IMG/VR virus record: IMGVR_UViG_3300005288_000003
Location: 1-64,000 of that record
From: a virus
Direction: 5' to 3' (one strand)
Length of the DNA: 64,000 nucleotides
Positions 1-64,000 of this stretch are shown here, one piece after another. The first letter of the stretch is position 1. Each line of letters starts with the position of its first letter. The notes beneath the pieces are model-generated. The model made no database searches, had not been told where the DNA came from, and worked only from the letters and a program-made list of their open reading frames with translations. The translations under genes were made by a program, and so were the position numbers.

Positions 1-39
1 CCATTCTTTCGTCCAGTGGCTCATACTAGCGTGGCTCAT
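1..39 (-). CDS. Start of a leftward gene cut by the window edge
   Basis: An ATG at 39-37 overlaps the TGA stop of the upstream small gene (ATGA), the coupling used throughout this strand. A second in-frame ATG at 24-22 results from a 15-bp tandem duplication. Only about 13 codons are visible (MSHASMSHWTKEW), so no function can be assigned. Which ATG is used cannot be told. Confidence 0.45.
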   Translation of the reverse strand, partial: MSHASMSHWTKEW

Positions 40-45
40 ACTAGC
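16..45. repeat. 15-bp exact tandem duplication
   Basis: The 15-mer gtggctcatactagc occurs twice head to tail (16-30 and 31-45). It duplicates the start codon region of the leftward gene at the window edge. Confidence 0.95.
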
Positions 46-167
46 TTGCCAACGAGGCAGATAGTGAGGACACATGCAGCGAAGGTGTTTGCAACCCACG
101 CCTTGTTGCTTTCAGAGCAGGCCAGAGCCATGTTCGCTACCCACAACATACACATTACTGCTACCAT
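36..167 (-). CDS. Small membrane protein, unknown function
   Basis: 43 codons starting at the ATG at 167. It is preceded by a strong Shine-Dalgarno (GGAGGA, six bases before the ATG). The frame extends further upstream to a TTG at 230, but that TTG is the -35 hexamer of a promoter, so the short form is preferred. The product has a hydrophobic N-terminal half and a second hydrophobic stretch near the C-terminus, so it probably has one or two membrane spans. It is the first gene behind its promoter and is coupled to the next gene. I do not recognise the family. Confidence 0.65.
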   Translation of the reverse strand: MVAVMCMLWVANMALACSESNKAWVANTFAACVLTICLVGKLV

Positions 168-201
168 GAAAAATCCTCCCGCACCGTTGATGATGGGGAG
201 G

Positions 202-230
202 ATTCTATAGGAGGGCAATCTCTCTGTCAA
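202..230 (-). promoter_or_regulatory. Sigma70-type promoter
   Basis: TTGACA (230-225), 17-bp spacer, TAGAAT (207-202), reading leftward. It lies between the nrdA stop and the small membrane protein. The -35 is a perfect match and the -10 is the TAGAAT form seen at several other sites in this window. Confidence 0.85.
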
Positions 231-251
231 TAGCTTATCGGAATAAATTCC

Positions 252-1982
252 TCATTGGCAAAGCTCGCACATTTCTACACGAGAAATACGGCCACTGTTC
301 CGCATCGAATAGATGTAATAAAGGGAAAGGATTCCCTCATCTTCGAAGCACATGCGGTGAATCTTGCCGATATACCACTCAGGGTCATTCGACGTGAAGT
401 ACAGGTTAATGCTCTGTGCTTGGTCGATGTAGCGTTGACGTTGCGAGCAGAGACGGATGTAGTCTTCCATTGGAATCTCGAAGCCTGTCCGTAGGGCAGC
501 CTTCTCTTCTTCGTCCAACCAGTCTACAAACTGTACCGATCCTTTGTCTTTGTTGATTTCCTTGATGCAAGCGTCGAGGTCAAGACCTTTCTCCTTGATC
601 CACTTCAACAACACCTTGTTGACACGGAAGAACTCACCACCAGCAGATTGCTTGGTGAAGACCATCGCAGTGTCCAAGCCAATGCCCTCAGAAGCTCCTG
701 CCATCAACTCAGCGGTCGATTTGGTAGGTGGCATCATCAGACGTGTAGCGTTGCGGATACCGAGCCCCACACAGCCTTCTGGCTCGCCTAATTCGATTGC
801 CAGCCACTCAGTTGCAGCACGGCTATCGGTGTCCAGACCTTTGAAAATCTGTGTGTTCAGGAACATACATTCCATCGACGAAACAGAAATCTTTTCCTGT
901 TGCATCAGAGTGTGCCAGCCCAGTACACCAGAACCCAAAGCACGGAAGTCTTTGGTGAACTTGCGGATACGTGCCATCGCGATCTTGTCCACGCTAGACA
1001 TAGAGTCCATCGCTTCAATGTATTCGCTGATGTTGCAATCGCTCATGACCTGTCCAATGAAGACCAGATGTTCAGGCCAGCTACGGTACAGCTCAAGGTT
1101 GTAGTTCAAGATCACACACGAGAATGTGTAGTCTGTCGAGCTTGGCAAGCAAGTCTCTTGACACAGGTTGGACGCATTCACTCGCAAGCCAAGACGTTTG
1201 AAAGCCAAGGCCAAGTGACGGTTCATCTTGTCAATGAATGTGAAGTAGCCCTTACCACGTGGGAGCTTTACCCCGAGGATACGACCAAACTTCGTAGCCA
1301 TGTCATCGTCTGTTGCCATGCGAGCAATGAAGTCGTCATCGATCAGCCAACCCACGTTGTTACTCTCTGTACGCTCGTACAAGTGTGTTAGAACGCTGTC
1401 AAAGTCACCGTGTTGTGGACGGATCGAGTAGGCCAGAGAACCGCGTCTTGCACCCTGTGTAACCTCTTCCATGACGTTGATGAAGTCACGGATGATTGGC
1501 ATAACTCCAAGCGAACGACCACCACGAGCGAGCAAGTCACCTTCGGCTGGCCAATCGTCAATCGAGTAGCTTGTCCCGTGCGAGTGTTTCGTCAGGATAG
1601 CAGCTTCTGTAATCGCGTTGTAGCGGTCGAACAGGTTGTTGCCTACGTTACCACCAGCACAGCTTACAGTAGTACCTCGGCTACGCAAACCACCATTAGC
1701 CAAAAGAGGCGTTGACGGCGAGATAAAACCGTCCCACATTGCGAAGAAGAACACGTCTTCCCAGTCACGTCCTTTGGTGTACGGGTTGTCATTCCACCAC
1801 GACGGGTAATTCTTTGGAGCATGTTGTGCCATCGCCCTTGCAACACTTTGGAATCGGTTGCGTACTGTTTCCCCTTTCCATGAATACCGCTCCATAAAGA
1901 GCTGGTATCCGCCTGTTGTGTACCATTCAGGGCAGGAACCGGCAGCCTGAGCTGCCTTCCGTTGTGCCGAGTAATCAATCAT
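252..1982 (-). CDS. nrdA: Ribonucleotide reductase class I, large (alpha) subunit
   Basis: Reduces ribonucleoside diphosphates to deoxy forms with the NrdB radical subunit, supplying dNTPs for phage replication. The 576 residues carry the active-site pattern of the family: Cys108 (VSCAGG) and Cys289 as the likely disulfide pair, Asn272-Cys274-Glu276 in NLCQE as the radical/acid-base site, a tyrosine pair in LSLYY for radical transfer, and a C-terminal CxxC (CELCQ, 572-576) for re-reduction. It is shorter than E. coli NrdA (about 760 residues), and the N-terminal ATP-cone is absent, so dATP inhibition through that domain is not expected. The ATG overlaps the stop of an AP2/HNH-like gene lying between it and nrdB. 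Confidence 0.95.
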   Translation of the reverse strand: MIDYSAQRKAAQAAGSCPEWYTTGGYQLFMERYSWKGETVRNRFQSVARAMAQHAPKNYPSWWNDNPYTKGRDWEDVFFFAMWDGFISPSTPLLANGGLRSRGTTVSCAGGNVGNNLFDRYNAITEAAILTKHSHGTSYSIDDWPAEGDLLARGGRSLGVMPIIRDFINVMEEVTQGARRGSLAYSIRPQHGDFDSVLTHLYERTESNNVGWLIDDDFIARMATDDDMATKFGRILGVKLPRGKGYFTFIDKMNRHLALAFKRLGLRVNASNLCQETCLPSSTDYTFSCVILNYNLELYRSWPEHLVFIGQVMSDCNISEYIEAMDSMSSVDKIAMARIRKFTKDFRALGSGVLGWHTLMQQEKISVSSMECMFLNTQIFKGLDTDSRAATEWLAIELGEPEGCVGLGIRNATRLMMPPTKSTAELMAGASEGIGLDTAMVFTKQSAGGEFFRVNKVLLKWIKEKGLDLDACIKEINKDKGSVQFVDWLDEEEKAALRTGFEIPMEDYIRLCSQRQRYIDQAQSINLYFTSNDPEWYIGKIHRMCFEDEGILSLYYIYSMRNSGRISRVEMCELCQ

Positions 1983-2635
1983 TTATATTCCTCCATATTG
2001 TTTGCCATGCCTAGAAGTTTGGAATGCAACTGAGCTAACCTCCCTTGCAGATAAACAAATTGGGCACCTCTTTTACAGGTTGCCACATACTGTATCGCGT
2101 CGTAAATCACATTGGCTTTGTGTGTCAGCCACTCACTGTGTGCGAGAAGTGAATCTTCGAAACATCCAAGGTGTTCTTTAGTGCCATCGAATCTCCGTCC
2201 CTGTGCCCTGAACCGACCGTACTTATAGTGGGTAACACCTATCGGAAGTTCCGTATTACTAGGTCCAAACTTTAAAGATTGGTTGACTTTGTTTGGCATA
2301 AATAAACAGTGCTTCCCGTATCTTGCAGTCTCGCCTGTAGTTAGGGAGTGTAAATCCTTGTCCAAGTGCCATTGATTCCCAGCTTCATCTGTCATCTTAT
2401 AACCAGCCTGTCGTTGACACCATTCTGCAAAGTCTTGGAAATCTTCAAACTCATTTACACACCCTGCATAAGTAGGATATCTTGCCTGTTCAGCTCCGTC
2501 TGGATTACAACGAGCTTCAATGTTCAACCAAAGAAGTCCTGCTCTTGTCAGGCATTTTGTACCATCTTGCTGGAAAGAACGGAGCCACAGCCCGTTCTCC
2601 CCTTTACGATCTTCATGACCAGAACTATACCGCAT
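1979..2635 (-). CDS. AP2/HNH-like putative homing protein in the nrd operon
   Basis: About 218 residues. The middle part (RYPTYAGC...W..DKDL...C.F.PNKVNQSL pattern) matches by eye a phage family usually annotated as HNH endonuclease or DNA-binding protein. The C-terminal part (GVTHYKYGRFRA...HLGCF) looks like an AP2 DNA-binding domain. Such genes are usually selfish and nick or bind the intron-less neighbour allele. The start is placed at the ATG at 2635, which has GGAGG eight bases upstream. A longer frame from 2671 would overlap nrdB more and lacks a ribosome site. It sits between nrdB and nrdA, overlapping both by a few bases, so it is translated within the operon. Confidence 0.7.
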   Translation of the reverse strand: MRYSSGHEDRKGENGLWLRSFQQDGTKCLTRAGLLWLNIEARCNPDGAEQARYPTYAGCVNEFEDFQDFAEWCQRQAGYKMTDEAGNQWHLDKDLHSLTTGETARYGKHCLFMPNKVNQSLKFGPSNTELPIGVTHYKYGRFRAQGRRFDGTKEHLGCFEDSLLAHSEWLTHKANVIYDAIQYVATCKRGAQFVYLQGRLAQLHSKLLGMANNMEEYK

Positions 2636-3683
2636 CACCCATCCTCCATCCTTGAATGAAACCAGTCTCATCCCAAGCAGACTCGTACTCTTGTCCCATA
2701 CCCGGAGTGAAGAAGTCCACCATCTTGTATGAATCAGTGCCCAAATCGAACCACGCAGTGATTGGAGAAGTTACACCGGGGAACGGCAAGTCTAGACCAA
2801 GGCGTTCAGCGAACTTGTTCAGTCGCACTTTCACGTAATCTTTGAAGTTGTCTTTTGTCATCCCATTCAACGTGTCTTCAATGAAGGCCATGTCGATAAT
2901 CAGACACTCGTGTGCATAAGCGTATTGAATCGCTTCGTTGATCACCTTCACACGCTTCAAGTCTTCCCGTAGAGGGCGTCCCAGTTCACGGTAGTGTTGG
3001 TTGATCGCTTCGGCAGCAGCAAGGCCGTGCAGGTCTTCATCGATAGCACTTTGGTTGGTGCCACGAACTACTACAGGAATCTTGTTGTAACCGTTACTCT
3101 GGAACGATTTCAGAATAGCGAAGCTGGCGAACAGCAATGCAGTTTCTGTCATCGAGAAGACAATACACGATAGCAGCTTGTCTTCGCCCGACAACACTTT
3201 CTCCAGCCATTCTACACGAGCGGCAAGTTCAGGGTTAGCGGCATAAGCACGGTAGTCTTCGTCTTTGTCCAGACCAAGTTGTACGTTCAGTTGGTTGTAG
3301 AAACGAGCGTGTACTTGCAACTCGAAAGCAGCAAATGCAGCAGCCATCGCTTTAACTTCTGGACGCGGGAATACTTTGATGAACAAGTGATTCCAGAATT
3401 CTTCGCCTACGATCAGTTCGTACTTGAGGAACAGTTGCAGAACAAACTTTACAGCATGAAGTTGAGCAGGTGTTAGCTCATACAGCAATTGCATACGATC
3501 AAGTTCAACTTTCATTTCTGTGTTTGTCCAGAACTGTTTGTCGAATTGTACGTCAGCGAATGCGAAGAACTGCGGATAGACAGTAGCGTAACTGTCTGTG
3601 GTTGTCATGATTCGAGTTTTGGCGTCGAAATCAAAAGGAAGGCCGAAGCCTTCCTCCGCCATTGAAGGGAATGCCATTGTCAT
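2625..3683 (-). CDS. nrdB: Ribonucleotide reductase class I, small (beta) subunit
   Basis: Provides the metal/tyrosyl radical for NrdA. 352 residues of ferritin-like helical fold. Candidate metal ligands are Glu94 or Glu95 (GEEFW), Glu121 and His125 (FELQVH), Glu180 (SMTETALL) and Glu216-x-x-His219 (DEDLH). Tyr129 lies where the radical tyrosine is expected. The first Glu-His pair is spaced E-x3-H rather than the usual E-x2-H of NrdB proteins known to me; see findings. The start overlaps the stop of the upstream hypothetical gene, and a second ATG lies two codons in. Confidence 0.93.
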   Translation of the reverse strand: MTMAFPSMAEEGFGLPFDFDAKTRIMTTTDSYATVYPQFFAFADVQFDKQFWTNTEMKVELDRMQLLYELTPAQLHAVKFVLQLFLKYELIVGEEFWNHLFIKVFPRPEVKAMAAAFAAFELQVHARFYNQLNVQLGLDKDEDYRAYAANPELAARVEWLEKVLSGEDKLLSCIVFSMTETALLFASFAILKSFQSNGYNKIPVVVRGTNQSAIDEDLHGLAAAEAINQHYRELGRPLREDLKRVKVINEAIQYAYAHECLIIDMAFIEDTLNGMTKDNFKDYVKVRLNKFAERLGLDLPFPGVTSPITAWFDLGTDSYKMVDFFTPGMGQEYESAWDETGFIQGWRMGDAV

Positions 3684-4024
3684 GCGTGTGATGCCTCGAT
3701 ACTTGCACAGCCAGATGATCGCATCTTGCGAAGATCGTGGCGTAGGTGGATGTCTTTCACAGCTTCGATTTGAGCTTCAATGCTTGCTGCACCAGTTGCC
3801 AGCCATGCCTTGTCGATCCGTTCAAAGCCTTCTACACGAATACCAGTGTACTCGATACGGTTGATTGTTCTGTGTGTGCAATGCACCAGCTCATAGCCGA
3901 GTGCAATATCCATCCCGTTAGTGAACAGGATAGCTTCGAACAGTTTGGTGTTTTGTGACGCATGTGCGTCCTTGAATCCGTCAACCAGATTCAGGTCATG
4001 AAACGAAAGATTGTAGTCAGCCAT
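3680..4024 (-). CDS. Hypothetical protein between thyX and nrdB
   Basis: 114 residues, mixed alpha/beta composition, no motif I recognise. It lies directly between thyX and nrdB and overlaps nrdB by ATGA, so it is probably cotranslated with the nucleotide metabolism genes. No signal peptide or membrane span is evident. Confidence 0.75.
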   Translation of the reverse strand: MADYNLSFHDLNLVDGFKDAHASQNTKLFEAILFTNGMDIALGYELVHCTHRTINRIEYTGIRVEGFERIDKAWLATGAASIEAQIEAVKDIHLRHDLRKMRSSGCASIEASHA

Positions 4025-4027
4025 GAT

Positions 4028-4903
4028 TTACCCCTTGTATTCCCAGCAGGTGTGATCGTCCAGTAACTGACGATGTTGAATGAAGCCAATGAAATTACCA
4101 CTCCAATAGTTTCCTTTTCTGTCCTTGTGTGTGATTCCTTTGTTTCGGAAGTCAGCATTGCGTTTCATCGGTGTCGCTTGGTGTTCGAACGGTGAAGCGT
4201 GTACAGGCTTGCTGTCTACAAGCCGCTGGAAGATGTCCTTGGCCTTTTCAAGCGTATCGTCAAGGCGACGGTAGCTCACTTGGGCACAGCAGCTTGCAGA
4301 GATAGCCAGAGCGTCTTCCAGAGGGATGCCACAGTTCTTCAACCAGTATCCAGCTCCAAAGTATGGCACGTGCCAATCGCCCGGTTCCAACAGAACAGCG
4401 TTCTCACCTTGCAAAGCTTCCCACATCAAACGTGCCAGCTCCCGAATTTCAGGCTGTGCGTCTTCGTGGTTACGCAGCCAGAAGAAGTTGTCGAGACATG
4501 TTGCAGTCATGACAGTCTTCATTGTCTGGAACGGTTCAAGAATCCGATTAGCAATCTGTTTGTGAGCGCCCATCAAATCCATAGCACGTGCTGACATTGC
4601 AGCTTCGTATGCAGCTTCTTCCCACATCAGCATAACGTGAGCCATTTCAAACGGCTCCAGCTCCTGCTTGGCTTGCATACCGGGCTGATTCATGCCCCAG
4701 TGAATTGGCTTAGCTGGGTTGTCCAGAACAGCTTGAATCATTGCAGCTACGGGAATTGCCCGAGAGCTTGCAGCGTTACGGGAGAACAGGCGGTGCGTCA
4801 TGAACTCGCCGTGGATAAAACGAGGATACTCCAGTTCCCACGAGACGATATATCTGCCTCTGTAGTCTCTGGAGTAGGCCAGAATTTTTGCAGAGATTGT
4901 CAT
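4028..4903 (-). CDS. thyX: Flavin-dependent thymidylate synthase ThyX
   Basis: Methylates dUMP to dTMP using methylene-tetrahydrofolate, FAD and NADPH. The 291-residue product shows the ThyX motif in the variant form THRLFSRNAASSR (residues 36-48; classic form RHRxxSxNxxSxR). The ATG at 4903 is chosen because it overlaps the stop of the short upstream ORF (ATGA). An upstream TTG-started extension has no support. It is the first large gene of the thyX-nrdB-nrdA transcription unit and sits behind the promoter at 5027-5055. Confidence 0.88.
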   Translation of the reverse strand: MTISAKILAYSRDYRGRYIVSWELEYPRFIHGEFMTHRLFSRNAASSRAIPVAAMIQAVLDNPAKPIHWGMNQPGMQAKQELEPFEMAHVMLMWEEAAYEAAMSARAMDLMGAHKQIANRILEPFQTMKTVMTATCLDNFFWLRNHEDAQPEIRELARLMWEALQGENAVLLEPGDWHVPYFGAGYWLKNCGIPLEDALAISASCCAQVSYRRLDDTLEKAKDIFQRLVDSKPVHASPFEHQATPMKRNADFRNKGITHKDRKGNYWSGNFIGFIQHRQLLDDHTCWEYKG

Positions 4904-4995
4904 AGTACCGGCATCCAGATGAAGCAATTGATCCAGATCAGTTTCTCGATCATCAGACCATCGAGGGTAAATTCACGTTTGAGATAATTCAGCAT
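4900..4995 (-). CDS. 31-residue leader-like small protein
   Basis: A 31-codon ORF (MLNYLKREFTLDG...) preceded by AAGGAGAATAGCA and ending in a TGA that overlaps the thyX start codon. It is the first ORF behind the promoter at 5027-5055. It may be a real small protein or a translated leader that couples thyX translation. No family is recognised. Confidence 0.6.
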   Translation of the reverse strand: MLNYLKREFTLDGLMIEKLIWINCFIWMPVL

Positions 4996-5026
4996 TGCTA
5001 TTCTCCTTGTAGTTAGTTGGGTGGTT

Positions 5027-5055
5027 ATTATACCACCCTATCTTGTTGATGTCTA
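5027..5055 (-). promoter_or_regulatory. Promoter of the thyX-nrd operon with an overlapping palindrome
   Basis: Leftward TAGACA (5055-5050), 17-bp spacer, perfect TATAAT (5032-5027). The -10 lies in the loop of a perfect inverted repeat, GGGTGGT...ACCACCC (5019-5038). The palindrome could be an operator or a start-site hairpin. Confidence 0.75.
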
Positions 5056-5058
5056 ACG

Positions 5059-5652
5059 TTATTCTGCTCTTTCTCGCAGCATCAGTTCCAACTGAGCCAG
5101 CACACCAAACGCTTCATGAGCCTTGTGCATCAGCTTCGATTCTGGATCAACACGCTCGCCTACAGGCAATCCTTCGAGACGTTGCATGATTGCGTCAGTA
5201 CGGTGACGACTTGCAGCAGCAGCCAGTTGAATCTCAGCATCCGGTAGGTTCTGCCAGTCGTGATCCTTGTAGCCTTTCGCTGTCTGTGCCCAAGTCATCA
5301 CCTTAGCGATTTCACGTAGAGCGAGAGGGAAACCATCATCCACCAGTTCAACACGCACCTTACCCACCTTGCGAGTTTCCAGCACAGGACGGAATGTACC
5401 GAGAGTGTCAGTGCAACCCGTCTCGACAGTGCTACCAGTCGGAACCAGATCAGCGAACAGTGGTGTAGGTTTCGGTTGCTCAAGAAGAATCCAAACGCCC
5501 CGTGCTACATAGTCGTGTACCTGATTGGCAGTGTAGAACGTTTTTCCAGAACCATTTCCAGTGTCTTCCCACGACACAATGCATATTTCTCCCTCTTCTG
5601 TGATGACGTATTCTTTACCTGAACGAGAATGGATCACCTTGTAAGTTGTCAT
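5059..5652 (-). CDS. DUF5664-like protein (possible dATP/dGTP diphosphohydrolase)
   Basis: 197 residues. The C-terminal 80 residues (GYKDHDW...AASRHRTDAIM...GERVDPESKL.HKAHEAFGVLAQLE) follow the pattern of the phage DUF5664 / MazZ-like family, some members of which hydrolyse dATP and dGTP. The N-terminal half is a separate unrecognised region. The start at 5652 is chosen because it follows GGAGGTGA and overlaps the upstream TGA. A longer frame to 5706 lies inside the upstream gene. It ends just before the thyX promoter. Confidence 0.6.
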   Translation of the reverse strand: MTTYKVIHSRSGKEYVITEEGEICIVSWEDTGNGSGKTFYTANQVHDYVARGVWILLEQPKPTPLFADLVPTGSTVETGCTDTLGTFRPVLETRKVGKVRVELVDDGFPLALREIAKVMTWAQTAKGYKDHDWQNLPDAEIQLAAAASRHRTDAIMQRLEGLPVGERVDPESKLMHKAHEAFGVLAQLELMLRERAE

Positions 5653-5837
5653 TCTGCACTCACCTCCATACGTTCGATGTTTAGTTCTTTTTCGAGGATG
5701 GCACAAATACCACGTAAGGCAATGTAGGCTTTAATCAGCTCGCCATCATTCTCAGTGTAGTTATCCATGATGTGTGCCCACAGATCACCAAACACTTGAG
5801 CGTCCATTACGTCAGCTCCAGATTGAATATCAGTCAT
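5649..5837 (-). CDS. Hypothetical acidic protein
   Basis: 62 residues from the ATG at 5837, which has AAAGGAG upstream. Helical, acidic, no recognisable motif. The stop overlaps the start of the DUF5664-like gene. Confidence 0.7.
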   Translation of the reverse strand: MTDIQSGADVMDAQVFGDLWAHIMDNYTENDGELIKAYIALRGICAILEKELNIERMEVSAE

Positions 5838-5919
5838 TTCTTTCTCCTTTAACAGATTACGGTGCCCGGAGGCCATTGAATATTTGGTGTCATCCAGCTT
5901 GGTTGTTTAAACGGCTGAC

Positions 5920-6111
5920 TTAACACGCGATCAAGAAAGGTTCGGCTGGTCGAGGGGAAACGGGTAAGGGTATCCTCCGTTCAGGCGTTTCTTTCTTAAA
6001 CACCAAAGCCAGATGATCTTTCACGATCTGCCATTGTGTCAGTGTCAGCATTGCGTTGGGGTTCAATTCAACGAACCCTTGTAACCAGTAAACAAACTGA
6101 TTCTCATTCAT
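5920..6111 (-). CDS. Small phage protein of the W..IkdHLalVF type
   Basis: 63 residues. The segment LTQWQIVKDHLALVFKKETPE resembles a small widespread phage protein whose function I do not know. The ATG overlaps the stop of the metallophosphoesterase gene. The following 80 bp before the next gene hold only a 14-codon ORF that I do not call. Confidence 0.65.
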   Translation of the reverse strand: MNENQFVYWLQGFVELNPNAMLTLTQWQIVKDHLALVFKKETPERRIPLPVSPRPAEPFLIAC

Positions 6112-6890
6112 GCGTATTTCTCCTTCAAGTAACGTAGGGATACAGGCATCGGAATACCAAAGCCATCTTCAACTTCGTGCAGGATAGTCAGACCACGGAA
6201 ATGTGAATTCCCCTGATAGCCTTTGTAAGCTTCATCATGCTCGTAGCAAGCGCCGTTGATTATACCGATTTTGAACTTACCGTCAAGCTGATTATCGCCA
6301 ATAGCGATATCCAACACTTGCTTGTGACCAACCACGAACGAACTACCGACAGCCTTCAACTGAGCAGCAGCAGTGCCTGCACGTGGACGACCATTCATTG
6401 GGTTCATCAGGTAGTGGACGTAGTAGATGCCATCGACTTCTTTTGGCTTGAGAAATGGTTGTACTTCCCAACCATATTGTTCGAGGTTGAGTGTATCAGT
6501 TCCTACGAATCCGTCAAGCTCTGGATTGTCGTTTGCCATGCGGTCGAAGCGGGCTTCATGGTTGCCTGTGCAGAAGATCATACGCGGAGCGTAAACTTTC
6601 TTGCGGAAGCGACGTTGTTGCTCCTGTAGACGCAGCAGAGGGGCCATCAGGAGGCGCATACCTTCTTGTCCAGCCTCAATATCGGCTACAAGCCGTCTCC
6701 CTTCCATAACGCGTTTGCCCTTGTCGTAACTGGACAACGATTCGAAGTCGAAGTGATCGCCAATGTGAACCAGCACGTCAGGACGTTTCTCGACGATGTA
6801 CTTGCCAACGTGTGTCATGTAGTCCAAACTCACACCCGGTTTGCATTGGGTGTCAGCGATGATCATGTGTGTTTTGCCAAGGCTACTCAT
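6108..6890 (-). CDS. Calcineurin-like metallophosphoesterase
   Basis: 260 residues with the metallophosphoesterase signature: D13 in IIADTQ (the usual DxH is DxQ here), the metal-binding GDHFD near residue 43, GNHE near residue 110 and GHK near residue 195. This places it in the phosphoesterase superfamily that includes phage nucleases and phosphatases. The substrate cannot be read from sequence. It lies among replication genes. The change of the first His to Gln is worth noting, because that residue normally binds metal. Confidence 0.85.
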   Translation of the reverse strand: MSSLGKTHMIIADTQCKPGVSLDYMTHVGKYIVEKRPDVLVHIGDHFDFESLSSYDKGKRVMEGRRLVADIEAGQEGMRLLMAPLLRLQEQQRRFRKKVYAPRMIFCTGNHEARFDRMANDNPELDGFVGTDTLNLEQYGWEVQPFLKPKEVDGIYYVHYLMNPMNGRPRAGTAAAQLKAVGSSFVVGHKQVLDIAIGDNQLDGKFKIGIINGACYEHDEAYKGYQGNSHFRGLTILHEVEDGFGIPMPVSLRYLKEKYA

Positions 6891-6902
6891 TCTGTTCTCC
6901 TT

Positions 6903-7097
6903 CTAGACTAGTGTAATTTTGATGTCGTTGAATGCGTCAACAGAGATACAGACAACTAAGTCGCCCAATTCTTCTCGGAATGCGTTCTGGATTCGATCTT
7001 CAAACTGGTGAATGCCAGCTTTAGTTGTTTGGATTTTTGCACCGAGTGCGATAACGTCGAACGCATATCTTTCTACTGTACGTTGTAAATCACTCAT
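6903..7097 (-). CDS. Hypothetical protein
   Basis: 64 residues, alternating helix and strand, no recognised motif. The start overlaps the stop of the HNH-like gene (ATGA), so it is translationally coupled. Confidence 0.7.
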   Translation of the reverse strand: MSDLQRTVERYAFDVIALGAKIQTTKAGIHQFEDRIQNAFREELGDLVVCISVDAFNDIKITLV

Positions 7098-7654
7098 TTC
7101 GTTCTCTCCTTCAATATGTTGACGATCTGTTCTCTCCGTCCTTTGGCAGTTTTTGCAGGGAAATCACATCCCCGTCCATTCTCTGTGATCCACAGTCTTA
7201 CCTTCGCGACAGGTAGCTTGCAGATTGCAATAGCTTCCTTCTCGATCAGGGCGTCTTGTACGGACATTCCAGAGCGTTCAGCGTATGTTTTCGCTTTGTG
7301 GCAGGCTTTGCAAATCAGGCCGAGGTCTTTATTAGACACGCAGACAATACCCTCTACAAACGACTGGAGGTCTTCCAGCTTTCGTAGTGAGTGTTCTCCA
7401 GTTAGGTGATCCACTTCCATATCTTTCAATGCGAAGTCTTTACCACACTGGTAGCAGTTACCGCCCCAAACCAGAGGGAATCTTGTGCGATTCTTCTCCA
7501 CAGGGTTGACAACACGCTTTCTGTTTGCTTTCAGAAACTCTAGCTTGATTGGGCTCTTGTTCCATAAAGAGCGACGTATGCCGCCCCGTACATAGGACAA
7601 GAACGCAGACTCTGTTTTCCAGATATGGCTGTGTTCTTCCCAAGGCTTATCCAT
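7094..7654 (-). CDS. HNH-type nuclease-like protein
   Basis: 186 residues with a zinc/HNH arrangement: CYQCGKDF, then MEVDHL (the likely active-site Asp-His), then LICKACHKAKTYAERSG. Such proteins occur in many phages as stand-alone HNH endonucleases. The start at 7654 has GGGGAG ten bases upstream and overlaps the end of the upstream HNH-AP2 gene. The ATG at 7672 has no ribosome site. It may be a selfish gene or a recombination/replication nuclease. Confidence 0.7.
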   Translation of the reverse strand: MDKPWEEHSHIWKTESAFLSYVRGGIRRSLWNKSPIKLEFLKANRKRVVNPVEKNRTRFPLVWGGNCYQCGKDFALKDMEVDHLTGEHSLRKLEDLQSFVEGIVCVSNKDLGLICKACHKAKTYAERSGMSVQDALIEKEAIAICKLPVAKVRLWITENGRGCDFPAKTAKGRREQIVNILKERTK

Positions 7655-8129
7655 GATTTGCGAACTCCCCATGGTGCCGGGAGCGAAATTCTACCACTAC
7701 CTTAGCAGCTTCGTCAACCGATTCGAATAATCCTAAATAGTGTATCTTGCCGAAATGGGAACATTGAGCTACCCACTTCCCGTTGGCTGCTTTCCAGCTA
7801 ACGCCTTTAACCCCTGACTTATTGTCTTTCCGTTTCGAGGCGTTATCTGCATTACCCTTCCTTGTTGCTAATCTGAGATTTCCAATACGGTTGTTTGTAG
7901 TGTCACAGTCTATGTGATCCACCAACGAAACAGGATACTCTCCTTTGCAAATAAACCATGCGAGATTATGACACTGATAACGCTTACCGTCAATAGTTAC
8001 TTTAACGTATCCTTCTGCGTTAGGTTTGATGACCTTTCCAGCGATGCCATGCCCCCTATTCACTTTCCATTTGAAAATGCCCGTTTCCGGGCAATAGTCA
8101 AGGAGGTCCAATACTCTAGACAATTCCAT
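7647..8129 (-). CDS. HNH homing endonuclease with AP2 domain
   Basis: 160 residues. The N-terminal HNH_3 domain shows LVDHIDCDTTNNRIGNLRLAT, with the catalytic Asp-His and the structural NRxxNL. The C-terminal AP2-type DNA-binding region is SGVKGVSWKAANGKWVAQ followed by HYLGLFESVDEAA. It overlaps the last codons of the 5'-3' exonuclease gene and the start of the next gene, typical of a free-standing homing gene inserted next to a conserved replication gene. Confidence 0.92.
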   Translation of the reverse strand: MELSRVLDLLDYCPETGIFKWKVNRGHGIAGKVIKPNAEGYVKVTIDGKRYQCHNLAWFICKGEYPVSLVDHIDCDTTNNRIGNLRLATRKGNADNASKRKDNKSGVKGVSWKAANGKWVAQCSHFGKIHYLGLFESVDEAAKVVVEFRSRHHGEFANHG

Positions 8130-9156
8130 ACTTTGTCAACACCTCTCTGCAATTAATCCGATCATCTTCCCAGCGTCGCATAAACGCACAGTCCACGTAG
8201 AGTTGCATAATCTCAACATGATCTTTCTGTTGAACTACGCCCGTATGGTCTGTGTAAGTTTGAACTTCGGGATACCACATCTTATACGTGTCGTGTAGGA
8301 CTTGCCAAGCTTCCCTGTCACTCTTGCAATCTTTCAGAAGGTTATAAGCAGCAACTTCACCAAACTGGCGAGCTATGCCAGCCTTATCTCCTTGTATTTT
8401 CCAAAGGTCTGCTCCGTGGTAACAGTCTACTTTATCACCATAGAGGCTCTGGAAGTACAGCCAGTGTCGTCCTGTTCCTTTGATTCCACTCCCTTCACGA
8501 TGAATCTCGCCATACCCTTGGATCAACCGTGGAGTTGTGTCTTTATCGGGGTTGAATAGATAGCCAGAACACTGCAAGGCGTCTTTGTCACAAGTCACTT
8601 GAATCACTCTCCCTTTCTTGGCCTTCCAGCCTTCGTATGCACGGATACTTCCCTTGTCATCAACTTCCATTCCATTGACAACGATTGCACCAAGTTCATC
8701 AATCATCCACTGGCGAAGCTCTTTGAGTTGCACAGGGCGAATTGTATCGTCACGTTTCCCTTTGTAGCGACCGCCCAACAGAGCGGAGCCAGCGTACTTG
8801 CCTACAGTTACAAGGTGTTCCATCGGCAACGGGATCAAGTCACGGAAGTTATCCTTCCCGCCAATGTAAATCTCACCTTTCAAAACTCCAGTGCGGTTGT
8901 GGTAGCCTTTGATCATTTCACGGATCAAGGATTTACCATAGGAACTGTGTCGAGGGTCTTGCACGTCTGTGATGGTATACATTTCAAGTGAATCATACCG
9001 TCCAGCTTCCAATGCCTTCTTGAACTCTGTGCGATTTGACCAGTGTTCGATTGTGCCTTTGGTGATGTGCTGGGTTGTGATGCTCTTTGTCTCGTTTGCT
9101 GCTGCTGCTTTGTACGCGATACTGTCAGCGTCAAAGATTAGAATATCTTCGCTCAT
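8116..9156 (-). CDS. 5'-3' exonuclease / flap endonuclease-like protein
   Basis: 346 residues with the acidic motifs of the PIN/FEN family used by T7-like phages to remove primers and degrade DNA from 5' ends: IFDADSIAYKAAA near the N-terminus, an acidic EVDDKGSIRAYEG and VTCDKDALQ in the middle. It sits in the replication block with SSB, polymerase and primase-helicase. The ribosome site (TTAGGAGAAAACAATG) lies just behind a terminator hairpin for the upstream gene. An HNH-AP2 gene overlaps its 3' end. Confidence 0.85.
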   Translation of the reverse strand: MSEDILIFDADSIAYKAAAANETKSITTQHITKGTIEHWSNRTEFKKALEAGRYDSLEMYTITDVQDPRHSSYGKSLIREMIKGYHNRTGVLKGEIYIGGKDNFRDLIPLPMEHLVTVGKYAGSALLGGRYKGKRDDTIRPVQLKELRQWMIDELGAIVVNGMEVDDKGSIRAYEGWKAKKGRVIQVTCDKDALQCSGYLFNPDKDTTPRLIQGYGEIHREGSGIKGTGRHWLYFQSLYGDKVDCYHGADLWKIQGDKAGIARQFGEVAAYNLLKDCKSDREAWQVLHDTYKMWYPEVQTYTDHTGVVQQKDHVEIMQLYVDCAFMRRWEDDRINCREVLTKYGIV

Positions 9157-9171
9157 TGTTTTCTCCTAACG

Positions 9172-9206
9172 AAAAAGGGGAAACGCCGTTAAGCGCCTCC
9201 CCCTTT
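9172..9206 (-). terminator. Rho-independent terminator
   Basis: Leftward hairpin with AAAGGGGG...CCCCTTTTT arms and a GCGC/GCG inner stem, ending in a T run. It ends the transcript of the two acidic small genes to its right. Confidence 0.75.
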
Positions 9207-9226
9207 GGGTGTGTTTCATTGAGCTA

Positions 9227-9520
9227 TCAAAACTCAGGGTTGTCCTTTAAGAACTGCTCTGTTTGAGCCACGTTCTGTGGGCTCGGAGAGTCGTAGCCGG
9301 TCAGTTCCTTATATTTCTCGAACAGTTCCAGTGTAGCCTCTTCCTTCTCTTCGAAGGTGTTCTCTACGTGAAGCTTGGCGCTCTTCTGTACAAGGGAAAT
9401 ACCTTTGGTATCATGATCAGCTTCTTTGGCTTCGGCCTTGAGAGATTTTACATCTTCTTTGTGGGCCATTGCTGCAAGTTCCAGTGTTACAAACCTTTCA
9501 AACAATTCAGATTCTGTCAC
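9227..9520 (-). CDS. Hypothetical coiled-coil protein
   Basis: 97 residues, strongly charged and helical (long E/K-rich middle). A coiled coil is likely. It overlaps the upstream gene by ATGA and is followed by a terminator. No family is recognised. Confidence 0.75.
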   Translation of the reverse strand: MTESELFERFVTLELAAMAHKEDVKSLKAEAKEADHDTKGISLVQKSAKLHVENTFEEKEEATLELFEKYKELTGYDSPSPQNVAQTEQFLKDNPEF

Positions 9521-9753
9521 TCTTCTTCCTCTCCTTCGTCAAATTCAAAACCTTCTGCACAGTCAGAGACGCCGAGGCTATCCAGTGTGCATTCGTCTGG
9601 TACATTCAGTGTATCGTAATGGAAGCCATCACCGTCACTGAAATCGTCTGTATCCATTTCTTCCAACTTGCGAATGAACTCCGCGTTGAAAGTGTACTGC
9701 GGGTAGTAGCTACCATCGCCACCATTACCTACCAGAATGTATAGGGTCTTCAT
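9517..9753 (-). CDS. Hypothetical highly acidic protein
   Basis: 78 residues. The C-terminal half is extremely acidic (many D/E, ending DEGEEEE) and might mimic nucleic acid, although that is inference. AAGGAG precedes the ATG. It follows ssb and a GC-rich hairpin. Confidence 0.75.
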   Translation of the reverse strand: MKTLYILVGNGGDGSYYPQYTFNAEFIRKLEEMDTDDFSDGDGFHYDTLNVPDECTLDSLGVSDCAEGFEFDEGEEEE

Positions 9754-9780
9754 TGTTGCTCCTTGTCAGGTTATCGAAGG

Positions 9781-9804
9781 GGGCACACTGTATAAGCTGT
9801 GCCC
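9781..9804 (-). terminator. Hairpin behind ssb (weak terminator or processing site)
   Basis: Perfect GGGCACA...TGTGCCC arms directly after the ssb stop, followed by CCTTCG rather than a T run. It may attenuate read-through. Confidence 0.45.
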
Positions 9805-9814
9805 ATGACTCGAA

Positions 9815-10822
9815 TCAGAATGGAACTTGATCTTCGAAGTCATCATCCGCTGGAGCGACCGGAGTAATGCCCTGAGCCTTCTCTTTTGGTGCTTCGCTAG
9901 CCTGTGGAGCTTTGCCGTCTTCCAACATGGCCGACAGCGGGCTGCCTGCGTAGTTGTTAGCACGCTTGATGGTGTTACGGACAGCAACACGGAGTTGCTT
10001 GACAGTATCAGCATCGTTATCGCTGTACAGGTTTACACCGTGCAGAATGCCTTCTGGAACTTCTGGCACTGGAACGCCTTCTGGAACCATACCGACCAGC
10101 TTGATGGATTCAGTGAAGAACTCGCCACCGCTCTTGCCCGGCTTCATGTACACTTGGAACTGGAACTGTGCTACCTTGCCCAGCAATTCACCGATACGAC
10201 CTTTGGTGAACAGACCGTTTGCATCGAGAATGCCTACAGCGTCAGCCAGCTTGTGGATGCCGTTGTTTTTGGCGAAAGCCCACACCGATTTGCCACCGCC
10301 GATGTCGTGCTTCATTTCCTTGATGTTGTACGGCTTGCCAACAACTTTGACCTTCTCACCCGGCAGAGTGAACTCACCGTTGAGTGGCAGACGCAGTGGC
10401 AGCGGGTTCGAGTTACCGAAGAACTGACCTTTGTCTACAGGGCATTGTGGGAAGTCAACCATGACCGCCAGTTGTTGCACAGGGTTTTGCACGTAACGCA
10501 GGCACTCAACACCATCGACCATTTCGAATCGAACGTTTTCACGCTTGGCGTAGTCGGCAATTACAACTGCCTTTTGTGCATCGCTACCGTCATACGCAGG
10601 GAACTTCTTGCGGAATTGCACGTCGGTTGTTTGGATCGCTGCATCTTCCAGATTCTGTTCACCGAGGTCGATCAGGCCCGAGATAACACCCGGAATCGAA
10701 CGAACCTTGCCACCACCAGCCGCTGCCACAACGTGTGCGTTCAGCTCATCCCACTTGACCGCTGGACGATTTCCGCCTTCGGTAGTGGTGTTGGTAGTAG
10801 TCACGAAAGTAAAACCAGTCAT
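9815..10822 (-). CDS. ssb: Single-stranded DNA-binding protein
   Basis: 335 residues. The N-terminal part is beta-rich. The C-terminus is a flexible linker (APQASEAPKEKAQ) leading to the acidic tip DDDFEDQVPF, which matches the SSB C-terminal tail used to recruit replication partners. It lies between the exonuclease and polymerase genes. The length is larger than bacterial SSB but usual for phage SSBs of this group. The start has AGGAGAAATACA upstream. Confidence 0.8.
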   Translation of the reverse strand: MTGFTFVTTTNTTTEGGNRPAVKWDELNAHVVAAAGGGKVRSIPGVISGLIDLGEQNLEDAAIQTTDVQFRKKFPAYDGSDAQKAVVIADYAKRENVRFEMVDGVECLRYVQNPVQQLAVMVDFPQCPVDKGQFFGNSNPLPLRLPLNGEFTLPGEKVKVVGKPYNIKEMKHDIGGGKSVWAFAKNNGIHKLADAVGILDANGLFTKGRIGELLGKVAQFQFQVYMKPGKSGGEFFTESIKLVGMVPEGVPVPEVPEGILHGVNLYSDNDADTVKQLRVAVRNTIKRANNYAGSPLSAMLEDGKAPQASEAPKEKAQGITPVAPADDDFEDQVPF

Positions 10823-10861
10823 TGTATTTCTCCTATCTAAATGCTCTCTATGAGCTTAAAT

Positions 10862-10877
10862 GGGGCCACGTGGCCCC
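10862..10877 (-). terminator. Perfect GC palindrome, possible terminator
   Basis: GGGGCCACGTGGCCCC is a perfect 16-bp palindrome followed leftward by ATTTAA. It lies between two genes and most likely works as a short terminator. Confidence 0.5.
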
Positions 10878-10892
10878 GTGGGTTGGAAACTC

Positions 10893-11282
10893 TTACCGAA
10901 TTTCCTTTACAGGAGCGTATGCCATAATGATAACGCCCTCTTTCTTGCCGCCCATGAAGCTCTTGACTTCACGAGCGTATTCGCGATCCCGTGTGTTGAC
11001 CAATGACATGCCGTCAGCGTCTTGTACGGAATACAGATATTTGATACGAGCAGCTACATCTTTCTGCTCTTCGGTTTGTTCTGGAGTCGAAGCGTTCAGC
11101 TCTTCGTAATCGCGAGCAGTCAGCACTTGACCGATGCGGTGCATGCCGATCATGCCGGAGGCGTTCACAGCGCCTGCTTGGGCATCGTATGGCCCTTCGG
11201 CGGTAACGATCAGGCCGACAGGGAAGCCGTGGCCCCAATCATTAGCAGATGCGATGATGCGGATTTCACGTGGAAAATTCAT
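10893..11282 (-). CDS. Hypothetical protein
   Basis: 129 residues, mixed fold, no recognised motif. AGGAGTAAGA precedes the ATG. It belongs to the leftward unit that begins at the promoter at 12094-12121. Confidence 0.75.
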   Translation of the reverse strand: MNFPREIRIIASANDWGHGFPVGLIVTAEGPYDAQAGAVNASGMIGMHRIGQVLTARDYEELNASTPEQTEEQKDVAARIKYLYSVQDADGMSLVNTRDREYAREVKSFMGGKKEGVIIMAYAPVKEIR

Positions 11283-11292
11283 TCTTACTCCT

Positions 11293-11565
11293 TTATGCGA
11301 TTAGGTCAGAAATTCGGCTACGGACACGTGCGAGACGCGACAGCGATTCATTGGCTTCACCAATTTTGGTTGCCAGAACAGCGATAGCTTCTTGGTCAGC
11401 TACGATTTGCTCGTTTATGATGGTGTGAGCTGCGTCCAGTTTGGTGGTCGCTTCACTGAAAGCTTGAAGGGCGTCAGCCAGAACAACTTCATGGCTCTTG
11501 ACAGATTGCTTGGTGGTGAACATTCCATTGAACAGGCCAACAGATGGCTCGGTACGTGCAGTCAT
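11293..11565 (-). CDS. Hypothetical helical protein
   Basis: 90 residues, nearly all helix, likely coiled coil in the C-terminal two thirds. The start at 11565 has CAAAGGAGAATGAA upstream. An ATG ten codons earlier lies inside the terminator hairpin and is rejected. Confidence 0.75.
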   Translation of the reverse strand: MTARTEPSVGLFNGMFTTKQSVKSHEVVLADALQAFSEATTKLDAAHTIINEQIVADQEAIAVLATKIGEANESLSRLARVRSRISDLIA

Positions 11566-11587
11566 TTCATTCTCCTTTGTAAGATGG

Positions 11588-11605
11588 GGCGGCATTTCTG
11601 CCGCC
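11588..11605 (-). terminator. GAAA-tetraloop hairpin
   Basis: Perfect GGCGGCA-GAAA-TGCCGCC stem-loop after the SH3-like gene. It is very stable but lacks a T run, so it is a weak terminator or an RNA processing/stability element. Confidence 0.6.
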
Positions 11606-11616
11606 GGATGGGTAGT

Positions 11617-12048
11617 TTAAGCGGAAGGATGGTTCTTGTCAAGCCACGCTTTCAACTGTTTGCGAAGTTTTTTCACATCTTCAACGGTCAGTTCAATGGT
11701 CTGCGAACTGTCGAAATCGCCGTCGGAATCCAGCTCACCAGCGCCGATGTAGACGTGACCACGCATCGAGGTATCAACTTCGAGTACATCGTCGCAAGCA
11801 TCGGTGTAGAGGATTTCGGCCAACAGGTTTTCTTTCGGTGACTTTGGAGTAGCCAGTTTCAGATCGTTGGAGTTGTAGACGTTGGCGTTGCCGTTCGACC
11901 ATTTGACGCGGATAGGATGATCACTGGAACCATCGTGGCTCTGTACTTCACCAACCAGACCAGCTGGGTTGTACGAGTCACTCGAACCGTAATACTGGCT
12001 CGACTTCTTGATCTTTACAGAATCACCAACTTTCAATTGCTTAGCCAT
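11617..12048 (-). CDS. Hypothetical protein with SH3-like N-terminus
   Basis: 143 residues. The N-terminal 65 residues (VGDSVKIKKSSQYYG...GEVQS....IRVKWSNG..NVYNSNDLK) look like an SH3/KOW-type beta barrel. The rest is unrecognised. It is the first gene behind the TTGACA/TAGAAT promoter and so probably starts the ssb transcript. AGGAGGATATAAA precedes the ATG. Confidence 0.75.
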   Translation of the reverse strand: MAKQLKVGDSVKIKKSSQYYGSSDSYNPAGLVGEVQSHDGSSDHPIRVKWSNGNANVYNSNDLKLATPKSPKENLLAEILYTDACDDVLEVDTSMRGHVYIGAGELDSDGDFDSSQTIELTVEDVKKLRKQLKAWLDKNHPSA

Positions 12049-12093
12049 TTTATATCCTCCTAATGATTTATGTTTGTGTTGCTGAGAGGGGCC

Positions 12094-12121
12094 ATTCTAC
12101 ACGATCCTGACCCCTTGTCAA
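12094..12121 (-). promoter_or_regulatory. Sigma70-type promoter upstream of the ssb unit
   Basis: Leftward TTGACA (12121-12116), 16-bp spacer, TAGAAT (12099-12094) followed by GGCC. It lies between the polymerase stop and the SH3-like gene. Confidence 0.9.
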
Positions 12122-12130
12122 CAATTTATT

Positions 12131-14743
12131 TTAGTGACACGATGCCCATGAATTTCCAAGTATGTAGCCAGCAGTCAAGTCGATAGGCACCAACTCTGTG
12201 CTGTAGAACTGCCCTGCAAGCGATACAGCCTTCACAGCCAGCACACCCGCCTGACAGAACGCTACAAAATAGCCTCCACCTTTCGTAGCGTGGCTGATAT
12301 CAGACCATACACGGCCAGTGAGTTCGAAGTCTTTGTCCTTGAACGCCTGAGCCTCTTCCTTGGTTGCAAACCGTTTGAACGTCACTTCACTTGCAGACAC
12401 CTCAAGCTGTGCTTCGTCGTGGTACGCAATCATTTGCTGGCAGAACTTCTTATTTTTCCAGTCTTCCAAGAAGAAATCGACGGCTAGGCCGTTCTCTTTC
12501 AACAGAACGTCGTGAATGACCATTGCACGTTTGGCACAGATTACACCGCCCGATTGGAACAGGCTGTTTAGGATGGCGTGTGCAGAACGTGTTGGAACAC
12601 GACGCCCGTCAATCCCGATGATGTACTTCTTGCCATTCGCTTCCCACTCTTTCTGGAGCTGGTCTTTCAGGTGCTTGAGTGGGAATGCAGCATCCCAAAA
12701 CGCTTCAAACACTTGGTTGCCCGTTTGCAGGTCAGAACCAATGGTCTTGGCTACCTTAGCAGCTTGAGCGCCATATGTGCAACCGTACTTCACGTTCTTC
12801 GCTGGCGAACGACCAAACTCCCGACCGATGATAGCACTGATGGATTTCGCCATCATGGTGTGAACGTCAAACGGTTTGTCCAGCATCAACGACTTGCAGT
12901 ATGCCCGATCAGCAGCATCATAACGGTCGCAGTAGGCAGACTCGATACGCGCTTCCAGACTATCGAAGTCATACCCGATTTGGAAGTAGCCGTCAGAGAC
13001 GCCAAACAACGCTCTCAGCTCTTTCCCATACAGGCTGGTAACACGAGGCACGTTCGCCACCGAACGGTGCTTGAATCGGCTTGTAGCGGCTCCACAGGTG
13101 TCTGCCGGAGTTGGAATCCGACCATCTTCCCGCACGTTGCTAATGTAACCCTTTTCTGGCTCTTCGTCTGGATCATCCCAGTCAACACCACCACCGAGAA
13201 TCGAGTTACGTCGGTGTTTGAACGTTAGGTATTCAACCACGTCCTTAGCGAACGGGAAGCTTTCCGAGATACGTTCCAAGTCGGGACACATGTCCTTGTC
13301 TTGGCCCTTAGTAAAACTTGGATTACTAATAACTTTCAACCCACGACCACCACGTTCCAGCATGGCTTCAACCAGATTGCGATCAATTGGACGACGGTTA
13401 GGCCACAGATGTGCCAGACGATCATCACGGAACGCACTGTTCAGAGTCTGTTCAACATACCGCTCTACAGCTTCACGGAACTTGGTCGGGTCAAGCTTGT
13501 TCTTCTTGCTGTCAACCGTCAAGTCTTTTTCTTTGTACTCGCTCGGGTTCCAACCCAAAGACACCAGCCAGTTTTTGATGTGCGTGGTATCGTCAATGGT
13601 TGCATCCATTTCAGTGACCAACGGAACACCAGCTTGCAGCGGTAGAGAGTACACCTTGCCCAGCATTTCTACCGTGCGTGTTTCAGGATCGTATACGCCT
13701 TCGTGCTTGGCAATGAACTTCTCCATGTGAGCGGAGATTTCACCGTTCTTTTTGAACTGGGTTACAGGCGGTGTGTACGCCTTCATGAACACTTGAGTCG
13801 CTGGACGCTTCGGAAGCAACGGCTCTACTTTCACACGGCGCTCTTCCATCATCTTGTCCAATTCATCCAAGGCAATGTGAGCCTTTTCACGGTTGAAGTG
13901 GAAGCCCCGGTGTTCCTGTCGTGTGATGATTTCTGCGATGTTGTGTTCGAGCTTGATTGCACTCACCCACTTCATCAGTTCGTCACGGTTGTTCAGGTTC
14001 GGGCCAGCAGTCTTATGGTCGAGCTTGTTCTTGGTGCCATCCATCAAACCAAAGAACACTTCGGTGTTGGACTTAACGTCGAAAATACAGTAGTACAGCA
14101 TGTCAGCAGCGAAGTCACGGAAACGCAGATCGATGTGCATGTGCTTACGGAATGCGATCTTCTCGCTCGTACCACCAGAAGCCAGCTTCTCCAACGAGTG
14201 ACCGCCGTAGCGGTCAGGGTTCAAGCACTTAGACAACGGGAGTGTATCCCAAATTGCCAGCTTGTTACCGCCCCATGTATCACTGACAAAGGTCGTTAGA
14301 CCGCCGTCTCTAACTTCGTGACCAATGGTGAAATTGATCCCGTACATCAGCTTGATTGCCATCAAGTCGTAGCTGATTTGGTTGTGTGCTACCAGACGAC
14401 GGAACTTTGTCTTGAGGATGAACGCTTTCAGCTCAGACATCGGCTTGTGCGTGTACTCGACTGGAACGTAATTCGACAGCCAGTATTTCTCACCGTTGAT
14501 TTCTTCGTAGTGGTCCTGACCATCGAATTCGTACTTCGGTCCGTTGTGGAATGCTACGATTTCGCCAGTGAAATGGTTCTCGAATACAACACAGTGCATC
14601 GCGAAGTTGCCCTTCAACTTGTACGGGCTTGCCGTGTAGTCGATGGTGCGTTCGTTCAACAGGTCGTTTGCCTCGATGTCCCATGTCCAGTCGTCAGGGT
14701 GTGCGAATTTGTTAGGTTGAAATGGTGGTTTGATCAGGTTCAA
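12131..14743 (-). CDS. Family A (T7-like) DNA polymerase with 3'-5' exonuclease
   Basis: Replicates the phage genome. About 870 residues. The exonuclease domain starts with WDIEAN (D22, E24). Polymerase motif A is DFDSLEARI, motif B is RSPAKNVKYGCTYG and motif C is the palm HDE in AYHDEAQLE near residue 775. The C-terminus ends in SWASCH as in T7-like enzymes. I place the start at a TTG at 14743, which has AAAGGAG six bases upstream. The frame remains open back to 14809, but that segment is the terminator hairpin of the preceding gene. It partners the primase-helicase immediately upstream. Confidence 0.93.
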   Translation of the reverse strand: MNLIKPPFQPNKFAHPDDWTWDIEANDLLNERTIDYTASPYKLKGNFAMHCVVFENHFTGEIVAFHNGPKYEFDGQDHYEEINGEKYWLSNYVPVEYTHKPMSELKAFILKTKFRRLVAHNQISYDLMAIKLMYGINFTIGHEVRDGGLTTFVSDTWGGNKLAIWDTLPLSKCLNPDRYGGHSLEKLASGGTSEKIAFRKHMHIDLRFRDFAADMLYYCIFDVKSNTEVFFGLMDGTKNKLDHKTAGPNLNNRDELMKWVSAIKLEHNIAEIITRQEHRGFHFNREKAHIALDELDKMMEERRVKVEPLLPKRPATQVFMKAYTPPVTQFKKNGEISAHMEKFIAKHEGVYDPETRTVEMLGKVYSLPLQAGVPLVTEMDATIDDTTHIKNWLVSLGWNPSEYKEKDLTVDSKKNKLDPTKFREAVERYVEQTLNSAFRDDRLAHLWPNRRPIDRNLVEAMLERGGRGLKVISNPSFTKGQDKDMCPDLERISESFPFAKDVVEYLTFKHRRNSILGGGVDWDDPDEEPEKGYISNVREDGRIPTPADTCGAATSRFKHRSVANVPRVTSLYGKELRALFGVSDGYFQIGYDFDSLEARIESAYCDRYDAADRAYCKSLMLDKPFDVHTMMAKSISAIIGREFGRSPAKNVKYGCTYGAQAAKVAKTIGSDLQTGNQVFEAFWDAAFPLKHLKDQLQKEWEANGKKYIIGIDGRRVPTRSAHAILNSLFQSGGVICAKRAMVIHDVLLKENGLAVDFFLEDWKNKKFCQQMIAYHDEAQLEVSASEVTFKRFATKEEAQAFKDKDFELTGRVWSDISHATKGGGYFVAFCQAGVLAVKAVSLAGQFYSTELVPIDLTAGYILGNSWASCH

Positions 14744-14765
14744 TTCTCTCTCCTTTGTTGTGTCT

Positions 14766-14801
14766 AAAACGACGAAAGGGAGAGTACCGTAGTACCCTCC
14801 C
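14766..14801 (-). terminator. Terminator between primase-helicase and polymerase
   Basis: Leftward stem GGGAGGGTAC-TACG-GTACTCTCCC (one G-T pair) followed by TTTCGTCGTTTT. It lies after the primase-helicase stop and before the polymerase ribosome site, and would tune polymerase expression below that of the helicase. Confidence 0.8.
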
Positions 14802-14809
14802 ATTGTCAA

Positions 14810-16777
14810 TCAGTATTGCGATTCACCGCCCCATTGCTGGTATTCAACAAAGCCTCGCTCTGCAAGGCCACGTCGAGAGCTACCACGAGAGCTTTCACGC
14901 TCTTCTTCTTTGGCAGCTTGACCAGCTTCGTACTCTGCTCGTGCTGCTGGGTTCTTAGTGAGGTAGTCTTCCAGATCGTACAAAGTGTGTTCCTTGTTCG
15001 CGTAGAAGTACTCCCCAGCCTTCGGCCCTGTGTTGCCAGTCCAACGACACTTAGTCATCTTCATGTACGTGATGTTACGTTCAATCTCGCACTCAGCTTC
15101 TTTGTTTCGTGTGAACAACAGGTTGCACGCACCAGACTTGAAGATCGAGCTAGAGCCTTGGAAGTCCTCTTCGAACAGGTCTGCACCCGCCGAGTTCTGC
15201 TTCCCGCCCTGACCACTCTTACGGACGTGGTTGATGTTGATGAACGTCACCTTGTGGCTCTTCACAAGCCCTTTCTGCCAACGCATGAATACCGCCTGCT
15301 CTTCGTTGCTCATACCGTCCAGAATGTCTTGTAGAGGGTCGAGGATGATCACCTTGCAATCGCAGGAAATGATCAGCTCCATCACTTTCTCTTTCAGGTC
15401 ATCCAAGCCACCATCACGTTCGTCCAGCAAATGCCAACGGTGCGAGCCGTCAGGATTGTAGGTAAGCTCTTGAACAGCAGCCTCGAACTCTGGTGTGTTC
15501 ATCAGGTCGATTTTGTACTGCATATCTTCGATCAGTTCGAGCTTCTGACCAATGTGGCGCGAAGCCATCTTGATACCGTACTCTGCACAATCCGATTCCA
15601 GCGATACAACACCCACCTTGTGAGGCGAGTGGAAAATCCAGAAGTAAACCATTTCATCGACGATGGTCGATTTGCCCGTACCCGATGCAGAACCAAGGTT
15701 GACAATCCGGCCAAGTGGAATACCACCAGCCATCATCTTCTGTACCTTGTGCATGAACGCTGGCAATGGAATCTTCGGAACTACAGCCGCTGCTTTCATC
15801 AGAGAGAGCAACGATCCAGAACCAACAATACCGTTTGGCGTGTATGGCTGGCAAGCGAAGAACTCGGTGATGAACAGCCCTTGCTTGGCTACTGCCTGAT
15901 TCTTGTCTTTGTCCCACATGTAGCTGTTTGGGTCTTTCAGGGACATTTCCATGATGTACGCTTTGCCCTTCGGCAATGCCTTGGCGATCTTCTCTGCCGC
16001 TTCACGTCCAGCCGCATCGTTGTCCATGCAGATGATAACACGATCAAATCGGTTGAAGAACTCGTACTGTCCAACTACTTGCTTGTAGGCGCCAGATTCA
16101 CCGATGGTTGGCGACACAACGAACGTTGATTCGAAGTCTTGCCCTTTCTTGGCGTTCTCTCTTGCTCGGAAGTCAGCCAACATCTGATACGCCGAAAGCT
16201 GGTCAACTTCGCCGCCTACGATCAGGATATCTCGACTACGCTTTTGCAGGAAACGCCACTGGCCGAACATATGACAGTCCTTACCAGTTTCACCAATCCC
16301 CGCGAAGTCCTTGGGAATCATTCGTTTCTTGTAGCCTGTCAGCTCAAACCCCATATCGTTTTCAGCTTCTTGCGTGCACGGATAAAGCTGAGCAGACACA
16401 TTACCAGTGGCACCGTCAATCTCGTGACGTACTCCAAAGAAGGTGGTCGTATCTTTTCGAATACCGCGATAGCCAAAGCTGTCGTTTGTGGTTTGGGCTT
16501 TCAGTTGCTCGTGAATATCTGCGTTGAACAAACTGCCCACTAGATCATACTCCTTTTCAACTACTACACCGTTTTCTTCAAGCCACTCTTCGGAAGGGAT
16601 GGTAAAACCACCGCACCCACCGAAGCAGTGCGCTCCCTTGTGACGACCGTCTCTGTCGGTGCCATACACCATCAGGTTGTCGCCGCTGTTGTCCATGCCT
16701 TTCGCCACGCACTTTGGACAAGCAACCTTGCCCTCGGTATACAGGTCAATACCGTACTTATCTGCTACATCTGACAC
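14810..16777 (-). CDS. T7 gp4-like primase-helicase
   Basis: 655 residues. The zinc-binding primase N-terminus has C20, C23, H50/C51 and C55. A TOPRIM domain follows (IVGGEVDQLSA with the metal-binding Glu, then ICMDNDAAG). The RecA-like helicase has Walker A GSASGTGKST and Walker B VIILDPLQD. It unwinds DNA at the fork and lays primers for the polymerase encoded next. The C-terminal 40 residues are charged and probably bind the polymerase. The ribosome site is AAGGAGGGAACG. Confidence 0.93.
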   Translation of the reverse strand: MSDVADKYGIDLYTEGKVACPKCVAKGMDNSGDNLMVYGTDRDGRHKGAHCFGGCGGFTIPSEEWLEENGVVVEKEYDLVGSLFNADIHEQLKAQTTNDSFGYRGIRKDTTTFFGVRHEIDGATGNVSAQLYPCTQEAENDMGFELTGYKKRMIPKDFAGIGETGKDCHMFGQWRFLQKRSRDILIVGGEVDQLSAYQMLADFRARENAKKGQDFESTFVVSPTIGESGAYKQVVGQYEFFNRFDRVIICMDNDAAGREAAEKIAKALPKGKAYIMEMSLKDPNSYMWDKDKNQAVAKQGLFITEFFACQPYTPNGIVGSGSLLSLMKAAAVVPKIPLPAFMHKVQKMMAGGIPLGRIVNLGSASGTGKSTIVDEMVYFWIFHSPHKVGVVSLESDCAEYGIKMASRHIGQKLELIEDMQYKIDLMNTPEFEAAVQELTYNPDGSHRWHLLDERDGGLDDLKEKVMELIISCDCKVIILDPLQDILDGMSNEEQAVFMRWQKGLVKSHKVTFININHVRKSGQGGKQNSAGADLFEEDFQGSSSIFKSGACNLLFTRNKEAECEIERNITYMKMTKCRWTGNTGPKAGEYFYANKEHTLYDLEDYLTKNPAARAEYEAGQAAKEEERESSRGSSRRGLAERGFVEYQQWGGESQY

Positions 16778-16786
16778 GTTCCCTCC

Positions 16787-17044
16787 TTATGCAACCATTG
16801 GCCCCGGCCCATCGTCCTCTGGTTCAGGGTCTGGTGTTTTCAGCTTGTTTTCTGCCGCTTTCCGTGCGTACAGCCATTTGTATTGAACGCGCTCTTCTAC
16901 CGACAACGGGTGTGACAGTTGGTAGGTGTCGCCTTCATCCGATACGCTGAAAGGAATCAGATGCTCGCCCATTGCAGCGGTCATCAAGTCAGACAGGTTT
17001 GGATGTTTGAGGATCAGGACGTGGCCTTGCAGATCGCGAATCAT
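16787..17044 (-). CDS. Hypothetical protein
   Basis: 85 residues, C-terminus rich in Pro and acidic residues. The start at 17044 overlaps the upstream TGA and follows AGGTGG. No family is recognised. It lies directly upstream of the primase-helicase. Confidence 0.7.
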   Translation of the reverse strand: MIRDLQGHVLILKHPNLSDLMTAAMGEHLIPFSVSDEGDTYQLSHPLSVEERVQYKWLYARKAAENKLKTPDPEPEDDGPGPMVA

Positions 17045-17250
17045 GCGTCCACCTTTGGTGCCCATTCCATCATCAAAGCTGGAATCGTCAGCAGCAAGAT
17101 GCTATCAATGATTACCAGAATCACACCATTGACGGACAGGCCGAGGAATGCCATTGCAGCCAGCACACCGACCAACTCTTTGAAGACAACGATCATGACC
17201 ATCATCAGCAGCAAACCGAGGATGAAACTATTACGACCAAGCATTTCCAT
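17041..17250 (-). CDS. Small two-span membrane protein
   Basis: 69 residues from the ATG at 17250 (AAAGGAGAGTAAA upstream). Nearly the whole chain is hydrophobic, with two probable transmembrane helices separated by a short loop. It is not near the lysis genes, so a host-membrane role rather than a holin is likelier. No family is recognised. Confidence 0.75.
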   Translation of the reverse strand: MEMLGRNSFILGLLLMMVMIVVFKELVGVLAAMAFLGLSVNGVILVIIDSILLLTIPALMMEWAPKVDA

Positions 17251-17251
17251 T

Positions 17252-17401
17252 TTACTCTCCTTTATGGCGATGTTTCTTTTTGCGACGGTACTTGGTACGG
17301 TCACGTTCTACCTTCGGGACGTTCACACGTCGGTTCGGTCCAGCTACAGGATTACGAGCCAAGAACCCGCATCCAGTGCCACCCATCTTTGTATTCGACA
17401 T
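17252..17401 (-). CDS. Small basic protein
   Basis: About 49 residues. The C-terminus is very basic (KYRRKKKHRHKGE) and could bind nucleic acid. The start is placed at 17401 (AAAGGA eight bases upstream), which overlaps the upstream gene by 50 bases out of frame. An alternative start is six codons later. Confidence 0.5.
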   Translation of the reverse strand: MSNTKMGGTGCGFLARNPVAGPNRRVNVPKVERDRTKYRRKKKHRHKGE

Positions 17402-17561
17402 CGTATACGTCCTTTTCGTGTAGGTTTTCGATAAACACTCGCCACATTGCAGGGCCAGTCGGTACAGCAGACACATCGTAGCCGAGAGGATCGGTCCTGT
17501 CAAACAGTTTCTGCACGAACTCTTGCATCTGTGTTTGTAGGAAGGCTTCCGTCACACGCAT
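17352..17561 (-). CDS. Hypothetical protein
   Basis: 69 residues, aromatic-rich C-terminus, no recognised motif. It overlaps the neighbouring ORFs at both ends, as is common in this compact run. Confidence 0.65.
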   Translation of the reverse strand: MRVTEAFLQTQMQEFVQKLFDRTDPLGYDVSAVPTGPAMWRVFIENLHEKDVYDVEYKDGWHWMRVLGS

Positions 17562-17731
17562 CGCATTTCTCCAATAGCTTCGGTGAGGTAGGATTGTAGT
17601 TGTGCGGCTTGTTCCATGTCAAGCATTATCGTTTCCTGACTCCCATGTGTGCCGTCTACTGCAATGAACAGGCGGTTGTCGAGTGTGTGAACCACTTCAA
17701 TGCGGCGGTCGTCTGATGTGTCGATAATCAT
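17552..17731 (-). CDS. Hypothetical small protein
   Basis: 59 residues from the ATG at 17731, which follows AAAGGAGAGACAC. The upstream part of the same frame runs through a terminator hairpin and is rejected. Mixed beta/alpha composition, no recognised family. Confidence 0.65.
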   Translation of the reverse strand: MIIDTSDDRRIEVVHTLDNRLFIAVDGTHGSQETIMLDMEQAAQLQSYLTEAIGEMRCV

Positions 17732-17752
17732 GTGTCTCTCCTTTCTTGAGGC

Positions 17753-17783
17753 GAAGAAAAGCCCCGCTGCATAAGCACGGGGC
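17753..17783 (-). terminator. Rho-independent terminator
   Basis: Leftward stem GCCCCGTGC-TTAT-GCAGCGGGGC (one bulge) followed by TTTTCTTC. It would end any transcript crossing the 300-bp gene-free region to its right. Confidence 0.85.
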
Positions 17784-18081
17784 CATTCAATTGTTTGTCC
17801 TGTCACCGGCAGCTCGGGGCACTGTCAGGGTCGATAGAATAACACCACTCAACCTGAATCCGAGATTCGATAATCTTTTCGCTTTCGACGTTACGTGGCT
17901 AATAGATTAGTCGTTGACGTTTGAAGCTTTGCCCTTTCATCGTTGATCTTTGACCGTAGTCACCGCGACATTTATCAGAATGTTTGGTTTAAAAGACCAG
18001 TTCTTAATAGGCTCCGAGCTTCACAGCCGCTCGGAATAGCTGATTCTAGTGAAGACAGTTCACCGGAACAAGACATAAACT
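17784..18081 (-). ncRNA. Gene-free structured stretch, candidate small RNA
   Basis: About 300 bp without a credible ORF between two leftward genes. On the minus strand it contains stem-loops, notably CCGAGC/GCTCGG, GTGAA/TTCAC and GGT/ACC around short loops, and it ends at a canonical terminator (17753-17783). This gives it the layout of a leftward noncoding RNA. No internal promoter is obvious, so it could simply be a 3' UTR of the gene at 18082. A 33-codon ORF inside has no ribosome site. Confidence 0.35.
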
Positions 18082-18696
18082 TTACACTTCTACTTTCGTA
18101 GTCGCGTTAACTTCCGACAGAGCGAAGTCCACTTCCAGAAGGAAGGCATCGATTTCGGCAGCCAGAGCATCAATGACCTTGGTCACGTCGCTTGGGTCAA
18201 GCACTTCTGCTTTGTTCTGAGCTTCGAACGGGCCAGTGATGGCTTTCAGTTCAGCTTCGTCAACCTTGCGGTCTTTACCCACAGCAGTGCGAATCAGGTC
18301 ATCCAGACGCTGTTGAACAGAAACGTTGGTACGTTCAACGAGGGCGATTTGCTGTGCCTGTTGTTGACGTAGTGTACCCAGCAGGGTCTGTTCCAGAGCG
18401 ATGGAGCTTTTACGCTCGATGGCTTCTGCTACAGTCTGAACCACACCAGCAATGGTCACGGTGGTCACAGCGTTCGAACGAACGATAGCTGCTTTCAGTG
18501 CCTTGCGTTGCTTGATCAGGTCTTGAACCGATTGGAGGTTTGCCTTCAAGATTTCAGAAATCTCTTGAGCTGGTTTGCCAGATGGGTGCTTACCGCCAAC
18601 TACGTTGGAAATGAATGCCTGAGCTGTGGTCCGTGCAATACGGTCGTTCAGGGATTTGACTTGTGCCAAAGCACGAGTTACGGAAATCTGTGTCAT
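18082..18696 (-). CDS. Hypothetical helical protein
   Basis: 204 residues, almost entirely helical. The opening VTRALAQVKSLNDRI and later AVTTVTIAGVVQTVAEAIERK faintly recall the DIP1984/septicolysin-like family, but this is a weak resemblance. It is the sole gene behind a strong promoter and is followed by the gene-free region, so it is probably made in quantity early. Confidence 0.8.
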   Translation of the reverse strand: MTQISVTRALAQVKSLNDRIARTTAQAFISNVVGGKHPSGKPAQEISEILKANLQSVQDLIKQRKALKAAIVRSNAVTTVTIAGVVQTVAEAIERKSSIALEQTLLGTLRQQQAQQIALVERTNVSVQQRLDDLIRTAVGKDRKVDEAELKAITGPFEAQNKAEVLDPSDVTKVIDALAAEIDAFLLEVDFALSEVNATTKVEV

Positions 18697-18732
18697 TGTC
18701 TTTCTCTCCTTTGTTTGTCTTTGTATTGGGCC

Positions 18733-18760
18733 ATTCTACACTAGAACAGCCCGTTGTCAA
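18733..18760 (-). promoter_or_regulatory. Sigma70-type promoter
   Basis: Leftward TTGACA (18760-18755), 16-bp spacer, TAGAAT (18738-18733) followed by GGCC. The leader is short and unstructured before the gene at 18696. Confidence 0.9.
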
Positions 18761-18769
18761 CGACTATTT

Positions 18770-19000
18770 TCAATCGAGGACGATTTTGATGTCATGACGG
18801 TACACCAGATCACCATCACGGTACAGCTCGACTTGCGAACGTGCGTAGTTCAGGTACAGGGTGTCAGCACCGTGGAACATGTAGGCCAGACGGAAATCAC
18901 AGTTATAGAACTGTACGCCTTCCTCAGTTTCATCCCAACCCTCGTAGCTGTCGATGAAAGCCTTTTCGATGCCCAGTGCCGAACGATAAATGCGAGACAT
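18770..19000 (-). CDS. Hypothetical protein
   Basis: 76 residues, beta-rich, no recognised motif. Its end lies directly before the promoter at 18733-18760. It shares one base with the preceding gene's stop. Confidence 0.75.
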   Translation of the reverse strand: MSRIYRSALGIEKAFIDSYEGWDETEEGVQFYNCDFRLAYMFHGADTLYLNYARSQVELYRDGDLVYRHDIKIVLD

Positions 19001-19290
19001 TATTGTTGCTCCTTTTCAATTAATCGGTAGATGGTGTTGCGAGTTTCGATGAAATGCTCATCGCCCACAGTAAACATTTGCTTCACTGTCGAAGTACGAA
19101 CAGGATCGCCATCACGGAAGATGCCACGACTGTCGTTGAAGATGAAGCCATGAGCAACAGTGTGCCCCGGAAACATCGTGGTGTCAAGCGACTTGAACAC
19201 CATGTCAGCAACGAACTTGTCTTCTGGCAGAGCATCCAGTGGAAGAATCCGCCAGCTCATACCTTCAAACACTTCACGTGCGGGGCTCAT
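19000..19290 (-). CDS. Hypothetical protein
   Basis: 96 residues, mixed fold, unrecognised. The ATG overlaps the upstream stop (ATGA). An internal ATG at codon 11 is possible. Confidence 0.7.
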   Translation of the reverse strand: MSPAREVFEGMSWRILPLDALPEDKFVADMVFKSLDTTMFPGHTVAHGFIFNDSRGIFRDGDPVRTSTVKQMFTVGDEHFIETRNTIYRLIEKEQQ

Positions 19291-19643
19291 ACAGCAGCCA
19301 CCGGCAGGTCAGCTAGACGTGCTTCCAGTTCGTCAGTGAAGTAGGTCTTGCCGAACAGAACAGTCTTTGGACGCTCCTTGAGCTTGTGACCAACAACAGT
19401 CAACGTGTTCACGAAAGTGAAGGACATTTCCTTGTAACTCGTGCTACGCTCGAAGAACGAGTCAGAGTTGTCCCAACCGATTGCACCGCTCGGTTCAACG
19501 AACAAATACTTGGCATCGAGTTGCTTGGCCTTTTTACCGTCGTATTTCCAACGGCAGCCCTGAGTGAACAGGAACTCTTGAACCGCTTGAGACTGTGCAG
19601 CGTTTTGCAGTTTGATTTTGATGCTACGGAATTCATTGGACAT
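19287..19643 (-). CDS. Hypothetical protein
   Basis: 118 residues from the ATG at 19643, preceded by AAAGGAGAACAAC. The frame is open further upstream, but that part lies inside the HAD gene in another frame. No recognised motif. Mixed alpha/beta. Confidence 0.75.
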   Translation of the reverse strand: MSNEFRSIKIKLQNAAQSQAVQEFLFTQGCRWKYDGKKAKQLDAKYLFVEPSGAIGWDNSDSFFERSTSYKEMSFTFVNTLTVVGHKLKERPKTVLFGKTYFTDELEARLADLPVAAV

Positions 19644-20019
19644 GTTGTTCTCCTTTAGGTCGATTTGGTGCATCTTGTACGATAGCCAGAGGATTGTCGT
19701 CAATCCAGATGTCCACCCTGATGCCTTTAGCTGCCATGTAATCTTGTTTGGCTTGCAGAGAAGTGTAGTACACTGCGAAACCCCTGTCAACAAGAAATTG
19801 TAAATCTTCTGGATACGTTTTCGGTGTACGCCATGTGACAATCACCACATGATAACCCAGTCGTTCCAATAGAGTCAACACTTGAAGCCAGCCAGACTCA
19901 TTATCGCTGATGGTTTCGTCGAAGTCAACACCAATGATCTTCGGTTCTGCCATCATGAATTCCTGACGGCTCCACGGATTGAATCCACCGAGCATGGGAG
20001 CAACTTGCATATCCATCAT
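19633..20019 (-). CDS. HAD-like phosphatase
   Basis: 128 residues with the HAD motif I VDFDETISD (D32-x-D34-x-T36), motif II-type Thr in VIVTWRT and a terminal acidic motif IDDNP. It resembles small phage HAD proteins (5'-nucleotidase or polynucleotide phosphatase-like). The substrate is unknown. GGAGG lies five bases before the ATG. With the RNA ligase of the neighbouring rightward operon it could contribute to RNA end repair, but that is inference. Confidence 0.82.
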   Translation of the reverse strand: MMDMQVAPMLGGFNPWSRQEFMMAEPKIIGVDFDETISDNESGWLQVLTLLERLGYHVVIVTWRTPKTYPEDLQFLVDRGFAVYYTSLQAKQDYMAAKGIRVDIWIDDNPLAIVQDAPNRPKGEQHVQ

Positions 20020-20210
20020 TGGAACCTCCGCATGGAACTTTCCAGTTCACGAATCAAACCTTCACTGCTCACCTTCTGCAAGATACGCCCAGCGTAGTCT
20101 TGGTTCGTCTCGTGTGAAGCCTGTGGCATGTGTAGGTTGAGGTCTTGCAGAACAGTCATACGTTCGCTCACTCGAAGTTGGAAAAATGCTAGCGCTAATG
20201 CCCTGTTCAT
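20016..20210 (-). CDS. Hypothetical protein
   Basis: 64 residues from the ATG at 20210 (GGGAG six bases upstream), overlapping the upstream TGA. Helical, unrecognised. Confidence 0.7.
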   Translation of the reverse strand: MNRALALAFFQLRVSERMTVLQDLNLHMPQASHETNQDYAGRILQKVSSEGLIRELESSMRRFQ

Positions 20211-20344
20211 TGAAATCTCCCGTTTTTGTATTTGAGAACCTTGTGCATTCGCATGCACTCGAATTGTGTGCCGACAAGGCTACCACTTCCGGCAGCTTTC
20301 TTGCAAGCTATTTCTTTGTCTTCATGCAGGCTTGTCGTAGGCAT
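20207..20344 (-). CDS. Small Cys-containing protein
   Basis: About 45 residues (KEIACKKAAGSGSLVGTQFEC motif). The TGA overlaps the next ATG and the start overlaps the end of the papain-like gene. Looks like a conserved small phage protein, but the function is unknown. Confidence 0.55.
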   Translation of the reverse strand: MPTTSLHEDKEIACKKAAGSGSLVGTQFECMRMHKVLKYKNGRFQ

Positions 20345-20762
20345 CAGGGTAAAGTGCAGCAGGATACACACGATAAGCTTTCTGCACCATCCTGCGAGGC
20401 TTGTGGCTATGGTCATGAATCACTCCATCAATAACGGCCAACGCATGACCACGAACAAATACCCAGTAGCGACCCACTGGATGTGCGAGACAAAACTTCT
20501 CCAGAGAGATTTTATTGTCTTCTGTGTACGGGCCAGCCCGCATCTTCGTCTTTGGGCAGCGCTGCATAGCCTGTTCACGGCCTATGTCATACGGCACACC
20601 ACGACGTGGTTTCCGCTTGAACTGTGTCTTCATATGATGATGGGCAGCTTCGTAGGGAGCGTCCCACACAGTAGCGAAGCTCACAACCATGCAGTCACGA
20701 GTCTCACGATACTTCTTGCGTATCTCCTTGAATTGCTCCCAGTTGTCGATCCAATCTGCCAA
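20322..20762 (-). CDS. Papain-like (C39/C70-type) putative cysteine protease
   Basis: 146 residues. The order of a possible catalytic Cys (RDCMVVSFATV, near residue 24), His in FVRGHALAVIDG and a following Asp matches a phage papain-fold family often seen among early genes. Such proteins could cleave or deubiquitinate-like modify host proteins, but activity is unproven. The start is a TTG at 20762 with GGAGG six bases upstream, and the gene overlaps the preceding one by 59 bases. Confidence 0.65.
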   Translation of the reverse strand: MADWIDNWEQFKEIRKKYRETRDCMVVSFATVWDAPYEAAHHHMKTQFKRKPRRGVPYDIGREQAMQRCPKTKMRAGPYTEDNKISLEKFCLAHPVGRYWVFVRGHALAVIDGVIHDHSHKPRRMVQKAYRVYPAALYPDAYDKPA

Positions 20763-20895
20763 TCTCGGCCTCCAGTTCGCGTATGCGATAGCGTTTGATG
20801 ATGTTCTGCTTCACGGACTCTGCGTGTATCAAAGAGTCGTAGAACGACACATGCACGGTGATCCAGTCAAGCTCTGCTTGAAGACTGCTGTTCAT
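20704..20895 (-). CDS. Small coiled-coil protein
   Basis: 63 residues. The C-terminal half (RIRELEAEIGRLDRQL) is a good coiled-coil heptad. The ATG overlaps the upstream TGA, which supports its being real despite the 59-base overlap with the papain-like gene. Confidence 0.6.
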   Translation of the reverse strand: MNSSLQAELDWITVHVSFYDSLIHAESVKQNIIKRYRIRELEAEIGRLDRQLGAIQGDTQEVS

Positions 20896-21044
20896 TCCAC
20901 TCTCATTCTTTCAATGAATTTGAGCCACCGAGCATACGCTGCTTCTGGACCCTTGTCAAACGAATGTAGGCCAAGACCAACACATTCGTACAACCCATGC
21001 TTCCAATATCTGATACGAGGCTTCGCCCCTTGTTCTCGGTTCAT
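20892..21044 (-). CDS. Small phage protein (W-rich, 50 aa)
   Basis: 50 codons (MNREQGAKPRIRYWK... ending FIERMRVE). Its ATG overlaps the stop of the upstream gene and its TGA overlaps the next start, both ATGA-type couplings. The pattern (RYWKHGLYECVGLG....AYARWLKF) resembles a common small phage protein of unknown role. Confidence 0.7.
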   Translation of the reverse strand: MNREQGAKPRIRYWKHGLYECVGLGLHSFDKGPEAAYARWLKFIERMRVE

Positions 21045-21202
21045 CGCGGCCATGCCTTATGTGAAGTGTAGTTGTGGAAGCGGAGGGAAGGCTTGCTGTA
21101 GCCTGTCAACGCCATGAGCGGGTGAGCAATCGCGTCATGCACAAATGCCCAACCCTTGTTCTCTTTCTGGTTATCACAAATCTTGTTTGGATCGGTCTTC
21201 AT
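21041..21202 (-). CDS. Small phage protein (53 aa)
   Basis: 53 residues from the ATG at 21202 (GGTGG upstream). GWAFVHDAIAHPLMALTG...SLRFHNYTS is a pattern I have seen in small phage proteins of unknown role. It overlaps the upstream gene by 29 bases and the next by ATGA. Confidence 0.65.
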   Translation of the reverse strand: MKTDPNKICDNQKENKGWAFVHDAIAHPLMALTGYSKPSLRFHNYTSHKAWPR

Positions 21203-21521
21203 CAAACCACCCCAGTGCATAAGTGACACAGCCTTTGCAGAGTTTTGCAGTGGCTGATTCGTAGTCTTGTGGTTGTCCAACTTCGATAACCTCTTCGAAC
21301 TGGCCGTCGCATTCATCACAGCGACATGCAGTCCATGTTGGGTTGCCGATAGCCATATCAACGAAATCAGCAGAAGGGTTTGAACCGAGAGCTTTCAGGT
21401 CTTCGTAGATGGTCCGTTTCCCGTCATCATACCGCCATTGGTTATTGCGTTTGTCGAAGTAGGTTTCGTACCAACGATCAGCTACGCCCTTTGCCAGATC
21501 ATCCCGTCGTATCATGTGCAT
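21174..21521 (-). CDS. Zinc-ribbon-like hypothetical protein
   Basis: 115 residues from the ATG at 21521 (GGGAG seven bases upstream). Two Cys pairs (CRCDEC and LCKGC) suggest a zinc ribbon in the C-terminal half. The target is unknown. Confidence 0.7.
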   Translation of the reverse strand: MHMIRRDDLAKGVADRWYETYFDKRNNQWRYDDGKRTIYEDLKALGSNPSADFVDMAIGNPTWTACRCDECDGQFEEVIEVGQPQDYESATAKLCKGCVTYALGWFDEDRSKQDL

Positions 21522-21685
21522 TTCAACACTCCCACGATGTTGACCTGTTCGCCGGCGGCTTCGGATTTCACTCGGTCGATGAACGACAGGAAATGATACC
21601 CGTTCTTCCGGCTCCACGCAAGCACTGGCTCGTTTCCGAGGTGCTTCCGTAGCGTGTATTCTTCGAAATCATTGAGGTTGTACAT
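21512..21685 (-). CDS. Hypothetical small protein
   Basis: 57 residues from the ATG at 21685 (AAAGGAGAACAGC upstream). No recognised motif. It overlaps both neighbours slightly. Confidence 0.7.
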   Translation of the reverse strand: MYNLNDFEEYTLRKHLGNEPVLAWSRKNGYHFLSFIDRVKSEAAGEQVNIVGVLKCT

Positions 21686-21998
21686 GCTGTTCTCCTTTGG
21701 CCCATTCAATTGCTTTCACGAGGACATCCCCGTGGCATGCTTGAGGCGCACAATAGCAAGCCAACCGTTTCCCGTCAAGCTCTATTAGCATTTCTTTTGT
21801 AACCACATGACACTGAATCAGCTTCCACAGGTTCTGTTTATAGGCAGCTACAGCTTCTTCACGTGTTGCCACCTTCACATCTGCCTTCGTTCCTTCTTTG
21901 TGGCTGTATGGATTGCCCCAGCGGCTACCACGTCCGATGTATACAATGTCGGGATCATCCATGCACACCTTGTATTTGTTCACAACTGTTGCTGTCAT
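21669..21998 (-). CDS. DUF4326-family protein
   Basis: 109 residues. VYIGRGSRWGNPY, REEAVAAYK and LACYCAPQACHGDVL are the hallmarks of DUF4326, a family found in phages and bacteria without a firm function. The start at 21998 follows ACAGGAGAAGCATC. It is the first gene behind the structured leader at 21999-22305. Confidence 0.85.
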   Translation of the reverse strand: MTATVVNKYKVCMDDPDIVYIGRGSRWGNPYSHKEGTKADVKVATREEAVAAYKQNLWKLIQCHVVTKEMLIELDGKRLACYCAPQACHGDVLVKAIEWAKGEQHVQPQ

Positions 21999-22219
21999 GA
22001 TGCTTCTCCTGTGTAGATGAGTTTCGTAGTGGAGGCAAACCTGTCCCATAGCTCGCCATACAGATGTTCTCTGCCTCGACGTGCTATGAGGTTCACCTTC
22101 CGACGTTCTCGTGTAGATTGAGATCGTGAGCGGGCAGCATGTGCTGCAAGCGGCTGAGAGCCTTCCTCTATATAGAGTGTTCCATACGGAGTCGTCGCCA
22201 GACTGTTCTCTCATTCAAC
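21999..22219 (-). other. Untranslated, hairpin-rich leader of the DUF4326 operon
   Basis: The leftward transcript from 22306 has about 300 nt before its first good gene. This part contains the perfect palindrome CTCTATATAGAG and the hairpin GCAGCA-CA-TGCTGC. An in-frame extension of the DUF4326 ORF runs through it, but its residues look non-coding. No other gene is seen. Confidence 0.6.
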
Positions 22220-22305
22220 CTCAGCTGCCCCTCTGGCTATCCTCTTCGTAGGGCGTGTACCGTTCAGCCGGTGAGCGAGCCGTAGCTGACATGTCTCTCT
22301 GAACG
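22220..22305 (-). ncRNA. Structured leader RNA, copy B (two stem-loops at the transcript 5' end)
   Basis: Read leftward: P1 CGTTCAG/CTGAACG (22305-22299 with 22267-22261) encloses conserved AGAGACATGTC, a hairpin AGC-TACG-GCT and CGCTCACCGG. A six-base linker follows, then a second stem GCCC/GGGC (22254-22227) with GAAGAGGAT in its loop, then AGCTGAG. The same plan and the same unpaired sequences recur at 57978-58060, with compensating changes in P1 and in the inner hairpin. P1 begins at about +1 of the promoter at 22313-22340. Function unknown; an antiterminator (put-like) or other cis-acting leader is the leading idea. Confidence 0.75.
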
Positions 22306-22312
22306 TGGGGAC

Positions 22313-22340
22313 ATTCTATATGGGAAATTTATTTTGTCAA
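22313..22340 (-). promoter_or_regulatory. Leftward promoter of the divergent pair (early, leftward)
   Basis: TTGACA (22340-22335), 16-bp spacer, TAGAAT (22318-22313). Its -35 is five bases from the -35 of the rightward promoter, so the two polymerases would compete or share a regulator. Confidence 0.9.
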
Positions 22341-22345
22341 GGGTG

Positions 22346-22373
22346 TTGACAGCTTCCAGATAATCGGTAGAAT
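22346..22373 (+). promoter_or_regulatory. Rightward promoter of the divergent pair
   Basis: TTGACA (22346-22351), 16-bp spacer, TAGAAT (22368-22373) followed by GGCC. It serves the short rightward RNA ligase operon. Confidence 0.9.
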
Positions 22374-22404
22374 GGCCGACATCACAAACAACGGAGGAAA
22401 CACA

Positions 22405-22773
22405 ATGAACCCTGTAACTGTCAAATCGATCTACGGCAAAACCATCAAGTTCGAAGATGATGCAATGCAAACTGGTCGTATCTCTGTCACTGTCCGAGAC
22501 AGTAGCGGTGAACAAGTCCGCAACATGATCTTCACTGCCACTGAACTGGCAAGGCTTACTGCTGAACTGGCTCCAGTGAAATCGGATAAGGGCGTGTTCT
22601 TCCTGCTGCGTCAACGCGTTGGCAATCCCCTGAAAGTGAAGACGTGCTTTGCTGGCGTGACAACCACTAAGGAATACACCAGCCGTTGCGAAGCAGAACG
22701 GTCTGCAAAATCACTGAACGAGCAGTATGGTTTGAAGTGGAACTACTTCGTCGTCGAAAAGGGGGCTGTATAA
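22405..22773 (+). CDS. Hypothetical protein, first gene of the RNA ligase operon
   Basis: 122 residues from the ATG at 22405, which has CGGAGGAAACACA upstream. An earlier ATG at 22372 overlaps the -10 box and is rejected. No recognised domain. Its TAA overlaps the ATG of the RNA ligase gene. Confidence 0.75.
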   Translation: MNPVTVKSIYGKTIKFEDDAMQTGRISVTVRDSSGEQVRNMIFTATELARLTAELAPVKSDKGVFFLLRQRVGNPLKVKTCFAGVTTTKEYTSRCEAERSAKSLNEQYGLKWNYFVVEKGAV

Positions 22774-23919
22774 TGTCTGAACGTAAACTGGCTCGTGTTG
22801 TAATCATCGATTCGCTTCACCCGATCAAAGGCAAGGATCGTATCGAACTGGCTATGGTTGGTGGCTGGCAAGTCATCGTGCAGAAAGGTTTGTACGAAGT
22901 AGGTTCGAAGGCGATGTTCTTCGAAGTTGACTCGCTGATCCCAATTGAGTCGCCTGCTGGTGCGTCTCTGGCTGGCATTTCGTCTAAACTGAAACACGTG
23001 ATCGATGGCCAGCACAGACGCTCGGATCAAGACCATGAAGATGGCTGGTACGCTGTCGCAGGGCTTCTGTGTCCCACTGGCGGAAGTTGGTGCAAGTGAA
23101 GGTTGCAGCGTTGACTCTGACTTCACCAAAACGCTTGGTATCATTAAGTATGAAGCTCAGGCAGAGAAAGACAGCATCGCTGGTGGTACTGGCGTGAAGA
23201 GCGGCACTAGCGCTTTGGGCTTCCCGAAAATGATCCCGAAGACTGATCAGACTCGTGTACAGAACATTCCTGTGCAGTTTGACGCTGCTCGTGATGCGGG
23301 TGAACTGTTCGAGAAGAGCTTCAAGCTCGATGGTAGTTCGCTCACTGCATTTCTGTACAAAGGTGTGCCGGGTGTTGCCTCGCGTAACGTTGGCTTCCGT
23401 TTGCAGTCTGTGAACAAAGGCTTCGTGCAAACCGTCAAAGACTGGTGGAAGCAAGTGAAGCAACGCGGTATTCGTCGTGCGAATTGGGAACCTCAGTTCA
23501 AGGCAGACGACAACCAATTCACACAAGCTGCACAAGAATCTGGTGTTCTGACTGCGTTGGTTCGTGAGAACCGTAACCTCGCTTTCCAAGGTGAGTTGGT
23601 TGGCCCATCGATTCAGAAGAACTTCGAGGGCGTGGAGCAGAACGAGCTGTACATTTACGACGTGTACGATATCGATGCACAGAAATACCTTCTGCCTGCT
23701 GAGCGTCAAGCTCTGTGTGCGAAGTATGGCCTGAAACATGTGCCACTGGCATCGACTCACGCTGTTACCTTGCCTGTTGACGTAGCAACTGCTATCGTTG
23801 ATGCTGATGGTCCATCGGGTCTTAATGGCAAGTACCGTGAAGGCTTCGTGTACAAATCGATGACCCGAGACTTCTCGTTCAAGGTGATCAGCAACGCTTA
23901 CTTGCTCAAGGAGGAATGA
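22773..23919 (+). pseudogene. RNA ligase (DRB0094-like) split by a single-base frameshift
   Basis: The first frame (22773-23099) encodes the N-terminal part (MSERKLARVVIIDSLHPI...GWQVIVQKG...VFFEVDS pattern) of the RNA ligase family typified by DRB0094. The second frame (to 23919) carries the nucleotidyltransferase: motif I KLDGSS, motif III AFQGELVGP, motif IV EGFVYKS and motif V SFKVISNAYL. Homology passes from one frame to the other near 23005-23020 (gatggccagcacagac), as if one base had been inserted. The intact protein would have about 381 residues and would join RNA ends. An ATG at 23005 could still give a catalytic fragment. It could be a sequencing error, true decay or recoding. Confidence 0.8.
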
Positions 23920-23920
23920 A

Positions 23921-24088
23921 ATGGGCTCTGTGATTCTGTGGATGTTCCTGTACGGCAGTCCTCGTGACTATGTGCAACCTGAGCGTTTCTCTTCTGTAGA
24001 AGCATGTGAAGCTTTTGTTGTACAAGTCAAGCGTGTCCCAAATACAGACTTTAAGGTGCAGGGTCACGTCTGCTTCCAAGACTTCTAA
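23921..24088 (+). CDS. Small hypothetical protein
   Basis: 55 codons (MGSVILWMFLYGSPRDY... ending VQGHVCFQDF) directly behind the RNA ligase gene, with AAGGAGGAATGAA before the ATG. It is followed by a terminator. No family is recognised. Confidence 0.75.
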   Translation: MGSVILWMFLYGSPRDYVQPERFSSVEACEAFVVQVKRVPNTDFKVQGHVCFQDF

Positions 24089-24102
24089 TATAGCAGAAAC
24101 AA

Positions 24103-24141
24103 AGAAGCCCGCCACGGTTAATACGTTGAGCGGGCTTCTCT
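24103..24141. terminator. Bidirectional terminator between convergent genes
   Basis: Perfect 10-bp arms AGAAGCCCGC/GCGGGCTTCT with T-rich sequence to the right. It separates the rightward RNA ligase operon from the leftward GIY-YIG gene and overlaps the 3' end of the latter. Confidence 0.85.
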
Positions 24142-24525
24142 TGCTTCTTCTTCGGTGTAGTAGTAGCCGATGTGGATCTTCTTACCCTTTTGGTGAAGAT
24201 ATGCCCTCCACGGTTTTGGCCTTCCCTTGCAGAACATCACACCAGTACCTCCACGCTTGGCTGACCGGAGTCTTCTAGCGGGATGTACCGTATCATTCCA
24301 ACGGGGATTATGCTCTGCAATCAGGGCAGTTTCTCGGTCGAGTGCATCTTGCTCCAGTTCAAATGTTTCAGCTATTTGAACATCCATTGCAACACCTTCA
24401 AAGTGTGCTTTGTTTAAGTAGTAGTTGTGGCTAGTTCCAGAGTTTACATGCTCGAACCGTCTACCACTTCCTTTACCGATGTAAACAATCTCTTCGCCGA
24501 TTCTGGCGATATATACGTAGTACAT
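24118..24525 (-). CDS. GIY-YIG homing endonuclease with AP2-like tail
   Basis: 135 residues. The N-terminus MYYVYIARIGEEIVYIGKG is the GIY-YIG motif, followed by an Arg in GRRFEHV and the catalytic Glu region (ETALIAEHNP). The C-terminus (PWRAYLHQKGKKIHIGYYYTEEEAREAR) resembles an AP2-type DNA-binding repeat. It stands alone between the RNA ligase operon and the lysis genes. Confidence 0.9.
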   Translation of the reverse strand: MYYVYIARIGEEIVYIGKGSGRRFEHVNSGTSHNYYLNKAHFEGVAMDVQIAETFELEQDALDRETALIAEHNPRWNDTVHPARRLRSAKRGGTGVMFCKGRPKPWRAYLHQKGKKIHIGYYYTEEEAREARSTY

Positions 24526-24544
24526 TTCAACTCCTTTAAAATAA

Positions 24545-24570
24545 ATACCCGCAACACTACCGTGTGCGGG
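24545..24570 (-). terminator. Terminator of the lysis/structural transcript
   Basis: Leftward stem CCCGCACAC...GTGTTGCGGG followed by TATTTATTTT, overlapping the last codons of the gene at 24557. Confidence 0.8.
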
Positions 24571-24880
24571 CTCTCAGTCTTTCTCGAAGGTCATCTTGTT
24601 CTCTCTTCATCCTTTTCATTTCATCATCCATCATGTCATAGCGTTTGTTTGCAATGAATTGCTGGGTGTTGATCTGCTCCTGCAAGTTGTTGACCTTCTG
24701 CTCATACTTTCTTTCAACAGCTTCAACTTTTCTGTTGAAATCCTGCTTGGCTACTTCAAGTTCTACTTGGCTCGTTTTATTATTGTATGCGGGGAAAGCC
24801 AAGAGGCAAATGCAGACAAGGAGGGCAATAAGAAGAGCGCCAATGGCGGCGACCACGGGCCAATCTTGTTTCCTTGTCAT
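24557..24880 (-). CDS. N-anchored coiled-coil membrane protein, lysis region
   Basis: 107 residues. A single membrane span (about residues 8-30) is followed by a long charged coiled coil. The topology resembles an inner-membrane spanin or a lysis regulator, but a classic Rz is present upstream. It is the last gene of the lysis block, before a terminator. Confidence 0.7.
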   Translation of the reverse strand: MTRKQDWPVVAAIGALLIALLVCICLLAFPAYNNKTSQVELEVAKQDFNRKVEAVERKYEQKVNNLQEQINTQQFIANKRYDMMDDEMKRMKREQDDLRERLRARTR

Positions 24881-24890
24881 AGTGTTCCCC

Positions 24891-25181
24891 TTATTTTTTG
24901 TCGAGTTTATCCACGATACGCATCAAGTAGGTGTTCGTTGCTTCTTGAACGTTCTTGATCGCAGTGATCTTGGTATCCATTTCGGCTGACAACCTGTTGA
25001 TCGCAGTGTTTAGTTTATCTTCGGTAACAGTAGTTGCTTGCAGTGTGTACAGTCTGTCATCGAGCTTGGCAATTTGCGACTGTTGGTATCCAACTACACC
25101 TACACAAATCATCAATAGCGCTCCTGCTACATACCCGAGAACCGACTTCACCATATTGGTTGTTTCGTTTGCATCGCTCAT
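24891..25181 (-). CDS. N-anchored membrane protein, lysis region
   Basis: 96 residues with one membrane span near residues 12-30 and a helical periplasmic or cytoplasmic remainder. It overlaps the Rz1-like gene by ATGA. The role is unknown. The position suggests lysis control or superinfection exclusion. Confidence 0.7.
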   Translation of the reverse strand: MSDANETTNMVKSVLGYVAGALLMICVGVVGYQQSQIAKLDDRLYTLQATTVTEDKLNTAINRLSAEMDTKITAIKNVQEATNTYLMRIVDKLDKK

Positions 25182-25459
25182 TTATAAAGTTCCTGTTGCT
25201 GTTCAAACCATTTCTTATGGTTCTGGATTCGATTGTTACACTTCCATACTTCATATGTGTTGGTCACGTAACCGTGAGCCAAAGCACGAACAGTGTCTTC
25301 CTTTACACGTTCAGGGGTACAAGGGAGAAAGAACTCACTTGGTGGGACTAGCACAATGGTCTTTGTCACCGTCACAGTATGCGTTGTCGAGCAAGCGCAT
25401 AAGATCAGGGCTAAGACGATCGTCATCAGCAAAGCCTTGAGGCTTCGTAGGAGCTGCAT
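25178..25459 (-). CDS. Outer-membrane spanin lipoprotein (Rz1-like)
   Basis: 93 residues. The signal sequence ends in the lipobox LCAC, so Cys is expected to be lipidated and sent to the outer membrane. The gene begins inside the Rz-like gene in another frame, the usual Rz/Rz1 nesting. With Rz it would fuse the inner and outer membranes at lysis. Confidence 0.8.
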   Translation of the reverse strand: MQLLRSLKALLMTIVLALILCACSTTHTVTVTKTIVLVPPSEFFLPCTPERVKEDTVRALAHGYVTNTYEVWKCNNRIQNHKKWFEQQQELYK

Positions 25460-25757
25460 TAGCTTTCTCCTTGATAGTCAGGGTGGGTAGTGCGAGTACA
25501 GCGTCTCCTGTGGCCTTCTGTGAGGCTTCCAGCTTGCTCTGTTCCCTGTAATGTGAAGCCAACGCATCCACTGTGATCAAACAGCTTGCATCCGAGGCTT
25601 CTTTCGCTGCGAGATTGTCCTCAGAGGCTTTACGATATGTTGCAACGTCTAGACTCAGTTGGACATTCTCTTTGTGTGTGTAATATGCATACCCGCATAC
25701 AGTTAGCAACAGAGTCGCCAGAATGACTGCAAGGTATGCTTTAATTTGCGACAGCAT
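25335..25757 (-). CDS. Inner-membrane spanin (Rz-like)
   Basis: 140 residues from the ATG at 25757. An N-terminal membrane anchor (AYLAVILATLLLTVCGYAYY) is followed by a helical periplasmic part. It overlaps the holin candidate upstream and the Rz1-like gene downstream. Confidence 0.8.
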   Translation of the reverse strand: MLSQIKAYLAVILATLLLTVCGYAYYTHKENVQLSLDVATYRKASEDNLAAKEASDASCLITVDALASHYREQSKLEASQKATGDAVLALPTLTIKEKANAAPTKPQGFADDDRLSPDLMRLLDNAYCDGDKDHCASPTK

Positions 25758-25968
25758 TATCCTCTCCCTTTTCTGGTGCATCTTCCGTGACATCCGTTGT
25801 CATGTAGTACGCAAGACCAGCTCTTATGCACGCACATAATGTTGCGATAGCTGCATAGGAGCCGGGCGGAAGAAGAGGCTGCCACAGCATCATAAGTGGT
25901 TCAGCAGCAAGAAATATTGCTGCCAATGTTCCAAGGACAAATCTTGTCCGAGATATTTTCTTTGACAT
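25741..25968 (-). CDS. Putative holin
   Basis: 75 residues from the ATG at 25968 (GGAGG six bases upstream). Two hydrophobic helices with a Pro-rich turn (WQPLLPPGSY) and a charged C-terminus fit a class II holin. It leads the lysis cassette holin-Rz-Rz1. The endolysin is separated from it by the tailspike gene. Confidence 0.7.
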   Translation of the reverse strand: MSKKISRTRFVLGTLAAIFLAAEPLMMLWQPLLPPGSYAAIATLCACIRAGLAYYMTTDVTEDAPEKGEDNAVAN

Positions 25969-26021
25969 GTGGAACCTCCAGTTGAAGTTAAAAGGAACTA
26001 TATAGCAGTTCCTTTGTTTGA

Positions 26022-28712
26022 TTATAGGCTTCGTGCGACTTCTGTCCAAACCCCAGTCTTCGCTTGGACTAATCTTAGGATAGAAGAGCTGCTAGATGGT
26101 GTAAAGTTAGAACCATTAAGTCGTATCGTAGTACCATTATTTTGGATAGTGGTATTTACTGTCGAGAATGTGATCAGCAGTTCTTGATATAATGTCCCAC
26201 CAAGTATTGATGTAATCGTCTGAGCACTTGCGTGGTTGAAGTTAAGAATTCTTGCTGATTGTGTGTTTGTTACACCGCCAAGCGAGATTACTGGTGTTGG
26301 TGTTAGTGTAGCTACTGACACTCGCCCACCAACATCTCCTAACTGAATAACAGTATTGGTGTCCACAACGTTGGTGGAAAAGTTAGCATCGAATTCAGGA
26401 GTGTCTACCTTTATTCTGTTAGAGGCTACGTAACTTCCGTACATCTCGATACCTCTCCCACTAGCAACACCGTATGGGAGGATTGTCTTAAATAACGGTC
26501 TACGGAGTAGGAAACCTACTGAAGATGTGGTGTTACAAGCAACCCCACTACTGACGTTTTGGAATATCGGGCTATCAATCTCCACATTAACACCATCTAC
26601 ACAGTGTATTGAAAACTCATTATAACTCCCATCTTGTATCTTCCCACATTGGGTAAAATACGTACCAATGAATTTTATTTGGCGAGGTAAGTCGTTGGCA
26701 CCACCAGAATCAATTCTAAGACCGTTGAGCCTTGCCTGTTCATGTTGCTGACCAATAGATGTGAGTCCCAAAATCCCACCACCACACACCATACCATGTT
26801 GGTCCGATAGAGACGTCTGACCGCCTTGGAATATCAATGGGCCAAAAGTTCCTTGAGTTTGTGTCCCACGTCCTACTTGGATACCGTAACCCATCCTGTA
26901 AACATCTACGTTTAGGTAAGTTTTCATATTTATCTGACCACCGGACCCATCAGAGCAGATGTTCAATCCCGTCCCTGTCCACGAGCCAGTTCCTGAAGCT
27001 CCACCACGAATTAATCCATTCATGTGTAGAGTTTCCCAAGTTGTAGCCTCAGTAATACCGTTACCTGCTGGGTTTTGCACTTTAACTGTATAGTTCTTGA
27101 GGAAAATACTTCCCTGACTCCCTTGTAGGTTAAGTACGTGTGTGGTTTGATTACCACCGACTAAGTTGAAGTCCTCCATACTGAAGTAACCCCCCATTCC
27201 GGTTGGAAGTTCTACACTAAACACACCTTTAAGTTCGATAAGTGGTTTAGCTGAGCCGTTCACATGCACGAATGCACAACCTGTAGCTTCTAGGGCACCT
27301 GTCGCGTATCCGTTAGCCTGCCCGACGATCTTTGTGCGACCGGCATTGCCAGTCCACCCCGGATTAAGTGTGGCATCATAGTAGAGGTAGAGTGTATCAG
27401 TGAGGTACTTCTGGCCCGGAAGTGGTCTAATCTCAGAACCATTTTTGCTTGCCCAATTAAACATCCTCTGTAGTGCGGTTGTGTTCACCGTACCAGTGTT
27501 AGCGCCAAAGTTGTAATCGCCAACTGCCCCGAAGAATTCTGGTCTCAGGTATCCCGGATAACTCCGCTTCCACCGACCTGCTGCTGGGTTTCCAGTAGGT
27601 AGTACCACCATATCACTGGCTACTTCATTACTTGGTGCTGACCAATACCAATCACCCTCGCCACCATCACCGGGGGATGTATAACCAGCGAGTGATACTA
27701 CAAGAGTTCTTCCAGCTTTTAATGCAGGTACAGGTAGAGCCTGCAATGCAGCTAGATTCGAAAGTACAATTTTAGCGGTTGATAGGTCTGTTCCTATACC
27801 ACTACCTATGCTACCGGCACCACTACTAGGGTCGGACATGTTAGCCAGATTCGAAATATCAGCCTTCAGCGTTAAGGCAATTGCCTGAGCATTTGAGATG
27901 GGTTTGTCAGTATCAGAGGTATTGTCTACGTTTGGAAGACCGACAGCACTTTTATCAAGAGCCTGAAAAGTCTTATCACCACGCCAGTATTGACCAGTTG
28001 TACCAGCAGCGATTGCTGGCTCTTTAGTTCCAACAGTAGTGGCAAGGTTGTCAATATTAAACTGGAGTGTATTCGACGTAGCAGTTAGTGCAGCGGTGTC
28101 TGCTTTGGTGCTAACAATTGTGGAAAGTGAGTCAACATTAGTCTGAACAGTATTCACAGATGTGATGGACGCCTTCGTGTTAACTGTAGTTGTAAGGGCG
28201 CTCACATCAGCTTGTACGCCATCTACATCAGATTGAACAGCAGCCACACTTGCAGAAGAAGCCTTTGTGTCCACCAATGTAGATAGTCCGGCATTAGCAG
28301 TTTGTAGTCCAGTGATTAGTGTAGCCACGGCTGCAAATGAAGACGATACAGCCGCACCTTTGGCGTATTGTGTGTGAGGGTCGGCATTAAGCAAGTGTTG
28401 ACTCATTGCACTAGCTACACTGCCGACTGGCTCAGCCCCAACATCAGATGCACTGGGTAGTTTGTGTGCGTGATCGCCCCTAGCTGCCTGATCAGAGGCT
28501 CCAGCGGTTGGAGTCGATGAGAGCAACGCTGGAACTTGGTCTGAAAGAGGTACTGCGGGAGCTTTCAAACTGTCCAAGAAGTCCTGTACAGTGCCCGTGT
28601 TTCCGAGACTCAGCCAACTCTTGTAAGCGCTATCTCCAGTGTCCCCTTTCGGACCTCTAATGCGTACTGCGATATCAAGATCGCTCGATGTATCTACAAT
28701 GATATCTGCCAT
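26022..28712 (-). CDS. Tailspike with beta-helix domain
   Basis: 896 residues. The N-terminus has a short collagen-like GPKGDTG segment and a DPHTQYAKG motif found in phage fibres. A long heptad-rich helical section follows. From about residue 385 comes EFFGAVGDYNFGANTGTVNTTALQ, the usual start of a pectate-lyase-type right-handed beta-helix. Such spikes bind or cleave surface polysacc harides. Catalysis is not provable from sequence. It sits between the lysis genes and the small beta-rich gene and endolysin. Confidence 0.82.
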   Translation of the reverse strand: MADIIVDTSSDLDIAVRIRGPKGDTGDSAYKSWLSLGNTGTVQDFLDSLKAPAVPLSDQVPALLSSTPTAGASDQAARGDHAHKLPSASDVGAEPVGSVASAMSQHLLNADPHTQYAKGAAVSSSFAAVATLITGLQTANAGLSTLVDTKASSASVAAVQSDVDGVQADVSALTTTVNTKASITSVNTVQTNVDSLSTIVSTKADTAALTATSNTLQFNIDNLATTVGTKEPAIAAGTTGQYWRGDKTFQALDKSAVGLPNVDNTSDTDKPISNAQAIALTLKADISNLANMSDPSSGAGSIGSGIGTDLSTAKIVLSNLAALQALPVPALKAGRTLVVSLAGYTSPGDGGEGDWYWSAPSNEVASDMVVLPTGNPAAGRWKRSYPGYLRPEFFGAVGDYNFGANTGTVNTTALQRMFNWASKNGSEIRPLPGQKYLTDTLYLYYDATLNPGWTGNAGRTKIVGQANGYATGALEATGCAFVHVNGSAKPLIELKGVFSVELPTGMGGYFSMEDFNLVGGNQTTHVLNLQGSQGSIFLKNYTVKVQNPAGNGITEATTWETLHMNGLIRGGASGTGSWTGTGLNICSDGSGGQINMKTYLNVDVYRMGYGIQVGRGTQTQGTFGPLIFQGGQTSLSDQHGMVCGGGILGLTSIGQQHEQARLNGLRIDSGGANDLPRQIKFIGTYFTQCGKIQDGSYNEFSIHCVDGVNVEIDSPIFQNVSSGVACNTTSSVGFLLRRPLFKTILPYGVASGRGIEMYGSYVASNRIKVDTPEFDANFSTNVVDTNTVIQLGDVGGRVSVATLTPTPVISLGGVTNTQSARILNFNHASAQTITSILGGTLYQELLITFSTVNTTIQNNGTTIRLNGSNFTPSSSSSILRLVQAKTGVWTEVARSL

Positions 28713-29039
28713 TTAAACCTCAGTGACACTTGGCAGTGTCTTGAAAGTTCCATAGATAATCTTGTGAGATTCGCCACTGGCCTCAGTCACGAACAAGTCG
28801 TACACCGAGAAGGTGATTATATCTTCCAAAGATTCATCTGGAATATTTAGTACAATAACATCCTCGCCTTCAAAAGAAAGACCAGATGTCAAATCTAGAG
28901 TCAAGAGTGCATCGGTATCACCATAGCGCTTCCTGACCTGCATCTTTGCAGTTGCACCTACAAGATTCAAACCAATGGCTTGTATACTTCTTTCGTAGGT
29001 GTCTCGTTGTTGTGTGACGATATCGTATTTAACAGCCAT
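28713..29039 (-). CDS. Small structural protein (beta-sandwich-like)
   Basis: 108 residues from the ATG at 29039 (AAGGACAAACCA upstream). The pattern of strands (AKMQVRKRYGDTDALLTLD) resembles small virion proteins found beside tail fibres. Function unknown. The stop lies one base before the tailspike start. Confidence 0.65.
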   Translation of the reverse strand: MAVKYDIVTQQRDTYERSIQAIGLNLVGATAKMQVRKRYGDTDALLTLDLTSGLSFEGEDVIVLNIPDESLEDIITFSVYDLFVTEASGESHKIIYGTFKTLPSVTEV

Positions 29040-29049
29040 TGGTTTGTCC

Positions 29050-29607
29050 TTATGTAAAGCTGGCGTATGCAAGTGCCAACTTTGTATGATAGTTATTCTT
29101 AATATACTCAGGCCCGTTATACAACTTGGCAAACTTGGCCCAGTCTTTAGCTCGTAGTGCAGCCAGCATTCCCGGATTGATTTGAACAAACTTCACGAAG
29201 GTTCCAAGTTGCTTTCCTTCACTGGCGTATTGATCGTTGATGAAAGCTTGTACACTTGCATATCCAAGTGCCTTCCAATGGAATCCCATGATCTGGAACA
29301 AACCCCATGAAGCACTTTGCAAAGCACACTCACGATCTATAGCGACAGCTTTAGCAAGTCTTACATGTTCAGCAGCGCCTCCGAGATACCCTCCAGCTTT
29401 TGGATCGCAGACTTCGCTAAGTGTTGGCTCCTTGCCAGTCTTAGCTTTCAGAAGTTTGTACATCCAGTGGCGCTCGAAGAGAATCTTAGGTTCTCCCGAA
29501 GGAAGAAAGCCGCTTCCACAGCTCTCCACTTTGGTAACTGCCTTCACACATGCAACTTCAACGCCGAGAGTTGCAGCGGCGTTTCTGTAGTCGATTTCTG
29601 TTAGCAT
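29050..29607 (-). CDS. Endolysin, N-acetylmuramidase (DUF3380)
   Basis: 185 residues from the ATG at 29607. VTKVESCGSGFLPSGEPKILFERHWMYK is the start of the DUF3380 muramidase domain, with Glu28 as the likely catalytic residue. It cleaves the glycan strand of peptidoglycan at lysis. No signal peptide, so it depends on a holin. It lies one base after the tail fibre stop. Confidence 0.9.
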   Translation of the reverse strand: MLTEIDYRNAAATLGVEVACVKAVTKVESCGSGFLPSGEPKILFERHWMYKLLKAKTGKEPTLSEVCDPKAGGYLGGAAEHVRLAKAVAIDRECALQSASWGLFQIMGFHWKALGYASVQAFINDQYASEGKQLGTFVKFVQINPGMLAALRAKDWAKFAKLYNGPEYIKNNYHTKLALAYASFT

Positions 29608-29608
29608 A

Positions 29609-31057
29609 TTAGTACCCGATAGCCATCCACTGGTATCCGCCTGTCCCGTAAGCCAGAGAGAATCCACTGTTGTTCTTATAACCAAGTCCAGAGCCTACAG
29701 CACCCAATGCGTTTGGTCCGTGAGTGACCGTGACCGAGCAAGACACTTTGTAAGGGATTCGGAAGTTCACCGATTGCCCTACCGAGATAGAGCCCCAGTT
29801 CATGATGGTCCCGTCTGGTAGTTGAGTAGCACCACCACTGTCATCAATGTTATGGCTAAAGATAATGTCCCCTGCTGGGTTCAAAAGCCCAACAACGTTC
29901 TTAGTCGCTGCACTTCCGAGATACAGGTTGTTACGAGCAGCTTGAACGTTTGTAAGGTCCGCAAGGTTGTTACCACGCCACAAGAAAGCTTCTGCTGGAG
30001 ACAGAGCAGCAGATTGAAGTCCAAGGTTAGTACGAGCAGCAGCTTGGTCAGAAACTCCTGCAAGGTTATCAGATTTGAACATAACCGCAGAAGGTGCAGT
30101 AGTTGCCAGCGATGTCAGTCCAAGGTTAGTACGGGCTGTCGCTGGGATAATATCCGACAGGTTGTTCGCTGTACGCAGGAAGTACGACTCTGGACGAATA
30201 GCAGTGCTTGTCAGTCCAAGGTTGTTACGAGCGTTGGTTGCGTCCGTGATATCGCTCAGATTGTTAGCGCTCAGTAGGACATCTGCTTGATCCAGAGTTG
30301 CTGTAGTTCCAAGTCCGAGGTTGGTACGGGCGGTTGCAATGTTTGCCAGTCCTGCCAAGTTTCCAGACTTCTTCAAGAGAACAACACCAGCCTTCAATGG
30401 TGTAATGGCTTTAGTGTCATCTGTTCCAGCTTCGGTATCGCCATTGGTTGCAATGCGAACTACACCAAGGATTGTTTCGGTCGCCTGTAGAAGCAGACTG
30501 CTCAATTGTCCTAGCGGTACTGCGTGAGCTGGAAGTGTTGCGGTTGCTACGCTGAAAGGCTGTGAAGCCAATCCCGCCAAAGCGGCATAACGTGCATCAC
30601 TCTCTGCACGACTCCACACTGACAAGTTAGAACGAGCCAACACAGGGTTGCCAATTCCAGCAAGTGTAGAGTAGTTTGTCAGGTGTTGTGTAAGTTGGTT
30701 TTGAACAACAGCAACACTACCGTAAGCTTCGAAGGCTCGTACCCAATAGAGACTGTTCAATGGGTTAGATGGGTTGAAGTTCTTGTGAGTTGTAAGGCAC
30801 TTGTAGATGTATCCATCGGAGCCTTGTGTGTAGCTCAAGTTACCCTGATATTCCGTTTCAGAGTCCCATTCTGGAACACCATGTTGGTTGAGGTGGGCGA
30901 TGAATGTGTCTTGTCTGTTGTCAAGCCAGTTTTGGTACTGGTATGGTGGAAGTTCAACCACCCATCCAATGTTAGATTTAACCAGACCCGGATCAACCTT
31001 AGTCCCACCCGCAGCCCATAGTTGGTTAATTCCTGATGGTTTTACGATATTAGCCAT
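29609..31057 (-). CDS. Tail fibre protein 1
   Basis: 482 residues. The N-terminal 100 residues (GWVVELPPYQYQNWLDNRQD...GVPEWDSETEY) are related to those of tail fibre 2 and probably attach to the baseplate. The middle has at least five repeats of the NLSDI..ATARTNLGL type, typical of phage fibre shafts. The C-terminus ends WMAIGY, as in many receptor-binding tips. A terminator separates it from the assembly gene. Confidence 0.88.
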   Translation of the reverse strand: MANIVKPSGINQLWAAGGTKVDPGLVKSNIGWVVELPPYQYQNWLDNRQDTFIAHLNQHGVPEWDSETEYQGNLSYTQGSDGYIYKCLTTHKNFNPSNPLNSLYWVRAFEAYGSVAVVQNQLTQHLTNYSTLAGIGNPVLARSNLSVWSRAESDARYAALAGLASQPFSVATATLPAHAVPLGQLSSLLLQATETILGVVRIATNGDTEAGTDDTKAITPLKAGVVLLKKSGNLAGLANIATARTNLGLGTTATLDQADVLLSANNLSDITDATNARNNLGLTSTAIRPESYFLRTANNLSDIIPATARTNLGLTSLATTAPSAVMFKSDNLAGVSDQAAARTNLGLQSAALSPAEAFLWRGNNLADLTNVQAARNNLYLGSAATKNVVGLLNPAGDIIFSHNIDDSGGATQLPDGTIMNWGSISVGQSVNFRIPYKVSCSVTVTHGPNALGAVGSGLGYKNNSGFSLAYGTGGYQWMAIGY

Positions 31058-31078
31058 TCGATTTCTCCAATAGAAGAA

Positions 31079-31092
31079 GGGGCCAGAGCCCC
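31079..31092 (-). terminator. Terminator behind the fibre-assembly gene
   Basis: Leftward GGGGC-TCTG-GCCCC followed by TTCTTCTATT. Confidence 0.75.
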
Positions 31093-31096
31093 GTTA

Positions 31097-31519
31097 TTAT
31101 TTAGCGTCTGGTGCGAGTGGCATAACTTCAGGGAAGCTGTCCGTATCAGGCCATACGCGAAGGGCTACGCGATATGCTCGCCATGCCTTTTGAGTTCCAA
31201 TCCCTGTCTCACCATCTTGTACTCTGTTGAGCATAATGTCAGCACGGGTTAGTTCGCCGTCTCGGAGAGTTCTGGCTTCTTTGCATGCTGCTTCTACCAA
31301 GTCTTCTTCGGTAGGTTGATCTGGAGTTTCCAGCATTAAACTAACTACCCACTTACCACCAATGAATCTACAATCTTGTGTCTTATAGTGGAACTCTGGT
31401 GGAGCTTCTTGAGTAGAGCATGCCGGGATGTGATACACCCCCGGCTCTAGTGGAGACTCAAAGGCATCTGTGATGCCAGTGAACTTCAGTGTGTTTTGGT
31501 CATAACCATAGACGATCAT
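31097..31519 (-). CDS. Tail fibre assembly protein (APC-type)
   Basis: 140 residues. The C-terminal part (DGELTRADIMLNRVQDGE...AYRVALRVWPD) follows the phage tail assembly chaperone family (Phage_tail_APC) found beside fibre genes. It probably helps the fibre encoded next to it to trimerise. Confidence 0.8.
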   Translation of the reverse strand: MIVYGYDQNTLKFTGITDAFESPLEPGVYHIPACSTQEAPPEFHYKTQDCRFIGGKWVVSLMLETPDQPTEEDLVEAACKEARTLRDGELTRADIMLNRVQDGETGIGTQKAWRAYRVALRVWPDTDSFPEVMPLAPDAK

Positions 31520-31530
31520 ATTAAGTCCTC

Positions 31531-33765
31531 TTAGTATTTAATGCAGGCAAGCAACGCAATGTTCTTCATTACAGTTTCTACACCACCAGTGTTGTTGATT
31601 GTAATACCAGTTTGCTTCGAACCCGTGTTACCCCCGCCCGCCAATGCACCAAATACCCCACCAGCAGTATATGCTGTGCCTTGTGTGGCGTTTGTCTGAG
31701 CGTGGAAGTGACTTGGGTCATTGATGGTGTGTCCGTGAGAACCTAGGCCATCAGCTTCGTAACTACCGAATACACGGTTTGCGTTCAACCCTCTACCATT
31801 ATCCCAACCTCTGGCAGCAACACCACGACCATCAGGCACGTTGAATGTTGTACTACCATCACCAACACCGAAGGGGCAAATTACAACAGAGGTAACAGTT
31901 GCGTTAGTGTTTGCAGAGATTGTAATACTGGTTCCGTTTGGAACTGTAACAACAGTGGCACCGGCTGGAATACCTGTACCAGAGAGAGGCATGCCCACCC
32001 ACATAGAGCTTGTAGATGCGAACCCTCCGATAGTTGTAGTACCAGAAGAAGCAGAACATGTAGCAGTTACTGTAATTGCAGAAAACAAAGCTGCGTAAGT
32101 TGTACGAGATACAGCAGCGCCGTTCGCCCCTAGATAGCCAGTTGGTGGAGTCATTGTGGCAAACCAATCCATCAGGCCCGGTTGTAGAGCAGTACCAGCA
32201 GAGATAGCAGCAGCCACGAAGGCTGTAGAAGCAGCTTGTGTATTGTTTGTGCCGGGAGCCGCTGTTGGAACAAGCGGAGTTCCAGTAAACGTCGGAGACG
32301 CTTCAAGAGCAACGTTGCCGAGGTCTGTTGTATCGATTGTGAGCTTGAGCTTAGAACCTGCACTCCAGCCTAGTTTAACCACGTTAGATGTCTGACCGAC
32401 GCCAGTACCTTGTTGAACTGGTGTGAAGCCCAAGAGGTTTTGCTTGGTATCTAATGCAGCCTGCTGAGCTGTAGACACTGGTTTGTTTACGTCGCTGGTG
32501 TTATCGACGTTACCCAGTCCAATGGCTTTACCGTTGAAGCGGTTGTAACCCAAACAAACCCAACTGCCACTGCCGTTGGACAGCATTTCTGCCGAGTCAC
32601 CCGATTGAGTCAGGATGTTGGCTGCTGTTGGCAGGTTAATTACAGATGCGTTGTGGGTTAGAGTCAGTCCACCACCGAAGTAAACAGTACGACGTGTTCC
32701 CGCCACCACTGTATCGAATGCAGTGATAGTTGTTGAACCAGTGATCAGGATAATGTTACCAGCAGCCGCACCGATGTTTACAGTGGCAGCAGAAGCGAGG
32801 GTTACAACAGCTTCATTGAGAGCCCCAGCCAAAGCAGTAACGCCGTTAAGCGTAACACCGGATAGCGATGTGATGTCCGTGTTGGCACCAGACTTTGCAG
32901 CCGAAAGTGTAGCGCGTGCGGTTGCAGCGTCTACGTCGTCCAAGATTGTACGGGCAAATGGAGTTAGAGCTGTTTGTGCAAAGGTGTCAGTACCTGTAGA
33001 GTATACAAGTTGGTTAACACCAGTAGCAATCCCAGCAAGGGCTGTCAGTGTAGCGTCCAGTGGTTGTTTGGTTGCATCACCAGCGGCGATTGCACTGTCA
33101 ACTTCTGCTGCGCTGTACACTGACAGAGTTGTACGGGCGGATGCAGCATCAACAGGAGCCAACAAACTGCGACCGAAGGCAGTCAAGGTAGTACCTGTCA
33201 TCGATGTGCTGCTATCGAAGTAAGGGAGTACGTTGACTGCTGGTGTCACGTTGGACAGGGATGTCAAGTTAGTTGCGGCAAGCTGTGCTCCGAGAGTTGT
33301 ACGGGCTGCTGCTGCATCAACATCGTCAACCAATGTACGAGCAAATGCGGTGAAGGTTGTTACTGCGGAAGTTGATGCTCCAGTGTAGTACGGGAGTTTA
33401 TCAGCAGCAGGGGTTAGAACTTTCAGTGCCTCAAGGGCTACAGCACTCTCTACGAACGCTTTAGTCCAATAGGTGGTAGCGGTAGCTGGGTCTTGGTTTG
33501 TGCATGTCAGAATGCACTTGTAGATGATGTTGTTACGTTGCACATAAGATTTGTTGGTCAGGTATTCGGTGAATTGATCCCACTCTGGAATACCCTTTTG
33601 AAGCATGTACGCGATGTTGGTGTCTTGACGGTTTTCAAACCAGTTCCACCATTGACGGGGAACAGCTTCAACTGCCCAGCCCGCTCTTACTTTCGCAGAT
33701 TCTGGAGCAACAACGTCACCAGCGACGGCCCAAATGTCCGTCATGTCCTGCTTGATAATATCCAT
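31531..33765 (-). CDS. Tail fibre protein 2 with collar domain
   Basis: 744 residues. The N-terminus (GWAVEAVPRQWWNWFENRQD...GIPEWDQFTEY) is paralogous to fibre 1. Repeats of the DDVDAAAARTTLG type follow. The C-terminus holds a tail-collar domain (PPTGYLGANGAAVSRTTYAALF ... DGSTTFNVPDGRG) and a GSHGHTINDPSHFHAQ tip rich in His, possibly metal binding. About 70 extra residues (SASSGTTTIGG...SVVICPF) are inserted inside the collar domain. Confidence 0.88.
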   Translation of the reverse strand: MDIIKQDMTDIWAVAGDVVAPESAKVRAGWAVEAVPRQWWNWFENRQDTNIAYMLQKGIPEWDQFTEYLTNKSYVQRNNIIYKCILTCTNQDPATATTYWTKAFVESAVALEALKVLTPAADKLPYYTGASTSAVTTFTAFARTLVDDVDAAAARTTLGAQLAATNLTSLSNVTPAVNVLPYFDSSTSMTGTTLTAFGRSLLAPVDAASARTTLSVYSAAEVDSAIAAGDATKQPLDATLTALAGIATGVNQLVYSTGTDTFAQTALTPFARTILDDVDAATARATLSAAKSGANTDITSLSGVTLNGVTALAGALNEAVVTLASAATVNIGAAAGNIILITGSTTITAFDTVVAGTRRTVYFGGGLTLTHNASVINLPTAANILTQSGDSAEMLSNGSGSWVCLGYNRFNGKAIGLGNVDNTSDVNKPVSTAQQAALDTKQNLLGFTPVQQGTGVGQTSNVVKLGWSAGSKLKLTIDTTDLGNVALEASPTFTGTPLVPTAAPGTNNTQAASTAFVAAAISAGTALQPGLMDWFATMTPPTGYLGANGAAVSRTTYAALFSAITVTATCSASSGTTTIGGFASTSSMWVGMPLSGTGIPAGATVVTVPNGTSITISANTNATVTSVVICPFGVGDGSTTFNVPDGRGVAARGWDNGRGLNANRVFGSYEADGLGSHGHTINDPSHFHAQTNATQGTAYTAGGVFGALAGGGNTGSKQTGITINNTGGVETVMKNIALLACIKY

Positions 33766-33782
33766 TGAAATTGTCCTCTGTG

Positions 33783-34514
33783 TTATGTGATAAGGTTAGA
33801 AAGAATACCGCCAGAACTCGGGTCGTTTAGATCGCCAGTACCGATACCACCGGGAAAACCCTCAGTAGCAAATACACGATCAGATTGGAACTCAGAGTAG
33901 GAGTATTCAACACCAACAGTTTTAGGAAGAAGGTTCCCAACGCCACCAAGCCCGAACAGAAGTCCTCGCTCGACAGCGGATAGAATTTTACCGATACCAA
34001 TACGGGCACGAGCGCCCGTAAGTTCGGTGATTGTTACTTGCGAAGCTCCGAAGAGGAACTTGTAAGCTTCAATGACATCCTCTGGAGTTGCCATTGTTCT
34101 GTTCTTGATGATCTTGGCCTTGAGCAGCAATCTATATTCATCATCAGATGGTTCACGGCTCAATCCAGTTGGAGCGCCAATAGAGTACCAAGGGGCACCA
34201 ATGGAAGGGTCTGTAAGAGAACCGAAGCTCCCACCTTGTGTTGCACCTTGGAACCCGAAGTATTCAAATAGCTCAGAGTAGACAAGACCGCGTGGGCGCC
34301 CAATGATGATGCCAATGACATCCAACTGAACTCCTACCGCTGTATCCAGAGAGCGAAGAGTCATTACATCTTCCATTACTTCCTGTAGTTCGCTCTTGCC
34401 TTCGATAAGCAGTTTCAGGTACTTGTCCATAACGGGCTTACCACGGAACTCATCGGTGATCCGCGCTCTTGCAACGTCTAGAAATTGTTCAGTTTGAAAT
34501 TCATTAATAGCCAT
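33783..34514 (-). CDS. Baseplate protein, DUF2612 type
   Basis: 243 residues. LDTAVGVQLDVIGIIIGRPR and the EYRLLLKAKIIKN segment match DUF2612 baseplate proteins (P2 gpI-like role) that link fibres to the J-like wedge. It follows the fibre genes and precedes gpJ, the standard order. Confidence 0.82.
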   Translation of the reverse strand: MAINEFQTEQFLDVARARITDEFRGKPVMDKYLKLLIEGKSELQEVMEDVMTLRSLDTAVGVQLDVIGIIIGRPRGLVYSELFEYFGFQGATQGGSFGSLTDPSIGAPWYSIGAPTGLSREPSDDEYRLLLKAKIIKNRTMATPEDVIEAYKFLFGASQVTITELTGARARIGIGKILSAVERGLLFGLGGVGNLLPKTVGVEYSYSEFQSDRVFATEGFPGGIGTGDLNDPSSGGILSNLIT

Positions 34515-34527
34515 CTTGCCTCCTGCG

Positions 34528-35982
34528 TTATGAAATTGTTACGGTGATGTTAGCTGGAAGGAAGGTAGCAACTTCGTCGAAGTCGATAGCGATGTTACTT
34601 GTTCCAGTTGGACTTGGACTTGTGCCGATGTACAGCGAGTTGACCATGTGTCCCGGTACAGCGTTGATCGGAGTGTAAAGACGTGAATAAACTACATCGT
34701 CACTGATGAAGTTACCTGCCTCGCCGAAGTCAATCAAGTTCTGTCTGATCTGTGCAGTAGCATCACCCGCCAAAGTCCCCAAGCTTGTGATGTCTACGGA
34801 GATATAGATTGGAACCTCTGTAGGACGCTTGTACGAAACGTTATGTACAAATCCAATGCTGTCTACAATCTGCACCGTAGTTTCGCCGTAAGAAAGAATA
34901 CCCGTTGGCTTGTTTGTCCAGATGGCTTTACCGATATCAGTTGGAAGTCCACCAAGAACAATCGGCATGAACGCTTTAGGCGGAACACCTTCTGCGCTTG
35001 TGAACTCTGTGTCGTTCTCGTAAACGATAACGTCTGTGACACCTGCAACGTTACGAAGGGCGTCGATCAGGGCTTCAAGGATATTGGTCGATTGAACGAA
35101 CTTGCTGTTACGGAAGCGCTCGCGAAGCTCAGGGTCAGTTTCTTGGAGACGACCTGTAGTCGCAGCTACTGGGTTGACGATACTATCCCAGCCAGAGATA
35201 GGCACGGAGATTGTGTCGATGGACATTGTAGGTTGCGGGAACGGGCCAACCTGATCATCCTGTGCAATCCCAAGCTTAATCACTTTCTCAATGCGAAGGT
35301 TCAGGCTAACAGAGAACGTGGCGATCTGGAATGGATCTGTACGTGATACGAATAGTCTACCATCCTGATAGTAAGTTGTAAAGAGGGAAGAGAACAAAGT
35401 ATCGATTTCTGCCTTCAAAAGTGCCAAAATAGATGATTGTGTCGCTCCAACTCCAGAGTTTACCGTTGCATCGATATAGTTCACACCGTCTGTTGAGTAG
35501 CTGAATGTGTAGTCTGTGTTGTCCAATGTTGAAAGAACTACCAGACCGACGCCAGAAGCATTCTGCGGAGACAGCACTACTGGGTTGAGGATGCTGAACA
35601 CACGCTGTGTAGTGCTGCTGTAAGCCTTCCCAAGCGGGCTTGAGATTATAGCGTTGATATCCCCTTCCAACAGCACTTGGGCACGAGTAGGCTGAGCAAC
35701 AAGGCGGTTGATGCCTGACAAAGCAACGATGTTATCCAGCGATACACCGATGGCTGTGTTTGGGTTGAAGCTGTTGTAGATTTGTTGAAGAGCTTCCCAT
35801 AGAGAAGCTTCCGATGGTGCCATAACGCCGATCATACGACCGAGAGCAGAGTTGTCACTTACGTCAACAACATCCCCAGCAGGTACAAGGTCAGCGAAGA
35901 TATCTGCTGCACGTGTACGGCTGTCGTTAAGTACATCATCAATTGTTTTGATTTCCAAGCCAGTTGCGGACAAACCTGCCAT
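34528..35982 (-). CDS. Baseplate wedge protein, gpJ-like
   Basis: 484 residues. The N-terminal ALGRMIGVMAPSEASLWEALQQIYNSFNP and central ETDPELRERFRNS are hallmarks of the baseplate J family (P2 J / T4 gp6-like). It forms the wedge connecting hub and periphery. Confidence 0.9.
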   Translation of the reverse strand: MAGLSATGLEIKTIDDVLNDSRTRAADIFADLVPAGDVVDVSDNSALGRMIGVMAPSEASLWEALQQIYNSFNPNTAIGVSLDNIVALSGINRLVAQPTRAQVLLEGDINAIISSPLGKAYSSTTQRVFSILNPVVLSPQNASGVGLVVLSTLDNTDYTFSYSTDGVNYIDATVNSGVGATQSSILALLKAEIDTLFSSLFTTYYQDGRLFVSRTDPFQIATFSVSLNLRIEKVIKLGIAQDDQVGPFPQPTMSIDTISVPISGWDSIVNPVAATTGRLQETDPELRERFRNSKFVQSTNILEALIDALRNVAGVTDVIVYENDTEFTSAEGVPPKAFMPIVLGGLPTDIGKAIWTNKPTGILSYGETTVQIVDSIGFVHNVSYKRPTEVPIYISVDITSLGTLAGDATAQIRQNLIDFGEAGNFISDDVVYSRLYTPINAVPGHMVNSLYIGTSPSPTGTSNIAIDFDEVATFLPANITVTIS

Positions 35983-35983
35983 G

Positions 35984-36352
35984 TTAGACTCCTACGTCGA
36001 TGGTAATTGGAAGCGATGCCGTGTTATCTGACACTCGCACTTGGAATGTCATGGAATAGCCACGGTCGCTTGGTGATAGTGAGGATTCAAACGATAGGAT
36101 TTCAATTACGTCGGTATCCGTAGAAATGATCCGTTGGAAGATCAAATCGATTGTTACCTTGCTTCGAATCTTACCGAAGATTTGTTGGAAGTATGGAACC
36201 CCGACTGTTGTGTCAAGGAACCATTCCCCGAGGAACGTGTACATTGTGATCTTTAGGCGCTGTGCCACAACATCAACAAGAAGCTGTGTAACTGGGCACT
36301 TACCGTTCACGAACACAATGTCGTGTGTATCTTTGTTGAGTAGCAAATCCAT
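35984..36352 (-). CDS. Baseplate protein, gp25/gpW-like
   Basis: 122 residues from the ATG at 36352 (AAGGAA upstream). VAQRLKITMYTFLGEWFLDTTVGVPYFQQIFGK is typical of the gp25-like/DUF2634 baseplate family. The frame extends to 36433, but that lies in the spike gene in another frame. Confidence 0.82.
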   Translation of the reverse strand: MDLLLNKDTHDIVFVNGKCPVTQLLVDVVAQRLKITMYTFLGEWFLDTTVGVPYFQQIFGKIRSKVTIDLIFQRIISTDTDVIEILSFESSLSPSDRGYSMTFQVRVSDNTASLPITIDVGV

Positions 36353-36362
36353 CTTGTATTCC

Positions 36363-37124
36363 TTATGCGGTTGGGATGCCAGAAGTACCAGACCCCGGAG
36401 TGACGCCAATGTGTTTGTGCGTTGCGAACACAATACCGTTGAAGGTCGATGTACCAGTCTGTGTATAGTTGCCAGAGTGAGTGATGTTACCCGCCCATGT
36501 CGTTGTGTCTGCGTTGATGTTCAACTGTGGTGTGTTGATTGTGTATGACTCTGTTGCGTTGATAACACCAGTCTTACAGTTGACAGTAACAGCCTGTTCG
36601 GTGTTGATGATCAGTTGTCCATCTTGTTTCAACTGGATCATCACTTCTGTTCCAGAAGCAAGGTTGTGAGCAATTACCAAGTCTGTCTTTGGGTTGTGTG
36701 GATACTTGCGGATCGATGGTCTGTTTGGACTACGGGAGAACGAGAACAGGCCGGGAATAGCTACAGCATCTTGGTCAGAGAACTTTCGGTAATCGTTTGG
36801 TGTTGTTGGTTGTCCGTTGCCAATCTTGAAGTTATCCATTGAGCGTTGGGAGAAGACACACATTACTGTATCACCAACATTAACTGGAAAGCTTACAAGG
36901 CTTGTGGACGAACCGGGAAGAAGAACAGGTACACCAAGAATCTGTGTGTGTTCATCAGATGTACCGTCTTTGTATAGGGTGTTGATGCTTGGTTGGACAT
37001 CAACCCGTTGGTTTTCAAATGTACCGCTTACATTCGTGACCACGCATGGCAGAGCTGTGTAAATCTCTGCCATGTTAATCTGGAACTGAGTCTGAATGAA
37101 GTCGGTCAATAGAGCTTCCATCAT
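36363..37124 (-). CDS. Baseplate spike (gp138/gpV-like)
   Basis: 253 residues. An OB-fold-like N-terminus (LPCVVTNV...QRVDVQPSIN) is followed by a beta-helical repeat part and a C-terminal THKHIGVTPGSG tip of the type seen in membrane-piercing spikes. It sits on the hub protein encoded upstream. Confidence 0.85.
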   Translation of the reverse strand: MMEALLTDFIQTQFQINMAEIYTALPCVVTNVSGTFENQRVDVQPSINTLYKDGTSDEHTQILGVPVLLPGSSTSLVSFPVNVGDTVMCVFSQRSMDNFKIGNGQPTTPNDYRKFSDQDAVAIPGLFSFSRSPNRPSIRKYPHNPKTDLVIAHNLASGTEVMIQLKQDGQLIINTEQAVTVNCKTGVINATESYTINTPQLNINADTTTWAGNITHSGNYTQTGTSTFNGIVFATHKHIGVTPGSGTSGIPTA

Positions 37125-37140
37125 AGTAGGAATTCCTTCT

Positions 37141-38061
37141 TCATAGGAGGTCTTGTGCCTCTACTTCGGATGTGAAACATTCAACATACCAATCGTTCCC
37201 ACGGAAGTCTCCAGAGAAACGAGTAGAGTTGATACGGTAGACGCCAGTGATAAAGTCAGATTCGATCTTCACGATTCGTCCGGGGATGCACTCTGTGTTC
37301 AACAGAGCTTTGAATTGCACACCTTTACGGCGCTTCTTATCCTTCTTCATCTTTCTACCTTGTTCAGTTGTATGGAACGGAGCATCGATCAAGCCAGTCT
37401 GTTCGCTGATGACAGGAGCAAGGACAGTATCTTTTGTGTAGAGTCCGTTTTCATCTGAGACGCTGAGTACGCCACCAGAGACAGTGAACTCCATATTCTG
37501 TGCTTCACAGAGCTTCCGCAGCATCTGTGCAGGCGTTCCGTTGAGAGTCCAGCCAAACACGATAGGGTTGTTCAAGTTCGTGCCTGTGTAAGCTCCACGA
37601 GCGACGTTAGGCATCTGCTTACGAATCTCTTCGATCACTTGTTCAACTGTCTCACCGGGAGATACCAGACCCTTCAACTTCTCATGGTTGAGGTCGCTGT
37701 AACCTTCACCCATCCGCACCTGAGTTACAAACTCAGTGCCATGCTTTACTGTCTTCACTTCTACTACATTTCCTTGTGCAACTACCCTTGCACCTTCATC
37801 CTCATACCCGACAGAGAAAGTGCATTCGAGGTAATCGCCTTGCAGAAGCTGGATATGATCACGAGACAGATTGTAGATTTCGATTGTGGCTGAATTACCG
37901 TTGGTGCGTTTTGAGTCGGATGTTTTGGAAATGTCGAAGGTGATTTGAAGTCCTGTGTTAACGGCACCATCCGCATCAGGGATTCCACCAGTGATTCGAA
38001 TACCATTACCAGTTTTATAGTCACCAACAATCAGGTCATACACTCTGTTTCGTTGTGTCAT
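37141..38061 (-). CDS. Baseplate hub protein (gp27/gpD-like)
   Basis: 306 residues. The TNGNSATIEIYNLSRDHIQLLQ start and the domain with TPAQMLRKLCEAQNMEF fit the hub protein family that joins the tail tube to the spike. Confidence rests on motif and position between the plug-type protein and the spike. Confidence 0.8.
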   Translation of the reverse strand: MTQRNRVYDLIVGDYKTGNGIRITGGIPDADGAVNTGLQITFDISKTSDSKRTNGNSATIEIYNLSRDHIQLLQGDYLECTFSVGYEDEGARVVAQGNVVEVKTVKHGTEFVTQVRMGEGYSDLNHEKLKGLVSPGETVEQVIEEIRKQMPNVARGAYTGTNLNNPIVFGWTLNGTPAQMLRKLCEAQNMEFTVSGGVLSVSDENGLYTKDTVLAPVISEQTGLIDAPFHTTEQGRKMKKDKKRRKGVQFKALLNTECIPGRIVKIESDFITGVYRINSTRFSGDFRGNDWYVECFTSEVEAQDLL

Positions 38062-38062
38062 T

Positions 38063-38407
38063 TTATACCTCCGTTAGATAGACGTAGTAGAGTTTGAAGA
38101 ACTCCGGTACGACACTGGAGTCCTGTGTGATTTGTACATCGATAGCTGCGTTAACTGGCATCAACAGGAAGTAACCAGTAAGGCCACTCTCTTCGAGGCT
38201 ATAATCGACCAGCATAGGATACTGAGCAACTAGAGCAACACCAAGAACAAGCGGAGTCTGATCCTCTCTTCGGATATCCATGTGCCACTGTCCAGCTCTT
38301 CCATTCCAATAGAATGTGAACTGCCATGAAACACCTTCAAGAGAGATACCGTAGCGGTACTTATCTTCATCGTACAACGGCATTTCAACGTATACGGTAC
38401 TTGTCAT
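38063..38407 (-). CDS. Baseplate plug-like protein (Pam3 gp18 type)
   Basis: 114 residues. GVSWQFTFYWNGRAGQWHMDIRRED...LVLGVALVAQYPML follows the small plug domain first described structurally in cyanophage Pam3. It would close the tube lumen. It overlaps the Dit-like gene by ATGA. Confidence 0.72.
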   Translation of the reverse strand: MTSTVYVEMPLYDEDKYRYGISLEGVSWQFTFYWNGRAGQWHMDIRREDQTPLVLGVALVAQYPMLVDYSLEESGLTGYFLLMPVNAAIDVQITQDSSVVPEFFKLYYVYLTEV

Positions 38408-39150
38408 GGTGTTCTCCCGTCGTCAAAAATCTTAGCAGCACTAGATTTCTTGGCGTTTTTAGTTGGACCGTTCGCAGCGTCGTCACCAGACTTAGTTGAA
38501 GTCTTTGTTGTCGCTCCAGTCTTACGTCCCTTGTTTGGTGTTGTCTTGATCTTGATGACTACGTTCTCGACATTCGTGTAGACAGCTTGCTCCATTGTCA
38601 TGTTGGGGAACAAACCTTCACCTGTGTCAGTGTCCTCTGCAAAAGAGAGCGATGTAAACGAGACATTAGCCCAAGAGCGAGATACAAGGTTGGTATTGTA
38701 CTCTACCAAAGTGAACGACTCTTTCTTCTCGAACATGTCGATGAGGTCGAATCGAACAGCATGTGCCGTCTTCACTTTTGTCTGCGGAGTTACTGTGACA
38801 GTTGGGATTGTGTTTGCTGTAAACTGCGATACAATCTCAGGAAGAAAACTTCGCCACTTAGCGCCTTCGTTGGTAATCTTAACTGGAATCGTTGTTTGTG
38901 TGTTGTTTGTAAACTGCTTATCTGTAACACTTACCCAACCTTCATCGGATGGTCTGTTCAAATTGAAGTCAGCATCAGACAATACAGCTTTCAGTGTAAA
39001 CTTCTTGTTATCCGTAATCGTGTGGTCAGAAATAAATGCACCCCTTGCCAATGGATGCTTTGTGATTGTGGCGTTGTACTGTTCCTCGACGTTTGTAATA
39101 GCGTCGAAGTAGAGCACATCGCCGTTGTCACGGCGAATAGCGTAAGTCAT
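38404..39150 (-). CDS. Dit-like baseplate/tail protein
   Basis: 248 residues. The N-terminal ITKHPLARGAFISDHTI pattern is that of Dit-like tail proteins in contractile phages. The C-terminal 50 residues are a low-complexity Thr/Lys/Ser tail. It lies directly after the tape measure. Confidence 0.75.
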   Translation of the reverse strand: MTYAIRRDNGDVLYFDAITNVEEQYNATITKHPLARGAFISDHTITDNKKFTLKAVLSDADFNLNRPSDEGWVSVTDKQFTNNTQTTIPVKITNEGAKWRSFLPEIVSQFTANTIPTVTVTPQTKVKTAHAVRFDLIDMFEKKESFTLVEYNTNLVSRSWANVSFTSLSFAEDTDTGEGLFPNMTMEQAVYTNVENVVIKIKTTPNKGRKTGATTKTSTKSGDDAANGPTKNAKKSSAAKIFDDGRTP

Positions 39151-41504
39151 TATTTGGTTTCCTTGGTGTTGATCATCGCGTCACGAAGAACGTTAGCCAT
39201 AGCCTCTTTAACCATTCCGGGCATCAGTGCCATGTTACTGGTCAGCTCTTGTGCGTTAGCACCCCCGATGGTTACAGGCATTGTCACTTCGATTGGAGGA
39301 ATACGCATAGCATCTTGCACAATGAATGCTTGTTTCAGTTCTTCCAGTTTCGCCACCAGCTCTTCCGGGTTGAACGAGTTAGTTGGAACATCTGTCTGCC
39401 CCGGCAATGAAGCTGCTGATTCTGCTGTGTACTTCTCTTGCAGTTGAGCGTCTACCCACTCTGGCCCCATTACAGTAGCTAGCATGTTACGGGCGTTGGC
39501 CTCGACTGTTGTACCAGAAGAGTTTGTTTGCTGAGCGTATTGTCCGGCCTTCACAAATCGAGTAACAGCAGCGTTGAAAGTTTCCATCAAGGCCGTCAAT
39601 TCACGCATTGTGTTGACCAGCATTTCAGGGAAGCTCAATCCCTGCAAGCCGCCAGCAAGTTCTATCGCCATGTCCAGTGCAGCTTTCAGGTTGTCTCCGA
39701 AAGTCTTAGCAGCAGTTGCCATATTGTCCATAGCAGTCTGTGCTTCTGGCGACTGAGAAAGCCAACGGCCAAACAGGGAATCACCTCCCTCTGAATAAGT
39801 GATCAAGTCGTCCAGTGCAAGAGCGATCAATCCGATAGCAGCAGCGACACCACCAAATGGCATCATTACAACTCCGGCTGTTACGCCTAGAGCTGCAAGT
39901 TGCCCACCAGTCATTCCAAACAAGGCAGCGATACGTGGAAGTTGTCCAAGCAAAGTACCACCAACGTTGATAACTGCGTTGATAGGTTCGATCAGCAAGT
40001 TGAATGCTTCCCCTAGTGCTTTCACACCCGGCTCTGCGTCCCGCATACCATCTGCCATTGCTCTAAAGAACTTACCCATACCCTTGTCGAAGCCAGCGTC
40101 GGAGAAGACCGCTACAGTGTCAGAGAAGGCGTTGTTCATACGGGCTTGTTCAGCAGCCGTAGATTTCATAGCCTTTTCAAGAGCACCACCCTGACGGGCA
40201 CGAGCAGCAAGAATAGCAGCAAACTTCTCTAGAACGGCGCCAGACTTAACGTCACCATTCTTCATTGCATCCATCAACTTACCAACAGCCTTATCATCTG
40301 TACCGAATCCAGCAGCCTCGGCCATCGCTGACTCTGCCCCCGGCATACGTTCCGAAAGTTGTCCTTTCAGTTCTTCGGACATTACTTGGCCTTTGTTCAT
40401 CATCTGTTCAATGGCTTTCATCGAACCTTTCATGGACTCTGTATCAAGACCCATTACACGTCCGTATTCAGAAACACCTTGGAATACAGATTGAACACCT
40501 TCCGTTGACATGCCAGATGTTTTACCAGAAGCAAGCATCTTGTTATACGATGGAGCGGTTTGACGGTAGTCCATACCAATCTTATTGGACAGGTCTTTCA
40601 CCCACTTGCTTTGTTCCTGACCAGCTTCCTCGCTGCCCATTACGGCAGTCATGGCGTTCTTCTGGCCTTGCATTTGTTGGTTGATCTGGTTGAGCTGACT
40701 GAATGCGAATGCAGCACCAAGGCCGGGAATCGCTCCACGCATGAAGCCCATACCTGCACCAGCGATACCACCGCCTAGAGCGCCTTCACGTGCGACTCTA
40801 CGGGCAGCTCCAGCCTTACCACCGCCACTGCCCCCACCATTAACTACTTTCGTGCGAACAGTGAACTCGTGGTTGCTGATAGCTGCTCTGATTTGGGCAC
40901 GTAGTGCTTGTTGGTCAACAGCCAGTTTCAGTTTCGGGTCTTTCAAGTCGATTGTCATTGCACCGACCTTGCCCTTCGCTGCCATCAAACTTCTACGGAC
41001 GTTGGCAATGAAACGAGCTTGGCTAATGTCAGCATCGATCTTGAGTTTGTATTTAGATTCAGTACCTTTCTTCCAGCTACGAAGTGTAGCGTCTGCCACC
41101 TTTGTATCGATCTGTAGAGGAATCTTAACTTGCATCTGGCTAAGTAGGGTACGGATGAAACGCTTCTGTCCTACAAGGTCTGCCACATCAACTTTGATGT
41201 TGGACAAACGGATCGGAGTCTTGTCGAGGCGATCACAGATTTTCTTGCTGGCCGCCATCAGAGCTTCTTCGCTTACAGCGAAGTTTCTGAAAGTGATCTT
41301 AGCATTGGTAGCCTTTTCCAGTTGGGCACGTAGCGTTCTTGAGTCGAGGCTGACCTTGATGTTGAATTTCTTATTTGCTGCAACTCCGAATTGTTGGAGC
41401 ATGGTTGTTACACCAGCCAATCTCTTTTCGAATGCAGCAAGAGGACGGGCGTCTACGTTAAACTTCAACGTACCCGTTAGTCTTGCGATTTCTTCTTGGA
41501 TCAT
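39150..41504 (-). CDS. Tape measure protein
   Basis: 784 residues, the second largest structural ORF. The N-terminal 250 residues are helical. A conserved tape-measure core (QMQGQKNAMTAVMGS...YNKMLASGKTSGMS...MMNKGQVMSEELKGQL) follows, then a hydrophobic stretch (ALGVTAGVVMMPFGGVAAAIGLIALAL) that may enter the host membrane. It sets tail length. The length is shorter than in long-tailed siphoviruses, consistent with a moderate contractile tail. Confidence 0.92.
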   Translation of the reverse strand: MIQEEIARLTGTLKFNVDARPLAAFEKRLAGVTTMLQQFGVAANKKFNIKVSLDSRTLRAQLEKATNAKITFRNFAVSEEALMAASKKICDRLDKTPIRLSNIKVDVADLVGQKRFIRTLLSQMQVKIPLQIDTKVADATLRSWKKGTESKYKLKIDADISQARFIANVRRSLMAAKGKVGAMTIDLKDPKLKLAVDQQALRAQIRAAISNHEFTVRTKVVNGGGSGGGKAGAARRVAREGALGGGIAGAGMGFMRGAIPGLGAAFAFSQLNQINQQMQGQKNAMTAVMGSEEAGQEQSKWVKDLSNKIGMDYRQTAPSYNKMLASGKTSGMSTEGVQSVFQGVSEYGRVMGLDTESMKGSMKAIEQMMNKGQVMSEELKGQLSERMPGAESAMAEAAGFGTDDKAVGKLMDAMKNGDVKSGAVLEKFAAILAARARQGGALEKAMKSTAAEQARMNNAFSDTVAVFSDAGFDKGMGKFFRAMADGMRDAEPGVKALGEAFNLLIEPINAVINVGGTLLGQLPRIAALFGMTGGQLAALGVTAGVVMMPFGGVAAAIGLIALALDDLITYSEGGDSLFGRWLSQSPEAQTAMDNMATAAKTFGDNLKAALDMAIELAGGLQGLSFPEMLVNTMRELTALMETFNAAVTRFVKAGQYAQQTNSSGTTVEANARNMLATVMGPEWVDAQLQEKYTAESAASLPGQTDVPTNSFNPEELVAKLEELKQAFIVQDAMRIPPIEVTMPVTIGGANAQELTSNMALMPGMVKEAMANVLRDAMINTKETK

Positions 41505-41519
41505 AACAGCCTCGCTGAA

Positions 41520-42115
41520 TTATCTCTGTGCCGCTTGAGCCTGTTCTGCTTTGATGCGAGCTAGTTCATCAAACTCCATCTTCACTTCAAGGATTTCAAG
41601 CATGTTGTGTAGGTCTTCCACGTTGCAAACTGTGTCAAGCTCCACGTAAGTTGCCATCGGTCTTTCGGCAGTCAGGACAAGATAGATTTCCCAGTCTTGT
41701 CCGAACTTCTCTTGTAGCCGAGCTACACGGGGATGAACAGTCTGTGGCTCCCCGCTATTTACACGGCGGAACCGAGTAGAGTAAAAACCGAGCCGAAGTT
41801 GAATTCGACTACCTCCTTCACCAACAGGAATAGTTTGTCGTACTCACCAGCAAACTCCATGTCGAAGTTGATGCCAACACTGCCCTTCGAGCATGTGCTA
41901 ACCAGTTCAACGATCAGTTGTTCAACGTTCTGGTCGAGATTATCGAACAGGATATTCAGAGCTGCACCAAGATCACCACCACCTTGCAATGTTGCAAAGG
42001 AAGGGCCGATCAGTTTGGTAAGTTGTTTCAGTACGCGAGTACCACGCATTGCAGGGAAGTGTGTGAGTAGGTATTCTGTGCCAAGGATGGTCACGTGTTT
42101 TTGGCCGATTGCCAT
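41520..42115 (-). CDS. Tail assembly chaperone, with -1 frameshift extension
   Basis: The 118-residue product from 42115 to 41759 (MAIGQKHVTILGTEYLL...) is the first chaperone, comparable to lambda gpG. A second ORF without its own good start continues to the TAA at 41520 in the -1 frame. On the minus strand the overlap holds G-GTT-TTT-ACT (41789-41780), where a slip on TTT gives TTT-TAC. The fusion would continue YSTRFRRVNSGEPQ...AQAAQR, as in lambda gpG-T. It lies between tail tube and tape measure, the classic position. Confidence 0.8.
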
Positions 42116-42129
42116 ATTATGTTCTCCTG

Positions 42130-42660
42130 TTATAAATTAAGGAAGTCAGTAGCTGAATCGACAAGCTCAGCGCCTTTGCCAGAGATATAGTCGATAGCAC
42201 CAGATGCAGTGTCGAGTAAGTCGAATCCTTGTCGTGCGTTACCGCCAATACCACCTGCGAGGAAGTCTAGGCATTCGATTTCCCACTTGTATGTCGCCAT
42301 GTCACCACACAATCCGATGTCTGGATAGGCGCCAAGGAAGCATTCCGTGGATTGGTAATACGTTGATCCACTTTTGTCGCTCACAGCGAACTCAAGGCGT
42401 GCAGATTGTGTGCGACGGTCTTGGACAAGGATCGAGGTAAAGATGTCGTTCGTGATGGAGGTTTGCAATGTTTCGACAGTAACAGTTGCATACAGGTCGC
42501 GGTTATACACACGGGTGTGTTTCCCACGGATTCCACGGACCACTCTGAAAGGGCGGGCGCCCTTCCATTGAAGATTTACAGACACAATGCCTGTGAGAAT
42601 GTAACCGCAAAGGATGAGTTTAACATCCGCTGGGCTATATGTCAAGATATCAGAAGCCAT
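42130..42660 (-). CDS. DUF3277-like tail tube paralogue C
   Basis: 176 residues. It opens with LTYSPADVKLILCG and shares the pattern RVYNRDLYATVTVETLQTSITNDIF with the two genes to its right. These are paralogues of the DUF3277 (KPP10 ORF10-type) structural family, whose member next to the sheath is presumably the tail tube. This copy is the most divergent and may be a tube initiator or completion protein. Confidence 0.75.
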   Translation of the reverse strand: MASDILTYSPADVKLILCGYILTGIVSVNLQWKGARPFRVVRGIRGKHTRVYNRDLYATVTVETLQTSITNDIFTSILVQDRRTQSARLEFAVSDKSGSTYYQSTECFLGAYPDIGLCGDMATYKWEIECLDFLAGGIGGNARQGFDLLDTASGAIDYISGKGAELVDSATDFLNL

Positions 42661-43164
42661 TTAAAATACCCCGAACTGTTTAAGGATTGGAAGGGTGCTG
42701 CTGGCAACCAACAGGGAATCTTCGATAGCGCTGGTGTCTTCGTTACCGCCGATGGTGAACACCACATCTGAGCAGCCGAATACCCATTTACGTTCTGACA
42801 TTTCAGTTCCAAAGTCTACGTCTGGAATCGATTCTACCCACGCCGAAGCTGCTAGGAAGTTTGTCTGTCCACGTCCATCTTTGATGAACAATGGGAATTT
42901 ACCCATGTGGGTAGTTGAGTCAATGTTGTAAAGCATGGACAGGATGTTGTTGCTGGATGATGATTGCATCAGCGTCAGTTCAACTCTGTATCCTGTGTCG
43001 TCGAAGTACATGCGGGCAATCTCACCGTCCATAGCTCTTACCTTATAGAACGGTTTGCAGTCTTTTATAATTCGAATGAATGTGCCGTCAATGTATCCTG
43101 TAACGGAGTGCATCCCCGCGAGGGTAACTGTTACGTCGGAAGGCGAGTATGTCGATAGTGCCAT
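42661..43164 (-). CDS. DUF3277-like tail tube paralogue B
   Basis: 167 residues, same architecture: STYSPSDVTVTLAG at the start, ELTLMQSSSSNNILSMLYN in the middle, RKWVFGCSDVVFTIGG near the end. It is separated from paralogue A by a strong terminator, suggesting a lower copy number. Confidence 0.78.
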   Translation of the reverse strand: MALSTYSPSDVTVTLAGMHSVTGYIDGTFIRIIKDCKPFYKVRAMDGEIARMYFDDTGYRVELTLMQSSSSNNILSMLYNIDSTTHMGKFPLFIKDGRGQTNFLAASAWVESIPDVDFGTEMSERKWVFGCSDVVFTIGGNEDTSAIEDSLLVASSTLPILKQFGVF

Positions 43165-43184
43165 TTTATTTTCTCCAATAAAAA

Positions 43185-43212
43185 GGGGCCGCCATCGTTA
43201 GATGGAAGCCCC
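43185..43212 (-). terminator. Strong terminator behind the tail tube gene
   Basis: Leftward stem GGGGCTTCCATC-TAAC-GATGGCGGCCCC followed by TTTTT. It probably limits read-through from the highly expressed tube and sheath into the lower-copy tail genes. Confidence 0.9.
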
Positions 43213-43219
43213 AGCGATG

Positions 43220-43747
43220 TTAACCAATCCACTTAGCGTCGATTGAACCACCCAGTGTCGTAATAACGTCTTGGTCTTCTGGTGAGAGAACCGCGTTACC
43301 ACCGATGTAGGTGTCAAGGTTGTGAGCGTGCAATACCCAGTCACGTGTCTGCATCGAGTTAGCGAATGCAGAGTTTGGAACTACACCAACATAAGCGTCG
43401 TCGCTAAAGAAGCGGCTACGGCCAGAGGCGTCTGAGATTTGCAGAGAGAACAAACCAGAGCTGTTACGGGTAGCCGCGTCGTTTGCGTAAAGCAAAGACA
43501 GGATATCGTTAGAAGCAGAAGTTTGTTGCAGGCTCAAAGTGACTTTAGCACTTTTGTTTGCGTTGTAAATACGTGTCGATGTGTTGTCAGCACCAGTGTA
43601 CATGGTGAATGTTTCAGCAACACGTTCGATTTGTACAATGCTGTCTTCACTGTACCCGCTCACAATGTGAGCAATACCCGAAGAGCGTTGTGTGATAACG
43701 ACGTTCACATCATTTGGAGCGAACGTTGCTAGACGTTGAGTAGCCAT
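43220..43747 (-). CDS. Tail tube protein (DUF3277-like paralogue A)
   Basis: 175 residues: LATFAPNDVNVVITQ start, KVTLSLQQTSASNDILSLLY in the middle, RDWVLHAHNLDTYIGG near the end. Its position directly after the sheath gene and before a strong terminator marks it as the main tube protein. Confidence 0.8.
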   Translation of the reverse strand: MATQRLATFAPNDVNVVITQRSSGIAHIVSGYSEDSIVQIERVAETFTMYTGADNTSTRIYNANKSAKVTLSLQQTSASNDILSLLYANDAATRNSSGLFSLQISDASGRSRFFSDDAYVGVVPNSAFANSMQTRDWVLHAHNLDTYIGGNAVLSPEDQDVITTLGGSIDAKWIG

Positions 43748-43768
43748 TGATTATCTCCTGTTAGGGAT

Positions 43769-43790
43769 GTAACCGTAATTAAACGGTTAC
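43769..43790 (-). other. Inverted repeat at the sheath gene stop
   Basis: Perfect GTAACCG...CGGTTAC arms over the sheath stop codon, without a T run. It may shape mRNA between sheath and tube. Confidence 0.5.
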
Positions 43791-45065
43791 AGTTCCACGG
43801 ATTTTGACGAAGTGGATAGCACCAGCCAGACGTGCTTCGAATGTGATGCCGTCGAAGATACGCTGCGCTCGCAGGTTAGCCGAAACAGACAGTACATCTG
43901 GAACAGTAACGATTGGAGCTGGGCTTTCGGCCAGACCACCTGCACGAATACCATCATTCAACTGGGCACGGATTTCGGCCTCGATGATTGCAGCACCGGC
44001 TGATGTGTAAGGGATTTTCTTGCTGTTTGCCATACGGAACCACAGGCGTTCTTTCATGCGTTGTTCCAGCCAGTCAACGAAGACCATAACGTCGATCCAC
44101 TCACCACCGAACATCTTACCGCCGATAGTTGTGTTCAGACCACCAACAGTTTCGTAGGTGTTCCCGTTTTTGCCTTGGATGTGCTGTGCTTCGGTATCCG
44201 ACAACTTGCTGACCGAGAAGCCGCTCAGTGTCTTATACGCCCATGTGTTCGAGCCCGGTTGTTCTTGCAGTTGGTATCCGACCCACGAGCATTCAGGGAA
44301 CATTGTATCAGCGTCAGCCGACCATAGTCCGAATGTACGTTGGTATGTCAGAGCTTTCAACTTGCTGAATACATCGTCTGTAGCAGTTCCTTTGACATCT
44401 AGATCAGCAGATGAAGTACCGAATACTTTCTTCTGTGCTTCGATAACACCAGCTACGGCCAGTACATCAGCTTCGAGGTGAGATTCGATTGTCAGAGCAT
44501 ACCAAGTGTTGTTAGCACTTTGAACTGCTGAGATGGTGTCTGGCCAGCTTTCAGTAGATGGCTGCGAAGACTTGCTCAGGTTAGGTGAGACTTTCAACGA
44601 CCAATCCACAGTCGAAGTGATTGTCAGAGTACCGTCGAGGTTGTCTACAACACTAACGCCAGTAACTGGAGTAACAGTGTAGGCTGCTTTCAAACCTGTA
44701 GCGATCTGAATAGCTGTGTCAAGTGCTGCTGCTGTGTACGAGATAGTTACGCCACTGATTGTCAGAGTGTAGCTAGTCGAAGCGATAACGCTTACCACGT
44801 TAACAGTTGCACCCGGAATCTGACGACGACCGATTACAATGTTGGCAGGCTTGAGGGTTTGTCCGAACAGTTTGCTAGCCGCGATGTAAGCTGTGTCCGT
44901 CGAGGCGAAGTCATCAGCTACAGCAAGCAAGCTGCTGTATACACGGGCACGTTCAACAAAGTTGGTGTGTGCAGAAATGAATAGAGGGACGTTGAAATTG
45001 GTCTGAGCAACCGCAGCAGTTTCGCGGCTGATCTGGATGTCAATGATGTCCGTAAGTTGAGTCAT
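43779..45065 (-). CDS. Contractile tail sheath (DUF3383)
   Basis: 428 residues. TQLTDIIDIQISRETAAVAQTNFNVPLFI and the FGRR-type NIVIGRRQIPG region fit DUF3383, the sheath of this phage group. It polymerises around the tube and contracts on infection. Directly upstream of the tube gene. Confidence 0.88.
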   Translation of the reverse strand: MTQLTDIIDIQISRETAAVAQTNFNVPLFISAHTNFVERARVYSSLLAVADDFASTDTAYIAASKLFGQTLKPANIVIGRRQIPGATVNVVSVIASTSYTLTISGVTISYTAAALDTAIQIATGLKAAYTVTPVTGVSVVDNLDGTLTITSTVDWSLKVSPNLSKSSQPSTESWPDTISAVQSANNTWYALTIESHLEADVLAVAGVIEAQKKVFGTSSADLDVKGTATDDVFSKLKALTYQRTFGLWSADADTMFPECSWVGYQLQEQPGSNTWAYKTLSGFSVSKLSDTEAQHIQGKNGNTYETVGGLNTTIGGKMFGGEWIDVMVFVDWLEQRMKERLWFRMANSKKIPYTSAGAAIIEAEIRAQLNDGIRAGGLAESPAPIVTVPDVLSVSANLRAQRIFDGITFEARLAGAIHFVKIRGTVTV

Positions 45066-45079
45066 GTTGATGCTCCTGA

Positions 45080-45658
45080 TTATGGATTAGGGTTTGTTGT
45101 AACGTCAATGTCATTGATGATGATATGATCCGGTTCTCGCCCAGCATCATGGTAGATGCCTGTAAGTCCAGTGAACTCAATCCAGTCAATGTCATCTACT
45201 GTCATCGAGCAGTATGCGAATGTCACGTCCAGTTGATAGACCATGTACATATCTGTTTCGCGTCTGACGGGCAGCCGTCTTGCTGACATCTTCTTGTGCA
45301 AAGACAAGTTGTTCAGCTTCATCAGCTCAAACCCTTTCGGGGTTCTCATTGCTAACTCAAGTTGCTGTGCCATTTCCGCAGTTGTAGTGTTTGCATCATA
45401 CTTCCCATGGAACTCGAACCTGACTTGCGTCAAACTGTCCTGAATGGTTGTAGTGATGGCATCGCCTGTGAGCGGGTTGATCTTCCCAAGGTGGGATGTG
45501 TATTGCTGTCCAATGACATCAAGCTTTCGCACGTTAATTACGCAATAAGGCGTCGTGGGTTCAGGGCCGTTGGTGTATGCAAAGATCGTTGTCCACGTAG
45601 GGAACAATCCATTCACAAGTTTGTATAGAGCGTCTTCGAGGTCTTGATAGATGTTCAT
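45080..45658 (-). CDS. Tail terminator / neck protein
   Basis: 192 residues from the ATG at 45658, which overlaps the upstream TGA and follows GGTGG. The pattern IFAYTNGPEPTTPYCVINV fits the phage neck-terminator (LIC_12616-like) proteins that cap the tail. Gene order before the sheath supports this. Confidence 0.7.
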   Translation of the reverse strand: MNIYQDLEDALYKLVNGLFPTWTTIFAYTNGPEPTTPYCVINVRKLDVIGQQYTSHLGKINPLTGDAITTTIQDSLTQVRFEFHGKYDANTTTAEMAQQLELAMRTPKGFELMKLNNLSLHKKMSARRLPVRRETDMYMVYQLDVTFAYCSMTVDDIDWIEFTGLTGIYHDAGREPDHIIINDIDVTTNPNP

Positions 45659-46023
45659 GTCAGTTCCACCCGCATGCAAATTGCTTTGTAGTGGTTAAGG
45701 ACACCCATCGCGTAGTTGATGACTTTCATCACCTCGTATTTATCGCCTTGCCAAATGAACTGGTCAGCAGCGTGACCGTTTGGCCCCTCTTTCAGTTCGA
45801 ACAGTTCAGTCCCTTTAGTGTAAATCTTCAAGCAGGCTTTCGATCTGTCCGACTCTGGAAGTAGGATGGTGTCGGATGATTTCAACACCGGCTGTACGTT
45901 GCATACAACCTGAACAAGCGAATCAGTACCGGGGACAGGACGACCGTTGACATACGTCGTAGATGTTCTGCGGGTAATGTCGAGTGTTACTCGCCCGGTA
46001 GAGAGCAATGGTGGGTAAAGCAT
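45655..46023 (-). CDS. Neck / head-tail joining protein
   Basis: 122 residues, beta-rich, at the usual position between the gp10-like protein and the tail terminator. VNGRPVPGTDSLVQVVCNVQPV fits small stopper-type joining proteins. Exact role is inference. Confidence 0.65.
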   Translation of the reverse strand: MLYPPLLSTGRVTLDITRRTSTTYVNGRPVPGTDSLVQVVCNVQPVLKSSDTILLPESDRSKACLKIYTKGTELFELKEGPNGHAADQFIWQGDKYEVMKVINYAMGVLNHYKAICMRVELT

Positions 46024-46033
46024 GGTATCACTC

Positions 46034-46498
46034 CTATCGGTGGATTTGGAACTTGACCGAATTCATCATGAACTCTGTGTCTCGTAGTGGCGTGTTACGT
46101 CCACCTTTCTTCTCGATAGTCTTCGGAGAGTTGCTACCGGGATAGTTGAGGATCGTTGTTTTCATTTGCTCGGCAACACCGTCACCAAGTTGTTGAAGCA
46201 ATCTTTGAATTGCACGACCGTTAGTCAATGCACTCTCGAAGATGGCCTTCATCATGCTAGTCATGTGCTTCTGTGTTGAGGCAGCCATGAAAGTCTCTTC
46301 CATAAATGGTCGAGTTGGGTTATGTACAGTACCGAATTCGTTGTAGTAGGCAACTTGAGCGACAGGCAGGTTATCATTCTCAGGACCGTATCTGTCTTCC
46401 TCAAAGAAACCGATATCGACTTCCGTACCATTTAATTGGGCCAGCCGCTTTTGCAGGGCTGGAAGCTTTCGAGTTTCTACTTTAAAAGTAAAGCCCAT
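46034..46498 (-). CDS. Neck / tail completion protein (HK97 gp10-like)
   Basis: 154 residues from the ATG at 46498. VDIGFFEEDRYG...QVAYYNEFGTVHNPTRPFM is the typical HK97 gp10-like motif for head-tail completion. The frame extends to 46567 inside the preceding gene. Confidence 0.75.
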   Translation of the reverse strand: MGFTFKVETRKLPALQKRLAQLNGTEVDIGFFEEDRYGPENDNLPVAQVAYYNEFGTVHNPTRPFMEETFMAASTQKHMTSMMKAIFESALTNGRAIQRLLQQLGDGVAEQMKTTILNYPGSNSPKTIEKKGGRNTPLRDTEFMMNSVKFQIHR

Positions 46499-46937
46499 TG
46501 CAGGCTCCTTCGCAGTTTCCCGAAAGCAGGATGTTTCGTTGTTCGATCTTGTAGACACCAATTCCAATACGGAAGTTGTCAGGATCGTTTCTGTTAGCTA
46601 GCATGTCTGAACGAGAGATACCACCAGCATATGGAACAGCTAGGCTGATCGCAATGTTCGGGTCTTTCAGAATCAGTTGCAATGCTTTCATGTAGTTGCT
46701 GAACCAGTCACCACCATAGACTTCAATGTCTCCAGTGCGTTCACGGGTCATGCGAGTTAGTTTGAACAGGATGGCCCGTACAGCATCCATCGTTGCTCTG
46801 TTCTCATTCCCGTTGGCTGCGTCCAAGAAGTATTGGTAATCAGCATCCGTCAGGTATTCGATGTCATCCCAAATATCTCCGACATTCAAACGAATGCGGT
46901 CAACTGGGTTGTTCTGTGGATCGCCTGTATATGGCAT
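46482..46937 (-). CDS. Head-tail connector (adaptor) protein
   Basis: 151 residues. A short helical connector-type protein (VDRIRLNVGDIWDDIEYLTDADYQYFLD pattern seen in gp6-like adaptors) directly after the capsid gene. Confidence 0.72.
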   Translation of the reverse strand: MPYTGDPQNNPVDRIRLNVGDIWDDIEYLTDADYQYFLDAANGNENRATMDAVRAILFKLTRMTRERTGDIEVYGGDWFSNYMKALQLILKDPNIAISLAVPYAGGISRSDMLANRNDPDNFRIGIGVYKIEQRNILLSGNCEGACNGLYF

Positions 46938-46959
46938 GGTGTTCTCCTAAAACAATGAA

Positions 46960-46980
46960 GGGGCGCTACAAGAGCGCCCC
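46960..46980 (-). terminator. Terminator behind the major capsid gene
   Basis: Leftward stem GGGGCGCT-CTTGT-AGCGCCCC followed by TTCATTGTTTT. Confidence 0.85.
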
Positions 46981-46986
46981 GTTCAA

Positions 46987-48045
46987 TTAGGCACCAACGA
47001 TACCCTTAACGATCAACTGTGGGCGACGTAGGACGCTCAGGAAGTTGGACTCGGTTTGGATTTCGATCATTTGACCACGACCGTCACCGTATTCAAAGGC
47101 GTACATTTCTTGCCCTTGGGTGTTGATGAAGTCGAAGTGATCCGCTGGAGCGTGGTAAGTAACGAAGTTGTCGCTCGAACCTTGGTTGCTTGGCAGGAAG
47201 TAGCACTCGCCAACTGGGATGTAACGCACGCCATCTGGACCAACACCACGGTATTCCACGTAGGTGATGTTCGCGATAGTGAACTCACGGTAGCGGTCGT
47301 CGTAGCCATTGGCTTTCAGACGATCTTTCAGGATTTGTGGCGATTGCTGGTGAGCAAGGTACAAAGCCTTCATGGTTGGGTGGCCGATCAACTTCGAGAA
47401 GAACTCTGGCGAAGCGATAGCGTAGATGTCACCACGGATTGAACCGTCGTGTGCGTTGTCCTGAATCGCAGCGAAGACTTGTTCGGTCTTGGCGATGATG
47501 TCAGTTGTTGCTGTGTTCAGTTCGAAGTCAACAGTTGTACGTGTTGCACCGAATTGAGTGTACCAGTCGTAAGTGACTGTGCCGTTTGGAGCGTAGGCAG
47601 TACCAGTTGTGATGGTGTGCCAGATAGCTTTTTCTTTTGTAGCCGACCAGCTTTGACGGATGGTTTCCAGTTTACGGGCACGAACTGCTGCCAGTGTTTC
47701 CAGAACGTCTTGACCGAACGCACGCTTACCTTGGATGTCACGCGGGGTGATAGCATCGTCAAGTGTGAAGTGTGGAACAGCAAAGCTCATCATACGACGG
47801 CTGTGGTCTGCCGACACTTGGTGACGTTGGCCACGGTGTACGTCAGTTACCAGACCGAAGCCCTTGGTGATTTCTTCCAGAGTGATCGACTCTTGGTTAG
47901 TCGTATCCATGTTGAAGATACCGAGTTGTTGGCCCAGTCCCCAAACGTTCGGGATGATCATCAGTGGAGCTGTCAGGTCGGTGTATTCGTAGTTGTCGCC
48001 ATTGAAGCTACGAACTGCGGCCTTAGCGATTTGAACTTGAGACAT
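46987..48045 (-). CDS. Major capsid protein (lambda gpE-like)
   Basis: 352 residues. LEEITKGFGLVTDVHRGQ and HFTLDDAITPRDIQGKRAFG fit the HK97-fold lambda E family. It builds the icosahedral shell, decorated by the small protein encoded upstream. A terminator follows. Confidence 0.9.
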   Translation of the reverse strand: MSQVQIAKAAVRSFNGDNYEYTDLTAPLMIIPNVWGLGQQLGIFNMDTTNQESITLEEITKGFGLVTDVHRGQRHQVSADHSRRMMSFAVPHFTLDDAITPRDIQGKRAFGQDVLETLAAVRARKLETIRQSWSATKEKAIWHTITTGTAYAPNGTVTYDWYTQFGATRTTVDFELNTATTDIIAKTEQVFAAIQDNAHDGSIRGDIYAIASPEFFSKLIGHPTMKALYLAHQQSPQILKDRLKANGYDDRYREFTIANITYVEYRGVGPDGVRYIPVGECYFLPSNQGSSDNFVTYHAPADHFDFINTQGQEMYAFEYGDGRGQMIEIQTESNFLSVLRRPQLIVKGIVGA

Positions 48046-48061
48046 TTATATGCTCCTTGAA

Positions 48062-48445
48062 TTAGTGGATTGCAACGTCGATTTGATCGACAGCGAAGAT
48101 TTGCAGGGTAGCCAGCTTGGTGAAAGCCGTTGCCTTGTTGGCGTCCGATACACCAGCTCCGAATACCAAAGCACGCTTACCAACTTTCGCTTTACCGCGA
48201 GCCAGTAGCAAGGCTTTGCTGAATTCAGCAGCAGATGGACGAGTCAGGTCGTCGATCAGAATGTAAGTTGCGTCACCTACAGTTGCAGGAACAACCAGTT
48301 GGAAGGCGCTGTCCAATACCGAACCAGTGAGGGTGGCGTTGGTTTGTGACTTGTTGATCACTTCGCGAGTAGTACCGCTGTCAGGGAATTCTTCCCATTT
48401 CAGCCAGTTGCTCAGACGCTGAGTGTCAGATGCGTAAATAGCCAT
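48062..48445 (-). CDS. Capsid decoration protein (gpD-like)
   Basis: 127 residues, beta-rich, immediately upstream of the major capsid gene, the standard place for a lambda D-type decoration protein. Identification is mainly positional. Confidence 0.7.
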   Translation of the reverse strand: MAIYASDTQRLSNWLKWEEFPDSGTTREVINKSQTNATLTGSVLDSAFQLVVPATVGDATYILIDDLTRPSAAEFSKALLLARGKAKVGKRALVFGAGVSDANKATAFTKLATLQIFAVDQIDVAIH

Positions 48446-48464
48446 TGTTTATTCTCCGTAGAAA

Positions 48465-49349
48465 TTATTTGCCGTATTTGGCTTTGAGGATGCGAGTTGT
48501 TGCGTCAACTTCATCGGCAGTTTTTGCACCGTCACCAGCAACGCCAGCTTCGTTAAACATTTCCGACTCGGATTCAGCAGCTTTTTGTACAGCGAAAGTT
48601 TCAACAACAGCAGCGAATGCTTCTGCGTCCAATGGAGCCAGAGACTTCATCAGTGCTTCAACTTTGTCAGCAGCGACTACAGCAGCTAGTGCTTCTTGAC
48701 GTGATTTTTGAACAGCGGCAACAGCAGCAGTTTCGAATTCAGCAAGTTTGGCTTCGGCAGCTTTCAGCACTTCTGCTTGAGCGTCCAGCGACTTCTGTAC
48801 TTCGGCAACAGCATCAGCCACAGCTTTGGTCACGAATTCTTCGTGAGCCGATTTCAGGATGGTTTCCAAGGGAGTGTCCTCTTGTTCGATTTGGGTTTGT
48901 TCTGGAAGAGCAGCGAACGCTTTCTCCAGCATTTCTTGATCAGCCATAAGGGCCAGATGTTGTTCTGGAGTCAGAGCTGCAAGAGCCTTCTCCACGTCTT
49001 GAGCTTTGTATACCGATTTCATAATGCTGATGGATTCAACACGAGAGTCGATGTAATCTTTCTCGTTGGTATCAGGATACTCGGTGCGGCCATAGCCCAT
49101 AACAGCAGAAAGAACTTCTGCATCATCCCAGTAGAGTCCGAAGAACTTACGAAGGAATTCAGGGAATTGCATTTCGACAGTAACCGATGTGGCCTTGTCT
49201 ACTTGCTCTTGTGTAATGTCGAATGTCGCTTTGGTGATAAGAGTTGTGATCCCATTGGCTGGGCCACCTTGGTGCTTACCGACCAGAGCTACGTGAGCGC
49301 CTTCGTGTTCGAACTTGATGTCCGTTAGGCGACGTGTGGCTTTTGTCAT
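48465..49349 (-). CDS. Scaffolding / capsid assembly protein
   Basis: 294 residues. The N-terminal 120 residues are mixed. The rest is Ala/Glu/Lys-rich coiled coil (about residues 160-260) typical of internal scaffolds, followed by a basic tail ILKAKYGK. Position between protease and decoration gene supports this. Confidence 0.75.
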   Translation of the reverse strand: MTKATRRLTDIKFEHEGAHVALVGKHQGGPANGITTLITKATFDITQEQVDKATSVTVEMQFPEFLRKFFGLYWDDAEVLSAVMGYGRTEYPDTNEKDYIDSRVESISIMKSVYKAQDVEKALAALTPEQHLALMADQEMLEKAFAALPEQTQIEQEDTPLETILKSAHEEFVTKAVADAVAEVQKSLDAQAEVLKAAEAKLAEFETAAVAAVQKSRQEALAAVVAADKVEALMKSLAPLDAEAFAAVVETFAVQKAAESESEMFNEAGVAGDGAKTADEVDATTRILKAKYGK

Positions 49350-49807
49350 TCTGTAAGTTCCTCTACGGTTGCCATAGCGCCAATAGAGACGCCATTGATA
49401 TCACCTGTCTTCACACCTTCCCACATAGCATCAGAGGCTTCTGTACCTTCGGGGAAGTGCCACCATTGCAGCCATGTACCCTTCTGTACAGTCACTCCGT
49501 TATCCAGATTGAAAGTTGCAGGGGCGATGAACGATTGAACAATGTCAGCAGATTGTGTTTCGATCTGGTGGAAAAGGTTAGCTACTTGACAGTGTGTGTT
49601 GAAGTTGTTGCAAGCCTTCTCTACTTCGACTGCGGTATATGTATCACCGTGCAAGTCTACAGTGTCAGGCTCCAACACAACAAAGAGCGCCATGCGCTTT
49701 TCATCATCAAGTGCTTTTGTAACTTCTACTTGAGGCTCTTCTTTGGCTGAACCGCCGAAGTGCTTCTCAATGAGGGCTGCGATGCCCTCAATAAGTGCGT
49801 TGCTCAT
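49346..49807 (-). CDS. Prohead protease (XkdF-like)
   Basis: 153 residues. MALFVVLEPDTVDLHGDTYTAVEVEKACNNFN and a later GDINGVSIGA match the XkdF family of phage serine proteases that process capsid and scaffold. It overlaps the scaffold gene by ATGA. Confidence 0.82.
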   Translation of the reverse strand: MSNALIEGIAALIEKHFGGSAKEEPQVEVTKALDDEKRMALFVVLEPDTVDLHGDTYTAVEVEKACNNFNTHCQVANLFHQIETQSADIVQSFIAPATFNLDNGVTVQKGTWLQWWHFPEGTEASDAMWEGVKTGDINGVSIGAMATVEELTE

Positions 49808-49815
49808 GATAACTC

Positions 49816-51258
49816 CTATGCGTTATTCGCGGCAGAGTTATCTCGGCCACTAGCTGTTTTGGATGCACCATTACCAATTCCGGCTTGTCCAGCTTGGCTT
49901 TGTCCGCCCATGATTTCATCTTCCTTTACAGGAGCGTCATCAGGACGACGAACGATCTTGAGACTATCGCGAATCTTGTTCATAACAGGACGGTCGCGTT
50001 CAAGACCACCAACACTGCCAATACGTTGAATGGCTTTGGAGAACTCATCAAGGTCAACTTCGTCAAGATCACCGTAGACTAGCTTTGGAAGCTTAACGTC
50101 TGGAGATACACCGTTCATTGCGAACAGTTGTTTAACGAGGTCGTTGTTCAGCACATCTTGGATTTCTTGTAGGCGGGCTTCGATAGCCATCGCCATGATG
50201 TTTGTTTTTGCACCAGCCAGAGAGTAAGAACCAACTTGGTCTTGACCCATCTTCAACATGTCAGCAAACAAGACCATTAGGATTTTGTTGTCCCAACGCT
50301 TGATGATTGCGTCCGTGTCGTACATCTTCCCGCCCATAGTCGAAGTTAGTTCGAACTTGAACAGAGGTTGACGTGAATCAGGATCGAATGCTTGGGGAAG
50401 GATCAAACCACTTTGTTCGTTCATCTGGATATTCCGAATGACGTTCTTGTAGTATTCGTAGATCGCTTTCTCAGCGTCAGTTGCGTCTGCACTCATGTAA
50501 CGTGGCGGAAGATACAGGGTTGGCATACCGTTCATGTCACGGGTCACACCAACTGCTTCCTGTTCTTCGATCAGGGTACGATATTTCCAAGCGTGGTATG
50601 CAGCACGGAGAGGACTATTTCCTTCCGGGTTGTCACGCTTTACATCGACTCTGAAATGCAGGAATTTCTTGCGAGGGATGTCAATTGTTCCCGTTGCGTT
50701 CAGTAGCTTGGCATAACGGTCTGTACCGTCTGTGATGCACGCTAAGCTCTGCTGGACACCGATAAGGTCACGCCCGTCATCCGAGTATAGCCATTTGTTT
50801 ACCGTTGCCTGTGAGCGAACTGGGAGCTTCTTGAAGCCTACCTTGTTGTCGTTGTATTGGGAGCCATTGTCCCATGTGCGACGGCGGTAGACTTTCTCGT
50901 TAATGCAATACCCGTAGGTAAATGCACTGGTAACTTCTTGGATGAAAGATCGCCAACTGTGATCCATGTCGTGCATGGCTTCTTCGAGGAATTTGGCATT
51001 GGCTTTCATTTCAGCGGATGGGTCGATTCCAGTATCAACGATCCATTCAACGCGGCTCACCATCATTTCGAACAACGAAAGAGCGGCTGCGATTGTGGCA
51101 TCTTGTGCCATAAGTTGGAAAGTTCTGTTGGCTTCGGGGAAGCGAAGTTCTTTACGAGCTTCTTCCTGAATTCGACCACCGTGTTGTTTGAGTCCTACGA
51201 CACCCAACTCACCCAGTCGAAGACGGGGGATAGATGCCTTTTCGATAACTTCGGTCAT
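49816..51258 (-). CDS. Portal protein (DUF935-like)
   Basis: 480 residues. ALSLFEMMVSRVEWIVDTG and the middle FAYGYCINEKVY-type helical core fit the Mu gp29/DUF935 portal group. It forms the DNA entry ring and binds TerL, encoded upstream. Confidence 0.85.
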   Translation of the reverse strand: MTEVIEKASIPRLRLGELGVVGLKQHGGRIQEEARKELRFPEANRTFQLMAQDATIAAALSLFEMMVSRVEWIVDTGIDPSAEMKANAKFLEEAMHDMDHSWRSFIQEVTSAFTYGYCINEKVYRRRTWDNGSQYNDNKVGFKKLPVRSQATVNKWLYSDDGRDLIGVQQSLACITDGTDRYAKLLNATGTIDIPRKKFLHFRVDVKRDNPEGNSPLRAAYHAWKYRTLIEEQEAVGVTRDMNGMPTLYLPPRYMSADATDAEKAIYEYYKNVIRNIQMNEQSGLILPQAFDPDSRQPLFKFELTSTMGGKMYDTDAIIKRWDNKILMVLFADMLKMGQDQVGSYSLAGAKTNIMAMAIEARLQEIQDVLNNDLVKQLFAMNGVSPDVKLPKLVYGDLDEVDLDEFSKAIQRIGSVGGLERDRPVMNKIRDSLKIVRRPDDAPVKEDEIMGGQSQAGQAGIGNGASKTASGRDNSAANNA

Positions 51259-51267
51259 GGCCTCGCC

Positions 51268-52743
51268 TTAATAAAGTCTGAATGGGTTCGTCTGTGTCAT
51301 CACTGGAACAGTGAAGTCAGGCAAGTGAATGTCTGTAGACAAGTTGTTGAATGCGTCCGATGTGGCGTCCACCATGTCGTCTTTGATGTTGCGAGAACCG
51401 TCAAAGCGAACTAGCTCAGAAATGTAATCTCCGTTCCATTCTCCAACTACCATCTGCACGCCACCAGCTTCTGCAACAGCAGCGAAGGGAGCGAATCGGG
51501 TAACTTTGGATTTGTTGGTGGCTTTCATTCGAGCGTAATAGCCATAGTCGGCCAAGTCTCGAATCAACTGGGCAGCATAAGCTTTACCAGCAGCACCGGG
51601 GTCTTGCGGAATGATGATAGTTACATCGTCGCCATCTTGTTTGGCAGTTTCAAGGATGAGGTCGAATACGCCGCCATGCCTGCGTCTGTCACGCACCACA
51701 TGTTCGATGGTATACATACCGGATCGATCTTTCGACATCAATACACCAGCAGTCCAGTCGGGCTCAGGGTTCGTGTCGGAAGGCATTGTACCGCTAATGT
51801 CCCAAGCTCTTACACGCTTACCTGCGTTCAGGGGCGGCATTGGAATCTTGTGAACCCACTCTTCTTTGAAGTATCCGCTACCTTCTTCTCGGGCAAGCCA
51901 ACTACCGTGAAGTAGACGTGCTTTCTCTACACGACCCAAACCTTTGAGCATCGCAACATAGCCGGGATCGGCTTTGCACAATACAGGGTTGTCGTATACG
52001 TTACCTGAAATGAAGCAGAAACTAAGAGGTTGACATTGATCGTGGTGATCGACTGGAAGGCCGGGAGTGTGATACTTCTCATACACTTCTTCCCATGAAG
52101 CACCCCAGTGCATCTTGTCGTTCAAACGGACAAACCATCTTGTAACGCCGTCACGTTCGGGGATTGGAATTCCAGTATCTGGATCAAGCCACCATTCGAG
52201 CCAATGACGCAAGAAGCTGTCATAGTCCGGGTTACATGTGATTTTCATGTGTGGTTTTACGGAACAAGCCGGGTTACGCATACGAGATAGCAAGTATACG
52301 ACCATAGCTTCTTCGAATTGTTGTCCTTCGTCAACGAGGAACTTACTTACCTCCCAACCTTGGAAGTTGTCCTTGGCTTTGAGGTCTTGGAAGTGACGGA
52401 GGAATACCTTAGCTCCGCTAGAGAAAGCGAAGTGGTCTTGTTTTGCTCTCCACTTAACCTTCGGATCAATCAACGAGAAAAGAGCCATTGCTTTTTCTAG
52501 AAGACCACCGGGGCCAGTGAGTTGTGGGGTTGTTCTACGAACGAGAACGCCACGGAAATTTGGATCGTGGACATGTTTCAGAAAGTCCATTACGCCTAAG
52601 TAGGATTTACCTGCCCCAGCCGCTCCACCAAATACAGTGATGTTTGCGTCTGCGTGCATGAAGTCATATTGCTTTGGTGACTTTGGCCCGATGATGTTTG
52701 GGTTCAAATCGAATACTGGATATTCTTTTGGCTTGAGAACCAT
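51268..52743 (-). CDS. terL: Terminase large subunit
   Basis: 491 residues. ATPase: Walker A GGAAGAGKS (39-47), Walker B SKFLVDEGQQF. Nuclease: the acidic RAWDISGT, IPQDPGAAGK and DDMVDATSDAFN motifs. It cuts concatemeric DNA and pumps it into the prohead. It is the first gene of the structural transcript, behind tandem promoters. The likely TerS lies 4 kb away beyond the tRNA array. Confidence 0.94.
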   Translation of the reverse strand: MVLKPKEYPVFDLNPNIIGPKSPKQYDFMHADANITVFGGAAGAGKSYLGVMDFLKHVHDPNFRGVLVRRTTPQLTGPGGLLEKAMALFSLIDPKVKWRAKQDHFAFSSGAKVFLRHFQDLKAKDNFQGWEVSKFLVDEGQQFEEAMVVYLLSRMRNPACSVKPHMKITCNPDYDSFLRHWLEWWLDPDTGIPIPERDGVTRWFVRLNDKMHWGASWEEVYEKYHTPGLPVDHHDQCQPLSFCFISGNVYDNPVLCKADPGYVAMLKGLGRVEKARLLHGSWLAREEGSGYFKEEWVHKIPMPPLNAGKRVRAWDISGTMPSDTNPEPDWTAGVLMSKDRSGMYTIEHVVRDRRRHGGVFDLILETAKQDGDDVTIIIPQDPGAAGKAYAAQLIRDLADYGYYARMKATNKSKVTRFAPFAAVAEAGGVQMVVGEWNGDYISELVRFDGSRNIKDDMVDATSDAFNNLSTDIHLPDFTVPVMTQTNPFRLY

Positions 52744-52792
52744 CGTGCCTCCTTGCTGTAAGGTTAATGGGAATGTCCCGCTTTATGTGAGT

Positions 52793-52820
52793 AGTATAAC
52801 CCGGAAGTTGAGTTTGTCAA
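52793..52820 (-). promoter_or_regulatory. Promoter upstream of terL (proximal)
   Basis: Leftward TTGACA (52820-52815), 16-bp spacer, TATACT (52798-52793). Confidence 0.85.
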
Positions 52821-52826
52821 CCCCCG

Positions 52827-52856
52827 AGTGTAACATTTATCCAATCAGACTGTCAA
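52827..52856 (-). promoter_or_regulatory. Promoter upstream of terL (distal, tandem)
   Basis: Leftward TTGACA (52856-52851), 18-bp spacer, TACACT (52832-52827), a weaker -10. Confidence 0.6.
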
Positions 52857-53065
52857 GCCTTCAATGCAGCAATAATTGCGTTAATAGCAACCTTGTTTGC
52901 ATTCGCCAAAGCTTGTGCCGTTGGTAGGTCAGTAGCGTTCGCAGTTGTAACTGGAGTTAGGGCAGCAACAGCAGCAGCCACTCCAGAGTCGATGAACGCT
53001 CCAGCTTTGATACCTTCAAGCAGTCCAAGTTGTGCAACCAGTGCGTATTGTTCCGATGTAGTCAT
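52853..53065 (-). CDS. Small Ala-rich protein, possibly head-fibre-like
   Basis: 70 residues from the ATG at 53065 (AAGGAA upstream). The C-terminus LPTAQALANANKVAINAIIAAL faintly recalls phage head fibre/decoration proteins. It lies between the terminator at 53118 and the terL promoters, whose distal -35 overlaps its stop. Confidence 0.6.
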   Translation of the reverse strand: MTTSEQYALVAQLGLLEGIKAGAFIDSGVAAAVAALTPVTTANATDLPTAQALANANKVAINAIIAALKA

Positions 53066-53117
53066 TTTGATTTCCTTGAGTTGAGTGTGCCGTGATGGCA
53101 AATTGTAGAAACGAGAA

Positions 53118-53136
53118 AACCCACGCGAGGTGGGTT
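53118..53136 (-). terminator. Terminator at the left end of the tRNA array
   Basis: Leftward AACCCAC-CTCGC-GTGGGTT followed by TTCTCG. It ends the tRNA transcript. Confidence 0.75.
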
Positions 53137-53202
53137 ATCTTGACAAGACGTATCGGCTAAGGTAGCTCTTGGCTACATGCGAGTGCTCCGATTGTCTATG
53201 TT
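53137..53202 (-). other. Folded trailer after tRNA-Gly
   Basis: Nested pairing on the minus strand: AGAC/GTCT and ATCGG/CCGAT around a hairpin GTAGC-CAAGA-GCTAC. It lacks tRNA features and lies between tRNA-Gly and the terminator. Confidence 0.4.
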
Positions 53203-53274
53203 TGGAGCAGAATGTCAGAATCGAACTGACCTCATCAGCTTGGAAGGCTGGGCGCTCACCTTGAGCAATCCTGC
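53203..53274 (-). tRNA. tRNA-Gly(TCC)
   Basis: Acceptor GCAGGAT/ATTCTGC, anticodon loop CTTCCAA, T arm GTCAG-TTCGATT-CTGAC, 3' TCCA. The D loop is short. The 5' two thirds lie inside the end of an HNH gene. Confidence 0.8.
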
Positions 53275-53628
53275 ATGAATTTCTCTATGACAGTTGGCAC
53301 AGACCAGAATACACTTATCAACTTCTGCTAGCATCCTTTCGACGGTAGAGTAGTTGTTGATCAGACTCGATGGTTTGTTCTCTTTAACAGACGGGTCTAC
53401 ATGATGGAACTCCAGAGCCGCACTGCACTTATCGTATCCACAGATAGAACAACTATCTCCGAACAGCTCGTACAGAATGCGACGCTTTTCTTCCACAAAA
53501 GAACGTCTGTTGTTTTCCTCGCAAGGTATGCACAAAGGTTTGTACTTTTGCTTACCGGAGGTTTGTTTGCCATTTGTATAGAACTCTGTCAAAGGTTTCA
53601 CATCGAGGCAGGTTTTACACTGCTTCAT
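53215..53628 (-). CDS. HNH endonuclease gene running into tRNA-Gly
   Basis: 137 residues from the ATG at 53628 (GAGGTAAAC upstream). Zinc pairs CKTC and CIPC are followed by an HNH core: CSICGYDKC, LEFHHVDP and LVCANCHREIH. The last 19 codons are the tRNA-Gly gene read as protein, so the endonuclease lies flush against or overlapping the tRNA. This suggests insertion next to the tRNA with loss of the original stop. Confidence 0.85.
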   Translation of the reverse strand: MKQCKTCLDVKPLTEFYTNGKQTSGKQKYKPLCIPCEENNRRSFVEEKRRILYELFGDSCSICGYDKCSAALEFHHVDPSVKENKPSSLINNYSTVERMLAEVDKCILVCANCHREIHAGLLKVSAQPSKLMRSVRF

Positions 53629-53652
53629 GTTTACCTCATTCAGTTTGTAATT

Positions 53653-53729
53653 TGGTGGGGCCGGAACGAATCGAACGTTCGACCTGTGGGGTTTCAAGCC
53701 ACCGCTCTAACCTACTGAGCTACAACCCC
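53653..53729 (-). tRNA. tRNA-Phe(GAA)
   Basis: Acceptor GGGGTTG/CGGCCCC, anticodon loop TTGAAAC, T arm GAACG-TTCGATT-CGTTC, 3' ACCA. C-C mismatch at the base of the anticodon loop. Confidence 0.9.
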
Positions 53730-53734
53730 TTGTG

Positions 53735-53810
53735 TGGAGCCATCTATGGGAGTTGAACCCATCTATTACTGGTTTGCAATCAGCACCCTAGCCGCTCAGG
53801 CAAGATGGAC
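53735..53810 (-). tRNA. tRNA-Cys(GCA)
   Basis: Anticodon loop TTGCAAA, T arm ATGGG-TTCAACT-CCCAT, 3' TCCA with T73. The acceptor pairs only from the second base (T-C at 1-72), so the 5' end is uncertain by one base. Confidence 0.75.
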
Positions 53811-53816
53811 ATAATT

Positions 53817-53893
53817 TGGTGGATACAGGTGGGGATCGAACCCACGACATCCGCATTGCAAGTGCGGCGCTCTCCCATCTGAGCTACTGACCC
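53817..53893 (-). tRNA. tRNA-Ala(TGC)
   Basis: Anticodon loop CTTGCAA in CCGCA/TGCGG, T arm GTGGG-TTCGATC-CCCAC, 3' ACCA. Acceptor GGGTCAG pairs with ATCC and CTG around one extra T. G3-T70, the alanine identity pair, is present. Confidence 0.85.
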
Positions 53894-53900
53894 ATGTGTT

Positions 53901-53974
53901 TGGGGTGACGCAGAGATTCGAACTCTTTCAACCGGGTCACAACCGGAAGTCTCAGCCAGAGAGAACGACGCCAC
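53901..53974 (-). tRNA. tRNA-His(GTG)
   Basis: Anticodon loop TTGTGAC in CCGG/CCGG, T arm AGAG-TTCGAAT-CTCT, acceptor GTGGCGT/GCGTCAC, 3' CCCA. No encoded G at -1. Confidence 0.85.
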
Positions 53975-54168
53975 AGTCAAGCGTGTTGCTTATCGCGTTT
54001 GCTGCCGCTTTCTCCCAGCGATACCCGAAGGCTTGATAGGACGGTACGATGTCTGCCCTCACTGCACGAATGCTTTCGGGTATAACACCTTTTCAACAAA
54101 ATTGGGTGCAGGACCGGGAGTGCATGCCCGAATTTCCCAACCGTCTCCTTGACAGTTGCCTACATAAT
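53975..54168 (-). other. Gap in the tRNA array with an inverted-repeat element
   Basis: About 190 bp without a convincing gene. It contains a perfect 9-bp inverted repeat ATACCCGAA/TTCGGGTAT (54021-54029 and 54075-54083). A second stretch near 54105-54160 shows a GTAGG/CCTGC closing stem and a D-arm-like GTC-AAGGA-GAC, but no acceptable anticodon or T arm. It may be decayed tRNA. Confidence 0.4.
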
Positions 54169-54242
54169 TGGTCAGGGTGGAAGGTAACGCTCCTTCTTCT
54201 CAGGATTCCAAATCCAGCACATCACTTTAATGCTTCACCGAG
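54169..54242 (-). tRNA. Divergent tRNA-Pro(TGG)
   Basis: Anticodon loop TTTGGAA, C1-G72, 3' ACCA. The T loop is AGCGTTA instead of TTCRANN and the acceptor has mismatches at positions 2 and 3. Possibly decayed or highly divergent. Confidence 0.5.
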
Positions 54243-54247
54243 ATAAA

Positions 54248-54373
54248 TCATTTCGTGATTCGAATACCGAACCACCAGAAGTCGATCCTTACGGACCAAC
54301 GAGAATCGTTTTGTCCAAAGCCAACTCGCACCATACGGTTGTTGGGTTCCATTTGCACTTTATTGAATCTCAT
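54248..54373 (-). CDS. 41-residue protein inside the tRNA array
   Basis: Starts at the ATG at 54373 behind CAGGAGTATGAA. Product MRFNKVQMEPNNRMV... ending FWWFGIRITK, basic and aromatic, unrecognised. It lies between tRNA-Tyr and tRNA-Pro and overlaps neither, which favours a real gene. Confidence 0.6.
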   Translation of the reverse strand: MRFNKVQMEPNNRMVRVGFGQNDSRWSVRIDFWWFGIRITK

Positions 54374-54392
54374 TTCATACTCCTGTTTAAAT

Positions 54393-54477
54393 TGGTGGTT
54401 GTTCAAGGACTCGAACCTTGGATGTATCATTGTGCCGGGTTACAGCCGGTTCTCTTCGCCGCTAGAGTAAAACAACC
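54393..54477 (-). tRNA. tRNA-Tyr(GTA)
   Basis: Acceptor GGTTGTT/AACAACC, anticodon loop CTGTAAC, long variable arm, T arm with TTCGAGT, 3' ACCA. Confidence 0.9.
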
Positions 54478-54485
54478 ATTTAAAT

Positions 54486-54561
54486 TGGCAGGCAATAGAG
54501 GACTCGAACCTCCCATCTGCTGGTTAACAGCCAGCGACCCACGCCCGGTGAGATCATTGCC
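54486..54561 (-). tRNA. tRNA-Asn(GTT)
   Basis: Acceptor GGCAATG/TATTGCC, anticodon loop CTGTTAA in CTGG/CCAG, T loop TTCGAGT, 3' GCCA. Confidence 0.9.
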
Positions 54562-54663
54562 TAGAAATCTTCCACGTATGTTTTGGCTCGCCGTGGAACG
54601 AGGGGCCGAGATTTTTATTCCGCTTCGGACGCAGAGCGGTACAGTGGGGAGCAACCCAGTGTT
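54562..54663 (-). other. Gap between tRNA-Met and tRNA-Asn
   Basis: 102 bp with hairpins CCGCT...AGCGG and CCACG...CGTGG, no T-arm motif and no credible ORF. Confidence 0.4.
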
Positions 54664-54744
54664 TGGTTGCGAAGGGTGGAATCGAACCACTTGCGTCCGG
54701 TTATGAGCCGGTTGACACTTGCCTTGCGTCTTAGCGCCCTCGCA
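54664..54744 (-). tRNA. tRNA-Met(CAT)
   Basis: Acceptor TGCGAGG/CTTCGCA, anticodon loop CTCATAA in CCGG/CCGG, T loop TTCGATT, 3' ACCA. T1-A72 pair. A lysidine-type Ile(CAT) role cannot be excluded, but tRNA-Ile(GAT) is separate. Confidence 0.85.
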
Positions 54745-54750
54745 TTTGTT

Positions 54751-54826
54751 TGGTTGCCGGAGCAGGGCTTGAACCTGCGACCTACCGCTTATCAAGCAGT
54801 TGCTCTACCAACTGAGCTATCCGGCA
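54751..54826 (-). tRNA. tRNA-Ile(GAT)
   Basis: Acceptor TGCCGGA/TCCGGCA, anticodon loop TTGATAA, T arm GCAGG-TTCAAGC-CCTGC, 3' ACCA. Confidence 0.92.
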
Positions 54827-54832
54827 TTAAAT

Positions 54833-54906
54833 TGGTGCCCCATCACGGAATCGAACCGCATTCTCAACGTTACAAAGGTCATGTAATACCAATATACTAA
54901 AAGGGC
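54833..54906 (-). tRNA. tRNA-Thr(TGT)
   Basis: Acceptor GCCCTTT/ATGGGGC, anticodon loop TTTGTAA, T loop TTCGATT, 3' ACCA. Confidence 0.88.
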
Positions 54907-55051
54907 ATGTAGCCCCTTACGAGGGCCATGCGGGCGTAGTTGCATCATGCTTGAGCCTTACCACAGGCCCACTTTACCGCGTTGATGTTTGCGGGATAAG
55001 CCTACCGAGATGGCTTTCTCATTGCGACATTTCTGTCCTCGGGCAACAAAT
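54907..55051 (-). other. Gap between tRNA-Asp and tRNA-Thr
   Basis: 145 bp with several hairpins (GGACA/TGTC, GAGA/TCTC, GCCCT-CGTA-AGGGG). No tRNA and no credible ORF seen. Confidence 0.4.
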
Positions 55052-55126
55052 TGGCGGTTTATAAGGGAGTTGAACCCTTCCCTCTGGCGTGACAGGCCAG
55101 TGTACTAACCGATATACTAATAGACC
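55052..55126 (-). tRNA. tRNA-Asp(GTC)
   Basis: Anticodon loop CTGTCAC in CTGGC/GCCAG, T loop TTCAACT, 3' GCCA. Acceptor GGTCTAT/ATAAACC with one C-A mismatch. Confidence 0.88.
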
Positions 55127-55130
55127 AAAT

Positions 55131-55207
55131 TGGTACTCTGCCGGGGACTCGAACCCCGTTCATGAGGGTGAAAACCTCATATCCTAAACCGCGTAGACGA
55201 GCAGAGC
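55131..55207 (-). tRNA. tRNA-Glu(TTC)
   Basis: Acceptor GCTCTGC/GCAGAGT, anticodon loop TTTTCAC in TGAGG/CCTCA, T loop TTCGAGT, 3' ACCA. Confidence 0.9.
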
Positions 55208-55217
55208 ATTTGTTTCT

Positions 55218-55343
55218 TTACTTGGCAGAAGGTGGTTTACCCGGCTTGCCTTTGTTCGGATGACGACCTTTAGGGTCTTTGCGAGAAGCCTTGTCAACCG
55301 GAGCGTGTTCTTTTGTAGCATCGTAATACTTCGACATCTTCAT
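55218..55343 (-). CDS. 41-residue basic protein inside the tRNA array
   Basis: Starts at the ATG at 55343 (AAAGGAGAA upstream) or two codons later. Product MKMSKYYDATKEHAPVD..., C-terminus rich in Lys/Gly/Pro. Probably real by codon pattern and ribosome site. No function recognised. Confidence 0.7.
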   Translation of the reverse strand: MKMSKYYDATKEHAPVDKASRKDPKGRHPNKGKPGKPPSAK

Positions 55344-55362
55344 TTCTCCTTTGTTTTGAATT

Positions 55363-55438
55363 TGGTACAGATGATAGGATTCGAACCTATCTGGTACGCC
55401 TTCGTAGGGCGCTGCCTATCCAATCGAGCCACACCTGT
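55363..55438 (-). tRNA. tRNA-Arg(ACG)
   Basis: Acceptor ACAGGTG/CATCTGT, anticodon loop CTACGAA (A34 would be read as inosine), T arm GATAGG-TTCGAAT-CCTATC, 3' ACCA. First tRNA behind the promoter at 55461-55488. Confidence 0.9.
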
Positions 55439-55460
55439 ATATCTTGTTGCTATAAGGAGG

Positions 55461-55488
55461 ATTCTACACGACATTTGCACAATGTCAA
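55461..55488 (-). promoter_or_regulatory. Promoter within the tRNA array
   Basis: Leftward TTGACA (55488-55483), 16-bp spacer, TAGAAT (55466-55461). Confidence 0.88.
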
Positions 55489-55502
55489 GCGTTTATTTAA
55501 AA

Positions 55503-55953
55503 TTATTTTAGATTGTGATCAAATTCCCAATGGCAGTTCGGACAAAGAAGCATCAGGTTACTGCGGGCATTGATCACACTCAGCATCGTATCGTCAGGGA
55601 AGTCAGCCACTGCTCTGATATGTGCAACCTCTACGTGCTTATCATATCCACACTTTTGACATAAAAACAGGCTCAGCAGCTACAGAGGCTCTTGCTCGAC
55701 TGCGAACTAAAGCATAGGCGGAAGACCTATGATGTTTCTCGTAGATAGCTTCTGCAAGCGTCATATCCTTCACGATGTGAGCACTATGTTCATCACAGAC
55801 AGTTCTTCGACCGCTTACAGGGATTGAACATACTTTACACGCTCTTTGTACTCTGGCTCTCTTCGGCGTCTTGTTCGTCACTGTTGTGGCACAAGTCCTA
55901 CTGCAATATTTTCTATTCTTTGTGGGCGTTCCACAATTTCCGCAATCGATCAT
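55503..55953 (-). pseudogene. HNH endonuclease gene broken by a +1 frameshift
   Basis: The first frame (55953 to 55642) encodes zinc-type Cys pairs (CGNC, CSRTC, CKVC). The following frame (to TAA at 55503) encodes the catalytic HNH part: CQKCGYDKHVEVAHIRAV ... LMLLCPNCHWEFDHN. The change of frame lies at or near a run of five Ts (GTTTTTATG) close to 55663. Removing one T restores a continuous product of about 149 residues. It sits between tRNA-Arg(TCT) and the promoter at 55461. Confidence 0.8.
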
Positions 55954-55966
55954 GATGCTCCTTATT

Positions 55967-56041
55967 TGGTAGACCTGCTTGGGATCAAACCAAGACTAAC
56001 TCTTTAGAAGAGAGTTGTGCGATTCACTACACTACAAGTCC
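55967..56041 (-). tRNA. tRNA-Arg(TCT)
   Basis: Acceptor GGACTTG/CAGGTCT, anticodon loop CTTCTAA in ACTCT/AGAGT, T arm CTTGG-TTTGATC-CCAAG, 3' ACCA. Confidence 0.9.
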
Positions 56042-56189
56042 AGAAGGCTCCTGCACATCCACTGTACCAATCCAGCATGCTGCTATCACAATCAAGACCC
56101 TTAATTCGAGGACGACATTTATAGCACGCAGTCGTCTGTGCGTCAACACCCTGAGTTGGTTTCAGAGTCATACCAAGGCGCGGTACGTT
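56042..56189 (-). other. Gap with internal promoter and a possible Cys-rich ORF
   Basis: Between tRNA-Gln and tRNA-Arg. It holds the promoter at 56118-56146. A leftward ORF starting at 56168 (MTLKPTQGVDAQTTACYKC...) has four to five Cys but no ribosome site, and it ends inside tRNA-Arg, so it is not called. Confidence 0.5.
56118..56146 (-). promoter_or_regulatory. Promoter within the tRNA array
   Basis: Leftward TTGACG (56146-56141), 17-bp spacer, TATAAA (56123-56118). Confidence 0.75.
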
Positions 56190-56265
56190 TGGAAGAGGAT
56201 ACTGGAATCGAACCAGTCTAAACGGAGTCAAAGTCCGGTGCCTAACGCCAATCGGCCAACCCTCA
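56190..56265 (-). tRNA. tRNA-Gln(TTG)
   Basis: Anticodon loop CTTTGAC in CGGA/TCCG, T arm ACTGG-TTCGATT-CCAGT, 3' TCCA. Acceptor TGAGGGT/ATCCTCT with an open 1-72 position. Confidence 0.85.
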
Positions 56266-56407
56266 ATTAAATAGTACCGGCCATCAGGAAAGACATGGCC
56301 ATGCCCTCCATCCGACCTAGTTGACTTCCTCTGTATTCTTTGTAGGCTCCAATACCCAGTATCACCTGCCGGGGCTCGAACCCGGTATACAGTTACTCAT
56401 CAATGTT
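56266..56407 (-). other. Gap with an orphan tRNA T arm
   Basis: 142 bp. A perfect T arm CCGGG-TTCGAGC-CCCGG (56385-56369) stands without D arm, anticodon or CCA, so it is a likely tRNA remnant. A hairpin GGCCAT/ATGGCC lies further left. Confidence 0.5.
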
Positions 56408-56494
56408 TGGTGCCCCCAGTCGGACTCGAACCGACACGCATATTTCAGCCACAGGGTCTAAGCCTGCTACGTCTACCAATTCCATCACAGGGAC
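56408..56494 (-). tRNA. tRNA-Leu(TAG)
   Basis: Acceptor GTCCCTG/TGGGGGC, anticodon loop CTTAGAC in CAGG/CCTG, long variable arm, 3' ACCA. Confidence 0.9.
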
Positions 56495-56508
56495 GTGATA
56501 TTTCAATT

Positions 56509-56582
56509 TGGTGCTTCTTGATGGAATCGAACCACCGTAGCCACCGTGTAAGGATGGCGTTCTACCATTAAACTAAAGAAGC
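56509..56582 (-). tRNA. tRNA-Val(TAC)
   Basis: Acceptor GCTTCTT/AAGAAGC, anticodon loop CTTACAC in CCATC/GGTGG, T loop TTCGATT, 3' ACCA. Confidence 0.92.
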
Positions 56583-56583
56583 T

Positions 56584-56668
56584 TGGTCGGGATAGTGAGA
56601 CTCGAACTCACATGGCCGAAGCCCACAGGGTTTGAACCTGCTGCGAATACCAGTTCCGCCACATCCCG
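56584..56668 (-). tRNA. tRNA-Leu(CAA)
   Basis: Acceptor CGGGATG/TATCCCG, anticodon loop TTCAAAC in CAGG/CCTG, variable arm GGGCTTCGGCC-type, 3' ACCA. Confidence 0.92.
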
Positions 56669-56674
56669 TTTATT

Positions 56675-56763
56675 TGGAGGCTAGTGTGAGATTCGAACTC
56701 ACGAGCCGTTTCCGACTGTCGGTTTTCAAGACCGGTGCTTTTTATCCACTCAGCCAACTAGCC
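56675..56763 (-). tRNA. tRNA-Ser(TGA)
   Basis: Acceptor GGCTAGT/ACTAGCC, anticodon loop CTTGAAA in CGGT/ACCG, long variable arm, 3' TCCA. Confidence 0.92.
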
Positions 56764-56769
56764 ATGTTT

Positions 56770-56859
56770 TGGTAGCGGATGTAGGATTCGAACCTACGGG
56801 GCCATTTCTGACCCGACGCTTTAGCAAAGCGTTAGATTAAGCCACTCTCTCAATCCGCT
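56770..56859 (-). tRNA. tRNA-Ser(GCT)
   Basis: Acceptor AGCGGAT/ATCCGCT, anticodon loop TTGCTAA in ACGCT/AGCGT, long variable arm, 3' ACCA. Confidence 0.92.
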
Positions 56860-56866
56860 ATAAATT

Positions 56867-56942
56867 TGGTCGGACGCCTCGGACTTGAACCGAGTAAGGC
56901 CGGATTAAAAGTCCGGTGCCGGGACCACTTTAGCTTGCGTCC
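56867..56942 (-). tRNA. tRNA-Lys(TTT)
   Basis: Acceptor GGACGCA/GCGTCC (one wobble), anticodon loop CTTTTAA in CCGGA/TCCGG, 3' ACCA. First tRNA of the array behind the main promoter. Confidence 0.92.
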
Positions 56943-56952
56943 AATGTGGAGC

Positions 56953-56981
56953 ATTAAATCACATGGGATATATCGTGTCAA
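56953..56981 (-). promoter_or_regulatory. Main promoter of the tRNA array
   Basis: Leftward TTGACA (56981-56976), 17-bp spacer, TTTAAT (56958-56953), 11 bp before tRNA-Lys. It overlaps the end of the upstream gene. Confidence 0.8.
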
Positions 56982-57295
56982 CCATGTAGTTGGAAAATTG
57001 TTGCTGATGGTGCTTCACCGTTGCCGACATCTTCACCCTCGCCACGAGCGATAGCCTTCAAAGCCTTGTCAGCCTTCAATAGAGCTACATACATGTTGGC
57101 GATGTCCTGTGCCATTTTGAATTGCTTCTCTGGCGTCAGGTTGTCTGCGGTTGCTGCTTCGACCATACGATTCAGAGCAGGGCCAAAGGCGCGCTTGAGG
57201 ATTCGTAGGCCACCATCTAGTTCTGAGCGTTCTGCTGACTTCGCTAGAGCTTCCTCTCGCGTCGGTCTGCCACCCTTGTTTGGTGTTGTTGACAT
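56978..57295 (-). CDS. Possible terminase small subunit
   Basis: 105 residues. A GGRPTREEALAK N-terminus followed by helices and an acidic, Gly-rich tail is the usual look of TerS proteins (DNA-binding helix-turn-helix, oligomerisation helices). It is the only TerS candidate found in this window. The 22-tRNA array separates it from terL. The fold is not provable by eye. It has its own promoter and structured leader. Confidence 0.5.
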   Translation of the reverse strand: MSTTPNKGGRPTREEALAKSAERSELDGGLRILKRAFGPALNRMVEAATADNLTPEKQFKMAQDIANMYVALLKADKALKAIARGEGEDVGNGEAPSATIFQLHG

Positions 57296-57318
57296 ATGTC
57301 ATCGTTCCTTCAAATAGG

Positions 57319-57373
57319 TGTGATCCGTGGAATTACTCGGTGAAAGGAGGAGAACACCAAAACCCGGATCACA
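57319..57373 (-). promoter_or_regulatory. Inverted-repeat leader of the TerS-like gene
   Basis: Perfect 9-bp arms TGTGATCCG/CGGATCACA enclose an inner GGTG/CACC stem whose loop is TTCTCCTCCTTT, which resembles an anti-Shine-Dalgarno. It lies in the 5' UTR between the promoter at 57409 and the ATG at 57295. Confidence 0.65.
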
Positions 57374-57408
57374 TAAACTGTAGAGACATTATCTGTCTGT
57401 ATGTGATG

Positions 57409-57437
57409 ATTGTAACATCAGTTCTTGCACCTGTCAA
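57409..57437 (-). promoter_or_regulatory. Promoter of the TerS-like gene
   Basis: Leftward TTGACA (57437-57432), 17-bp spacer, TACAAT (57414-57409). A second TTGACA further upstream (about 57455-57460) may form a weaker tandem promoter. Confidence 0.85.
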
Positions 57438-57458
57438 TAGCACAGAAGAAATATAATG

Positions 57459-57659
57459 TCAATAATCTGTTGTTGATGATTTCATGGCTGTCACACCATC
57501 GATGGGATACCGCCCGCCTACATACTCTCTTTCAGGTGCGGAATGCTTGCTCATAAATTGGCATGCAAAACACAAATCTTCTTCTTGTTTTGTATCTGGA
57601 TTATATCGAGGGATTTCATGTTTTGTTAGCGCGTTATTACATGCTCTGCATCGGGACAT
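57459..57659 (-). CDS. Small zinc-ribbon protein
   Basis: 66 residues. CRACNNALTKHEIPR....EEDLCFACQFM: two CxxC pairs, a pattern common to small phage proteins with a zinc ribbon. The target is unknown. AAGGAACCAATCC precedes the ATG. It is the first gene behind the long leader RNA of the promoter at 58070. Confidence 0.75.
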   Translation of the reverse strand: MSRCRACNNALTKHEIPRYNPDTKQEEDLCFACQFMSKHSAPEREYVGGRYPIDGVTAMKSSTTDY

Positions 57660-57688
57660 GGATTGGTTCCTTCTATTGGTTTGTTATT

Positions 57689-57694
57689 TCACAT
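57689..57694 (-). promoter_or_regulatory. Start-stop element (ATG-TGA) with a strong ribosome site
   Basis: AAGGAG at 57703-57698 is followed by ATG TGA (57694-57689), so ribosomes would load and terminate at once, about 30 nt before the zinc-ribbon gene. It may be chance or a minimal uORF. Confidence 0.4.
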
Positions 57695-57977
57695 AGTCTC
57701 CTTCTATATTTCATATGATGATGGATTGTATGTGGATGGGTTAAGTGGTTGATTTATAAGATGTTGATCTTATGGGGATAGATTCTTAACGGAAGGTAGA
57801 CTCAGCCCAAGGGATCGCCATACACAAAAGTGCCTAAGACGAAACCTTGGTCTACCTTCCACAAGTTCTCATGAGGATGAGTTCTTGAACGGCCTGTATG
57901 GACAGGAGACAGCGTTTGCTGTCAGGTTCTGGTCATTCCCTCCGAAGAGGTCAGCTCCACGCTATAACCAGATGAGA
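57695..57977 (-). other. Long hairpin-rich untranslated leader
   Basis: No gene is seen here. Perfect stems include GGAAGGTAGAC/GTCTACCTTCC (11 bp, 57797-57861 region, enclosing CAAGG/CCTTG), GACAGC-AAAC-GCTGTC, CCTGT-CCAT-ACAGG, CTCAT-CCTC-ATGAG and ATAAGAT-CAAC-ATCTTAT as read on the minus strand. It continues the transcript that begins with the two-copy RNA element. Confidence 0.65.
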
Positions 57978-58060
57978 CTCAGCTTGCCCGTGTGGAATCC
58001 TCTTCATGGGCTACATCGTTGGCCGGTGAGTGATGCTTTCGCAGACATATCTCTCCAACG
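57978..58060 (-). ncRNA. Structured leader RNA, copy A (two stem-loops at the transcript 5' end)
   Basis: Read leftward: P1 CGTTGG/CCAACG (58060-58055 with 58022-58017) encloses AGAGATATGTC, a hairpin TGC-GAAA-GCA and CACTCACCGG. After a five-base linker comes GCCC/GGGC (58011-57986) with GAAGAGGAT in the loop, then AGCTGAG. It corresponds element for element to copy B at 22220-22305. P1 starts within about three bases of the predicted +1 of the promoter at 58070-58098. Confidence 0.75.
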
Positions 58061-58069
58061 ACATTCACG

Positions 58070-58098
58070 ACTATAACCGACAAGCGGCTTAATGTCAA
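58070..58098 (-). promoter_or_regulatory. Leftward promoter of the second divergent pair
   Basis: TTGACA (58098-58093), 17-bp spacer, TATAGT (58075-58070). Confidence 0.88.
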
Positions 58099-58121
58099 GC
58101 AATATATCTCATTCCAGTGTA

Positions 58122-58150
58122 TTGACAACTCAGATAGGCAGTGTTACTAT
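58122..58150 (+). promoter_or_regulatory. Rightward promoter of the second divergent pair
   Basis: TTGACA (58122-58127), 17-bp spacer, TACTAT (58145-58150). It serves the PhoH/ClpP operon. Confidence 0.85.
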
Positions 58151-58181
58151 CGAGCTTCAATTCACAGAAAGGAGAACTACA

Positions 58182-58616
58182 ATGACAGAATTCGTTGATG
58201 TAGTAGAAGTCAATCCGATAGTGTTTGTCAACAAAATTGTTGAACAGATTGCGAAAGGCTTCTACGTGCAGAACACAATCGCTGGATACCCGCTGGTTGG
58301 CCTGCCTTACCAAATCCGGCTCTTCGAGACTGACGAACCAGAAGTCCGCAACAAACTGGACAGCGAGGTTCACACAGTCGTCGTTGAAGGCTACGACATC
58401 ATGCGTTGGTTGCTCGACGTGCAAGACGTGGCCCTGCAAGGATTCGTTATGTCGCTCACAGGAGCCTCTGTAGACAACTACAAGAGCGTTACGATGTCCA
58501 AGCCTGCACCCGTCAAGTTCGACCTCGGAATCGTCGCAGAGAAGCCTGTAGAAGCTCCAGCAGCTAAACCGAAACGTACAACCAAATCTAAACCAACTCA
58601 AGGAGAAACAGAATGA
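58182..58616 (+). CDS. Hypothetical protein, first gene of the PhoH operon
   Basis: 144 residues from the ATG at 58182 (AAAGGAGAACTACA upstream). Mixed fold, with a basic Lys/Pro/Thr-rich C-terminus. An earlier in-frame ATG at 58092 lies before the promoter and is rejected. Its stop overlaps the next start. Confidence 0.8.
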   Translation: MTEFVDVVEVNPIVFVNKIVEQIAKGFYVQNTIAGYPLVGLPYQIRLFETDEPEVRNKLDSEVHTVVVEGYDIMRWLLDVQDVALQGFVMSLTGASVDNYKSVTMSKPAPVKFDLGIVAEKPVEAPAAKPKRTTKSKPTQGETE

Positions 58617-59005
58617 CCGAACAAACCAAGCCAGTAAAACTGACCAAAGCTCAGAAAGAGTTCTTCGGAACTTTCGCATCTAATGCTGTCGAGAACATCC
58701 TCGGCCCAGTGCTGGAATTCAAAGGTGTTGAAATTACCGCTGAACAAGTGCGTGAAGTTGTTAAGACTTTGGATCTGACCGACCTGACCAACGCAATTGG
58801 CCGTGCATTCATCGAACGTGTGGACTTCAAAACCATCCTGAAAGTTGACAAGTTCATGAAGAGCGAAGAGTTTGCCAGTGTTGTTGCAGCTTCTACCGAA
58901 GTGAACGGATTGGTGCAAGGTGAGCTGGTACAAGTTGTTGCTCCGCTCATCCCAAGTGATGAACCCGAGCCAAGTGCAGAAGAACTGGCCGATCTGGCCG
59001 CGTAA
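58613..59005 (+). CDS. Hypothetical helical protein
   Basis: 130 residues, largely helical, with an acidic C-terminus (SDEPEPSAEELADLAA). Start overlaps the upstream stop. Followed by a UUCG hairpin. No family recognised. Confidence 0.8.
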   Translation: MTEQTKPVKLTKAQKEFFGTFASNAVENILGPVLEFKGVEITAEQVREVVKTLDLTDLTNAIGRAFIERVDFKTILKVDKFMKSEEFASVVAASTEVNGLVQGELVQVVAPLIPSDEPEPSAEELADLAA

Positions 59006-59011
59006 TCCATA

Positions 59012-59029
59012 AGGGCGCTTCGGCGCCCT
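59012..59029 (+). terminator. UUCG-capped hairpin inside the early operon
   Basis: Perfect AGGGCGC-TTCG-GCGCCCT without a T run. Very stable. Likely an attenuator or an mRNA processing/protection element between the helical protein and phoH. Confidence 0.6.
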
Positions 59030-59044
59030 CTGTTCGGAGGTGAC

Positions 59045-59803
59045 ATGAAACGCAATCAACAACAAGTCAAAAGTCGTCGTGAAGCAACCAAAGAAGAACG
59101 TGGCCGCACCGTCAAAGAGAAGTTTGTAGAAGCTCGTGAAGATGGACGCACCAAAGCCAACACCAAGCCTCTGGTTCCACGCAACGAGAAACAAGCACAC
59201 TACATCCGCTCCATCAACGAAAACCCGCTCACCATCGCCACCGGCTACGCTGGTACTTCCAAGACCTATATCCCTACTGTCATGGCCTGTGACGCCTACC
59301 TGAAAGGCGAAATCGACAAGATTGTGTTTGTTCGTCCGAACGTATCCAACTCCAAGTCGCTCGGTATGTTTAAAGGGTCGGCTGTAGAGAAGATGGAAAT
59401 GTGGCTGATGCCTGTTATCAACATCCTCCGTGATCGTTTGACCGCTGGTGGACTTGAAACAGCAATCGAGAATGGCAACATCCAGTATGTTCCTCTGGAA
59501 GTTATCAAAGGTTTCAGTGCTGAGAATTGCTTCTTTATCGTAGACGAAGGTGAAGACATCACCATCGAAGAAGCGATCAAGATCGTAACTCGCCAAGGCC
59601 GTAACTGCAAAATGGTTATCTCGGGTGACGTTGGACAATCTGAACTGAAAGAACGCAGTGGTTTGAAATTCATCACGCACATGGTGCAAAAGTACAGCAA
59701 CTTGAAGGCTGGCTTTGTTGACTTCAACCACGTAAACGATATCGAACGTGATGATTCCTGCAAACAATGGATCATCGCTCTGGCGAAGGAGGGTGTACAA
59801 TGA
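59045..59803 (+). CDS. PhoH-like ATPase
   Basis: 252 residues. The PhoH P-loop domain starts near residue 45. Walker A is GYAGTSKT (67-74), with Ser72 where PhoH proteins normally have Gly, and Walker B is FFIVDEGED. PhoH proteins are ATPases linked to RNA metabolism and are common in phages. The first 45 residues are basic. Cotranslated with the ClpP-like gene. Confidence 0.85.
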   Translation: MKRNQQQVKSRREATKEERGRTVKEKFVEAREDGRTKANTKPLVPRNEKQAHYIRSINENPLTIATGYAGTSKTYIPTVMACDAYLKGEIDKIVFVRPNVSNSKSLGMFKGSAVEKMEMWLMPVINILRDRLTAGGLETAIENGNIQYVPLEVIKGFSAENCFFIVDEGEDITIEEAIKIVTRQGRNCKMVISGDVGQSELKERSGLKFITHMVQKYSNLKAGFVDFNHVNDIERDDSCKQWIIALAKEGVQ

Positions 59804-60381
59804 GTGAGAAACCAAGTCGTATTCTTGTAAAAGAACACATCAGCAACGAATACAATTGCCGTATCGCACGGTACATCACAGACGCAGACGACTTCGATGA
59901 TGAATTCGCCCTGATGTTCGGTGCTGGCCCTAACGATAGCATCAAGTTCATGATCACTTCTGGTGGTGGTAGCCTTGACACGTGCAACCTACTGACCAAA
60001 GCAATCCGTGAAACTCAAGCTCACACCATCGCGTATATCGGCTCTACCTGTGCTTCTGCTGCTACCGCTATCGCCCTCGCGTGCGAAGAGTGGGAAGTGG
60101 ACAGCCAATCGAGCTTCATGATCCACACCGCTTCGCTGGGTGTGTTTGGTAAGGCTCCAGAGATTGAAGTGGAACTGGCTCACAAGCTCAAACTGGTCCG
60201 TCGTTTCATCGAGGACACCTACACAGGCTTCTTGACACCAGATGAAATCGAGGAAGTGCTGCGTGGACAGGACAAATACTTCGAAGGCGATGAGCTGGTA
60301 GCTCGCCTGACAGGGTACGCCGAATACCGTGATGCTCTTCGTGAAGCACAACGGCTTGACAGCCAAGCAGAAGCAGCATAA
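59800..60381 (+). CDS. ClpP-like serine protease
   Basis: 193 residues from the ATG at 59800 (GAAGGAGGGTGTACA upstream), which overlaps the phoH stop. The ClpP fold signature is seen as SGGGSLDTC, catalytic Ser86 in GSTCASAATAIALA and His109 in SFMIHTAS. No partner ATPase is seen in the window, so it may act alone or with a host ATPase. A terminator follows. Confidence 0.82.
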   Translation: MSEKPSRILVKEHISNEYNCRIARYITDADDFDDEFALMFGAGPNDSIKFMITSGGGSLDTCNLLTKAIRETQAHTIAYIGSTCASAATAIALACEEWEVDSQSSFMIHTASLGVFGKAPEIEVELAHKLKLVRRFIEDTYTGFLTPDEIEEVLRGQDKYFEGDELVARLTGYAEYRDALREAQRLDSQAEAA

Positions 60382-60393
60382 GATGCGCCCCAT

Positions 60394-60426
60394 AGCTCGT
60401 TACCTACAAGGTAGCGGGCTTTCTTT
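60394..60426 (+). terminator. Rho-independent terminator of the PhoH-ClpP operon
   Basis: 11-bp stem AGCTCGTTACC-tacaa-GGTAGCGGGCT followed by TTCTTT. Confidence 0.88.
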
Positions 60427-60447
60427 ACGCCTTTAGAAGAGGTACAG

Positions 60448-60921
60448 ATGCAGTATTGTGAAAACAGTCCGAGTGGATTGGTAGATAACTCCGGTAACGT
60501 TATTGGTTGGCAGAAAAGCCGAGGAAATTGGCACGTAAAAGTGGATGGCGTAGATACAGAAGCACATAGAGTTATATGGGAAATGTTCCATGGGCCTATT
60601 CCTGACGGGATGGTGGTAGATCATGAAAACAGGGATGCTTCTGATAACTTAATCTCGAACTTGAGAATTGTGACTCAAGCAGTTAATACTCGAAACCGTA
60701 GAATGAGTAAACGGAATGTATCCGGTCACACGGGAGTATTTCACAATGAAAAGAGAAATCGATGGGAAGCCTCGTGGCGAGAGGATGAAAAGACTCGCAC
60801 AAAGACGTTCTCATGTTCCACGTATCATGATGCAAAGGAGAGAGCGATTGCTTACAGAATTATGCAGATTGACAGATTAAATACATTAGGGTATGGTTAC
60901 ACCGCCACACATGGCGTATAA
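60448..60921 (+). CDS. HNH homing endonuclease with AP2 domain
   Basis: 157 residues. HNH_3: EAHRVIWEMFHG and VVDHENRDASDNLISNLRIVT. AP2: SGHTGVFHNEKRNRWEASW ... TKTFSCSTYHDAKERA. It lies behind the operon terminator. The A/T-richer codon use than its neighbours fits recent arrival. Confidence 0.92.
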   Translation: MQYCENSPSGLVDNSGNVIGWQKSRGNWHVKVDGVDTEAHRVIWEMFHGPIPDGMVVDHENRDASDNLISNLRIVTQAVNTRNRRMSKRNVSGHTGVFHNEKRNRWEASWREDEKTRTKTFSCSTYHDAKERAIAYRIMQIDRLNTLGYGYTATHGV

Positions 60922-60947
60922 TTCTCACCTGTAATATAGGAGTAGGC

Positions 60948-61217
60948 ATGAGCAAGCAGAAAATCACCACCGTAACATTCGCTGAGTTCGCACATTATGA
61001 GTTCATTCCACCAGCCACGTTCTTCATTCAGAACGCACTGGGCGAGTACATCTTCATCCATACAGCAAATCGTGCAACAGCACAAGCATGGGTCGACGAA
61101 AACTACGGCAAGGGTCGCTACACTGTGAAAGCTTCGAAGCTCCAGAAAGGCAAAGAACTTGGGGAAGGCAGCAAACCTGCTTTCGGAACCGCAACCCGCA
61201 GAGGGCAAAAGAAATGA
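60948..61217 (+). CDS. Hypothetical protein
   Basis: 89 residues (MSKQKITTVTFAEFAHYE...), AGGAGTAGGC before the ATG. Basic C-terminus. No family recognised. Its stop overlaps the next ATG. Confidence 0.78.
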   Translation: MSKQKITTVTFAEFAHYEFIPPATFFIQNALGEYIFIHTANRATAQAWVDENYGKGRYTVKASKLQKGKELGEGSKPAFGTATRRGQKK

Positions 61218-61423
61218 TCCTGATCGACGACGCAATTCAACAACTGCTTGACGTTCGTAAAGAACATGGTAACATCCCGCTGATCTTCGGTGACTGCAAT
61301 GCGATGCACAAGGTCAACTGGATCGAACCCGTCGCTATCGAAGACCTGAACGAGTTTTACCTCGAAACAGCACCAGATGATGGCGAAGACGAAATAGAAA
61401 AGAACGCGGTACTGATCGGATGA
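61214..61423 (+). CDS. Hypothetical small protein
   Basis: 69 residues (MILIDDAIQQLLDVRKEHG...), acidic C-terminus. The start overlaps the upstream stop and the stop overlaps the next ATG. IPLIFGDCNAM resembles small phage proteins of unknown function. Confidence 0.75.
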   Translation: MILIDDAIQQLLDVRKEHGNIPLIFGDCNAMHKVNWIEPVAIEDLNEFYLETAPDDGEDEIEKNAVLIG

Positions 61424-61623
61424 ACCGTGCCAAGGCAAAGCTCATGCGAGCCAGACGGAAGCGAGGACGCTGCCATTGCAGCGGCCCTGAACACTCGAAT
61501 TGCGAAGTGACTCAGGAAATCCGACAGCCGGGAACCCGTGACATGGATCGCCGCGACTACGAGAAAGACCTCGCAGAAGCAGAGCGTGAAATGGAGGATA
61601 CATTCAATGATGAACAAGTATGA
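61420..61623 (+). CDS. Hypothetical small basic protein
   Basis: 67 residues. RARRKRGRCHCSGPEHSNC is basic with a Cys cluster, possibly zinc-binding. The acidic C-terminus overlaps the start of the deaminase gene. Confidence 0.7.
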   Translation: MNRAKAKLMRARRKRGRCHCSGPEHSNCEVTQEIRQPGTRDMDRRDYEKDLAEAEREMEDTFNDEQV

Positions 61624-62020
61624 CAAGCTCTACATGTCGTTTGCCGAGGCGGCAGCCTCTGAGTCTCACTGCCCTCGCACGCAGGTTGGCTGTGCTGTGG
61701 TATTGGACTCGGGAGTCGTCAGTCCCGGTTTCAACGGTCACGCCTCGGGTGGCCCTAACGTATGGGAATATTCAGAAACTGGGAATCCAGAGGTCGTCCA
61801 TGCTGAGCTTAATGCTTTGGGAAAATGCTTGGAGCAGGGACTCTCCGCGAAAGGTGCAAGTGTCTATGTCACACTCAGTCCTTGCCTCCCTTGCGCGATG
61901 CTGCTAGTCCGTGCAAAAGTTAAGCGAGTGGTGTATCGTGACGATTACCGTCTGACCGAAGGGTTGGACTACCTGAAAAAATACAACGTGGAGGTGGATA
62001 AATATGTTGACCCTGAATGA
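61607..62020 (+). CDS. dCMP deaminase
   Basis: 137 residues. The zinc site is HAE (65-67) and PCxxC (PCLPC, 92-96). The family deaminates dCMP to dUMP, which ThyX in this window converts to dTMP. The start at 61607 follows GGAGG. A second ATG is the next codon. It is shorter than T4 Cd but complete in motifs. Confidence 0.88.
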   Translation: MMNKYDKLYMSFAEAAASESHCPRTQVGCAVVLDSGVVSPGFNGHASGGPNVWEYSETGNPEVVHAELNALGKCLEQGLSAKGASVYVTLSPCLPCAMLLVRAKVKRVVYRDDYRLTEGLDYLKKYNVEVDKYVDPE

Positions 62021-62528
62021 CCGCTGGGAAGCAATGACCAGCCAAGAGCAAGACGCTGTTCGTGCATTGCACGCTGTGTTGGCTCAAACGAAAGCACATC
62101 CAGAGCTGCATGCTGATCCTGTGCAAGTGATCGAAGATATCGAGTTCACCCTGCAAGGGTTGTGGAAATTCGACCGTAGTGTTAACCACCACACTCACTG
62201 GCTCGACATAAAGGGCTGCAAATGTCCTAAAATGGACAACCGTGATCACTGGGGCACTGGACGTATCACTGTCAGCAACTGCAAATGGCACTGGGAAGAA
62301 CCAGAACCGAAGACCTATGTTGTTGCATTGATTTCCAGTTCGTGCGATCATTACCTCGACACCTTCAAAGTGAAGCACCCGAACGATCTGGTTGAAGCGA
62401 TGAAGGAACACTACGGTGATGAGTTCTATCACATGGATCAAGTGGACATCACATCCCCTGACGGCGGTAACGCTGCTCGTGCAGAACGTGCTGTATTGAA
62501 TGCAATTGAAGAAGGAGAAGACGAATGA
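62004..62528 (+). CDS. Hypothetical phage protein with CKCPKMDN motif
   Basis: 174 residues. HWLDIKGCKCPKMDNRD is a motif I recognise from small phage proteins of unknown function. The C-terminal half is separate. It overlaps both neighbours. Confidence 0.78.
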   Translation: MLTLNDRWEAMTSQEQDAVRALHAVLAQTKAHPELHADPVQVIEDIEFTLQGLWKFDRSVNHHTHWLDIKGCKCPKMDNRDHWGTGRITVSNCKWHWEEPEPKTYVVALISSSCDHYLDTFKVKHPNDLVEAMKEHYGDEFYHMDQVDITSPDGGNAARAERAVLNAIEEGEDE

Positions 62529-62761
62529 TCGTTGTAGACGTTTCCGGCCAAGCACTGGCCGTTGGTGACAAGGTGGCATACTGCCTCGGCGGCAAGGGCA
62601 CGCAAATGCGTGTTGGTGAAGTGTTGCGAATGACGACCAAATCGGTTATCATCAGTGGTTCTGAAATGCGCTATCAGTGGGCAGACGGCAAGTACAATCA
62701 CGTCCTCACGCCAGTTGAAACAGTGCGTGCGTTTGACGCCGTATCGAGGATCATCCAATGA
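62525..62761 (+). CDS. Hypothetical SH3-like small protein
   Basis: 78 residues. LAVGDKVAYCLGGKGTQMRVGEVLRM looks like an SH3/KOW-type barrel. ATGA-coupled to both neighbours. Confidence 0.7.
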   Translation: MIVVDVSGQALAVGDKVAYCLGGKGTQMRVGEVLRMTTKSVIISGSEMRYQWADGKYNHVLTPVETVRAFDAVSRIIQ

Positions 62762-63960
62762 TGCTCGTTGAACTGTTCGGCAAAGACAAAGGTGGCAAGT
62801 ACAAGGTTTGGGCTATCGGGACAACCGAAAGCGGCGACCTGACCATTGCCCACGGCCAAGAAGGCGGTAAGATGACCGTCAAGATGGAAAAGATCAAGCC
62901 GAAGAATGTGGGCAGAGCAAACGAAACCACGCCTGAGCAACAGGCAGACCTCGAAGCTCAAGGTCGTATCAAGAAGCAGATCGACAAGGGCTATCGCCAC
63001 ACCAAAGAAGAACTGGAAAACCTCCCTGTTCTGGCTATGCTGTCGAAAGACCATACCAAAGACGGCAAGGAAGAAAACATCGACAAAGGTGTGTTCATTT
63101 CCGATAAGCTGGACGGTGTACGCTGCCTTGCGAAGTGCAAGCTGGCAGAAGGCATCAAGGTCGTCACTCTGGAAAGCCGTACCGGCCAACCCTACGATGT
63201 GCCTCATGTCGTCGAAGAGCTGATGAACATTATGGAGCCGGGGGACATTCTAGATGGCGAGCTGTACGTTCATGGCCCAAGCCTGCAAGAAATCACATCT
63301 GCTGTGAAGCGTACAGACCCTGAAAAGAAGATTGCTGCTGCCTACAAGAAGATGCAGAAGGCTTGCGGTGGAGACGGTTATGCTGATGCAGAGGCTGAAT
63401 ATGCCGAAGCGATTATGATCGAATCCTTGAGGAAGGACTTGGAATTCCACGTGTTCGATTTGGTTGTGATGGACACTCCGTTCGAAGAGCGGCTGGAAAT
63501 GCTTACCGAGTATGCGAATAGCCGATTCCTCAATGATGTGTATTCCTATGTAACAATGGTCACATATCGGTACGTTGACAACCTTGCAGACCTGACAACA
63601 CAGCTTCACTGGTGTATCGAACGTGGCTACGAAGGTATCATGTATCGCACCAAAGACGGCCTGTACGAAAGCGGCAAGCGTTCTGCTGGTCTGTGGAAGT
63701 TCAAGCTGTTCATGGACTCCGAGTTCCTGATTCTGGACGTTGAACCGAAGAAAGATGACGGCTCTGCGTTTGTTGTGCGAAATGACTTGAATGAAAGAAC
63801 GTTCTCGGTTACACTGGGCTCCATGCTTGAACGAGCTGAGTTCCTTGCGAACAAAGAGCTTTACACCGGTAAGCTGATTACTGTACAGTATCAGGCTCGC
63901 TACAAAGATACGCTCCTGCCACAGTTCCCGACTGGCAAAGCAATCCGTGACTACGAATAA
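62758..63960 (+). CDS. ATP-dependent DNA ligase
   Basis: 400 residues. A short N-terminal WGR-like region (about residues 5-45) is followed by the nucleotidyltransferase domain: motif I K117-LDGVR, motif III DGELYVHG, motif IV EGIMYR and motif V LWKFK, and then an OB-type domain. It seals nicks between Okazaki fragments. Confidence 0.9.
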   Translation: MMLVELFGKDKGGKYKVWAIGTTESGDLTIAHGQEGGKMTVKMEKIKPKNVGRANETTPEQQADLEAQGRIKKQIDKGYRHTKEELENLPVLAMLSKDHTKDGKEENIDKGVFISDKLDGVRCLAKCKLAEGIKVVTLESRTGQPYDVPHVVEELMNIMEPGDILDGELYVHGPSLQEITSAVKRTDPEKKIAAAYKKMQKACGGDGYADAEAEYAEAIMIESLRKDLEFHVFDLVVMDTPFEERLEMLTEYANSRFLNDVYSYVTMVTYRYVDNLADLTTQLHWCIERGYEGIMYRTKDGLYESGKRSAGLWKFKLFMDSEFLILDVEPKKDDGSAFVVRNDLNERTFSVTLGSMLERAEFLANKELYTGKLITVQYQARYKDTLLPQFPTGKAIRDYE

Positions 63961-63970
63961 GGAGAAACAA

Positions 63971-64000
63971 ATGACTGATGCAAATGCTGTAATTGATACT
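63971..64000 (+). CDS. Start of a gene cut by the window edge
   Basis: ATG at 63971 with GGAGAAACAA upstream, directly behind the ligase. Ten codons (MTDANAVIDT) are visible. Confidence 0.6.
   Translation, partial: MTDANAVIDT

Follow-up and report, generated by a model that had tools for sequence, protein, structure and literature searches.

A large pseudoknotted phage RNA with a repeated octamer: copy B of a promoter-linked leader in Pseudomonas phages

Introduction

Several structured or promoter-linked RNAs have been described that bear comparison with the element analysed here. In the replication pre-primer RNA II of plasmid ColE1, a structured non-coding transcript of 550 nt, the contact between an rG stretch of the RNA and a dC stretch of the template strand is essential for the stable R-loop that primes replication (Masukata and Tomizawa 1990, as summarised in PMC4412123 and PMC5043065). 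The rG stretch lies in an upstream loop of the RNA. The phage T4 origins oriF and oriG use promoter-linked persistent RNA-DNA hybrids (PMC4412123, PMC5043065). T4 uses a middle promoter and a DNA unwinding element. The PUT antiterminators of phage HK022 are RNAs of about 70 nt with two hairpins, present in two copies near the starts of early transcripts and acting in cis. The ROOL and GOLLD RNAs, of about 600-800 nt, are ornate phage RNAs with pseudoknots and unknown function, often found near tRNA islands (PMC12286853), and the Pseudomonas phage PAK_P3 has two small RNAs, sRNA1 and sRNA2, near its tRNA region (PMC4933390).

Here we analysed a 64,000-nt stretch (the window; positions 1 to 64,000 of the 97,840-nt IMG/VR record IMGVR_UViG_3300005288_000003), which similarity searches place among Pseudomonas phages of or near Otagovirus, Pakpunavirus and Flaumdravirus. 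A sequence-only reading had described an 87-nt RNA element in two copies and proposed that it acts in cis in an antitermination system. We find that these 87 nt are the front third of a roughly 300-nt folded RNA without an Rfam match, in which an octamer displayed in a hairpin loop recurs about 100 nt downstream.

Results and discussion

Two copies of a promoter-linked element

Copy B lies at 22306-22220 (-) and copy A at 58061-57978 (-), 35.8 kb away on the same strand. Local alignment of copy B against the window gives a score of 67 for copy A, compared with 31 for the next best place and a maximum of 34 for shuffled queries, whereas plain blastn within the window misses the match. Both copies sit directly behind the leftward promoter of a divergent pair. 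The rightward partners are TTGACA-N16-TAGAAT at 22346-22373 (+) for B and TTGACA-N17-TACTAT at 58122-58150 (+) for A. The gene-free leader is 308 nt for B (to the ATG at 21998) and about 400 nt for A (to the ATG at 57659). Thus the reported observation is confirmed, with the corrections that the conserved RNA is about 300 nt rather than 87 nt and that the terminators said to lie downstream are largely unconvincing (see below). The features of the locus are as follows.

22313..22340 (-): sigma70-type promoter of copy B (TTGACA-N16-TAGAAT), with +1 predicted at about 22306
21999..22306 (-): whole structured RNA or leader, copy B
22260..22305 (-): helix P1 (CGTTCAG/CTGAACG), enclosing P2 and the conserved GAGAGAYATGTC ... 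CNCTCACCG
22226..22254 (-): P3 (GCCC/GGGGC) with the conserved TANGAAGAGG loop; the loop strand GCCAGA is the 5' arm of the pseudoknot
22155..22214 (-): P4 (TGAGAG/CTCTCA) with P5; the 5' strand TCTGGC is the 3' arm of the pseudoknot
22134..22147 (-): P6 hairpin, GCAGC-ACAT-GCTGC
22103..22127 (-): hairpin displaying S1, the octamer ATCTACAC at 22118-22111 in the apical loop
22031..22101 (-): domain III (GGAAGGTG...CGTC-GAGGC...GTATGGCGA...TTTGCCTCC)
22011..22018 (-): S2, the identical octamer ATCTACAC, just before the Shine-Dalgarno of the DUF4326 gene
21669..21998 (-): DUF4326 gene, first gene of the leftward transcript (PF14216, E 2.5e-21)
57768..58061 (-): copy A of the same RNA, upstream of a small Cys-rich ORF and the tRNA cluster, with S1 at 57878-57867 and S2 at 57779-57768
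58070..58098 (-): promoter of copy A (TTGACA-N17-TATAGT)
17752..17783 (-): the one convincing intrinsic terminator in the leftward operon (GCCCCGTGC..GCAGCGGGGC TTTTCTTC)
12131..16777 (-): DNA polymerase A (12131-14809) and primase/helicase (14810-16777), in the same direction downstream
23005..23919 (+): RNA ligase gene (PF09414) on the other side of the divergent promoter

A ribonucleotide reductase is also encoded leftward of B. Two HNH endonuclease genes lie within the nucleotide-metabolism operon (1979-2671 and 7094-7672, both -), and large leftward ORFs contain internal direct repeats at 30018-30341 and 33125-33365, with spacings of about 96-99 bp and 168 bp.

In 48 of 50 copies with a recognisable promoter, P1 starts shortly after the -10 hexamer, nearly always at 8 or 9 nt (range 7-11), that is, at about +1, so the 5' end of the RNA is taken as the transcription start. 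The proposal that the placement is tied to transcription start was right. The promoter type TTGACA-N16-TAGAAT recurs at 12121-12094, 18760-18733, 22340-22313, 22346-22373 and 55488-55461, heading several transcripts of this phage, and one repeat family detected in the window consists of three of these promoters.

Structure and covariation

Aligning A and B copies of relatives shows conservation along the entire leader. On 40 sequences, the structure comprising P1 to P5 and a pseudoknot between the P3 loop and the P4 5' strand has 86% of cells paired, compared with 58% in shuffles and 36-45% when slid, and 320 two-sided changes, compared with 96+-8. All seven P1 pairs (97% of cells paired), all six P4 pairs (94.6%) and five of six pseudoknot pairs covary, with 81% of cells paired in P5. 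On a second set of 36 distinct rows (alignment A3), most of them outside the training alignment, the values are 90.6% against 53% paired and 282 against 91 two-sided changes, with 98% for P1, although this alignment is fitted to the model and so leans towards it, and a few of its sequences were also in the training set. P6 is a covarying helix in the long alignment. Domain III is a long hairpin for which RNAalifold on 26 relatives gives 20 pairs, 11 with compensatory changes. Single-sequence folding of the 96 nt around the originally reported element gives no signal (z +0.3), because P1, P3 and the pseudoknot need comparative data. We regard this anatomy as near certain.

A model of the element (R1) matches copy B at 22309-22133 with 130 bits and E 6e-39, the window sequence having been in its training alignment. 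Rfam 15 has no match at E<=10 over 22000-22350, and only tRNAs are found at gathering thresholds in the window and 15 distant loci. Neither ROOL nor GOLLD, both of which are in Rfam, matched, and neither did group I or group II introns or HEARO.

The ornate, phage-specific fold, the position of copy A next to a tRNA cluster and the variable neighbours in distant phages could suggest a stand-alone, trans-acting RNA of the ROOL/GOLLD kind, expressed from its own promoter and possibly processed from the leader. In a siphovirus sub-group domain III looks like a terminator, ending in a T-run that could terminate before S2, and these phages show no clear promoter at P1. The T-run in members of the type of locus L042 (L numbers denote our loci from other phages and contigs) initially appeared to prove a stand-alone transcript, but the T's also pair within the domain III stem, and the feature is ambiguous. 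Synteny at A and B and, at B, the overlap of S2 with the translation start region argue for a cis role, and a trans role does not predict identical S1 and S2. We consider this alternative unlikely.

Distribution

All 14 related Pseudomonas phage records first searched whole have exactly two strong matches to R1; KIL2 has a third, marginal one (E 0.02). Wherever annotation was read, one match lies upstream of the tRNA cluster (A) and one at the early-type operon, often beside the RNA ligase (B). BLAST with copy A reaches 183 phage records. The whole PAK_P3 record, in contrast, has no match to R1. Divergent members occur in Vibrio breoganii phages, phiPMW and many IMG/VR contigs. Of the 60 hits of the first scan about ten were chance, and a loose domain III pattern in IMG/VR gave mostly chance matches. 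Of five hits among genome contigs four are chance; the fifth, L227, is real and lies in a bacterial MAG, on a contig with a terminase-like gene nearby. The element belongs to a structured RNA class without an Rfam entry, present by similarity in well over a hundred sequenced Pseudomonas phage records and in unrelated phages, in regions annotated as empty or as small ORFs. Small ORFs annotated on top of the element in several GenBank records (L297:1606-1995, which is phiPMW PMW_181; L005:1636-1773; L006:1618-1746; L010:1640-1870; L013:1590-1811) are probably not genes.

The neighbours of divergent members vary. A ResIII/UvsW-like SF2 helicase gene lies next to the element in siphovirus-like contigs (L026, L032, L042, L051, L056, L063, L301), sometimes before and sometimes after it. 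In L035 (1652-3097 in element orientation) a DUF2828/DUF7788 protein, TROVE-like in our reading, is encoded about 1 kb downstream; Ro-type proteins bind structured RNAs. HNH or other endonuclease ORFs follow the element directly in several phages (L137:469-1197, L300:3228-4220, L310:2074-2499, L001:3394-3534), at 0.3-0.45 kb downstream in L137, L300 and L310, and KIL2 has a 'putative endonuclease'. These could suggest that the element is a remnant or part of a mobile element. However, they are absent from most copies, A and B are syntenic across Pseudomonas phage genera, and no group I/II intron or HEARO family in Rfam matched, which makes this explanation very unlikely. The HNH genes may be free-standing homing genes near a conserved target.

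An octamer repeated by identity

Before domain III a hairpin displays an octamer (S1), and just after domain III the same octamer recurs (S2). The letters differ between RNAs, but in 49 Pseudomonas-phage RNAs S1 and S2 agree over six letters in 48, the only miss being copy A of this window (5 of 6; ATCCTCAT / ATCCCCAT), which has two substitutions over 12 nt, one of them in the octamer. Of 29 distinct S2 octamers, 28 match their own S1, whereas permuting partners gives a mean of 1.5 and a maximum of 7. Five further members from a second scan show the repeat by eye at the same place, and the Vibrio phages have TAGAGCAGT twice; the repeat is exact over 8-9 nt in most, but covers only 6 nt in L301 and 12 nt with one internal mismatch in L310. 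S1 lies in a stable hairpin (-6.3 compared with -3.6 kcal/mol shuffled), whereas S2 does not (-2.3).

The alignment columns covary by identity and no column pairs with them. S has no complement inside the RNA above control, and none stands out in the four phage genomes searched. The A and B copies of one phage usually have different S, so a single trans partner per phage is unlikely, and protein operators or a host RNA binding both copies of S were set aside because S differs between A and B of one phage. Ribosome hopping, which needs only a codon, was set aside, as was reverse-transcriptase template jumping, since no RT family appeared among the proteins scanned, although that scan was not a search of the phages for RT.

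Two further alternatives bear on the repeat. The matched loops flank one domain, and an RNA ligase is encoded across the B promoter in the window and several relatives, which could indicate that S1 and S2 are equivalent cut sites flanking domain III (HAC1-like), resealed by the ligase. However, a nuclease would prefer a fixed sequence, yet S is free to vary and differs between A and B of one phage; S2 is usually not in a stable hairpin; and no ligase was seen near divergent members. This reading appears improbable. Similarly, because the S2 octamer at B abuts the Shine-Dalgarno of DUF4326, S2 could be part of the ribosome entry region and S1 a decoy in a riboswitch-like leader controlling the first gene. 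At A, however, S2 lies about 110 nt from the start codon, and the downstream genes differ (DUF4326, Cys-rich ORF, HNH endonuclease, helicase), which leaves this possibility equally improbable.

Antitermination

The sequence-only reading held that the leftward transcript crosses many small genes and terminators at 17753, 14766 and 11588, as antitermination would require. Only the first, at about 17783-17752, has a strong hairpin plus T-run; 14766 has a hairpin but a poor T-run, and 11588 has a hairpin without a T-run. Strong promoters on the same strand at 18760, 17622 and 12121 make read-through unnecessary for much of the operon. The location at +1 of early-type transcripts, the two copies on two transcripts and the one strong terminator fit a PUT- or EAR-like leader that makes RNA polymerase read through terminators. 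However, no antitermination RNA matched among such families as Rfam holds, the RNA is far larger than PUT, antitermination does not explain the identity-locked octamers, in some siphovirus-like contigs the element lies after rather than before the neighbouring helicase gene, and an RNA of this size with a pseudoknot and such a repeat is not what known antitermination leaders look like. Thus the earlier interpretation is partly supported: a promoter-linked element tied to transcription start is strongly supported, whereas antitermination is not excluded but is unlikely, and nothing here supports it over other cis roles.

A proposed R-loop-forming leader

Free letters plus enforced sameness, without a third partner and with different S in the A and B copies of most phages, leave few options. 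The one with precedent is pairing of the RNA loop with the template DNA strand at S2. We therefore propose, tentatively, that during transcription the S1 loop pairs with the template strand at S2 and anchors an R-loop, which would most likely serve as a pre-primer or activation site for phage DNA replication (an origin) and less likely alter elongation. The complex 5' domains would hold S1 in place and protect or position the RNA. The fold, the promoter-linked start, the two copies and the identity of S1 and S2 are established by sequence comparison, whereas the hybrid, its persistence, its processing into a primer and its use as an origin are inferred.

Several pieces of evidence are compatible with this proposal: (i) Among genuine repeats, the five strict internal differences between S1 and S2 all have G in S1 and A in S2, wobble-compatible with RNA S1 on the template strand of S2 (a sixth, C/A in L271, came from a wrong alignment diagonal), and both differences of copy A of the window (U/C, G/A) are likewise compatible. 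This bias could, however, reflect A-rich DNA after S2 or the S1 stem. (ii) The phage has a family A polymerase and a primase/helicase downstream of B. (iii) SF2 helicase genes adjoin the element in several unrelated siphovirus-like contigs, although these neighbours may reflect shared ancestry. (iv) DNA after S2 is AT-rich, but only modestly (0.60-0.65 compared with 0.51). The latter three are weak, circumstantial support. Eight pairs is short, no origin is known to have been mapped in these phages, and the possible termination before S2 in the siphovirus sub-group also weighs against the proposal.

Coevolution by sameness rather than complementarity is a rare type of signal, and in this reading a change in S1 or S2 alone would destroy function that a matching change in both should restore. 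If the reading holds, it would name replication origins for a large group of therapy-relevant phages. In its most far-reaching form, which is doubtful on present evidence, a widespread phage RNA class would program its own DNA contact, with a freely variable octamer in a folded leader kept identical to a site about 75-115 nt downstream, where the nascent RNA would anneal to the template strand and start phage DNA replication, giving two such origins per Pseudomonas phage.

Comparison with known systems

The PAK_P3 sRNA1 and sRNA2 are likewise phage RNAs near a tRNA region, but the absence of any R1 match in PAK_P3 shows that they are not this element. ROOL and GOLLD share the ornate, pseudoknotted character and the frequent proximity to tRNAs, but are longer and differ in sequence and structure. 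The PUT RNAs resemble the element in having two copies near the starts of early transcripts, but are about 70 nt long, with two hairpins and no pseudoknot or repeat. T4 oriF and oriG share a phage promoter with a downstream hybrid region (inferred here) and occur several per genome, but depend on a middle promoter and a DNA unwinding element, and no conserved folded RNA or S1/S2 repeat is known for them. ColE1 RNA II shows no sequence or structural homology to the element, is 550 nt rather than about 300 nt and uses a G-tract rather than an octamer of free sequence, and no equivalent of its antisense RNA I is known here, the divergent promoter starting upstream, outside the RNA. As in ColE1, however, a structured transcript folds upstream of its putative target, a family A polymerase is available, and a short stretch of the RNA is identical to downstream non-template DNA, so that it can pair with the template strand.
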